NCBI GenBank assembly: GCA_016931355.1
Contig: JAFGEX010000061.1
Location: 1 to 40,669 of the forward strand
Direction: 5' to 3'
Length of the DNA stretch: 40,669 nucleotides
Origin: a bacterium
GTDB taxonomy: Bacteria; Zhuqueibacterota; QNDG01; JABMRT01
The translations under genes were made by a program, and so were the position numbers. The notes under the pieces are model-generated. The model had not been told where the DNA came from. It made no database searches and saw only the letters and a program-made list of their open reading frames with translations. Shown piece after piece: positions 1 to 40,669 of the stretch; positions within the stretch are counted from its first letter, which is position 1, and every line of letters starts with the position of its first letter.

Positions 1-522
1 CATCATCATGCGCCGGTAGGGTTTCTGATCATAACTCACGCGAACCATGTACACCTTGCATTCGATGCCGAAAAGATTGCAGGCGAAGGCAAGCGCGCTC
101 CCCCATTGCCCTGCGCCCGTTTCCGTTGTGATCCGCTTGACGCCCTCTTTCTTGTTGAAATAGGCCTGCGCGACGGCCGTATTGGGCTTGTGGCTGCCCG
201 GCGGGCTGACCCCTTCCCATTTATAATAGATCCTGGCCGGCGTATCCAGGGCTTTTTCCCATCTCTTGGCCCGAACCAACGGCGAGGGACGCCAGATTTT
301 GTAGACATCCTGAATTTCCTCCGGGATGTCGACCCACCTCTCCTGGCTGACCTCCTGCATGATGAGAGACATGGGGAACAGGGGCGCCAGGTCATCCGGG
401 CCGATCGGCTTGCCGGTTCCCGGATGGAGAACGGGCGGAAGGGGTTTGGGAAAATCCGCCTGGATGTTGTACCATTGCTTGGGCAGTTCCTTTTCGGACA
501 GCACTATTTTCGTTTCGGACAT
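1..522 (-). CDS. trpB2: TrpB-like PLP-dependent enzyme (tryptophan synthase beta chain, TrpB2 type); C-terminus truncated by window edge
   Basis: My reverse-strand translation reads [99 protein letters not shown], with the TrpB SHKPNTA PLP-lysine region and ETGAGQWG motif. It is missing from the ORF track because it runs off the left edge. Confidence 0.93.
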
Positions 523-565
523 CAGGCTCCTCCTTGTTGTTCTGATGGATACGGATAAAACAGTG

Positions 566-826
566 TTATGGCTTGCTCAATATCCTGTTGGTCACGGACC
601 GGGGGTCATGGATGATTTTTGCGCCGCGCGTGATCTTGCAGAGGCTGATCCCCAATTCCTGCGCGATCCGTCTCTGGGGCATGTTCTTTTTCAGCCGCTT
701 CATCAGTTCCCATCTCAAAGACAGGTCGTGAATCTCAGCGGGCGTGAGGATCTCTTCCAGAAAACGGCCCATGGAGGCCTCATCCCTGATTCCCGAAAGC
801 ACTTTGACGATTTCCCCGATTTTCAT
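566..826 (-). CDS. TrpR/YerC-family transcriptional regulator
   Basis: [47 protein letters not shown] matches the TrpR fold, including the ITRG recognition-helix region. The start at 826 is preferred over 871, because 871 falls inside a likely -10/operator region. Confidence 0.85.
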
Positions 827-842
827 GCGACGGCTGCCGTTT

Positions 843-860
843 GTTTCTATTGATAGAAAC
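843..860. promoter_or_regulatory. Perfect 8+2+8 inverted repeat GTTTCTAT-TG-ATAGAAAC, candidate operator of the TrpR-like regulator
   Basis: Read directly; lies 17 nt upstream of the 826 start codon and abuts a plausible -10 box. Confidence 0.6.
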
Positions 861-888
861 AATATAATCAAATTTTCAAGGAATGCAA
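861..888 (-). promoter_or_regulatory. Candidate sigma70 promoter TTGCAT-N16-TATATT for the trpR-like/trpB2 operon
   Basis: Reverse strand ..cTTGCATtccttgaaaatttgatTATATTgtttctat.. Confidence 0.5.
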
Positions 889-975
889 GTCATTTTTTTG
901 TTGATTGTCATTTGAATCATCCGTATTATTATATCCGGCGTGAGGGCTGACTCCGCGTTTTGCCTCAGAGTCAGT

Positions 976-1082
976 GAGCGCATTCTCCTTAGGCTTGCCG
1001 CGGGGTCAGCGAGTGAATCTAAAAGTTTTCTTCCTGACAGATCGAAGATTCCCCGGCAACTCAGTGCCGGGGAGTTTGAATA
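976..1082 (+). repeat. REP/MITE-like palindromic element, copy 1
   Basis: gcgcattctccttaggcttgccgcggggtcagcgagtgaatct..ttcctgacagatcgaagattccccggcaactcagtgccggggagtttgaa; aligns with the reverse complements of 9570-9676 and 40586-40669. Confidence 0.75.
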
Positions 1083-1175
1083 TCCTTACTCCGGTTTTCT
1101 GAACCTTTTTGCCGGAATGAACGTAAAGGGAAAGGAGCATCATGAATCCTGAATGGACATCTGAGGATCTTTAAG

Positions 1176-1697
1176 GTGTTTATGGAATCATCCCCCCTTC
1201 CCATTTTAAAAAGGGCGCCCGGCGTGGTCTTCGACCCTTTCCTCATTTTATCAATGAAATCCATCACCGCCGTGTACCGTATGATCCATGAAAGAGGCGC
1301 CGTTTCTCCGATTCCCGTCGGTCCGGTTTCGATGTCCTGGACCCTGCATCAAAAAGAGGAGGATCATCCGCGGGTGCTTCATGGATCCCGCCATGCCGAA
1401 GGGGACACGCCGGATCACGGACGAATCGTTTCTTTCGATGTCTCTCCGGACCGCCTGTTTAAAAACGGTTATCCCTGCCACGAGGGGCCCGCAATGCTCA
1501 TGTGGCCCGGGAAGGTTTTCCACCGCATTCACACCCATCCCGTCTACGGTTCGGCATCCCTGAATTTCGCTGCGCGGTATCCGGGATTCGATATCAAGAC
1601 CCATTTCAATATCTGCGATCTGAACGCAGAGACAGTTTCTTTCAAGGTCATCCGGGAAGGCCGTCTCGACCAGCCGGACAACGTCAACAACGGTTGA
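1176..1697 (+). CDS. Conserved-looking hypothetical protein (His-rich core PGKVFHRIHTHPVYGSASLNFAARYPGFD)
   Basis: Plus-strand ORF ending just upstream of the ABC operon; protein-like composition; the start is uncertain. Preferred over the antisense ORF 1251..1919, which overlaps the ABC gene start. Confidence 0.5.
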   Translation: MFMESSPLPILKRAPGVVFDPFLILSMKSITAVYRMIHERGAVSPIPVGPVSMSWTLHQKEEDHPRVLHGSRHAEGDTPDHGRIVSFDVSPDRLFKNGYPCHEGPAMLMWPGKVFHRIHTHPVYGSASLNFAARYPGFDIKTHFNICDLNAETVSFKVIREGRLDQPDNVNNG

Positions 1698-1731
1698 GAC
1701 CCTCCCGCCATCAGAGGAACGGGCAAACCTC

Positions 1732-2658
1732 ATGCTTACAGTCAGCCATGTGTCGAAAAGATTCAAGGACATCGCCGCTGTCCAGGATGTTTCTTTCGAG
1801 ATCCGGAAGGGCGAGATATTCGGCCTTCTGGGCCCGAACGGAGCGGGGAAGACAACAACCCTGAACATGATCTGCTCCCTGATCAAACCCGACAGCGGAC
1901 GGATCGAACTGGACGGCATGGAGGTGACGGATAAAAATCCGGGTCTGCGGAAAAAACTGGGCGTGGTGCCTCAGGATGTGGCTCTTTACGAGGAATTTTC
2001 AGCTGTGGACAATCTGAAATTCTGGGGCGGGCTGTACGGCCTCAAAGGGACACCGCTCAAATCAAGAATCGCTGAAGTGCTGAGCCTGGTGGGCCTGGAG
2101 GAACGCAGCCGGGACAGGATGAAAACCTATTCCGGCGGCATGAAGCGACGGTTGAACCTGGCCTGCGGCATGATTCACAATCCCGGCCTCCTTCTCCTCG
2201 ATGAACCGACGGTCGGCATCGATCCCCAGGGAAGGCATGCGATGCTCGACATGATTCGCCGGGCCGCAAAATCCGGCACCACCATTCTGTACACCACGCA
2301 TTACCTGGACGAGGCGGAATCTCTCTGCGACCGCCTGTGCATCATGGACCACGGCCGCGTCCTGGCCACGGGAAACCAGGACGAAATCAAGCGCATCGTC
2401 GGCGAGAACAGGATTTTCAAGGTGACCGGCGTATTCGAGGCCCGGAACGCGGAGGAAATGCCGGGCCGTATACCTGAATTGACGCTTCTTTCACTACGGC
2501 CGAATGAAGTCCTGTACAGCCTGCCTGTCCGGCAGCAGACCGGTAAGCTCATCGAAACCCTGATTGCATCCGGATTTCAAATCGAAAATCTGTCCATCAA
2601 GGAACCGAGCCTGGATTCCGTGTTCCTCAAACTGACTGGAAAGGAACTCCGGGATTGA
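1732..2658 (+). CDS. ABC transporter ATP-binding protein (ABC-2 exporter, CcmA/drug type)
   Basis: Walker A GPNGAGKTT, signature YSGGMKRRL, Walker B LLLLDEPTVGID. Confidence 0.95.
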   Translation: MLTVSHVSKRFKDIAAVQDVSFEIRKGEIFGLLGPNGAGKTTTLNMICSLIKPDSGRIELDGMEVTDKNPGLRKKLGVVPQDVALYEEFSAVDNLKFWGGLYGLKGTPLKSRIAEVLSLVGLEERSRDRMKTYSGGMKRRLNLACGMIHNPGLLLLDEPTVGIDPQGRHAMLDMIRRAAKSGTTILYTTHYLDEAESLCDRLCIMDHGRVLATGNQDEIKRIVGENRIFKVTGVFEARNAEEMPGRIPELTLLSLRPNEVLYSLPVRQQTGKLIETLIASGFQIENLSIKEPSLDSVFLKLTGKELRD

Positions 2659-3905
2659 TACTCCACCTTCTGAAAAAGGACATCTCGCGGAAATTCAGGG
2701 AGCCTTTCGGATTCCTTATACTGACCTCCATCCCGCTCGTATTCTCTCTGCTGATCGGCATGATATTCGGCCCGGGTTCGGGGAAAGAACCGTCCCTTAA
2801 GGTTAAAATCCTGATCGCGGACCGGGATTCAAGCTTCGTTTCCGAAATGTTCTGCAATGTTTTCGGCGGAAGCCGGATGAATGATCTGTTCAGCATGGAG
2901 AAAACGGACTCCTTATCAGGACGCCTTCGGATGGAAAAAGGCGAAGCCTCAGCCCTGCTGGTCATCCCGGACGGTTTCGGAGACGCGGTGCTGGACCGGA
3001 AGCGGACCTCCCTGGTTCTGATCAAGAATCCAAGCGAGGCATTTGCGCCCAAAATAGCGGAACAGACCGTGTCGATCCTGTGCGAAGCCTCCGAAAGGCT
3101 GGTCCGTATCGCCTCCTCCCCCATCCAGGTCATCCGCAAGGGCATACGGGAGGATTCCGAATTCTCCGAAGTGGAGATCGCCCTGCTTGCCATTCAGATA
3201 CGCCGCCTGATCTCGAAGGTGGAGGATATTCTGATTCCTCCGCAAATCGCGATACGCGACGAGAAGGCGGTCAGTCAGCACGAGGAAAAACAACCGTCAT
3301 CGGTCATGTACACGCATATCATCTCCGGTTTCCTGACCTTCTTCATGCTTTTCGTCATCGAAGCGCTGGCGCGCGACCTTTTCCAGGAACAGGACATGCA
3401 CACGCTGAGCCGTTTGCGTACGGGGCCGGTTTCCCTTGCGCAGTTCGTTGCCTCCAAGCAGGTTTTCCTGTTCCTCATGGGCCTTCTTTCCTATTCCATG
3501 GTCTGGCTGATGGCCGGTGTATTTTTCGGTTTGAAGGTGCCCTTGAGGATCATGCCTGTTTTCATGGCATTCTCCGTGCTGCTTCTCTCCTCGCTCACGG
3601 GAATCGTCGGTCTCATCTACAGCCTGGCCCGGACAAGATCCCAGGCGCAGGAGATATCCCCGGCCCTGTTCATCCTGTTCGGCATGCTGGGCGGCGCCAT
3701 GGTGTCCATTAACAACCTGCCGCATTTTCTACAGGGGCTTTCCGTGATATCGCCCGTTTACTGGGGTCAGGACGGCATAAAAATTCTCCTGCTGAGACCG
3801 GAAGACGCCTCCTCCGTCCTGATCCACATTTTGATTTTTTCGATTCTGACCGTTGTTTTCAACGGAGCCGCTTATCTGCTCTTTTACAGGAAATTCCGCT
3901 CATGA
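2655..3905 (+). CDS. ABC-2 type transporter permease
   Basis: N-terminal TM, large extracytoplasmic domain, then C-terminal TM segments; TTG start overlaps the ATPase stop. Confidence 0.85.
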   Translation: MILHLLKKDISRKFREPFGFLILTSIPLVFSLLIGMIFGPGSGKEPSLKVKILIADRDSSFVSEMFCNVFGGSRMNDLFSMEKTDSLSGRLRMEKGEASALLVIPDGFGDAVLDRKRTSLVLIKNPSEAFAPKIAEQTVSILCEASERLVRIASSPIQVIRKGIREDSEFSEVEIALLAIQIRRLISKVEDILIPPQIAIRDEKAVSQHEEKQPSSVMYTHIISGFLTFFMLFVIEALARDLFQEQDMHTLSRLRTGPVSLAQFVASKQVFLFLMGLLSYSMVWLMAGVFFGLKVPLRIMPVFMAFSVLLLSSLTGIVGLIYSLARTRSQAQEISPALFILFGMLGGAMVSINNLPHFLQGLSVISPVYWGQDGIKILLLRPEDASSVLIHILIFSILTVVFNGAAYLLFYRKFRS

Positions 3906-5050
3906 GGACATCGCTCATCATTGCCTGGCAGGCATTGAAAATAATGGCACAGAACAAGGCTGTCCTGGTCTGGACCCTTCTGATCCCCTGTCTGTACATC
4001 TTCATTTTCGGAAATGCGTTCAAGCAGGGGGATCCGTCGGATTCACGGGCGTATCTGGCCGTCCACGACCGGGACGGCGGCCGCCTGTCCGAAAGGCTCA
4101 TCGCCTCCCTGAAGACTGAAAACATCATTCTGGAGGTGAACCCGGACAGTACGAAGCGGAACCTAACACGCGAATTGACCATCCCCGCCGGATTCACTGA
4201 AAAACTGCTGTCCGGCAAAAGAGACACCCTGAATTATCACAAGCGGGCGGATTCCAACATCGAGGCGGATATGAACGCCGAACTGGCCGTCAGGCGGGCC
4301 GCCTACCGGCTGGTGGCGGACATGGCCGAACTGCGGGTCAAAGGAAAAGCTCTTCAGCCCGCCCGGTTTGCGGAACTCGACTCTTCCGAAGCTTTAATTC
4401 GCGTGAATGCCTCATTCGCGGGGAGATATGCCTCCATCCCAAGCGGCTTCAGCCAGCAGGTGCCTTCCAACATCGTTCAATTCGTCCTGCTCATCATCTT
4501 CATCTATGCGGGGAGCATGGTCTTCGAAGAGCGGCAGTCCGGGCTGCTGAAAAGGATCCGCACTGCGCCGGTCGGCTATTTTTCGCTTTTTACCGGAAAA
4601 CTCGGCGGGTCCGTCCTGATCGGCATCGTGCAGTGCCTGCTGCTGCTCTTCATCGGGCGCTTCGTTTTCGGCGTGCATTACGGCCATTCTCCGGCTGCGC
4701 TCGTTCTGACCATTCTGCTGTATGTCATGACGGTCAGTGCCATGGGGCTTTGCCTCGGTTTCATGGTGAAAAACAGCGACAAGCTGCTGGGATTGGCCAT
4801 TGTATCCGCCCTGATCATGGCCGCCCTGTCCGGATGCTGGTGGCCGATCGAAATCACACCGCCCTGGGCTCAGAAAATCGCCCTGCTGCTTCCCTCCGGC
4901 CTGGCCCTGAAAAGCCTGCATTTCCTCATTTCCTTCGGCAGGGGATTCGAAACGGTCTGGCCGTACCTGCTCGCCCAGGCCGGATTCGCAGCCGGATTCA
5001 CCCTGCTCTTCGCCCGTATCCTTTCCAGGACATCCTTCAGCAACAACTGA
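3902..5050 (+). CDS. ABC-2 type transporter permease
   Basis: Same architecture as the preceding gene; ATGA overlap with it. Confidence 0.87.
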   Translation: MRTSLIIAWQALKIMAQNKAVLVWTLLIPCLYIFIFGNAFKQGDPSDSRAYLAVHDRDGGRLSERLIASLKTENIILEVNPDSTKRNLTRELTIPAGFTEKLLSGKRDTLNYHKRADSNIEADMNAELAVRRAAYRLVADMAELRVKGKALQPARFAELDSSEALIRVNASFAGRYASIPSGFSQQVPSNIVQFVLLIIFIYAGSMVFEERQSGLLKRIRTAPVGYFSLFTGKLGGSVLIGIVQCLLLLFIGRFVFGVHYGHSPAALVLTILLYVMTVSAMGLCLGFMVKNSDKLLGLAIVSALIMAALSGCWWPIEITPPWAQKIALLLPSGLALKSLHFLISFGRGFETVWPYLLAQAGFAAGFTLLFARILSRTSFSNN

Positions 5051-5455
5051 AAATTTTCAAACAGCCGGATCCCGGTTCCGTCACGCAGGATTTTTCCATG
5101 CGGCATCACCAGGCCGTTATCCGGTTTCGGGACGACCTGTCCGCAATGACACATGCGGGCTCTTCCGCAGTTCAGGCAGGTTTAAATCCGGTCTGAATCG
5201 GATGGGCGGCCGTGTGGATCGGCGGGGCAACCGCAACGGGCGCGGACGGCAATCGTTTCGGCAGACCCGCAAATGGAATGACCGATGCATTCCCTGCGCA
5301 TGATCCGCGAACGCCTGATTCCCCCGAAGCGGGATGTTCCTTCCGGTTCGATCGCGCGGCAGGTCAACCGGCTTGATACGTCCCCCGTCCTGCCCGGAAG
5401 ACCGGGCGAGTGTCGGTTTTTTTTCGGGCAAAATCAGAACCGAACGTCTAAAAGG

Positions 5456-5483
5456 AAAAAGCCGCAACTTCCGGCGGCTTTTT
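5456..5483. terminator. Rho-independent terminator (bidirectional), 3' of kamA
   Basis: AAAAAGCCGC-aacttccg-GCGGCTTTTT perfect 10-bp stem. Confidence 0.85.
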
Positions 5484-5557
5484 CACAGGGCAATCACCGT
5501 GCGATACGGATCATTTCTGCGTCGCAGAGACGCACGGCCGCGCGTCTCTGCGGAATA

Positions 5558-6664
5558 TCAGAATATTTCCTCCAGTTCCATGGCTGCAAAATGGGATTCG
5601 CGCACCGTTTTACGCCTGCGCGCGGATCGGGGCTGGTTGTAAACGTAACGTTTGCCTTCGTAATTGCGCAGAATCACCTCTTTGTCCGTGATGCTCTGCA
5701 CGTACTCGGGCAGCAGCGGGATCTTCCCCCCCCCGCCGGGCGCATCGATCACAAAATGGGGCACCGCGAGTCCGGAGGTCCAGCCGCGCAGGGCCTTGAT
5801 GATCTCGAGGCCTTTTTCAACGCGCGTTCGGAAATGTTCGGTGCCGAAAACCATGTCCGCCTGGTAGATGTAATAGGGACGCACGCGGGCCTGGAGAAGC
5901 TTCTGCATGAGTTTTTTCATGACCTCCGGATCGTCGTTGACGCCTTTAAGCAGGACGGTCTGGTTCCCGAGCGGGATGCCCGCATCGGCCAGGCGTCCGA
6001 GCGCCTCTACGGCGGGCGGCGCAAGCTCGTCCGGATGGTTGAAATGCACATTCATGAAAAGCGGATGGTACTGCTTGAGAACCTGGACCAGTTCAGGTGT
6101 GATGCGCTGGGGCAGGAAGCAGGGCACGCGCGTTCCAATCCTGAGGATCTGGATGTGCGGAATGCTCCGCAGATTCCGCAGAATGTAATCGATTTTATCA
6201 TCGGGCAGCAGCAGGGGATCCCCGCCGGAAATGATCACGTCGCGTATCTCCGGATGATCCCCGATATACTGGATGCCCTCGTCGATGTAACGCATGCTGA
6301 TCTTGGACGGATCCCCGACCTTGCGCTTCCGGGTGCAGAATCGGCAGTAGGAGGCGCAGACCGGAGAAACCAGGAAGAGGCATCTGTCCGGATACCGGTG
6401 CACAATATTGTTCACCGGTGAATCCTGGTCCTCCCCCAGGGGGTCTTCAAAGAGTTCGCCGTCCTCCAGTTCCCGGATGTCCGGGACCACCTGTTTGTAG
6501 AGGGGATCCCCCTTTTCCTTGATCAGTGAAAGATAATAAGGGGTGATCTTGATGGCAAAATGCTTTTCCATTTTCTGCATCTGGTCCAAAGGAATGTCGA
6601 ACTTTTCCGACAACGTTTTGGCATCCGAGATGCTGTCCTTCAAGATCTTTTGCCATGAGTCCAT
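5558..6664 (-). CDS. kamA: KamA-family radical SAM aminomutase (lysine 2,3-aminomutase-like)
   Basis: HRYPDRCLFLVSPVCASYCRFCTRKRKVG (CxxxCxxC), ISGGDPLLL, RVRPYYIYQADMVFGTEHFRT, FVIDAPGGGGKIP, KEVILRNYEG. The clostridial LAM C-terminal Cys cluster is absent. Confidence 0.93.
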   Translation of the reverse strand: MDSWQKILKDSISDAKTLSEKFDIPLDQMQKMEKHFAIKITPYYLSLIKEKGDPLYKQVVPDIRELEDGELFEDPLGEDQDSPVNNIVHRYPDRCLFLVSPVCASYCRFCTRKRKVGDPSKISMRYIDEGIQYIGDHPEIRDVIISGGDPLLLPDDKIDYILRNLRSIPHIQILRIGTRVPCFLPQRITPELVQVLKQYHPLFMNVHFNHPDELAPPAVEALGRLADAGIPLGNQTVLLKGVNDDPEVMKKLMQKLLQARVRPYYIYQADMVFGTEHFRTRVEKGLEIIKALRGWTSGLAVPHFVIDAPGGGGKIPLLPEYVQSITDKEVILRNYEGKRYVYNQPRSARRRKTVRESHFAAMELEEIF

Positions 6665-6700
6665 GGGTCTTGTGATTATCCTCCTTGTGTTTTAGGAATT

Positions 6701-7177
6701 CTACAGGCGCTTGACGAAAATCAGCCTGTCGTCTCCTGTTTTGTAAAAATCCTTGATCCGTGCCTCCAACGCATACCGGTTGCTCTGGTAGAACTGCTGT
6801 GTCGGCTTGTATTTCTTCTGTGAAGAGGTTTCAATGATGATGATCTTCCCCTGCTTCTGAATGACCTGCTGCTCCACAAACTGGAGAAGGGTTTTTCCGA
6901 TCCCTTCCTGCTGTCTGTCGGGAGACACGGCGATCCAGTACAGATCATAGGTGCCTTCCGTCGCCGGGGTGGGACCGAAGCAGACGTATCCGACTACATT
7001 CTTTTTATCCTCCGCGGCCACATAGATGAGATAATCCTTCTGATCCTTGTTGAACAGGTAGCAGTCGATCAGCTCCATGGCCACTTCGATCTCGGGCATT
7101 GTGAACATATCCGTCTGCTGCAGGATCTCATAGAGGGCGCTTCGGTCGCCCGGGAGCATTTTCCGTATGTCAATCAC
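6701..7177 (-). CDS. GNAT-family N-acetyltransferase
   Basis: DLYWIAVSPDRQQEGIGKTLLQFVEQQ: acetyl-CoA binding Q/RxxGxG/A-like motif; next to kamA. Confidence 0.87.
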   Translation of the reverse strand: MIDIRKMLPGDRSALYEILQQTDMFTMPEIEVAMELIDCYLFNKDQKDYLIYVAAEDKKNVVGYVCFGPTPATEGTYDLYWIAVSPDRQQEGIGKTLLQFVEQQVIQKQGKIIIIETSSQKKYKPTQQFYQSNRYALEARIKDFYKTGDDRLIFVKRL

Positions 7178-8189
7178 GCGGCCTCCTTTGATAGGCCAGA
7201 TCGATGAGGAGGTTTACGAATTCCGCGTAAGGGATCCCCGCAGCCTTCAGGCCCTTCGCATAACCGGCATCCGGCGAAATGTCCGGATTGGGATTGTATT
7301 CCAGCACGAATATCTTTCCGGCGGAGTTGACCCGGACATCGATCCGGCCGTAATCCCTGCCGTTGAGGAGCCGGTACACCTGCAGGGCGACATTCTTCAA
7401 TTTCGTCCTGAGCTCGCTCCGGATGGGCGCCGGGCAAACGGAAGGCGTCCTCCGGTACATGGGATGGGACTCGATCCACTTGGCTTCATAACTCGTGATA
7501 TGCGGTTCGCCTTTCCGGAGCGCCGAAAAATCGATCTCGGAAACAGGGAGCGCCTTCGGGGGATAATTGCCGAGAATGCCGATGTTGAATTCCCGGCCTT
7601 CGATGTATTTCTCCACCAGTACGGGCTGGTGATAGAGTCTCAATAAAAATTGAACCTTTTCCTGCAATTCCTCCAGATTATGAACCACGGCATCGTGGGA
7701 GATGCCGAGGCTGGCGTCCTCGGATGCCGGTTTGGCGATGAGCGGATATTTCAACGATGACCTTCTGGGCTCCGACGTATAAACCTCGTAGGGAGGCGTA
7801 CTGATTTTCCGCGATTCGAAAATCTGCTTGGACAGCACCTTGTTCTGCGCGAATCCCAGGGTGAGGGCCGGATTCCCCGTATAGGGAATACCCAGCATTT
7901 CCCATATGCCGGCCACGTGCATCTCGTTTCTCGAACTGCCGCGGTAACCCTCGCAGAAATTGAAGATGACATCCGGCCTGCGCCGCCGGATTTTCGGGAC
8001 ATCCGTCACAATGTTTTCAAGTTCGAATATCGCGACCGTATGCCCTGCCTCCCGCGCCGCCTCGGTCACGGCACTGACCTCCTGCGAGACGGCTTCCTCG
8101 GAAATGGAGTCCACCGCAGACTGCGGCAGCTGTCCGGATTGATTATAGACGACGAGCACGCGGTATCTTTTATTCTTGGGCCGCTTCAC
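7170..8189 (-). CDS. D-Ala-D-Ala ligase-like ATP-grasp enzyme (second in operon)
   Basis: YPLIAKPASEDASLGI, VLVEKYIEGREFNIGILGN, YGRIDVRVNSAGKIFVLEYNPNPDISP. Confidence 0.9.
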   Translation of the reverse strand: MKRPKNKRYRVLVVYNQSGQLPQSAVDSISEEAVSQEVSAVTEAAREAGHTVAIFELENIVTDVPKIRRRRPDVIFNFCEGYRGSSRNEMHVAGIWEMLGIPYTGNPALTLGFAQNKVLSKQIFESRKISTPPYEVYTSEPRRSSLKYPLIAKPASEDASLGISHDAVVHNLEELQEKVQFLLRLYHQPVLVEKYIEGREFNIGILGNYPPKALPVSEIDFSALRKGEPHITSYEAKWIESHPMYRRTPSVCPAPIRSELRTKLKNVALQVYRLLNGRDYGRIDVRVNSAGKIFVLEYNPNPDISPDAGYAKGLKAAGIPYAEFVNLLIDLAYQRRPRD

Positions 8190-9283
8190 GTCCGGATCCC
8201 CCAGCGTTCCGCTGCGATGCCGATGACTTTTTCGAGCATGGCCGCATAATCGTATCCCGCCGTCCGGGCCGCCTTCGGGAAACAGGAGTTATCCTCCGGT
8301 TTCGGAAGAATGCCGGGCAGCGGATTCAGTTCGAGAATGTGCGGTTTTCCGCTCTGATCCATTCGAACGTCGATCCTGCACCAGTCGCGGATATTCAGGA
8401 CGCGAAAGGCTGAACGGACCAGCGATTCAATGGACTCCTTTTCGACCCGGGTCAGGGAAGCCGGGCATTTGAAAATGTCCAGCGGTTTTCCCGGCGTATC
8501 CCAGATCCACTTGGCCTCGTAAGAATAAACGGGCCTGGCGCCTGCCGGCAGGTCATCGTACCGGATGGCGACGATCGGCAGCACCTCAATTTGATCGCCG
8601 TTCCCCCACAGCGCAACCGTGAATTCGTCACCCTGGAGAAACTGCTCCATGAGCACCGGCTGCCGGTACTTCAAGAAGGCGTCGTTGATTTGCCGGACCG
8701 CCTCCTCCCCGTTATCGACCACGGAATGGTCGAAAATGCCTTTGCTGCTTCCCTCCGCCACCGGCTTGATGATGGCCGGAAACGGAAAGTGATCCATATG
8801 GACCGGAAAATCCGGATCAAGCGTGCGGAATGCGGGGGTCGGAATGCCGTTGTAAGCGAGCACCTCTTTTGCCCTGGCCTTGTTCAGGCAGATCGCCAGT
8901 TCCAGGGGTCCGGATCCCGTGTAGGGGATCCCCATCCTTTCACAGATCATCGGCACGTAGGATTCCCTGAAATCGCCGAAAAGTCCTTCTGCAATGTTGA
9001 ACACAAGTTCCGGCTTGGCGGACTTGATTTTTTCTCCGGCTTCTTCATCCGCCTCGATGCCCGTCACCCTGTGCCCGTTGCCTTTCAGGGTTTCCAGGAT
9101 ATGCCGGATGGTGGTCCATGAATCGCCCTCTGCAAAAAAATCTTCAGGCGTTTCCGAATCTCCCGCAGGGTATCTCCTGCGGTATTCTTTCTCCAAGCCT
9201 TCCTTGCTGCTGTACGCTAAAACCAGATTCAAGTCTTCTCCGTCACAAAAACAATTTGTTTTTTGATTTTCTACAACGATCAT
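8186..9283 (-). CDS. D-Ala-D-Ala ligase-like ATP-grasp enzyme (first in operon); true start may be TTG at 9232
   Basis: FPAIIKPVAEGSSKGI, VLMEQFLQGDEFTVALWGNG, WCRIDVRMDQSGKPHILELNPLPGILP. A GGAG Shine-Dalgarno lies 5 nt before TTG at 9232. Confidence 0.9.
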   Translation of the reverse strand: MIVVENQKTNCFCDGEDLNLVLAYSSKEGLEKEYRRRYPAGDSETPEDFFAEGDSWTTIRHILETLKGNGHRVTGIEADEEAGEKIKSAKPELVFNIAEGLFGDFRESYVPMICERMGIPYTGSGPLELAICLNKARAKEVLAYNGIPTPAFRTLDPDFPVHMDHFPFPAIIKPVAEGSSKGIFDHSVVDNGEEAVRQINDAFLKYRQPVLMEQFLQGDEFTVALWGNGDQIEVLPIVAIRYDDLPAGARPVYSYEAKWIWDTPGKPLDIFKCPASLTRVEKESIESLVRSAFRVLNIRDWCRIDVRMDQSGKPHILELNPLPGILPKPEDNSCFPKAARTAGYDYAAMLEKVIGIAAERWGIRT

Positions 9284-9287
9284 GCCA
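9273..9287 (-). promoter_or_regulatory. Candidate sigma54 (-24/-12) promoter TGGCATGATCGTTGT
   Basis: Reverse strand TTTTGGCATGATCGTTGTAG: GG-N10-GT spacing; differs from TGGCAC-N5-TTGC at two positions. Confidence 0.6.
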
Positions 9288-9375
9288 AAACAATTGCGAA
9301 ATTTTTTAAATCATAGTTTTCAATTATTTACAAATATAACAAAATAATGTTTTTCTTCTGGGAATCCGGATATAT

Positions 9376-9388
9376 TCTCAATATGATA
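9376..9388. promoter_or_regulatory. Candidate activator site A, TCTCA-ATA-TGATA
   Basis: 13-bp inverted repeat, read directly. Confidence 0.65.
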
Positions 9389-9415
9389 AAAAAAACGATT
9401 TGCGGATTACAGGTC

Positions 9416-9428
9416 TCTCATTTTGAGA
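9416..9428. promoter_or_regulatory. Candidate activator site B, TCTCA-TTT-TGAGA (perfect 5-bp arms)
   Basis: 13-bp inverted repeat; centre exactly 40 bp from site A. Confidence 0.65.
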
Positions 9429-9455
9429 AAATAAAAAGAAATTGAAAAAAAATTT

Positions 9456-9468
9456 TATCATTATGATA
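9456..9468. promoter_or_regulatory. Candidate activator site C, TATCA-TTA-TGATA (perfect 5-bp arms)
   Basis: 13-bp inverted repeat; centre exactly 40 bp from site B. Confidence 0.65.
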
Positions 9469-9569
9469 GATTTTTAAAAGGATTTCGAATGGGTAAAAGG
9501 ATCGGATGGATTTTTTTCAGCTGCAGATTGAAGGTTCCCGCAGCAAGCGAAGGAAAATGCGATCGCGTA

Positions 9570-9676
9570 TCAAGTGAGGTTTCCCGCCGCAACCGGCGGG
9601 GAATCATCAAAGGGCAGGGAGAAGAACGTCTGGATTCGCTCGCTTCCTTCGCGGCATGCCGAAGGAGAATGCGCGC
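9570..9676 (-). repeat. REP/MITE-like palindromic element, copy 2
   Basis: The reverse complement gcgcattctccttcggcatgccgcgaaggaagcgagcgaatccagacgttcttctccctgccctttgatgattccccgccggttgcggcggga aligns with copy 1. Confidence 0.75.
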
Positions 9677-9753
9677 GCCTCAAGATACAATCTGCCGGCA
9701 TGCGCATCCGCCGCATCGAACCGACGGCGAGCGGGACATGATTCTTTTCCGGT

Positions 9754-11109
9754 TTAATCCTCCAATTGATACTCTTTGATCTTTCTGTACAGGGTCGCCA
9801 GTCCGATGTCCAGGGTTCTGGCCGCTTTCTGCTTATCGTCTTCATGAAACTGCAGCGTTTTCTGAATCACGAGTTTTTCAATGTCCATCAGGGTCATGCC
9901 GATCTCAACCCCGATTTTTTTCTCCATTTCGGTGCCGAAAGAGACAAGTCCGGGAAAATGATACGGCTTGAGGATATTCTCGTTGCAAAGCACGACCGCA
10001 CGTTCCACCATGTTCTCCAGTTCGCGCACATTCCCCCGCCAGGGATGGCGAAGGCACATTTTGATGACATCGGGATCGATGCCCTGTACATTCTTCTGGT
10101 TCACTTCGTTGTATTTCTCAATGAAATGCTGGATCAGAAAGGGAATGTCCTCCGACCTCTCCCGGAGGGGCGGAACCCGAATGGAAATCACGTTCAGCCT
10201 GTAAAACAGGTCCTCCCGGAAGGTCCCGTCCGCCACCCTTCTCTCCAGGTCCGCATTGGTGGCTGAGATGATGCGCACATCCAGTTTGAGCGTCTCCGTT
10301 CCGCCCAACCTTTCGAACTCCCCGTCCTGCAGGAAATGGAGGAGTTTGGCCTGGGTCATGAGGTTCATGTCCCCGATTTCATCCAGGAACAGCGTCCCCT
10401 CCTCCGCCATTTCAATCTTTCCCTTTTTCTGCTTCACCGCTCCGGTGAAGGCCCCCTTCTCATAACCGAACAGCTCCGCCTCGAGCAGGTTTTCAGGAAT
10501 GGCGCAGCAATTGATTTTAATGAAAGGCTTTTCATTTCTCTGGCTCCGGTGATGGATGAGGAAGGCGATGACCTCCTTGCCGGTCCCCGTCTCGCCCGTG
10601 ATCAGAACCGTACTCCTGGAGGTCGCCACCTGCTCCGCGAATTCCAGAATGTTTTTGAACTTCCGGCTCACACCGACCGGCTGGGGAAAAGACTTTTCCA
10701 TCTGAAGGACTTTTCGAAGCCTCTCGTTCTCCCTGCGGAGTATCACGTTTTCGCCGATGCGCTTGATCAACCGCTTCAGATCCGCGATCCGGAAAGGTTT
10801 GACGAGGTAATCGGCCGCGCCGGCGCGTATCGCCTCCACCGCGGACTCCACGGATCCGAATGCGGTGATGATGATGACTTCGATCTGCGGAAAATGCTCC
10901 TTGACGTATTGCAGGATTTCGAGGCCGGACCCGTCCTTGAGTTTGAGATCCGTCACCACGATGTCCGGGTGTTTGGCCTCCAGATGATGCATGCTCTCCT
11001 TGTAGGAGGATACGGCATGGATGTGTAATTCTTTGCCCTCGAGACTCATTTTCAAGGCCTGCAGGGCATCCACATCGTCGTCGACGAGAAGCAGGTTCAA
11101 GGCATTCAC
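9754..11109 (-). CDS. NtrC-family sigma54-dependent response regulator
   Basis: Receiver LLLVDDDVDAL..VVTDLKLKDGSG, AAA+ GETGTGKE and GAFTGA (GYEKGAFTGAVKQ), C-terminal Fis-type HTH. GTG start overlaps the kinase stop. Confidence 0.95.
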   Translation of the reverse strand: MNALNLLLVDDDVDALQALKMSLEGKELHIHAVSSYKESMHHLEAKHPDIVVTDLKLKDGSGLEILQYVKEHFPQIEVIIITAFGSVESAVEAIRAGAADYLVKPFRIADLKRLIKRIGENVILRRENERLRKVLQMEKSFPQPVGVSRKFKNILEFAEQVATSRSTVLITGETGTGKEVIAFLIHHRSQRNEKPFIKINCCAIPENLLEAELFGYEKGAFTGAVKQKKGKIEMAEEGTLFLDEIGDMNLMTQAKLLHFLQDGEFERLGGTETLKLDVRIISATNADLERRVADGTFREDLFYRLNVISIRVPPLRERSEDIPFLIQHFIEKYNEVNQKNVQGIDPDVIKMCLRHPWRGNVRELENMVERAVVLCNENILKPYHFPGLVSFGTEMEKKIGVEIGMTLMDIEKLVIQKTLQFHEDDKQKAARTLDIGLATLYRKIKEYQLED

Positions 11110-12680
11110 GGATTTTCTCCTGGATTCCACAAGGGCAGGCTGATGGTAAAGCAAGTCCCCTGATCAGGGTCGGACCGGACGGTCATCCGGCCCCGGTGCG
11201 CTTCCACGATTTCCCTGGAAATAAAAAGACCGAGGCCTTCTCCCGCCGGCTTGGTGGTGAAAAAGGGTTCGAAGATTTTTTTGAGATGATTCGGATCGAT
11301 CCCCGGCCCGTTGTCCCGTATCTGGACGAGCAGCCTCTTCCGGCGCCGCCGGATGGAAATGGCGATGCATCCGGAGGGCCCGAGGACCTCGAACGCATTC
11401 TGAATCAGATTGGTGAACACGCGCTTCAACTGGAGCCAATCCGCCAGTATCCAAAAAGGTGTCCTCGGCTTTTGAAACCGGACCTGGACTTTTTTGACCG
11501 AGGCTTCGTAGCGGACGTCCTCCAGCATGTCGGTCAGATGGATGCTGATGTTCTCCGGCTGCATGTGCAGTTCGGTCAGATGCGTATAGGCCAGATAATG
11601 GTTCAGGCTCTGCGAAAGCTGATGAACCTGACGCTGGATCTTGTCGATCAGGTCCTGCGCCTCCGGCTTGATGCTCCCGTGATCCTTCATCAGCATGGAT
11701 TCCAGAAGCTCGGTGTTCAGCCCGATCGTGTTCAGCGGATTCCGGATATCATGCATCATGGCGCTGGTCAGGCGCGAAATGGTGGTCAGCTTGTCGATTC
11801 GCTTGACCTGCGACGAAAATTTTGATTTCTCGCCGACTTCCTGGAAGAGGATGACGAAGCAGATTTTCCCAAGGTAGGCTTTCCTGAAAACGCGGACGGA
11901 AACGAGGGCTGCAAACGTGCCGCCTTCCTTGAGCCGGATCCGCAGATGCATATGGATGCGGCCCCGCGATTCGGTGCTCAGTTTCTCGAGAAACAACTTC
12001 TGCGAGGGCCCGTGCAGGATTTCCTGAAATTTCTTTTTGAGAATATCGGAGGGTTGAAAACCGGTCAAAACAACGGCCATGGGATTCCAGTGAAGGACAT
12101 TGAGGGCCTCATCACAGTCCGCGACGCCGATCGGAAATTCCTTGACGATCTGGTAAATGGCGTTGAGCTGGCTCTGCAGGTCGTTTTTAACGATGCTGAG
12201 TTCTTCGATCAGCTGCCGGTCCTTCTGCTGCCTCTCCAATACCCATCCCAGCCAGCGCTCCCGCGTGACGGAGGAGGCGCGGTTCAGAAGCTCGAGGACC
12301 GGGAGGAGGCTGATCGTCACCGGCGCTCCCTTTGAACCGATTTCGTCCAGGGGAATGCGGCCCACCTGAAGCATGAAACCGGACAACAACCCCAGCAACG
12401 CGGGGAAATGCGCCATGTCGCCGGACTGGACGGGCCAAAGAGCCTGAAGCGCCTTGTTGAAACCCTGTCCGAAATCACCGGCTTTTTCCGTCCGGCAATC
12501 CTCGGCCAGCTTCGCTGCAAGCGTGCGGATCCAATCCCTGCGCATTTCAATGGGGATGTTCGATGCGGAATCCGCGGATTCCCCGGCAGACGCGATGCGA
12601 TCCGCTAATGCCTCCTTGTGGCGTTCGAGCCATTGACCCGCCCGGTCCAGCAGCTCCCGGTCGAAACCGTCTGAATTCAT
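11106..12680 (-). CDS. Soluble sensor histidine kinase with PAS-like domain
   Basis: H-box SAMMHDIRNPLNTIGLNTELL, N-box NLIQNAFEVLG, DNGPGID, GEGLGLFISREIV; no TM segment. ATGA overlap with the upstream gene at 12677-12680. Confidence 0.93.
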   Translation of the reverse strand: MNSDGFDRELLDRAGQWLERHKEALADRIASAGESADSASNIPIEMRRDWIRTLAAKLAEDCRTEKAGDFGQGFNKALQALWPVQSGDMAHFPALLGLLSGFMLQVGRIPLDEIGSKGAPVTISLLPVLELLNRASSVTRERWLGWVLERQQKDRQLIEELSIVKNDLQSQLNAIYQIVKEFPIGVADCDEALNVLHWNPMAVVLTGFQPSDILKKKFQEILHGPSQKLFLEKLSTESRGRIHMHLRIRLKEGGTFAALVSVRVFRKAYLGKICFVILFQEVGEKSKFSSQVKRIDKLTTISRLTSAMMHDIRNPLNTIGLNTELLESMLMKDHGSIKPEAQDLIDKIQRQVHQLSQSLNHYLAYTHLTELHMQPENISIHLTDMLEDVRYEASVKKVQVRFQKPRTPFWILADWLQLKRVFTNLIQNAFEVLGPSGCIAISIRRRRKRLLVQIRDNGPGIDPNHLKKIFEPFFTTKPAGEGLGLFISREIVEAHRGRMTVRSDPDQGTCFTISLPLWNPGENP

Positions 12681-13621
12681 GACCGTCCTTCCCGAACTTC
12701 CGGCCGGTTTTCCAGGAGTTCCCGGATGGCATGGATGATCCACCCGGACAAATCCTCCACGAGCCGGTCCGGAACGCCGTCCGGATGCCTGGATTCAAGA
12801 CGCATGTCGCATGATTCGTTGACATAGTCGATGACGATGTCCCTTCCATCCGACATCCGCGCGATTTCGGTTGAGAAGAAACGCAGTCGGCATATGGATG
12901 CGATTTTCCGGATGACCGCCTCGAGGGATTCCAGCCGGTAACGGGACATTTCGCCCGATTCGACGATCCGGTACCGGTGGGTCCTGTCATCCCACCAGGC
13001 GCAGCGGATCAGACCGAAGGCAAAGAAACCCCTGAACCAGAAACGCAGACCGTCCCTTTCCAGGGGAAGAACCTTTTCCTGGAGCAGGTATTTGTCGGAA
13101 CGGAACTCCTGTCTGGCGCGGAGTACATCCTGAAGGGTTTCGGCGCCATCCACGACACCGATCCCCCCGCCGGTCGTGTTGGCCGGTTTGATGATGAAAG
13201 GCCTGCCCAGAAGCGCCAGATCCGCCAGGGAAAGCTGTATATCGGCCGCGGACTGGAAAGGCGGAAGAATGATGGTATAGGGTGTCAACAAGCCCTGGGA
13301 GATGAATTCCAGGTGCATGGTGGCCTTGTCAGACGCCCACGCGAGCCTTGAAAGCGGTTCTATGATTTCAGTACCGGAAGAGGCGCAGGCCGCCTGCAGG
13401 CGGTAAAAGTCCGGATGCGTGTCCGAGGCTCTGTCCAGCAGGCAATGGAAAGTCAGTTTCTTCTCTTCCACACCGCGCAGTGTTTCCCTGAGATTGCGGG
13501 TGTCAATGATCCAGACCTTGAGGCCTTCCCTGCCGGCCAGGTTCCCCAGCCTTTCTACAAAATCCTGATCATATTCCCAATCATAGGCAATGGCCAGATC
13601 GAATTCAACGGATTCGTTCAA
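12677..13621 (-). CDS. RimK-like ATP-grasp protein (third ATP-grasp of the locus)
   Basis: LLGRPFIIKPANTTGGGIGVVDG, YLLQEKVLPLERDG, FFSTEIARMSDGRDIVIDYVNESCDMR; TTG start preceded by AAGGGG. Confidence 0.78.
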   Translation of the reverse strand: MNESVEFDLAIAYDWEYDQDFVERLGNLAGREGLKVWIIDTRNLRETLRGVEEKKLTFHCLLDRASDTHPDFYRLQAACASSGTEIIEPLSRLAWASDKATMHLEFISQGLLTPYTIILPPFQSAADIQLSLADLALLGRPFIIKPANTTGGGIGVVDGAETLQDVLRARQEFRSDKYLLQEKVLPLERDGLRFWFRGFFAFGLIRCAWWDDRTHRYRIVESGEMSRYRLESLEAVIRKIASICRLRFFSTEIARMSDGRDIVIDYVNESCDMRLESRHPDGVPDRLVEDLSGWIIHAIRELLENRPEVREGRS

Positions 13622-13791
13622 ATCAACCCCTTGTCATCGGGAAAGCATGGGGCATCCTTGATATCCGGCGGCGCTGCACAGCCGCGGATACGATTACGGG
13701 GAAGGCGCAACCAGGCGGATACCCCATGTGAGCCCATTCCCCAGCTAAAAAAACGGCGGAACGCTTCAATCCTCATCATTTTTCAGCGGTT

Positions 13792-13820
13792 AAAATACGC
13801 AATTCAGGACCAAGAGTCAA
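13792..13820 (-). promoter_or_regulatory. Candidate sigma70 promoter TTGACT-N17-TATTTT for the ATP-grasp/HK/RR operon
   Basis: Reverse strand cTTGACTcttggtcctgaattgcgTATTTTaacc. Confidence 0.6.
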
Positions 13821-13886
13821 GCGGGAGAACCGGGCCGCCTTGCTTTTTGCTTGCGGATGATTGCCTCAATGCTTATGTTATCAGCG

Positions 13887-14648
13887 ATGTCTGAAAAACA
13901 CTTTCATGAACAGGCATATTTCACCCGGGATTACCTCCTTCCCTATTTCGAAAGGCACATACCCGGGTTCCACGGCCTTTCCTTCCTGGAAATCGGATGC
14001 GCGGAAGGCGGATTCCTGCACGTGCTCCATGAAATGGGATTGGCCGTCCAGGGGGTGGAACTGATGAAAGCCCGGGCAGACCTGGCCCGAAGGCTCAGCC
14101 CCGGCCTGAAGGTTCTGACCGGAGACATCACGGACGACCGGATGCCGGAAAGCCTCGCCAGAACCTTCGGCTGCATCGTGCTCAGGGATGTGATCGAACA
14201 TGTTGAGGACCGTGAATCCCTGTTTCGAAACATCGACCGCCTCCTGGAACCCGGTGGATATCTCTATGTCACTTTCCCCCCAAAATATTCGCCGTTCGCC
14301 GGACATCACCAGGTGGGCCGGTCCTGGCTTCGAAAAGTCCCGTACCTGCATCTTCTGCCGGGTTCCTGGATCAAGAGCCTGGGCGCCTGGTCCGGCGAAT
14401 ACCCCCATATCCCCGCAGACGCCAAAAATAATTTCAGGACCGGCCTGACCCTCCGGAAATTTCAGTCGCTGTGCCGGAAGTACGGCTTGAAACCGATCGT
14501 CCGGGAATACTTCCTTGTCCGACCCGTTTACAGGATCCGTTTCGGATGGAAAACCCGCAGAATGCCCCCCCTGCCGGTTCTGGATGAAGTTCTCACATCG
14601 GGATGCGAATGCCTGTTGCGGAAATCCACGGCAGGACTGCAGGGATGA
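13887..14648 (+). CDS. Class I SAM-dependent methyltransferase
   Basis: LSFLEIGCAEGGFLHVLHE (motif I), DVIEHVEDRESLFRNIDRLLEPGGYLYVTFP. Confidence 0.88.
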   Translation: MSEKHFHEQAYFTRDYLLPYFERHIPGFHGLSFLEIGCAEGGFLHVLHEMGLAVQGVELMKARADLARRLSPGLKVLTGDITDDRMPESLARTFGCIVLRDVIEHVEDRESLFRNIDRLLEPGGYLYVTFPPKYSPFAGHHQVGRSWLRKVPYLHLLPGSWIKSLGAWSGEYPHIPADAKNNFRTGLTLRKFQSLCRKYGLKPIVREYFLVRPVYRIRFGWKTRRMPPLPVLDEVLTSGCECLLRKSTAGLQG

Positions 14649-16348
14649 AGCATCCATCCGGACCTGTCAAGCTCCGCGATTACCAAAAAGCCTGCCTGGA
14701 GGCCATCCTGATCCGCTACAAGGCGGGCATCCGGCGCCAGCTGGTGTGTCTGCCGACCGGTACGGGTAAAACCGTCATTTTCTCACAGTTCCCCGCATTC
14801 TTCAACATGAAAAAACGGATGCTTGTGCTTGCCCACCGCGAGGAACTGCTCCATCAGGCCAAAGAAAAAATACTGCATGCGAATCCGGCGCTCCAGGTGG
14901 ACATCGAGCAATCCTTCCGCCAGGCCGGAGGCGCCAGCGACGTGGTTGTGGCCAGCGTCCAGACGCTCGGAAGAAAAAAGTCAACCAGACTCTCCCGCCT
15001 GAATCCAGAAGATTTCTACCTTGTTGTCGTGGATGAAGCCCATCATGCGGCCGCCCCTTCCTATCGCCGCATCCTGGAGCATTTCGGCGTTTTTAAGCGG
15101 GACACTCCCCGGCTGCTCGTCGGATTCACGGCCACACCCAAACGCGGGGACAGCATAGGCCTGAATTCCGTGTTTGAGGAAATCACCTTTTCCAGAAGCC
15201 TTTCCGAAATGGTGCTGTCCGGCTATCTGGCTCCTCTGGCCGCGTTCCGGGTCGAAACGGACGTGGACCTTTCCGGAGTCCGCACCCAACACGGCGATTT
15301 CATGCCGTCCCAGCTTTCACGTGCCGTGAATGTGCGCGAACGCAACGATCTGGTGGTAAAGTTGTACAAGGATCATCTGAAAGGCCGCCGCACCCTATGC
15401 TTCTGCGTTGATGTGGATCATACCGAAGCGCTTGCCCGCGAATTCAACCGGAACGGCATTCCAGCCGCAGCCGTGACCGGGCAGACCCCGCCGGAGCGCA
15501 GAGCCGCCGCACTCGCGGACTTCAAGGCCGGGGTCCGCGAGGTCCTGACGAACTGCATGGTGCTGACCGAGGGTTATGACGAATCATCGGTTTCCGGCAT
15601 TCTGCTGGCCAGGCCGACCAAGTCCGCCCTGCTCTATACGCAGATGATCGGCCGGGGAACGCGCCTTCATCCGGGCAAAGAAAATGTGGTGATCATTGAC
15701 ATGGTTGACATCACCAGGCAGCACAGGCTGGTCAACCTGGCCACCCTGTTCGGACTGCCGCCCCGTTTCAACCTTGCCGGACGGACGGCCACTGAGGCGG
15801 TTCAGGCCATCCGCTGGATCGAAGAAAACCGGCCGTGGGTGCGGACGGACTCCGCCTATTCTTTCGACGACCTGCGCTACCATTGCCGCCGGATCGACCT
15901 CTTCAGTCTGCAGACCCCTGTGGATATCGGGAAAATATCCAATTTCGTATGGATGCACATGGGATCCGACCGGTTCCGGCTGGCTCTCGCAGACGGGGAA
16001 CACCTGGGTGTTTATCCCAACATTCTGGGGAAATGGGAGGTGACCCGGCACCGGAAGGACAGCGACGTTCTGATTACCGTGAAGCAGGATAAAAAATCAG
16101 CCGTTCTCGCGGCGGATAAGTACGTCTCCCGGCAATGCAGGGATTCGATCCCCCTGGTGTCCCGTCATTTCGCCTGGAGGAACCAGCCCGCCACACAGAA
16201 GCAGAAGGAACTCCTGCTCTCCAGGGGTTTGAAAATACCTGCCGGCCTGACCAAAGGCCAGGCCAGCCACGTGATCAACATGCTGCTGGCCGGTGCCCCA
16301 GGCCTGAAAACCGGCCGTGCGGAAGGCATGGAGCGGATGGGTCCCTGA
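14645..16348 (+). CDS. SF2 DEAD/DEAH-box helicase (RadD/YejH-like)
   Basis: LPTGTGKT, VVDEAHH, GFTATPKRGD, QMIGRGTRLHPGK; C-terminal ATQKQKELLLSRG..LTKGQASHVI module. ATGA overlap with the methyltransferase. Confidence 0.9.
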   Translation: MKHPSGPVKLRDYQKACLEAILIRYKAGIRRQLVCLPTGTGKTVIFSQFPAFFNMKKRMLVLAHREELLHQAKEKILHANPALQVDIEQSFRQAGGASDVVVASVQTLGRKKSTRLSRLNPEDFYLVVVDEAHHAAAPSYRRILEHFGVFKRDTPRLLVGFTATPKRGDSIGLNSVFEEITFSRSLSEMVLSGYLAPLAAFRVETDVDLSGVRTQHGDFMPSQLSRAVNVRERNDLVVKLYKDHLKGRRTLCFCVDVDHTEALAREFNRNGIPAAAVTGQTPPERRAAALADFKAGVREVLTNCMVLTEGYDESSVSGILLARPTKSALLYTQMIGRGTRLHPGKENVVIIDMVDITRQHRLVNLATLFGLPPRFNLAGRTATEAVQAIRWIEENRPWVRTDSAYSFDDLRYHCRRIDLFSLQTPVDIGKISNFVWMHMGSDRFRLALADGEHLGVYPNILGKWEVTRHRKDSDVLITVKQDKKSAVLAADKYVSRQCRDSIPLVSRHFAWRNQPATQKQKELLLSRGLKIPAGLTKGQASHVINMLLAGAPGLKTGRAEGMERMGP

Positions 16349-16502
16349 AAGCGGGAGAATGCAACCGGCCGGTACCCGCGGACCGGACGTTCGCGGCTGA
16401 TTGCAGCTGCGTCCGGGACAGGCGGATGCCGAAACATCTTTGTTGAAATTTTTTCATCAGGCGCAGATCTTCGAAAACGAAGAAACAATAGACCGGGCAA
16501 AG

Positions 16503-17768
16503 ATGAAAAAACGATATCCGGCGTCCTTTTGGATAGGCATCACCGGCTTTTTCCTCCTCGGCATATGCGCTCCGCTGCATACGCAGGATTTGCTCAAGGA
16601 GCTTCTGGAACCTCATCAAGCCGGGGACAGCCTGACTCTTGCCGTTGTCGGTGACATCATGGTCCATCAGGCCCAGCTCGTCTCTGCCTGGAATCCGGAG
16701 ACTCAGGCGTACGATTTTGATCCCGTATTCGCGCCTGTGCGGAAACTGCTCTCCGGATCCGACCTGACCATCGGCAATCTGGAAACAACCCTCCCGGGAC
16801 GCAAGGACCTCTTCGCCGGCTACCCCAGATTCGGTGCGCCGGACGCCCTCGCCCGGGCCCTGCAGAAGGCCGGCTTCGACATTCTGGCTACGGCGAACAA
16901 CCATGCCTGCGACAAGGGACTGCTCGGATTGACCCGCACCCTCGATGTGCTGGACAGTCTGGGCATACGCCACACTGGAACCTGGCGCGATTCAGCCGAC
17001 CGGGATACGAGCGAGGTCCTTGTGGTGAAAAAAAAGGATTTCCGGCTCGCGTTCCTCAATTTCACCTATGACATCAATGGGATGCCCGTCCCGGCTCCTG
17101 CTCAAATCAACCTGATCCGCCGGAAGGTTCTCTCGGACCAGATGGCCCTGGCGCGTTCCCTCGAGCCTGACATGATCCTGGTATTGCTGCACTGCGGAAC
17201 GGAATACGGATTTGAACCGGATGATTTCCAGAAAAAAACCGTGGATTTCCTCTTCAAAGAAGGCGCGGACATCATCCTGGGGAGCCACCCCCATGTGCTC
17301 CAGCGCTTCGATAGGGAGACATCCGCGGACCGGACCGGGACCGTCAAACCAAGATTCGTCATCTATTCTCTGGGAAACTTTTTATCGAACCAGAGGGAGA
17401 GGCGCAGGAACGGCGGAATCGTTCTCCATCTGACCTTGAAAAAAACGTCAAACGATCCGGACGGACTGCGGGCCATGATCGCATCCGTGGATTATACGCC
17501 GGTCTGGGTGGATGCCTCCCAAACCAAGGGCGTGTTGCGGCACCGCATCCTGCCGCTGGCAAAGGAAACGGCCGGCCTTTTCCTTTCCACGCTGAATCCG
17601 GAAAGCAGGCGGGCCGCCGAGATTTTTTTATCCGATACGCACACCTTGCTCAGGCCCCATCTGATAGAGGTACGCCGGGATATTGAAGCTCCCCGCAGCG
17701 GGCAGCAGAGCGTCAAAAGAAAGCCCAATCCATCATACGCCCCAGGGAAACGGGAATCCAACCCATGA
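16503..17768 (+). CDS. CapA-family protein (poly-gamma-glutamate synthesis/metallophosphatase fold)
   Basis: Signal peptide, LAVVGDIMVHQAQL, DLTIGNLETTLPG, ATANNHACDKG, ILGSHPHVLQ, IYSLGNFLSNQ. Confidence 0.9.
   Translation: MKKRYPASFWIGITGFFLLGICAPLHTQDLLKELLEPHQAGDSLTLAVVGDIMVHQAQLVSAWNPETQAYDFDPVFAPVRKLLSGSDLTIGNLETTLPGRKDLFAGYPRFGAPDALARALQKAGFDILATANNHACDKGLLGLTRTLDVLDSLGIRHTGTWRDSADRDTSEVLVVKKKDFRLAFLNFTYDINGMPVPAPAQINLIRRKVLSDQMALARSLEPDMILVLLHCGTEYGFEPDDFQKKTVDFLFKEGADIILGSHPHVLQRFDRETSADRTGTVKPRFVIYSLGNFLSNQRERRRNGGIVLHLTLKKTSNDPDGLRAMIASVDYTPVWVDASQTKGVLRHRILPLAKETAGLFLSTLNPESRRAAEIFLSDTHTLLRPHLIEVRRDIEAPRSGQQSVKRKPNPSYAPGKRESNP
17681..17712 (-). repeat. Half-palindrome remnant of the REP-like element within the capA 3' coding end
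   Basis: tattgaagctccccgcagcgggcagcagag matches the left end of the 40586 copy (attgaagctccccgccgc). Confidence 0.5.
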
Positions 17769-17856
17769 AGATCGAAGCTCCCCGCCTCCGGCGGCAGAGG
17801 GACTTCGGTCCGAAGGAAAAAGACATTCAGATGCGCCCGCTGCCCGGAGAATGCGC
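17767..17856 (-). repeat. Eroded REP-like element
   Basis: gaagatcgaagctccccgcctccggcggcagaggg..gaaggaaaaa..cgcccgctgcccggagaatgcgcg; partial match to the element consensus. Confidence 0.45.
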
Positions 17857-17948
17857 GTTTTGTCTGATTCCAAAAAAATCCCTCCCCTGAACGAACTATC
17901 CTGGCTGTCGGCCATCCTGTTGAAGGGTTCCGGAGGCGTATCCGGTTT

Positions 17949-19340
17949 TTAGCCCACAATCTGCCAGGGCGGCCTCATGGGCCTCAGGATCAGACGCCGG
18001 GCATCGGAATCCCCGACCACTGTTTCATTTTCCGGATCCCAGACTAGGGGCCGTTTCAGGATCATGGCGGCATTGATCAGGTGGCAGAGCGTGGAGGTAC
18101 GGTGGCCTGCCTCTGCAGGTGCAACGGGCTGCCGCCTGAACCGGACGGCATTTAAAAAATCCCTGTGATGACCCGGGCTTCTGCCCGCCATTCTCTCGCC
18201 GGGAGACAAGGTTTCCGAGAGCAGCCCCGGCGGATCGGCTGTCAGGCGTCCGCCGTGCACGGCGATGAAAAGGGATCCTTTCGTACCCTTGAGCCGGAGA
18301 CCCCGTTCGCCCTCGCTGCTCCCGCGCAGCAAAACACCGTTCGCATACCGGCACTCAAAATGGTAATCGATAAACGAGTCGTAAAGGCCGGGTCCGATCC
18401 GCCTCCCGTTCGCCCGGATTTCGACGGGCCCGGTTTCATCGGCCAGGTTCATGAACTGGGCGAGATCCAGGATATGGGCTCCGCGATCGGTCATTTCCCC
18501 GCCGCCGTACTCGAGAATGAACCGCCACCAGAAAAAACACCGTTCCGGCGCATACGGCGACCAGGATGCAGGCCCCAGCCACAGGTCGTAATCCAGATAT
18601 CCGGGCACAGGCAAAGCCCGGACAGGGTGATCCATCTTGATCATCCTGATGTGATGGGGATCTCCGGCGGGCATATGCACGATGATTTCCTCCAGCCTGC
18701 CGATTCTGCCGTTCTGCACCAGTTCCCAGGCAAACCGGACACTGTCATTGGAACGCTCATGACTGCCGGTCTGCAGGATGCGGCCCTGACGTTCCACGAT
18801 GCGGCAGAGCGCCCTTCCCTCTGCAATGCTGTTGACCAGGGGTTTCTCGCAGTAAATGTCCTTGCCCGCACCGGCCGCAGCAATGGAAATAAGGCCATGC
18901 CAGTGATCCGGCGTGCACACACAAACCGCATCGACATCCGGACGCATCAGCAGCTCCCGGAAATCCCTGCAGCAGAAAACGCTTTTGGGGGCAAGGGATA
19001 CACCCGTTTCCTCTGAGAATTCGACCGCTCTTCTGAGCGCGTGCGACAGGCCTGCCGAATGGCTGCCGGGAAACTGGTACAGCATGTCGTAATCATCGCT
19101 GCCCGAATTCACGTCGCAAAGGCCGGTCAGTTGAACATCGGATTGTGCCAGAAAGGCCCGCATGTTGTGCGTGCCCTGACCGCCCAGGCCTATGCAACCG
19201 ATACCGATGCGGTCGCTGGGGGGCAACCTGCCGTTTCTCCCCAATGCGGACGCCGGAATGATGTGGAACAGGCCGGCGAATCCGGCCGTTCTCCTGAGGA
19301 ACCCCCTACGATCACATTGTTCTTTAAACATCCGTGCCAT
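17949..19340 (-). CDS. Gfo/Idh/MocA-family oxidoreductase with Tat-like N-terminus
   Basis: CDRRGFLRRTAGFAGL, IGIGCIGLGGQGTHNM, YCEKPLVNSIAEGRAL. Confidence 0.93.
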   Translation of the reverse strand: MARMFKEQCDRRGFLRRTAGFAGLFHIIPASALGRNGRLPPSDRIGIGCIGLGGQGTHNMRAFLAQSDVQLTGLCDVNSGSDDYDMLYQFPGSHSAGLSHALRRAVEFSEETGVSLAPKSVFCCRDFRELLMRPDVDAVCVCTPDHWHGLISIAAAGAGKDIYCEKPLVNSIAEGRALCRIVERQGRILQTGSHERSNDSVRFAWELVQNGRIGRLEEIIVHMPAGDPHHIRMIKMDHPVRALPVPGYLDYDLWLGPASWSPYAPERCFFWWRFILEYGGGEMTDRGAHILDLAQFMNLADETGPVEIRANGRRIGPGLYDSFIDYHFECRYANGVLLRGSSEGERGLRLKGTKGSLFIAVHGGRLTADPPGLLSETLSPGERMAGRSPGHHRDFLNAVRFRRQPVAPAEAGHRTSTLCHLINAAMILKRPLVWDPENETVVGDSDARRLILRPMRPPWQIVG

Positions 19341-19400
19341 CCTTTTTTTCCGCCCGGCCCAAGTGACGGACCCGGGTCTTTCGTGACCTGATGTTTTTTT

Positions 19401-19433
19401 AACGCTCCCCGGAATGGGGCTGACGGGGAATCC
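19401..19433 (-). repeat. REP-like palindrome
   Basis: Reverse complement gattccccgtcagccccattccggggagcgtt. Confidence 0.55.
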
Positions 19434-19455
19434 CCGATCCTGATCAAGAGGTCTT

Positions 19456-20811
19456 TCAGATCCGCCCGCTCTCCCCGCGGCAATCTGCGGGGAATGGGCT
19501 CGCCGCCGGTTTCAAGGTCAGAACTGTACCCCGGCAAACCGCGCCTTGTACGGCTTCGATTTGGACAACCGCAAAACGGTTGATCGCTGCTGCATCCCAC
19601 GGCGCCTCGACACGGAAGTATTCCGACGACAGGCCGGACATCCATTTCCCGGTCGCCCTTCTCTCAAACAGGACTTCTGCATGCCGGCCGATCCGGGTTT
19701 TTAAAAAATTTTCCTTTTTGGCCTGCCCCAGTTCCCGGAGCAGGTCGGCCCGCTCCAGACGAACCGGCATCGGCACCTGGCCGTCCATCGCAGCGGCGGC
19801 AGTGCCCGGCCGGGCGGAAAACGGGAAGACATGAAGATAGGTAAAGGGAATGGATTGAACACAATCCACGGTCTCCCTGAACTGCCGGTCGTTTTCCCCC
19901 GGGAATCCCGTGATGATATCCGAGCCGAGTCCGACCGGGCCAAAGGCCCCGGTTATGCGATCCATGATTTTTCTGAAGGATGAAGCGGAATGACTTCTGT
20001 TCATGGCCTTGAGCAAAGAATCGCTGCCGCTCTGCAGGGCCACGTGAAAATGCCTGCAGATGTTCGGATTTTCTTTCATGACGCGGATCAGCCGCTCATC
20101 AATGTTTTCCGGATCGAGGGAGGTCATGCGGATACGGATATCCGGGTGGAGGCCGGAGAGATATCCGAGAAGTTCCGAAAGGCCGGCGGAATTCCCCTCT
20201 TGAAAACGGAAGTCCCCCACATGTACGCCGGTCAATACGATTTCGCGAAAGCCCCGGAAAACGAGCCGGCTGAAATGCTTCAGGATTTCGCCTTCAGGCA
20301 GGCAGCGGCTGGGCCCCCTGGCTGCCGGGACGATGCAATACGCGCATCGTCTGTCACAGCCGGTTTGAATCCGCAGAAAGGCCCTTGTCCTGCTTCCGAA
20401 ATCCCCGGAATGGGGTGTCGGGAGAGGACCTTCAGGCCAGGAATCCGACACCAGGATCAGCGGTTGCTTCCGCTTCTTGACAGGCTCAATAAGATCTGGG
20501 AGCGCGAGTTTGGACGAATCCCCGACAATATAATCCACCCCCGGGATCAACGCGATATCCTGCGCGGAGATCTGGGAATAACACCCCACCACCGCGATCA
20601 CGGCTTCCGGATTGGCGGACCGTGCCTGGCGTATGGCCTGTCTGCATTTGGCATCCGTCCGCGAAGTGACCGTGCAGGTATTGAGCACCGCGACATCCGC
20701 ATCCTGAGCCCAGCGGACGATGTTGAAACCGCGTTTCCTGAATGCTTCGGACAGAATCGCTGTTTCGGCCTGGTTCAGCTTGCACCCGAGGGTTTTAAAG
20801 GCGACATTCAT
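19456..20811 (-). CDS. mtaB: tRNA t6A37 methylthiotransferase
   Basis: FKTLGCKLNQAE, NTCTVTSRTDAKCRQAIR, TGCDRRCAYCIVPAARGPSRC, GSDIITGFPGE. Confidence 0.95.
   Translation of the reverse strand: MNVAFKTLGCKLNQAETAILSEAFRKRGFNIVRWAQDADVAVLNTCTVTSRTDAKCRQAIRQARSANPEAVIAVVGCYSQISAQDIALIPGVDYIVGDSSKLALPDLIEPVKKRKQPLILVSDSWPEGPLPTPHSGDFGSRTRAFLRIQTGCDRRCAYCIVPAARGPSRCLPEGEILKHFSRLVFRGFREIVLTGVHVGDFRFQEGNSAGLSELLGYLSGLHPDIRIRMTSLDPENIDERLIRVMKENPNICRHFHVALQSGSDSLLKAMNRSHSASSFRKIMDRITGAFGPVGLGSDIITGFPGENDRQFRETVDCVQSIPFTYLHVFPFSARPGTAAAAMDGQVPMPVRLERADLLRELGQAKKENFLKTRIGRHAEVLFERRATGKWMSGLSSEYFRVEAPWDAAAINRFAVVQIEAVQGAVCRGTVLTLKPAASPFPADCRGESGRI
19470..19497 (-). repeat. REP-like palindrome inside the mtaB 3' coding end
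   Basis: Reverse complement cattccccgcagattgccgcggggaga; encodes PFPADCRGES at the MtaB C-terminus. Confidence 0.6.
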
Positions 20812-20823
20812 GTCAAAAATGAA

Positions 20824-20846
20824 AGCCGGCCCTCATCGGGCCGGCT
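20824..20846 (-). terminator. Rho-independent terminator 3' of rpsA
   Basis: AGCCGGCCC-gatga-GGGCCGGCT followed by ttcattttt on the minus strand. Confidence 0.75.
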
Positions 20847-20911
20847 CTTCATCCTTCCTGCGCATCAACAGATCCTGAATCGGGAACAGTCCCTTCTCCG
20901 GACAGAGCCGC

Positions 20912-22927
20912 TCACCCGGTTGTCTGGTCCTCCTGGGACTCCCCTTCATCCTTTTTTTTCGCAGCCTTCTTCGCGCTCTTTTTTTCTTTACCTTCTTCAG
21001 AGTGCTTCGGCTGATCGGGCGACGCTTCGGCGGCCTCCTGGATGTCCTCTTTCTTGGCGGCCGGTTTTTTGGACCTGGCCGCTGTCTTTTTCTCCTGTGC
21101 AGGTTCCTGCTGAACGCCATCGCCCGCCATTTCCCCAAGCGTGGGCGATTCACCGGATGACTGCATGTAGGCCTCTACCTCCGCATGTTCGGCCGAATCA
21201 ACCGACTGTTTTTCCGCCTCAATCGCCTTTTTCCGAGAGAGAACAATGCGCTTGTTGTCCCGGTCGAATTCGATCACCGCGAAGCTGAGTTCGTCCCCTT
21301 CCTTGATGTTCTGCGCCACCTTGGCCATGGTGGATTCTTCGAGCTGGGAAAGCGGCACAAATCCTTCAAGCCCAAGCGGCAGTTCGACGATGATACCCTT
21401 CTCGATCAGCCGTATGACCTTGGCCTGGGTGACCGTGCCCACGGAATAGGCCTTTTCAAAGCCGGGCCAGGGATCGTCGGACAACTGCTTCACACCGAGA
21501 GAGAGCCTTCTCTCCGCCGGATTGACTTCCAGGACCTGCACTTCGATATCCTGGTTCTTGGTCAAAAGCTCGCTGGGATGCTTGATCTTCCGCGTCCAGG
21601 AGATGTCCGATATGTGGATCAGACCGTCGATGCCGTCTTCCAGTTCGACGAACGCACCGAAGTTGGTCATGTTCCGGATGCGGCCCTTCTGCCTGCTCCC
21701 GACCGGATACTTCTGCGCGATGTCCGACCAGGGATCAGGCGTCAGTTGCTTGATCCCGAGGGAGATACGCTTCCGGTCCTTGTCGATGTTAAGGATCTTA
21801 ACCTCAATTTCATCCCCGACATTCAGGATCTTGGAGGGGTGGACGATGTTGCGGGTCCAGGACATCTCCGAGACATGAACGAGCCCTTCCACGCCGCGTT
21901 CGAGCTCGACAAAGGCGCCGTAATCGGCGATGGAAACCACCTTCCCCTTGACCACGCTGCCTTCAGGGAACTTGTTTTCCACGTTCATCCAGGGATGAGG
22001 CTGCAGTTGCTTCATGCCGAGGGAAATCCGGTCCTTGGCATCGTTGAAATCCAGCACCATGACCTCGAGTTCCTGGTCGAGTTTCACCACCTCCGAGGGA
22101 TGGCCGACCCTTCCCCAGGACAGGTCGTTGATATGTAAAAGCCCGTCCACGCCGCCGAGGTCCACGAACACGCCGAAATCGGTGATGTTCTTGACCGTGC
22201 CCTTACGAACCTGCCCTTTTTCAAGCTCTCCCAGAATGGTCTTCCGCATCTCGGCCATGCTCTCTTCCAGAAGCACGCGCCGTGAAACGACGATGTTCTT
22301 GCGGAGCTTGTTGACCTTGACGATCTTGAACGTGTGCATCTGGCCGATCAGCGCGTCAAAATCCCTGATCGGCTTCACGTCGATTTGAGAGCCGGGCAGA
22401 AAGGCATCCACGCCCATCAGGTCCACCACGATGCCACCCTTGATCCTGCGGACGCATCTGCCTTCGATGGTCCCGCCCTGGTTGTGGATATCCACGACGC
22501 GGTCCCAGAGCCTGATAAAATCAGCCTTGCGCTTGGACAGTTGAAGCTGGCCGTCCGAATCTTCCAGATTGTCGAGAAACACCTCGATCTTGTCCCCGAT
22601 TTTGATCGACTGTAAATCCGGGAACTCCTCGATGGGCACGGTTCCTTCAGATTTGAATCCGATGTCCACGACGACATCGCTTTTGCTGATGGCCAGCACC
22701 CTTCCGCTGACGATCTGCCCTTCTTCGATGTCCTTCAAGGTCCGGCTGTACAGGTCGACAAAATGCTGGTATTCCTCGGCCGAATACTCCTCCCCGTCCT
22801 CCATCATCTGAGGGGACAGGGGCTTTGACCCGGATTGGGTCTCCGGTTCTTTCGCATCACCTCCTTTTTCGAAACCGACCGGTTCACCGGTCATTTCTTG
22901 GTTTTTGGTTTTTTCCACATCCGCCAT
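20912..22927 (-). CDS. rpsA: 30S ribosomal protein S1 with Lys/Ala-rich C-terminal tail
   Basis: Tandem S1 domains (GKVVSIADYGAFVELERGVEGLVHVSEMSW, GRIRNMTNFGAFVELEDGIDGLIHISDISW); GGAGG Shine-Dalgarno. Confidence 0.96.
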   Translation of the reverse strand: MADVEKTKNQEMTGEPVGFEKGGDAKEPETQSGSKPLSPQMMEDGEEYSAEEYQHFVDLYSRTLKDIEEGQIVSGRVLAISKSDVVVDIGFKSEGTVPIEEFPDLQSIKIGDKIEVFLDNLEDSDGQLQLSKRKADFIRLWDRVVDIHNQGGTIEGRCVRRIKGGIVVDLMGVDAFLPGSQIDVKPIRDFDALIGQMHTFKIVKVNKLRKNIVVSRRVLLEESMAEMRKTILGELEKGQVRKGTVKNITDFGVFVDLGGVDGLLHINDLSWGRVGHPSEVVKLDQELEVMVLDFNDAKDRISLGMKQLQPHPWMNVENKFPEGSVVKGKVVSIADYGAFVELERGVEGLVHVSEMSWTRNIVHPSKILNVGDEIEVKILNIDKDRKRISLGIKQLTPDPWSDIAQKYPVGSRQKGRIRNMTNFGAFVELEDGIDGLIHISDISWTRKIKHPSELLTKNQDIEVQVLEVNPAERRLSLGVKQLSDDPWPGFEKAYSVGTVTQAKVIRLIEKGIIVELPLGLEGFVPLSQLEESTMAKVAQNIKEGDELSFAVIEFDRDNKRIVLSRKKAIEAEKQSVDSAEHAEVEAYMQSSGESPTLGEMAGDGVQQEPAQEKKTAARSKKPAAKKEDIQEAAEASPDQPKHSEEGKEKKSAKKAAKKKDEGESQEDQTTG

Positions 22928-23832
22928 AAAAGTGTACCTCCTTTTTTATTTTTTACCCCCCGGGGGGCAGTCTTCACAGGATGGTTTTCCAGAACGCTTC
23001 GAATTTCGTCCATCTGCCATTTGGGCGTGGATGCGCCGCCCGTGATGCCCACGCGTTCGCCGTTCTTGAACCAGGACCAGTCCAGATCGTCCGGTTTTTC
23101 GATCCAGTGCGTCTGCGCGTTGACATGACGCGCCGTTTCAAAAAGCAGGCGGCAGTTTGAAGAATGCCTCCCTCCGATCAGGATGATCATGTCCTGTTCC
23201 TCGGCAAAGGCCTTGACGTCCGATTTCCGCGTTCTCAGGAAACGGCAGGTGGTGTCGATGATTTTCAGTCCGGAAAGGCGATGGGACAAAATCCGGCAGA
23301 TCTCGTGGAAAAGATCCGGATCCACGGTGGACTGGGCGATCAACAGGCTTCTCTCCTCGAATTCCCTCCTCTCGGCCTGCTGCGGTGTGGAGACGACGGT
23401 TCCGCTGCCCTTGCATCTTTCCATCAATCCCTTCACCTCCGGATGATCCGGGGCTCCCACGATGATGATGCCGAGGCCTTCGGAGGCATGCTGCCGGACC
23501 AGATCCTGCGAATGCTGAACGATCGGACAGGTCGCATCAATGATGCGCATGCCGTATTCCTTGGCCTTCCGGACCAGTTTTTCAGTTTCGCCGTGCGCCC
23601 TCAGAGTGAACACGGCTCCGGCGAAGGATTTTCTGGATTCGGGCTTCAAGAAGCGTTCTGATGAAACGATTTCCAGACCGAGTTGGCGGAGCCTGCCGAT
23701 CTCACGCGAATTGTGAATCAGTTCCCCGACGGCAATGATTCTCTCTCCCCGCCGCAGCGCATCCTCGGCCAGAGAAACCGCCCTTTCAACGCCGGGGCAG
23801 GGCCTGGCCTTGGTTTCAATCGTGATTCGCAT
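22891..23832 (-). CDS. ispH: 4-hydroxy-3-methylbut-2-enyl diphosphate reductase (divergent IspH/LytB)
   Basis: PCPGVERAV, TLRAHG, DATCPIVQ, HPEVKG, DTTCRFLRTR: three cluster Cys; lies between cmk and rpsA. Confidence 0.9.
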   Translation of the reverse strand: MRITIETKARPCPGVERAVSLAEDALRRGERIIAVGELIHNSREIGRLRQLGLEIVSSERFLKPESRKSFAGAVFTLRAHGETEKLVRKAKEYGMRIIDATCPIVQHSQDLVRQHASEGLGIIIVGAPDHPEVKGLMERCKGSGTVVSTPQQAERREFEERSLLIAQSTVDPDLFHEICRILSHRLSGLKIIDTTCRFLRTRKSDVKAFAEEQDMIILIGGRHSSNCRLLFETARHVNAQTHWIEKPDDLDWSWFKNGERVGITGGASTPKWQMDEIRSVLENHPVKTAPRGVKNKKGGTLLWRMWKKPKTKK

Positions 23833-24544
23833 GCCGATGCTGTCCCTTCATTTTTTCGCGGATTCGTCCAAGGATGAAACGGGTTTGTTCCTCTACGGTC
23901 ATTCGTGTCGTATCAACGGCAATGGCATCAGGCGCCGGCACGAGCGGACTGTTGGTCCTTCCGCTGTCTCTCTCATCCCGGATTCGTATCTCCTCCGCCA
24001 ATTCTTCCACGGTCATTTTCAGCCCTTGTTTCTCCATGTCCAGGCGCCTTCTCCCGGCGCGTGCTTCCAGGGAAGCCATCATGTAAAATTTCAGATCCGC
24101 GGCAGGAAACACTACGGTTCCCATGTCCCTTCCCTCAGCGATCAGGTTTCCCTGTGCGGCAGCGGCCCGCTGCAGGGCGACCATGACTTCCCGAACACGG
24201 GACACTTCACAAACCGGTCCCACCGCCCGGTCCACCTCCGGTGTCCTGATCCGGTCGCTGACGTCCCGGCCGTCCACGAGAACGTGCATCCCGCCGCCCG
24301 TATTTTCCAGTCTCACGAGAGTCTGTTCCGCCAGTTTTCCGATGGCTGCCGCATCGGCCGGTAGGATGCCCGAGTCCAGCGCCTTTACGGCCATGGCGCG
24401 GTACATGGCCCCTGTGTCCAGATAGAGCCATCCGAGTTCCTCCGCCACCTTCCGGGCTGTGGTGCTCTTTCCGGACGCAGCCGGCCCGTCTATGGTCACG
24501 ACAAATCCTTTTCCGGATACCGATTTCCCGGGCATCACGCTCAC
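23816..24544 (-). CDS. cmk: Cytidylate kinase
   Basis: VVTIDGPAASGKSTTARKVAEELGWLYLDTGAMYRA, LIAEGRDMGTVVFP. Confidence 0.97.
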   Translation of the reverse strand: MSVMPGKSVSGKGFVVTIDGPAASGKSTTARKVAEELGWLYLDTGAMYRAMAVKALDSGILPADAAAIGKLAEQTLVRLENTGGGMHVLVDGRDVSDRIRTPEVDRAVGPVCEVSRVREVMVALQRAAAAQGNLIAEGRDMGTVVFPAADLKFYMMASLEARAGRRRLDMEKQGLKMTVEELAEEIRIRDERDSGRTNSPLVPAPDAIAVDTTRMTVEEQTRFILGRIREKMKGQHRHANHD

Positions 24545-25263
24545 GCCTGCTTCAGCAACCGTTTGATTTCATCGGGCCTCAGGTCCCGCCATCGACCGGA
24601 TTTCAGATTCCCCAAAGTCAGGCCTGCGAATCTGATCCGCTTCAAATGAAGAACAGGATGTCCAACTGCTTCCATCATTCTCCTGATCTGCCGCTTCCGC
24701 CCTTCGTGTATCCTGATCTCCAGCAGGGTTTCCCCGGCCTGAATGCCGGAAATCCGGGCATCCCCGGCCACTGGCGCGCCCTCGCCGATGGACACGCCCC
24801 GTTTCAACCTTTCGATCGCACTCGCGGAAACAACGCCCCGCACCAAGGCCTGATAGACCTTCTCTGCCCCGTATCTGGGGTGAAGCAGCCGGTTCGCCAG
24901 CTGCCCGTCGTCCGTTAAAAGCAGCAGGCCTTCCGTATCGAGGTCCAGCCTCCCCACGGGGAAAAGACGCTCACGGCAATCGAGCAAATCCATCACCGTT
25001 CTCCTGCCGCGGTCATCCGACACGGTGGTCAGAAAGCCTGCCGGTTTATTTAAAAGAACATACCGGTGAACGGCCCTCGGCCAGAGAGGCCTGCCGTCCC
25101 ATTCGATCCTGTCTCTTTCCGGATCTACACGCAGGCCCGGCGACATCACCGCCCGCCCGTTGACCTTCACCCTGCCCGACCGGACCATATCGGCCGATTT
25201 TCGCCGCGACGCAACCCCGCAGGAGGCCAGATAGGCGTTCAAGGCAAAGCCGGCATGCCTCAT
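24541..25263 (-). CDS. rluB: 23S rRNA pseudouridine synthase, RluB/RsuA family
   Basis: S4 domain; LLNKPAGFLTTVSD, PVGRLDLDTEGLLLLTDDG, RIHEGRKRQIRRM. Confidence 0.94.
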   Translation of the reverse strand: MRHAGFALNAYLASCGVASRRKSADMVRSGRVKVNGRAVMSPGLRVDPERDRIEWDGRPLWPRAVHRYVLLNKPAGFLTTVSDDRGRRTVMDLLDCRERLFPVGRLDLDTEGLLLLTDDGQLANRLLHPRYGAEKVYQALVRGVVSASAIERLKRGVSIGEGAPVAGDARISGIQAGETLLEIRIHEGRKRQIRRMMEAVGHPVLHLKRIRFAGLTLGNLKSGRWRDLRPDEIKRLLKQA

Positions 25264-25943
25264 CCTGCTCCCGCATCCTGCTCCGATTCACCGGCGTTTT
25301 CGCCGGGAAGCATCCCTGTCCCGGCATTCACCGCTGCCTGCGCCCGGGAACCCGGTTTGTCCGGATGTCCATTCTCCTCCACCGCAGCCTGCGCAACAGC
25401 CAGTGCGGATTCCTCCTTGAGCAGTTCTTCAAGTTCCCTCGGTTTCGGCAGATCCGAAAGATCATTGACCCCGAAATACCGGAGAAATTCCTGTGTCGTT
25501 CGGTAGAGAAGGGGCCTTCCGGGGCCCTCCGCCCTGCCGGACATGGTGATCAGTTTTCGCTCCAGCAGCGTGTGGATGACGCCGTCCGAATTGACTCCCC
25601 GAATGGCCTCGATTTCGGGTTTGGACACGGGCTGCCGGAATGCAATGACAGCCAGGGCTTCCAGCGCGGCCTGGGAAAGACGCGCCGTGATGCGCTTCTG
25701 AAACAGTTTCCGGATCCAGGGCGCATAATTTTCTCGCGTCACCATCTGAAAACCGCCTGCCACCTGGACGATGGAGAAGGCGCGGTTGGTTTGGGTATAA
25801 TCCAGATTCAACGCCTCGACGGCCTTGCGGATTTCCGAATCCCTGGCTTCCTCGACCAGGGCCTTGATCTGAGACGCGGGGATGGGAATATCCGAAGCGA
25901 AAATCAGGCTCTCCACGATCGGTTTCAGCGCGTCAATATCCAT
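25260..25943 (-). CDS. scpB: Segregation and condensation protein B
   Basis: LKPIVESLIFASDIPI, ALAVIAFRQPVSKPEIEAIRGVNSDGVIHTLLER. Confidence 0.95.
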   Translation of the reverse strand: MDIDALKPIVESLIFASDIPIPASQIKALVEEARDSEIRKAVEALNLDYTQTNRAFSIVQVAGGFQMVTRENYAPWIRKLFQKRITARLSQAALEALAVIAFRQPVSKPEIEAIRGVNSDGVIHTLLERKLITMSGRAEGPGRPLLYRTTQEFLRYFGVNDLSDLPKPRELEELLKEESALAVAQAAVEENGHPDKPGSRAQAAVNAGTGMLPGENAGESEQDAGAG

Positions 25944-25954
25944 GAGGCTCCCGT

Positions 25955-26713
25955 TTATCTCCGCACGATCCAGATTTCTTCAAAAATCGACGATTGGTGA
26001 ACACTGATCCTGCGCGTGCGGATCATCTCCAGAATGGCCATGAAGGTCACAATGATGACGATGCGCTCTTTCAGGCCCATCATCAGATCGCTGAACGCGA
26101 ATCTCTGCTTGTCCCGGAGCATGCCGTCAATAAACGCGATCTGCTCCTCCAGGGTCACCTGTATGGCGTTCACCGAGTGGAAAGGCTCCTCGGGGATATG
26201 GTCCAGCACGGTCTTGAACGCCTGCAACAGATCGAAGAGACTCATTTCCTTGAGAACGACTTCACGGCCTTCCTGCTTGAATGGCTTTTGCCATTCGAAG
26301 TAGGTACGCGGGAACATCCGCCTCTGTCTGTCCTCCAGATCAGTCAGATCCTCGGCCACTTCCTTGAATCGTTTGTACTCCAAAAGCTGCCGGACCAGCT
26401 CAGTCCTCGGATCCCCTTCCTCCTCTCCCTCCCCCTCCTCCTCCGGTTTGGGCAGAAGCATCTTCACCTTGATCTGAATCAGGGTCGCCGCCATTAAAAT
26501 AAACTCACCCGCTATGTCGAGGTCCAGCTCCTGCATCAACTCGATATAGGCGAGGTACTGCCGCGTGATCAGGGCGATGGGAATGTCATATATGTCCATC
26601 TCCTCCTTGCGGATGAGGAACAGGAGCAGGTCCAGCGGCCCCTCGAAATTGGGCAGCCGGATGCGATAGGCTTCCCTTTCCTCGGCCGGGATCAGCGTCT
26701 CTATCCCAGACAA
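25955..26713 (-). CDS. scpA: Segregation and condensation protein A
   Basis: YRIRLPNFEGPLDLLLFLIRKEEMDIYDIPIALITRQYL. Confidence 0.96.
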   Translation of the reverse strand: MSGIETLIPAEEREAYRIRLPNFEGPLDLLLFLIRKEEMDIYDIPIALITRQYLAYIELMQELDLDIAGEFILMAATLIQIKVKMLLPKPEEEGEGEEEGDPRTELVRQLLEYKRFKEVAEDLTDLEDRQRRMFPRTYFEWQKPFKQEGREVVLKEMSLFDLLQAFKTVLDHIPEEPFHSVNAIQVTLEEQIAFIDGMLRDKQRFAFSDLMMGLKERIVIIVTFMAILEMIRTRRISVHQSSIFEEIWIVRR

Positions 26714-27687
26714 AGCGCCTCCCGGGCCTCGGCCATGGTGGATTCCGCAACAGCTCGGGCTTTTCGATCCCCCTCCCGTATGATGTCCATGACCTCATCG
26801 CGGTGCGATTCGAAATGCCTCCTCTTCTCCCGCATGGGCGCCAGGATGTCCGACAGGATTTGAGCCATCTGTTTCTTGTGTGCGACGCAGCCGAGGCAGC
26901 CCTTCCTGCAGTCCTCCGCCGTCTGGGCGGAGGTCCCAGGCGCAAATTTCTGATGATAGGCATATACCACGCATCCTTCCGGATGCCCGGGATCCGTGGC
27001 GCGTATCCGTGCCGGATCCGTGTAAGCCTGCATTACCCGCTTCTGAATTTCCTCGGGCGAATCCGAAAGCGTGATCGTATTATCCAGGGATTTGCTCATC
27101 TTGCGTCCATCCAGGCCCGGAAGCCTGGCGAATTCCGTCAGCAGCGTTTCAGGCTCCGGAAAAACGGGTTTGAAAACCTGATTGAAACGCCTGGCCAGTT
27201 CGCGTGTAATCTCGACATGAGGCGCCTGGTCTTCACCGACCGGTACTGCATCCGCTTTATAGAGCAGGATATCCGCAGCCTGAAGCACCGGGTATCCCAG
27301 ATGCCCGTAGGACATGTTGACTTCCAGACCCAGGTCCCTGGCCTGTTCCTTCACCGTCGGATTCCGCTGCAGCCGAGGGACCGTGATCAGCATGGAAAGG
27401 ATCAGATGCAGCTCCGCGTGTTCGCGGACATGGGATTGCACGAACATCGGGCTTTCGGCCGGATCGAGGCCGGCTGCGAGCCAGTCGATGACCACTTCCA
27501 TGCTGTTGTCCCGGATCCGGCATGTATTCTCCACGGAAGTGGTCAGCATGTGCCAGTCGGCCACCATGTGAAAGCTGGAATAAGTTTTCTGAAGACGCAC
27601 CCAGTTTTCCAGGGCTCCGACATAATTTCCCAGGTGCAGCCGGCCGGTCGGACGCATGCCGCTCAGGATTCTCTTTTTCCGGGTCAT
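26701..27687 (-). CDS. trpS: Tryptophanyl-tRNA synthetase
   Basis: LSGMRPTGRLHLGNYVGAL, DGRKMSKSLDNTI. Confidence 0.97.
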   Translation of the reverse strand: MTRKKRILSGMRPTGRLHLGNYVGALENWVRLQKTYSSFHMVADWHMLTTSVENTCRIRDNSMEVVIDWLAAGLDPAESPMFVQSHVREHAELHLILSMLITVPRLQRNPTVKEQARDLGLEVNMSYGHLGYPVLQAADILLYKADAVPVGEDQAPHVEITRELARRFNQVFKPVFPEPETLLTEFARLPGLDGRKMSKSLDNTITLSDSPEEIQKRVMQAYTDPARIRATDPGHPEGCVVYAYHQKFAPGTSAQTAEDCRKGCLGCVAHKKQMAQILSDILAPMREKRRHFESHRDEVMDIIREGDRKARAVAESTMAEAREALCLG

Positions 27688-27710
27688 TCACACCTCTATG
27701 GCACTCTGGA

Positions 27711-28214
27711 TCAGGAGAGGAAGAGATAGGGCTTCCAGCGTTCATCCGGAATGCCCATCAGGTTCTGTATGAAGAAGAGATAACCCGGTTTCCGGGGTTC
27801 TCTGAGCAGAGGCATGTTGGCCTCGCCGGGCGTTCTGTCCCTTTTCCTGGCATTGCATTCCGTGCACGCGCAAACCAGATTCTCCCATGAATCCTGCCCC
27901 ATCCTGTTCTTGGGCAGCACGTGGTCAACGGTCAGGGGTCCCTGTGTCTTCCCGCAATACTGGCACTGGTGGTTGTCGCGCTTGATGATGTTTTTCCTGG
28001 AAAGGAGAACGCGTTTCCGCGGCACATGGATGAAACGGCTCAACCGGACGATGCTGGGAAGGTGAATGGATTCCTTCATGGAGCGTACCAACTGGTGATT
28101 GTGCTCGACCACTTCGGCCTTCTCGAGGCAGAGCAGGATGATGGCCCGCTTCGCGCTGCATACGCTCATGGGTTCATAGTTTTGATTCAGAACCAGAACA
28201 CGACTGTTGAGCAT
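27711..28214 (-). CDS. HNH endonuclease
   Basis: CQYCGKTQGPLTVDHVLPKNRMGQDSWENLVCACTECNARKRDRTP. Confidence 0.93.
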   Translation of the reverse strand: MLNSRVLVLNQNYEPMSVCSAKRAIILLCLEKAEVVEHNHQLVRSMKESIHLPSIVRLSRFIHVPRKRVLLSRKNIIKRDNHQCQYCGKTQGPLTVDHVLPKNRMGQDSWENLVCACTECNARKRDRTPGEANMPLLREPRKPGYLFFIQNLMGIPDERWKPYLFLS

Positions 28215-28408
28215 CGCTGTCTTTTTCCTTCCCGGCGCCTGAAAATGCGTATCCGAACAACGCAGGGCGCTCAAAATTCGGGTCATTAATTTAATATAAA
28301 ATAATGATATTAGCAAGTCGTTTTTCATCCTTTGCAAATCTCATAAATTTTTATTACCTTTTTCCCGTATTTTTCCCTGCCGCATTCAACAGAAAGAGGA
28401 AATGAAGG

Positions 28409-29275
28409 ATGAAATATTATAAATACCATGGATTGGGAAATGATTATCTGGTTCTGGACCCGGCCGAGACGGAGCGGCTCCCAAGGCCGGAGGAGATCCG
28501 GCTGATCTGCCACCGGAACTTCGGCGTGGGATCGGACGGCATCCTCTGGGGTCCCCTACCGTCGCAAAAAGGGACGTTCGGTCTGCGCATTTTCAATCCG
28601 GACGGCAGCGAGGCGGAAAAAAGCGGGAATGGATTGAGAATTTTTTCACGGTACCTGTTCGACCGCGGGAGGGTCGGCGACAGGCCTTTTCTCATCCACA
28701 CGGCCGGGGGAAAGGTTCAATCCCTCGTTCATCCGGGTGGCAGAAAGGTGGATGTCCGGATGGGAAGGATCAGTTTTTCCTCGAAGGACATCCCGGTGAA
28801 GGGGCCTGAACGCGAAGTGATCAACGAAACGCTCCAGCTGCACGGCCGGTCCTTCCGATACTGCGCCGCGACCATCGGCAATCCGCATTGTGTGATCCCC
28901 CTGGACGATATTTCGGAAGCACTTGCAAGGGAAATCGGCCCCCTCGCCGAAACGGATGACCGTTTCCCCAACCGGACCAATGTCCAGTTCATGAAGGTCC
29001 TTGATCCGCACGCCGTACGGATCGAGATTTGGGAGCGGGGCGCAGGCTATACCCTGGCCTCCGGCAGTTCGAGCTGCGCGGCTGCATGCGTCGCGTGCAA
29101 GCTGGGTCTCTGTAGAAGCCCGGTCACCGTACGGATGCCCGGCGGGGAGCTTGAAATCACCGTCTCGGAGGACTGGACCGTGGACATGAGCGGGCCGGTC
29201 ACGCGTGTCTCGGAAGGGGTTATCCTGGATGAAGCCTTCGAATGGACGGAAAAAATGCAGAGGGAAAATCCATGA
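28409..29275 (+). CDS. Diaminopimelate epimerase-family protein with catalytic Cys->Ser at both positions
   Basis: YHGLGNDYLVLD, GSEAEKSGNGLRIFSRYL, NPHCVI, ERGAGYTLASGSSSCAAA. Confidence 0.88.
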   Translation: MKYYKYHGLGNDYLVLDPAETERLPRPEEIRLICHRNFGVGSDGILWGPLPSQKGTFGLRIFNPDGSEAEKSGNGLRIFSRYLFDRGRVGDRPFLIHTAGGKVQSLVHPGGRKVDVRMGRISFSSKDIPVKGPEREVINETLQLHGRSFRYCAATIGNPHCVIPLDDISEALAREIGPLAETDDRFPNRTNVQFMKVLDPHAVRIEIWERGAGYTLASGSSSCAAACVACKLGLCRSPVTVRMPGGELEITVSEDWTVDMSGPVTRVSEGVILDEAFEWTEKMQRENP

Positions 29276-30501
29276 CCACGCTGAATCCCCATTATGACAA
29301 ACTCGCAGCCGGTTACCTGTTTCCGGAGATCGCCAGGCGCGCCCGGGAATTCCAGTCGAAAAATCCCGGCGTGGAGCTGCTGCCGCTCGGCATCGGAAAC
29401 ACGACGGAGCCCCTGACGCCGGCCGTCATCCGCGGGCTGCATGCCGGTGTCGAAAAACTGGCCAGGCCTGAAACCTATTCCGGCTACGGCGATTACGAGG
29501 GCGACATCCGGCTCCGCGAATCCATTTCAGCCTTGTACCGGGAACGCGGCGTGGACATCGGTACGGACGAGATTTTCGTCAGCGACGGCGCCAAGCCGGA
29601 TTCCGGCAACATCCAATCCATTTTCGGTGTGAACAATGTCGTGGCGGTTCAGGACCCGGCCTATCCGGTGTACGTGGACACCAATGTCATCGCGGGACGC
29701 ACAGGACCGATGAATCCCGGAACCCGGAAATACAGGCGCATGATTTACATGCCGTGCGTCGAATCGAACGGATTCTTCCCCGATCTTCCCGACCGGAAGG
29801 CCGGCCTGATCTATTTATGCAGCCCGAACAATCCCACAGGCACTGTGGCCACGCACGATCAGCTTTCCCGCTTCGTCCGTTTTGCAAACGAGAACCGCTC
29901 CGTCCTGATTTTCGACGCCGCCTACTCGGCCTTCATCCGCGATCCCGCATTGCCCCGAAGCATCTATGAGATCCAGGGCGCCAAAAGTTGTGCCATCGAA
30001 ATTCACAGTTTTTCAAAAACCGCCGGATTCACGGGCGTGCGGCTGGGATGGTGCATTGTTCCCAAAAGCCTCATTGCCGGAGATTCCGGACCTGGGCGGG
30101 CCAACACCCTGTGGTTCAGGCGGCAAAGCACTTTCTTCAACGGCGCCTCGAATATCGCCCAGGAAGGGGGCATCGCCGCCCTTTCTCCGCAGGGCCGTGA
30201 GGAATGCCGGGGGCTCGTCGATTATTACATGGAAAATGCACGCATCATCCGGGAAACGCTGTCCAAAATGGGCCTGACCGTTTACGGCGGGATGCACGCG
30301 CCCTATCTCTGGCTGAAGACGCCCCGGAAAATGAAATCCTGGGACTTCTTTGACAAGCTTCTGGGCGAGACCCATGTGATCGGAACACCGGGTCTGGGTT
30401 TCGGCCCAAGCGGCGAAGGATTCATCCGGCTGTCCGCCTTCGGACACCGCGAGGACATCCGGAAAGCGGCCCTCTGCATCGAAAAAAACCTGAAGCTGTA
30501 G
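29272..30501 (+). CDS. dapL: LL-diaminopimelate aminotransferase
   Basis: NPHYDKLAAGYLFPEIARR, YSGYGDYEGDIRLRESI, VSDGAKPDSGNIQSIFG, SFSKTAGFTGVRLGW. Confidence 0.95.
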   Translation: MTTLNPHYDKLAAGYLFPEIARRAREFQSKNPGVELLPLGIGNTTEPLTPAVIRGLHAGVEKLARPETYSGYGDYEGDIRLRESISALYRERGVDIGTDEIFVSDGAKPDSGNIQSIFGVNNVVAVQDPAYPVYVDTNVIAGRTGPMNPGTRKYRRMIYMPCVESNGFFPDLPDRKAGLIYLCSPNNPTGTVATHDQLSRFVRFANENRSVLIFDAAYSAFIRDPALPRSIYEIQGAKSCAIEIHSFSKTAGFTGVRLGWCIVPKSLIAGDSGPGRANTLWFRRQSTFFNGASNIAQEGGIAALSPQGREECRGLVDYYMENARIIRETLSKMGLTVYGGMHAPYLWLKTPRKMKSWDFFDKLLGETHVIGTPGLGFGPSGEGFIRLSAFGHREDIRKAALCIEKNLKL

Positions 30502-30517
30502 CCCGGAGGACAAAGGA

Positions 30518-31837
30518 ATGACCGTCTCATTGAAAGGCCCTGTCACACCGCAAGTGATCGCCGAAACGGCGCGGAAATTCGGGACCCCGGTTTACCTGTA
30601 CGATGAAAGGGAAATCATCTCCAAATGCCGGCAGATGCTGGCCATGCCCAATGCCTTCGGCCTGCAGGTGCGTTACGCCATGAAGGCGAACAGCAGCCGC
30701 GCCCTTCTCAGAATCATTGCGGGCGAGGGCTTGAATCTGGATTTGTCCTCGCTCAACGAAGGCCGCAGGGCCTTTCGTGCCGGGATCCCCTATTCGCGCA
30801 TGATGCTGACCAGCCAGGAGGTGCCCTGCGGAAAGGACCGGCAGGACCTCGAGGCCATGATACAAGGCGGCATGACCTATACGGTTTGCTCCATCCGGCA
30901 ACTGGAGACCCTGGCGGATGTTGCATCGCGCAACCGGGTGCCCCTTGCCGTACGCGTGAATCCGGGTGTCGGGGCCGGCGAGTCCGTGACCCGGAACACA
31001 GGCGACAAATATTCCAGCTTCGGCATACATCTGGCCAACATCCAGAAAGCCCTTGATCTGGCCCAATCCAGGGGCCTGGTCTTCAAACAGGTGCACGTGC
31101 ACATCGGATCCGGAGGCGATCCCAAACTGTGGCGGGAAAACATCGACCGCGAACTGGACATATTGGAAAGGTTTTTCCCGGACGCGGATACGATCAATTT
31201 CGGAGGAGGATTCAAGGAAAGCCGCATGCCGGATGAAACCGCTGCGGACATACAGGAATTGGGCCGGTACGCCAGAAAAAAGCTCGAATCCTTCCACCTG
31301 AAAACAGGCAGGGAGCTGAAAATGGCCGTGGAACCCGGCACCTTCATCGTAGCCAATGCCGGCTACCTGATCGCCGGCGTGATCGATGAGAAATGGTCCG
31401 GCCCGGGCGGATTCGAATTCATCATCCTGGATGCCGGCATGGAATCGAACACACGCCCCCTGCTCTACGGGTCCAGGCATCCTTTTTACGTGGTTTCCAG
31501 GGAAGGCGCTTTGCTCTCATCGGAATTCGACCTGAACGCCATGGATGTCGAATTGGACTACAGGGTGGTGGTGGGCCGATGCTGCGAAAGCGGGGATTCT
31601 CAGAGCCTGGATTACCAGGGGCATATCATTCCACGGAAAATGGCGGATCCGTCCGTTGGCGATTACGTGGTTATCGGAGGGACGGGCGCCTACTGCTCGG
31701 CCATGTCCCTCTCGAACTACAACTCATTCCCAAAGGCCCCAGAGGTGCTGCTGGGGAAGGACGGTTCCCTGAAACTGATCCGTTCCGGACAAACCCTGGA
31801 CCAGATGCTTCAAAACGAAATGGATGAAGGGCAATAA
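30518..31837 (+). CDS. lysA: Diaminopimelate decarboxylase-family fold-III PLP enzyme
   Basis: VRYAMKANSSRALLRI, HVHIGSGGDPKLW, AVEPGTFIVANAGYL, GRCCESGD. Confidence 0.9.
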   Translation: MTVSLKGPVTPQVIAETARKFGTPVYLYDEREIISKCRQMLAMPNAFGLQVRYAMKANSSRALLRIIAGEGLNLDLSSLNEGRRAFRAGIPYSRMMLTSQEVPCGKDRQDLEAMIQGGMTYTVCSIRQLETLADVASRNRVPLAVRVNPGVGAGESVTRNTGDKYSSFGIHLANIQKALDLAQSRGLVFKQVHVHIGSGGDPKLWRENIDRELDILERFFPDADTINFGGGFKESRMPDETAADIQELGRYARKKLESFHLKTGRELKMAVEPGTFIVANAGYLIAGVIDEKWSGPGGFEFIILDAGMESNTRPLLYGSRHPFYVVSREGALLSSEFDLNAMDVELDYRVVVGRCCESGDSQSLDYQGHIIPRKMADPSVGDYVVIGGTGAYCSAMSLSNYNSFPKAPEVLLGKDGSLKLIRSGQTLDQMLQNEMDEGQ

Positions 31838-32070
31838 TCCCCTGCCCTTCCGGACCTGCTGCACCGTGATGTTCCCGGCTGCATGGCGCTCCAGTCAACG
31901 GACATGCGAATCTGCATGGAGTCATCTCCGGCCGGGATTTCCCTGAAATAAAACACACTGATGCGGAACCGTGCGGGCACGGGAACACGACCGCCTTCGC
32001 TTTCGCTCTGTTGATGCGGTATTTTCTCCACACCGGTACCGAATGGACGGGGGACCCGCTGTCCAGGCCG

Positions 32071-33489
32071 CTATGCCGAACGCGGTGAAAAATCCGGGTA
32101 TTCGCGGCGCAGCATGGCGAGTGCATTCGCTGCGAGTTTCTCGTTTTTCAACTGGTCTTTCAGAATGCGGTAGGCCTGGTATATCGACCGGGCGCGCATA
32201 ATGCCGCGCGGATGCCATTTCACATAGGCGGCAAAAATTTTCACGGATTCCTGATAATACCTCCCTTTCCGGAGAATATCCCCCAGCCGGTACAATCCGG
32301 AATCTGCAATAAAGGGCAGCAGATCATCCATCTTTTCAAGTTTCAACCGCCTGTACATCTTGATGATGCGGTCATAGTCCTCCAGTTCCAGGAGTATGTC
32401 GAGGGCTTGATTGACAAGCCCGGCTGCATCCCGGTCGTGTCCGTTCCGCCTGGCGAGAACGGCGAGACGCATGCGGGCTTCAAAGTGATAGGGTTCAGAG
32501 GATGCCAGTTCGTTCAACTTTTCGATGGAGCTGTTATCCATCGGCCAGTCCGTCGGAATAGGCGTCAGATTCGATAAAATGGCATCTTTAATCTGTCCGC
32601 CATTTTGAGCCGGGGCTGTCCGGCTGCCGGCTCCCGCTGGGGCGAGATAGAATTTGGAAACCGCTCCGACGATTGCGCCGAAGAGGAATCCGCCGATATG
32701 CGCCCAATGGGCAACGCCGGTGTCCATCCCCGAATTCGCCTGGATCAGCTCCTTGAGAAACCAGAACGGCAACACCAATCCTCCGGATACCCTGAAAACC
32801 CCGAAACGCGGACGAAGGAGGATCCAGTAGAAATAGGCGAATTTGATTTTGGTATGGAAATGGTGGAAGAGAAAGGCGCCCATGACGCCTGCCACCGCTC
32901 CGGAAGCGCCGATGCACGGGACCATGCTGTCCGGCATGCATGCCGCATGAAACAGACCCGCGGCCGATCCGGAGAGCAGATAGAATCCCAGAAAACGGTG
33001 CCAGCCCCAGTCATCCTCCAGGTTGCATCCCACGATCCAGAGGAAAAGCATGTTTCCGAACACATGCCAGAAACCGCCGTGAAGAAACAGGGATGTGATC
33101 AGTTTCAGAAAATTGATGCGGGCAGGGATAAAACCCCATCTCTGATAGAATTGATTGTTTTTCAGCCGTTCAAACTGATGATAAAGCGAAAGCCATTCCC
33201 GGTACTCGTCGCTTTCTTCCGGCAGGTGATGTGTTTCCAGAAATTTTTGATGCACCGATACCTCATCGCCCCTGACGAGCAGCTTTGAGGCTTCATCCAT
33301 CATCCAGTCCGCATCGGATCTTTCAATCTCAAACAGCCTCTCGTGTATCTCCCCTAGAGTCTGAATTTCGGAATTCACGATGTTCTGTGTAAAAATCCAG
33401 ACAAAAAGGTTCAGGGCGATCAGACCGATCGTCAGGTCCGGTGGTCTTTTGGTGTCCCTTTCAGTGCGCATGGGCAGGAAAAAAAACAT
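32071..33489 (-). CDS. Rhomboid-family intramembrane serine protease with C-terminal TPR-like region
   Basis: LHGGFWHVFGNMLFLWIVG, CIGASGAVAGVMGAF, VAHWAHIGGFLFGA. Confidence 0.93.
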   Translation of the reverse strand: MFFFLPMRTERDTKRPPDLTIGLIALNLFVWIFTQNIVNSEIQTLGEIHERLFEIERSDADWMMDEASKLLVRGDEVSVHQKFLETHHLPEESDEYREWLSLYHQFERLKNNQFYQRWGFIPARINFLKLITSLFLHGGFWHVFGNMLFLWIVGCNLEDDWGWHRFLGFYLLSGSAAGLFHAACMPDSMVPCIGASGAVAGVMGAFLFHHFHTKIKFAYFYWILLRPRFGVFRVSGGLVLPFWFLKELIQANSGMDTGVAHWAHIGGFLFGAIVGAVSKFYLAPAGAGSRTAPAQNGGQIKDAILSNLTPIPTDWPMDNSSIEKLNELASSEPYHFEARMRLAVLARRNGHDRDAAGLVNQALDILLELEDYDRIIKMYRRLKLEKMDDLLPFIADSGLYRLGDILRKGRYYQESVKIFAAYVKWHPRGIMRARSIYQAYRILKDQLKNEKLAANALAMLRREYPDFSPRSA

Positions 33490-33660
33490 CGGATTGCCTC
33501 TCGGTGAGACGGCTCATATCCAGGCCGGAATGGAGGGCTTAGATCCCATCCGGAATACCGGGATACGACGGAGTTTCAATTTGAATCCCTTGACAGAAAA
33601 TTTCCAGGACTTTTCCCGGCCCGGATCGTTTCGTGTAAATATCTTCTTTACAATAACTTA

Positions 33661-33697
33661 AGAATTCCCCGGCAGCCTGCTGCCTGGGGGGCTTTCA
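33661..33697 (+). repeat. REP-like palindrome, possibly acting as a terminator
   Basis: agaattccccggcagcctgctgcctggggggctttcag. Confidence 0.5.
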
Positions 33698-33767
33698 GAA
33701 AAGCGGGGCCGATTCTTTTTTTGCGGAAAGTGAGGACAAAAAATATGCCAGTTACGACTGAACCGGA

Positions 33768-36116
33768 TTAATGCAGCTTCCGGAGTATCCTCCCGCTCAA
33801 CGGATCCAGATGAAGGGTCATGCGGCTCTGCTTGACCGGGATACGGTCTCCGGTCATCAGGTCCTGCCATTCCCCGGTCGAGGGTCCGCCAAGGTCCAGG
33901 GTGATATCCCCGGCTTTCTCCTCATTGTGTATGGCAACCAGGATTTCTTCATCCTTGCTGCGAAGAAAAATGAGCGTCCCATCCCGGGCATGAAGGGTTC
34001 GATAGGAACCTGTCCGGAGGGCGGCGTGGTTGCGCCGGATATTCATTATTCTCTTATAATAATGATGAATGCGGCTGCGGTTCTCATCCGATTCCCAGTA
34101 CCAGGGGAATGTCCGCCGGTTGTCCGGATCCCTGCCGCCTTCCAGACCGACTTCATCCCCGTAATACACCTGCGGGATGCCGACATAGGTCATCTGGAAA
34201 AGAGCGGCGAGCATGAGGCGCCGTTCATCACCGCCCGCCAGCGTGATGAACCGTTCCGTGTCATGGCTGCCGATCAGGTTCATCATGACCTGGGTGGCCT
34301 GAAGCGGGTATTGCTGCCTCCCGGGGGCCAGCATCCTGTCGAATCTGGCCGCATCCACGGAACGTGCTGCGAAAAACTGAAGAACCGGATCCCGGAAATA
34401 CTTATAGTTCATCGTGGAATGGAAGCAATCCGGACCCAGCCACGGCATGGCATTCCCCCAGATCTCCCCGATGAGAAAAGCATCCGGTTTCAGGGAATCC
34501 ACAACAGCCCGGAACTCCTTCCACATCCAGAGCGGGACCTCATTCGGTACATCCAGCCGGAATCCGTCAATGCCCAGAGTGCCGATCCAGTAACGGGCGA
34601 CGTCGAGGATGTGATGGACCACATCGAGGTTGGGAACCGCTTCCGCCATATTCGTTATCCCGTTCTCCTGGTCGTTCGGCCGTGAGAGATCATAGTTCAG
34701 ATTCGGATGGATGGGATAACCCCACCAGCAATCATAGAAATCGCAGGGCGTGGGGCATCCGCCTTCCGGAAGGGGCCAGCGCCGCCATTCATACCAGTGC
34801 CAGTAGGGAGACGCCTCCCCCTTTTCCCGGGTGTCCCGGAAGGCGTAATGCCAGTCTCCGGTGTGGTTGAACGCCATGTCCACAATGATCCGTATGCCCA
34901 GGTCGTGGGCCTTTCGGGTGAATTCCCGGAAGGTTTCTTCATCCGCAAAATGCGGATCGATTCGTCCGTAGTCCACCGGATCGTATTTGTGATTGGAGCG
35001 CGCCTCGTTGAGCGGATTGAAATAGAGAATCGTCACGCCGAGATCGTGCAGGTAATCCAGCTTGCCCGATACGCCTGCGATGTCCCCGCCGTAGAATGAA
35101 AAATAATCCGGCCTGCCGTCGCTGCGGAAGGGGCTGGCTGTCAGGCCGCTGCAGTCACTCCAGTCCCGGACCAGGTGAAAGTATTCCAGCCTCCCGTTCC
35201 CTTCCGGGGGCGGTGAGGAGACGCCTTCATAATAGGGTTCCGAAAAGTCCTGGTCATTGGACGGATCTCCGTTGCAGAAACGGTCCGGAAAAATCTGGTA
35301 AAAAATGCCGTCCTTGGCCCAGTCAGGCGTCAGGAACAGCGGGAGTTCCTGCGGATCGTACACATAAGCACCGGATTCACCCGGGGATTCGGCCGTGAGG
35401 CCCTTCGGACCCGCGGTCAGCCGGATCGCTCCATCCTGCAGTTCGAACAGGAAACGCAGCGGTTCACGCACATCCCGGGAAATCCTGCACCTGTAATAAT
35501 CGTACGTTTCGTCGCTGCCGTCCAGGATCATGGGGACGGCTTCCCAGGTACCGCCTTCCAGGATGCGCAGAACCATGCTTTCCAGGTCCCCGGAAAAAGC
35601 GCGAAAACGGAATTCCAGCCCAGCCTCATCCGGGTTGACCAGGGTATAGTCGGGCCGGACCGGAACTTCGAACAGGCTGATGCGTCCGTCCCCGGCCTGA
35701 AAAACCGCGGCATCAAAACGGTTGTCCACAATCAGAACCGCATTCCGTCCGCCCCTTCCGTCCGGTTCGAATTCCTTCGCTTCCGGATCCGTGAGCCACT
35801 CGCCGTCCACGACGAATTTGTACAAATACCTGCCTGCAGGCAGAAGCAGATTCGTTTCAAAGAGGCCGTCGCCGTCGCGGTCCTGCATTTCGTGTCTTCC
35901 GCCGTCCCAGTCATTGAACGTCCCGGCCAGATACACTTGATTGACGCCTCCGATCACCGCCCGGAACCGGAACGGCACGTTTTTCAGGACAGAATCGGTC
36001 TGACCGGCTGAAAAAACTGCGAGAGGGACGCCTATGACCCACAGCCCCGGGAACAAGAGACCGGCAGCCATGCGTATAAGAGAAGTGCGGCAATTTTCAT
36101 CGGCTTTGCTGCTCAT
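33768..36116 (-). CDS. GH13 alpha-amylase-family glycoside hydrolase, exported, with N-terminal CBM48-like domain
   Basis: VYLAGTFNDWDGGRHEM..PAGRYLYKFVVDGEWLTDPEA; IFYQIFPDRFCNGDPSND; IIVDMAFNHTGDWH, GFRLDVPNEV, IGEIWG, IGSHDTERF. Confidence 0.94.
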   Translation of the reverse strand: MSSKADENCRTSLIRMAAGLLFPGLWVIGVPLAVFSAGQTDSVLKNVPFRFRAVIGGVNQVYLAGTFNDWDGGRHEMQDRDGDGLFETNLLLPAGRYLYKFVVDGEWLTDPEAKEFEPDGRGGRNAVLIVDNRFDAAVFQAGDGRISLFEVPVRPDYTLVNPDEAGLEFRFRAFSGDLESMVLRILEGGTWEAVPMILDGSDETYDYYRCRISRDVREPLRFLFELQDGAIRLTAGPKGLTAESPGESGAYVYDPQELPLFLTPDWAKDGIFYQIFPDRFCNGDPSNDQDFSEPYYEGVSSPPPEGNGRLEYFHLVRDWSDCSGLTASPFRSDGRPDYFSFYGGDIAGVSGKLDYLHDLGVTILYFNPLNEARSNHKYDPVDYGRIDPHFADEETFREFTRKAHDLGIRIIVDMAFNHTGDWHYAFRDTREKGEASPYWHWYEWRRWPLPEGGCPTPCDFYDCWWGYPIHPNLNYDLSRPNDQENGITNMAEAVPNLDVVHHILDVARYWIGTLGIDGFRLDVPNEVPLWMWKEFRAVVDSLKPDAFLIGEIWGNAMPWLGPDCFHSTMNYKYFRDPVLQFFAARSVDAARFDRMLAPGRQQYPLQATQVMMNLIGSHDTERFITLAGGDERRLMLAALFQMTYVGIPQVYYGDEVGLEGGRDPDNRRTFPWYWESDENRSRIHHYYKRIMNIRRNHAALRTGSYRTLHARDGTLIFLRSKDEEILVAIHNEEKAGDITLDLGGPSTGEWQDLMTGDRIPVKQSRMTLHLDPLSGRILRKLH

Positions 36117-36278
36117 GGATGTCCTCCTCCGGTGAATCCGACATCGAACGAAATCTTCGCGGACTCAAGCAGGGAATGCGGGCGCACAGGGACCTTTTTT
36201 TAACTGACGGACCGAAGATTTCCGGGCGGTTCATCGCACGGGACCTTCCATCCATGCCGGAAACTGCACATTTTTTTG

Positions 36279-36307
36279 TTTACAATCAACCCTTTTTTTA
36301 TTATAAT
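36279..36307 (+). promoter_or_regulatory. Candidate sigma70 promoter TTTACA-N17-TATAAT upstream of lemA
   Basis: Read directly; consensus -10 and optimal spacing. Confidence 0.7.
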
Positions 36308-36432
36308 ATTGAAATGCCCGGGTGCAAGCGGCGGGGCATCCGAAAACACCGAAAAAGAGTGCGCCCCAAGGGGCGGGGAAATCGAATCGTAGTGATTCAA
36401 GTTCAGCCCATTTGTATTTGAAGGAGAAACCC

Positions 36433-36978
36433 ATGGCTCTCTTCCTCATGCTGCTGCTGGTCGGCGCGGTCCTTCTGATCATGATGTACAACACGATCAT
36501 CAAGAAGAGGAATCTGGTCAAGGAAGCCTGGAGCGGGATCGATGTCCAACTGAAACGCAGGTACGATCTATTGCCCAACCTCGTGCAGACGGTCAAAGGG
36601 TATGCCAAACACGAGAAGGACCTGTTCGAGCGCGTCACCCAAGCCAGAACTGCAGCGATTGAAGCCAAGGATGTGCGCGGCCAGGCGGATGCCGAAAACT
36701 CCCTGACCGGCGCCATCAAATCCCTGTTCGCATTGGCGGAGAACTACCCGGACCTCAAGGCCAGCCAGAATTTCATCGACCTGCAGGCAAACCTCGCCCG
36801 GATCGAGGAGGAGATACAGATGGCCCGGCGGTACTACAACGGAACAACCCGCGAATTCAACACGGCCATTCAGACCTTCCCCGGCCTGGTCTATGCCTAT
36901 TTTTTCAATTTCAAGGAAGTGGAATATTTCGAGATCGAAACGGCTGCCGAGAAAAAGACGCCCGAGGTCCAGTTCTAG
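36433..36978 (+). CDS. lemA: LemA family protein
   Basis: MYNTIIKKRNLVKEAWSGIDVQLKRRYDLLPNLVQTVKGYAKHEKDLFERVTQAR. Confidence 0.96.
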   Translation: MALFLMLLLVGAVLLIMMYNTIIKKRNLVKEAWSGIDVQLKRRYDLLPNLVQTVKGYAKHEKDLFERVTQARTAAIEAKDVRGQADAENSLTGAIKSLFALAENYPDLKASQNFIDLQANLARIEEEIQMARRYYNGTTREFNTAIQTFPGLVYAYFFNFKEVEYFEIETAAEKKTPEVQF

Positions 36979-37012
36979 ACATGCTGCGACGCGAGCCTGA
37001 ACGGGGGATTCC

Positions 37013-38059
37013 ATGAAACGGTTTTTATTCTTTGTTTTTCTCCTGCCGGCGCTGCTTGCAATCCGCCCGGCCCGGGCGGACGTGTTGCTCGGCGTCCGGG
37101 GATGCAACAACAACTGGCATCAGGACTGGATTCTGGTCCCAGCCCCTGAAATAGCCCTGTCTTCCCGCTTTTTGTTTCTCAGTGTGGACGGCACGTATGC
37201 CCTGTTTACGCCGTCCGATCCCAAAATTCACTACACCATCCGCACACGGAACTCGATCCTGCCCGGCCTGCGGCTTCCCTTCGGGCCGTTTTTTCTGTCC
37301 GCAGGCTACGGCCTGGCCCTTCGATTCCAGCGGGACGAAAAACTTTCTCCGTCCGGCCGGTTTTCCTTCGATTCGGCAACTTCCGTGCACGGCGCTTTCA
37401 GAGCCGGCTTCGGCACGGGATTCTCCCTCTCCCGTTCCCTGTCCCTGGTTCTGAAAGGCGAATACGACTTCGTGGACAGGAATGACCGCGGTTTCGCCTT
37501 TGCGGCGGGCATCCTGCTGAAACGGAAGGTCCTGCCGGTAGCCATTGTTCCGGAACCGGATCAGGAAGTCCGGGAACCTGAAAAACCGGCCCCCCAAGAG
37601 CCCGTTGAAGTGCGGATACGGATCCGCTCCGTGACCTTTCCGGAAACCTCAGACGAAATCGTCAACGAGCTCAACAGGGCCCTCGGCATCGCCCTGATCA
37701 AGGCAGGCATTCAAATGATCAGCTGGGATAAAATGAAGGCCGCAGCCGGTTTGCCGGCGCCTTCCCAGCCCGATGAATTCGAAACGGATTCGGAATCCGG
37801 ATTTGTCGAAACAACAGATTGGGAGATCGTTTCCAGAGCTTCAGAAACGCTGAAATGCGACGGCTTCATCCGGACCAAGGTCCGCTACGTCTATCAGTCC
37901 TACGGCGGGGATATCCTGATCAACTCGGCCCAGCTCGTGTTGATCGATACACGCACCGGTTCCGTGATGTGGGCCAGCGAATACCAGGAACAGGAATCCA
38001 GTTTCAGCCGCTGCAAGGAGCGTCTCTCCGAGGAACTGGTGCGCGCATTGGCCAAATGA
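37013..38059 (+). CDS. Secreted hypothetical protein: beta-rich N-terminal domain plus C-terminal envelope-type domain
   Basis: Signal peptide; SAGYGLALRF / FGTGFSLSRSLSLVLKGEYDF beta-barrel-like strands; C-terminal DGFIRTKVRYVYQSYGGDILINSAQLVLIDTRTGSVMWASEYQEQ. Confidence 0.7.
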   Translation: MKRFLFFVFLLPALLAIRPARADVLLGVRGCNNNWHQDWILVPAPEIALSSRFLFLSVDGTYALFTPSDPKIHYTIRTRNSILPGLRLPFGPFFLSAGYGLALRFQRDEKLSPSGRFSFDSATSVHGAFRAGFGTGFSLSRSLSLVLKGEYDFVDRNDRGFAFAAGILLKRKVLPVAIVPEPDQEVREPEKPAPQEPVEVRIRIRSVTFPETSDEIVNELNRALGIALIKAGIQMISWDKMKAAAGLPAPSQPDEFETDSESGFVETTDWEIVSRASETLKCDGFIRTKVRYVYQSYGGDILINSAQLVLIDTRTGSVMWASEYQEQESSFSRCKERLSEELVRALAK

Positions 38060-38116
38060 TGCGGGGAAGCCCGTTTTGCGCGGAACGCCGTATGGATTCC
38101 GGTGCAATAAAATAAA

Positions 38117-38145
38117 AAAAATCCCGGTAAATCCCGGGATTTTTC
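38117..38145. terminator. Rho-independent terminator, bidirectional (convergent genes)
   Basis: AAAATCCCGG-taaatc-CCGGGATTTT. Confidence 0.88.
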
Positions 38146-38266
38146 ATTTAAAAAGCCCCGCCTGGCCGGGACCGGTCGCATCGGGTGGAGAATCCGGTAC
38201 ATTTCCCTCCTGCGGGAATACCGGCCGACATATCCGGGCGACAAGGCGCGAATGTGAGAACACCCG

Positions 38267-39334
38267 TCAGGTCAGATTTTTCGCCACCAGATCCCCCACC
38301 TCGGATGTGGAGTATCCCATTTTTCCCGCGGCCAGGCTCTTCAGTTTCTTCCCGGTCACGAAAATGACGGACCGCTCGATGGATCGCGCAGCCTTTTCCT
38401 CGCCGAGATGCTCGAGCATCATCATGCCGCTGCACACGGCGGCCAGGGGATTGATCACGTTTTTCCCCGTGTATTTGGGCGCGGATCCGCCGATGGGTTC
38501 GAACATGCTGACGCCGGCCGGATTGATGTTGCCGCCTGCGGCAATCCCCATCCCGCCCTGCGTGATGGCGCCCAGGTCCGTGATGATGTCTCCAAACATG
38601 TTTCCGGTCACGATGACGTCGAACCATTCCGGGTTCTTGACCATCCACATGCAGGTGGCGTCCACATGGTAGTATTCCCGTCTGATGTCCGGATAATCCC
38701 GGGCTCCGATCTCATGAAAGGCTCTCTCCCAGAGGTCGTAAACATAGGTGAGCACGTTCGTTTTTCCGCACAGGGCCAGCGTCTTCTTGCGTGCTCTTTT
38801 CCGTGTACATTCAAAAGCATAGCGCAGGCAGCGCTCCACCTGGCTGCGCGTGTACACCATGTTCTGCACCGCCACCTCGTCCGCTGTCCCTTTCATCGAG
38901 ACGCCGCCTATGCCCGTGTAGCAGTCGCCGGAATTCTCGCGGACCACCACATAGTCGATGTCCTCAGGCCCTTTGTCCTTCAGCGGTGTCTCAACTCCGG
39001 GATAGAGCTTGACCGGACGCAGATTGATGTATTGGTCCAGTTCGAAACGCAGCCGCAGGAGAATACCCTTCTCCAGGATTCCGGGTTTGACATCCGGATG
39101 CCCGATGGCGCCCAAAAAAATGGCGTCGAATTTTTTAAATTCCAGTACGGCCGCGTCCGGTAAAACCTCGCCGGTTCTCAGAAACCGGTCTCCGCCAAAA
39201 TCAAAGGAGGCAAACTCCATCTTGAAACCGAATTTCTCACCTGCCGCCTGCAGAACCTTCACCCCTTCCCGGACAACCTCGGGACCTGTCCCGTCTCCCG
39301 GGATCAATGCAATCTGATAAGTCTTCCCGCTCAC
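38267..39334 (-). CDS. leuB: 3-isopropylmalate dehydrogenase
   Basis: IALIPGDGTGPEVV, DAIFLGAIGHPDVKPG, LRFELDQYINLRPVKLYPG, VTGNMFGDIITDLGA, GGSAPKYTGKNVINP. Confidence 0.95.
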   Translation of the reverse strand: MSGKTYQIALIPGDGTGPEVVREGVKVLQAAGEKFGFKMEFASFDFGGDRFLRTGEVLPDAAVLEFKKFDAIFLGAIGHPDVKPGILEKGILLRLRFELDQYINLRPVKLYPGVETPLKDKGPEDIDYVVVRENSGDCYTGIGGVSMKGTADEVAVQNMVYTRSQVERCLRYAFECTRKRARKKTLALCGKTNVLTYVYDLWERAFHEIGARDYPDIRREYYHVDATCMWMVKNPEWFDVIVTGNMFGDIITDLGAITQGGMGIAAGGNINPAGVSMFEPIGGSAPKYTGKNVINPLAAVCSGMMMLEHLGEEKAARSIERSVIFVTGKKLKSLAAGKMGYSTSEVGDLVAKNLT

Positions 39335-39366
39335 GAATATTCCCCTTCTTGTTGTTGATCCGCTGT

Positions 39367-39924
39367 TTACCTGAAAAGCTTGTTCCGCCTTGCATACGCG
39401 AAAATCCCGCCTGCTTCGACAATGCCTGCCACATCCCCGAGCGGTTCCATCCTGTACCTTTTCCCAGAAGTCAGGTTGTCCAGAAGCCCCGCTTCAGGAT
39501 CCAGGCGCAGGTTTTCGCCTGTCCGTATCTCCCGCACGAGATCCTCCCTGCATTCCAAAGGGATAAAATAGGCTCCGTCCACGGTGTTCCGGTAGAATAT
39601 CCGGGCATAGGAACCTGCGACAACAGCCCGAACGCCCGCTGTATGCAGGGCGACCGGCGCATGTTCGCGGGATGATCCGCAACCGAAATTCCTGCCTGCT
39701 ACCAGGATCCGGTAATCGGACTGAAAATAACCCTCCCTGACAAAGGGCTTCTTGCCCTCCGGCAGACCTGCCCCGGATTCGGGGACGCCGGAAAGAGCCA
39801 GATGGCCGTACTCCCGCCGCTCGCTTTCGTCGTCCAGGCTGTACACCAGGTGATGCGCGGGGATGATCTGATCTGTATCCACATCATGGCCCAGAACATA
39901 GGCCTTGCCTTCTATGAGAGCCAT
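39367..39924 (-). CDS. leuD: 3-isopropylmalate dehydratase small subunit
   Basis: GHDVDTDQIIPAHHL, VAGRNFGCGSSREHAPVAL, IFYRNTVDGAYFIPLE. Confidence 0.96.
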   Translation of the reverse strand: MALIEGKAYVLGHDVDTDQIIPAHHLVYSLDDESERREYGHLALSGVPESGAGLPEGKKPFVREGYFQSDYRILVAGRNFGCGSSREHAPVALHTAGVRAVVAGSYARIFYRNTVDGAYFIPLECREDLVREIRTGENLRLDPEAGLLDNLTSGKRYRMEPLGDVAGIVEAGGIFAYARRNKLFR

Positions 39925-40040
39925 TCAACCTCCCTCATATTCCCGAATGATTCATCCGATCCTAGATTCAGCAGTTCAAATGCGGTTCGCAAAACTTCTC
40001 CAACAGAGTCCCTCTTTGATCTTGGAAACGCCGCACTTTT

Positions 40041-40669
40041 TCAATCCTCCATCATTTCCCTCGGGTCCGTGATTCTCCCGGTCAATGCTGAGGCTGCCGC
40101 GGTGAGCGGAGAAGCCAGGAACGTTTTCGATCCCCTGGATCCCATTCTTCCGGGAAAATTGCGGTTCGTGGTGGAGATGCACACTTCGTCGTGGTTCAAC
40201 CGCCCGAACGTATCCTCCGGCCCGCCGAGACAGGCTGCGCAGGAAGGAGGCCCGATCGCAGCGCCGGCTTTTTTGAAGATCTCTGTCAGGGTCTGACCTT
40301 GAATCTGCTCCGTATCCAGGGCTTCCGCAACACGCCGCGTGGCAGGCACGATCACCGTCTTGATCCGCACCTCCTTGTTTCGCAGAATCGACGCCGCAGC
40401 CCTGAAATCCGTCACCTTGCCTCCGGTGCAGGAGCCGATATAGCATTGATCAAGGCGGACGTCCTTCAACTCCCGGGCCGGTTTGACCCGGGCCGGAGAG
40501 AAAGGCTGTGCGACCAACGGCTCTAAAGAACCGGCCTGGTATTCGCGTTTCGCGGAATAAACGGCCCCCGGGTCGCTCTCAAGGGATTGAAGCTCCCCGC
40601 CGCAAGCGGCGGGGAATCTTCGATCTGTAGGGAAAAATTTGTTTGTATTCGCTCGCTTACCCCGCGGCA
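40041..40669 (-). CDS. leuC: 3-isopropylmalate dehydratase large subunit, C-terminal part (N-terminus beyond window)
   Basis: IGSCTGGKVTDFRAAA, IVPATRRVAEAL, AAIGPPSCAACLGG. The frame stays open upstream: ..SLESDPGAVYSAKREYQAGSLEPLVAQPFSPARV. Confidence 0.9.
   Translation of the reverse strand, partial: PRGKRANTNKFFPTDRRFPAACGGELQSLESDPGAVYSAKREYQAGSLEPLVAQPFSPARVKPARELKDVRLDQCYIGSCTGGKVTDFRAAASILRNKEVRIKTVIVPATRRVAEALDTEQIQGQTLTEIFKKAGAAIGPPSCAACLGGPEDTFGRLNHDEVCISTTNRNFPGRMGSRGSKTFLASPLTAAASALTGRITDPREMMED
40586..40669 (-). repeat. REP/MITE-like palindromic element within the leuC frame (runs off window)
   Basis: The reverse complement tgccgcggggtaagcgagcgaatacaaacaaatttttccctacagatcgaagattccccgccgcttgcggcggggagcttcaat aligns with copy 1. 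Confidence 0.8.

Follow-up and report, generated by a model that had tools for sequence, protein, structure and literature searches.

Three evenly phased palindromes as the putative sigma-54 enhancer of an ATP-grasp/GNAT/KamA operon in a KSB1 bacterium and its relatives

In the 40,669-nucleotide stretch of bacterial DNA analyzed here (the window), an operon encoding two ATP-grasp ligases, a GNAT acetyltransferase and a KamA-like protein is preceded by three short palindromes, which are very probably the docking sites of a co-occurring two-component activator that would switch the operon on. More specifically, the palindromes would constitute the sigma-54 UAS of this ATP-grasp/ATP-grasp/GNAT/KamA operon and would be worked by the adjacent kinase/regulator pair through one hexamer, a reading to which a probability of roughly 0.88 is assigned. 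The sites, their phasing, the promoter, the regulator domains, the conservation of the array and its co-occurrence with the regulator are all read from the sequence.

All three palindromes are exact matches to TMTCANNNTGAKA. The distal site 1 (9456-9468, TATCA-TTA-TGATA, centre 9462) lies at -174 from the -24 element of a predicted sigma-54 promoter, the central site 2 (9416-9428, TCTCA-TTT-TGAGA, centre 9422) at -134, and the proximal site 3 (9376-9388, TCTCA-ATA-TGATA, centre 9382) at -94. An earlier note on this DNA had described palindromes with these centres, 40 bp apart and about 95, 135 and 175 bp upstream of the -24 element; all were located where it had placed them, and the distances measure 94, 134 and 174 bp from the first base of that element. 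The exact 40-bp phasing that it reported holds in the window, but elsewhere neighboring sites lie 40 or 41 bp apart, or 42 bp in some secondary arrays.

That the sites are chance palindromes is a thought prompted by the AT-richness of this intergenic DNA and by their individual shortness. The array sites are the only matches to TMTCANNNTGAKA in the 40.7-kb window, where shuffled sequence averages 0.09 matches and three were never reached in 100 shuffles. In the 300 bp that precede the -24 element, the top three-site array shows 0 of 24 mismatches, and 200 local dinucleotide shuffles never gave fewer than 6, so that the shuffling of this AT-rich stretch proposed in the earlier note came out in favor of the array. 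Taken with the conservation of the array in place across phyla, these figures make an origin by chance extremely improbable. The scan for other sites in the 3.9-Mb genome, also proposed there, did return five additional exact matches, with a reversed-pattern control giving one per strand; all five are single, a second pair of sites at 39-42 bp is absent from the rest of the genome, and no further convincing array was found. A wider regulon in this genome was consequently discarded, the five matches being unpaired and the next-best match to the array profile outside the locus being weak (E 0.006).

Toward the operon, on the minus strand, the stop codon of the regulator gene at 9754 is followed by the three sites, the promoter TTGGCATGATCGTTGTA and the first gene. 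This -24/-12 promoter of the sigma-54 type (9288-9272, minus strand) scores 16.5 on a -24/-12 matrix, versus 2.2 for the runner-up within 900 bp; its -12 dinucleotide is GT, not GC, and GT is also found in most orthologues. Judged from the -12 position, transcription would start near 9261. All genes of the operon lie on the minus strand. The first encodes a D-Ala-D-Ala ligase-like ATP-grasp ligase (8186-9232, PF07478) and begins with TTG at 9232, the position from which the orthologous proteins align, with a GGAG-like ribosome site upstream of it; an ATG at 9283 falls within the promoter. It is followed by a second ATP-grasp ligase of the same kind (7170-8189, PF07478), a GNAT acetyltransferase (6701-7177, PF00583) and a KamA/AblA-like lysine 2,3-aminomutase of the radical SAM type (5558-6664, PF04055 and LAM_C), a gene order that is kept in most related loci. 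The last protein scores above the cut-off of TIGR00238 and below that of TIGR03820 (AblA). Synthesis of N-epsilon-acetyl-beta-lysine by AblA/AblB was considered and set aside: since the AblA cut-off is not reached and no beta-lysine acetyltransferase model is among the GNAT matches, a beta-lysine product is not claimed for the operon. Neither lysine nor aminomutase nor ATP-grasp is mentioned in a paper on the Desulfovibrio sigma-54 regulome.

Among about 80 related loci, the order ATP-grasp/ATP-grasp/GNAT/KamA is conserved in many phyla, including KSB1, Calditrichota, Lentisphaerae, Aminicenantes and Ignavibacteria, and in some cases a RimK-like ATP-grasp gene lies nearby; in some Deltaproteobacterial loci the RimK-like gene is present and a KamA match is absent. 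Between the regulator gene and the enhancer lies a copy (9575-9692), without a match in Rfam, of a GC-rich dispersed repeat that is about 105-120 bp long and forms REP-like hairpins (CCCCGCCGCAAGCGGCGGGG...); a further copy is located at 40588-40669, and the genome holds at least 40 matches, mostly 72-81% identical. An RNA element at 9100-9900 was likewise sought in Rfam and dropped, no match being obtained.

Upstream regions were then compared among orthologous operons, gathered partly from GTDB species genomes, many of them fragmentary MAGs. About 15 orthologous operons have a strong sigma-54 promoter (score of at least 13) close to the first gene. The palindromes of the array precede nine of these, the window counted, as well as one promoter with a score of 9.5 (L046). 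Eight of the resulting ten promoters, again including that of the window, carry three sites, and those of G014 and G022 the two proximal ones. Across the ten loci the array centres fall near -174, -134 and -93 relative to the promoter. All 18 intervals within the arrays measure 40 or 41 bp (SD 0.5 bp), as compared with an SD of 1.5 bp for the distance from array to promoter, and 89-94 bp separate the proximal centre from the -24 element. Conservation is highest at the central site, and the distal site has a matched counterpart in seven other orthologous promoters. In each of the ten, none of 200 dinucleotide shuffles of the respective upstream sequence gave a three-site array as good as the best natural one. 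Comparable arrays are absent from the 81 other orthologous upstream regions, where the best candidates have at least 6 of 24 mismatches versus 0-4 in the ten. As the generalized pattern TNTCANNNTGANA was chosen after inspection of the orthologues, these counts within the operon are partly fitted; the part independent of pattern fitting consists of the genome-wide profile search and the co-occurrence with the regulator. The array-bearing MAGs are labelled either KSB1, the phylum of the window (through G058 and G041), or Caldithrix/Calditrichaeota, and since the latter genomes are absent from the 82-genome listing of the window's phylum, at least two phyla would be represented.

A half-site asymmetry is seen in the ten promoters, although the sites are nominally palindromic. 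Read toward the operon, the promoter-distal half TNTCA has 1 mismatch in 28 sites and the promoter-proximal half has 14, with the same direction in all seven loci where the halves are unequal.

The presence of the array follows that of one regulator lineage. According to tblastn searches with the proteins of the window, array loci with enough flanking sequence carry a regulator 59-67% identical to that of the window; loci lacking the array have either no regulator or a distant one at 37-46% identity. Within the phylum, an orthologous regulator occurs in 10 of 82 genomes (the window's own and others at 57-67% identity), and in every one of these an array lies close to the regulator or to its operon; one further match, at 47% identity, is without array. 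The recognition region of motif-linked regulators is nearly invariant, with LQIGLATLYRKIKEY in most orthologues; regulators beside operons without the motif have a different one, for example GIGVRQLHKLMTKYG. A profile built from seven arrays gave strong matches only at the operon or in the neighborhood of the regulator in these genomes, and it recovered arrays outside its training set in G059 (6.5e-8), G122 (1.8e-7) and G051 (1.2e-6). Counting against the association are G017, G069 and G080, which have pair matches to the pattern and are without the regulator.

The prediction of the earlier note that the motif would be conserved upstream of the operon where the regulator is kept is borne out in nearly all cases, with spacing constant to ±1 bp. 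Where the orthologous regulator is missing, so is the motif. In three genomes of one family (G059, G051 and G037) the array has moved away from the ATP-grasp operon, which is left without one, to other promoters beside the regulator; arrays there lie on either side of the regulator's gene pair, one of them before a GNAT gene.

Second arrays, divergent from the kinase gene, are found in G014, G022, G026, G051, G059 and G037 (L138 7947-8001, L139 3273-3327, L140 7657-7711, L134 6604-6698, L135 6182-6276 and L136 293-387). Their spacing is 41-42 bp, and each is accompanied by a sigma-54 promoter that points away from the kinase gene at 83-92 bp from the array end. The gene facing them encodes a small lipoprotein, which is DUF4398-like by Pfam in G014 and G051 and by sequence in G022 and G059, and in both genomes checked (G014 and G059) it is followed by a gene for a YkuD L,D-transpeptidase. 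Because relatives carry the array at the DUF4398 lipoprotein gene, the homologue in the window's genome (C12) was inspected; array and sigma-54 promoter are both absent there. Arrays at the lipoprotein/L,D-transpeptidase pair in two other families may hint at an envelope role, without showing one.

These distributions bear on the question of which protein reads the sites. A different, unlinked transcription factor, such as a repressor or a global regulator, could bind them while the neighboring regulator acts elsewhere; the motif is, after all, simple, AT-rich and palindromic, with a consensus similar to that of another regulator, SypG (PMC10162802). Such a factor would hardly be expected to track the orthologous regulator as the arrays do, down to flanking its gene pair at new targets in two other families, and the restriction of arrays to only one or two promoters per genome fits a global factor poorly. 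This explanation is therefore considered improbable, and the adjacent regulator is retained as the proposed ligand.

Four operons without this regulator (G073, G044, G001 and G007, at loci L011, L012, L016 and L018) have a sigma-54 promoter that is preceded not by the array but by a CGGAAYTNNRARTTCCG-like palindrome with 1-2 mismatches each, 60-72 bp upstream of the -24 element. With up to two mismatches allowed, CGGAAYTNNRARTTCCG is absent from 90 other upstream regions, and three of the four operons adjoin a second kind of NtrC-type regulator. Regulator and site appear to have been exchanged together at these operons; built from these very loci, the CGGAAYTNNRARTTCCG consensus offers a lead, not a test.

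The proposed ligand of the sites is encoded at 9754-11109 (minus strand). In agreement with the NtrC-type activator gene that the earlier note had placed next to the sites, it is a response regulator with a receiver domain (PF00072), an AAA+ domain for sigma-54 activation (PF00158) and HTH_8 (PF02954), the GAFTGA loop being present in its translation, and the genome of the window encodes sigma-54 itself (PF04552, 200 bits). Its probable partner is the PAS histidine kinase encoded at 11106-12680 on the minus strand (PF02518/PF00512/PAS). Just upstream of the kinase gene lies a RimK-like ATP-grasp gene (12677-13621, minus strand, weak TIGR00768 match), homologues of which recur near the operon in other genomes; its stop codon overlaps the likely kinase start at ATGA, and this ligase-like gene may therefore be translationally coupled to the sensor-regulator pair.

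On these grounds the following course of activation can be envisaged. The histidine kinase would phosphorylate the adjacent NtrC-type response regulator, dimers of which would bind to the three sites by way of their HTH_8 domains, perhaps cooperatively. In B-DNA geometry, 40-41 bp correspond to about four helical turns; hence, the sites face nearly the same way, and three dimers set about four turns apart on roughly one face of the DNA would be placed for joining into one AAA+ hexamer. By looping of the 90-bp spacer, the hexamer would contact RNA polymerase-sigma-54 at 9288-9272 and would open the promoter with ATP. This is in line with what is described for group I bEBPs, which attach to enhancer sites, assemble into hexamers and remodel RNA polymerase-sigma-54 (PMC7057263). 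Binding, phosphorylation, hexamer assembly from three dimers, looping, and activation rather than repression are what the arrangement of sites, promoter and regulator would suggest.

The role of the constant spacing is open to two interpretations, each of which is advanced tentatively. The array might act as a rigid template by which three dimers are positioned to build exactly one AAA+ ring; selection may then have held the spacing constant to ±1 bp, in different phyla and in the secondary arrays alike, while the spacer sequence drifted freely, a possibility that is likewise put forward with some reserve. Tighter spacing within the array than between array and promoter is what would be expected if the array is rigid and the spacer only needs to loop. 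Alternatively, and with comparably limited confidence, only one or two sites would matter, as in a normal tandem UAS, with the third being a weak accessory and the 40-41 bp phasing having no role in hexamer assembly. The superior conservation of the central site would agree with this, as would the weak proximal sites of G038 and G041 and the distal sites missing from G014 and G022, on account of which three sites may not be strictly needed; the retention of three-site spacing to ±1 bp in eight loci despite diverging spacer sequence is less easily accommodated. For the rigid template and its alternative alike, the constant three-site, four-turn layout would offer a clean natural system in which the number of dimers needed per sigma-54 activator and the templating of the hexamer by DNA could be approached.

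Several known systems share individual traits with the array. The closest in motif is the enhancer used by SypG in Vibrio fischeri, TTCTCANNNTGMDWN (PMC10162802, citing Ray et al. 2013). Palindrome geometry and nearly identical letters are common to both systems, and each combines a group I NtrC-type response regulator with a sigma-54 promoter. The SypG consensus TTCTCANNNTGMDW is matched exactly by two window sites, the proximal one among them, and with one mismatch by the third. The comparison is one of motif and not of regulator sequence: organism, operon and regulator are different, the strictly phased three sites are a trait of the window, and SypG targets polysaccharide (syp) genes, whereas the window operon encodes ATP-grasp, GNAT and KamA proteins. 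The LuxO sites upstream of the qrr genes, TTGCAW3TGCAA (PMC11443567), are also 5-3-5 palindromes bound by a group I bEBP, with one or two of them upstream of the sigma-54 promoter. The LuxO half-site is TTGCA, however, and site number, position and conservation vary among qrr genes, in contrast to the constant spacing of the window-type array; the regulator at 9754-11109 reaches 373.5 bits with the LuxO NCBIfam model, below the cut-off of 800. NorR at norVW would provide the mechanistic analogue, its three enhancer sites being essential and scaffolding a higher-order oligomer according to PMC2941729 (citing Tucker et al. 2010), which is the mechanism proposed for the window array. The NorR sensor is a GAF domain, that of the window regulator a receiver domain, and the score with the NorR NCBIfam model is 306 bits, below the cut-off of 476. 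At crcZ/crcY, CbrB has three subsites that share one helix face and precede sigma-N promoters (PMC6296734), but these subsites are non-palindromic and variably spaced by 20-25 bp. Summarizing, the kind of motif, with the letters of SypG and the geometry of LuxO, and three-site enhancers as such are already known; new are the predicted regulon, a layout of three sites at four-turn intervals that stays constant across phyla, and the pairing of motif and regulator lineage. For an uncharacterized, widespread operon, a dedicated regulator can be proposed in this way, together with the motif that it would bind and a small regulon.
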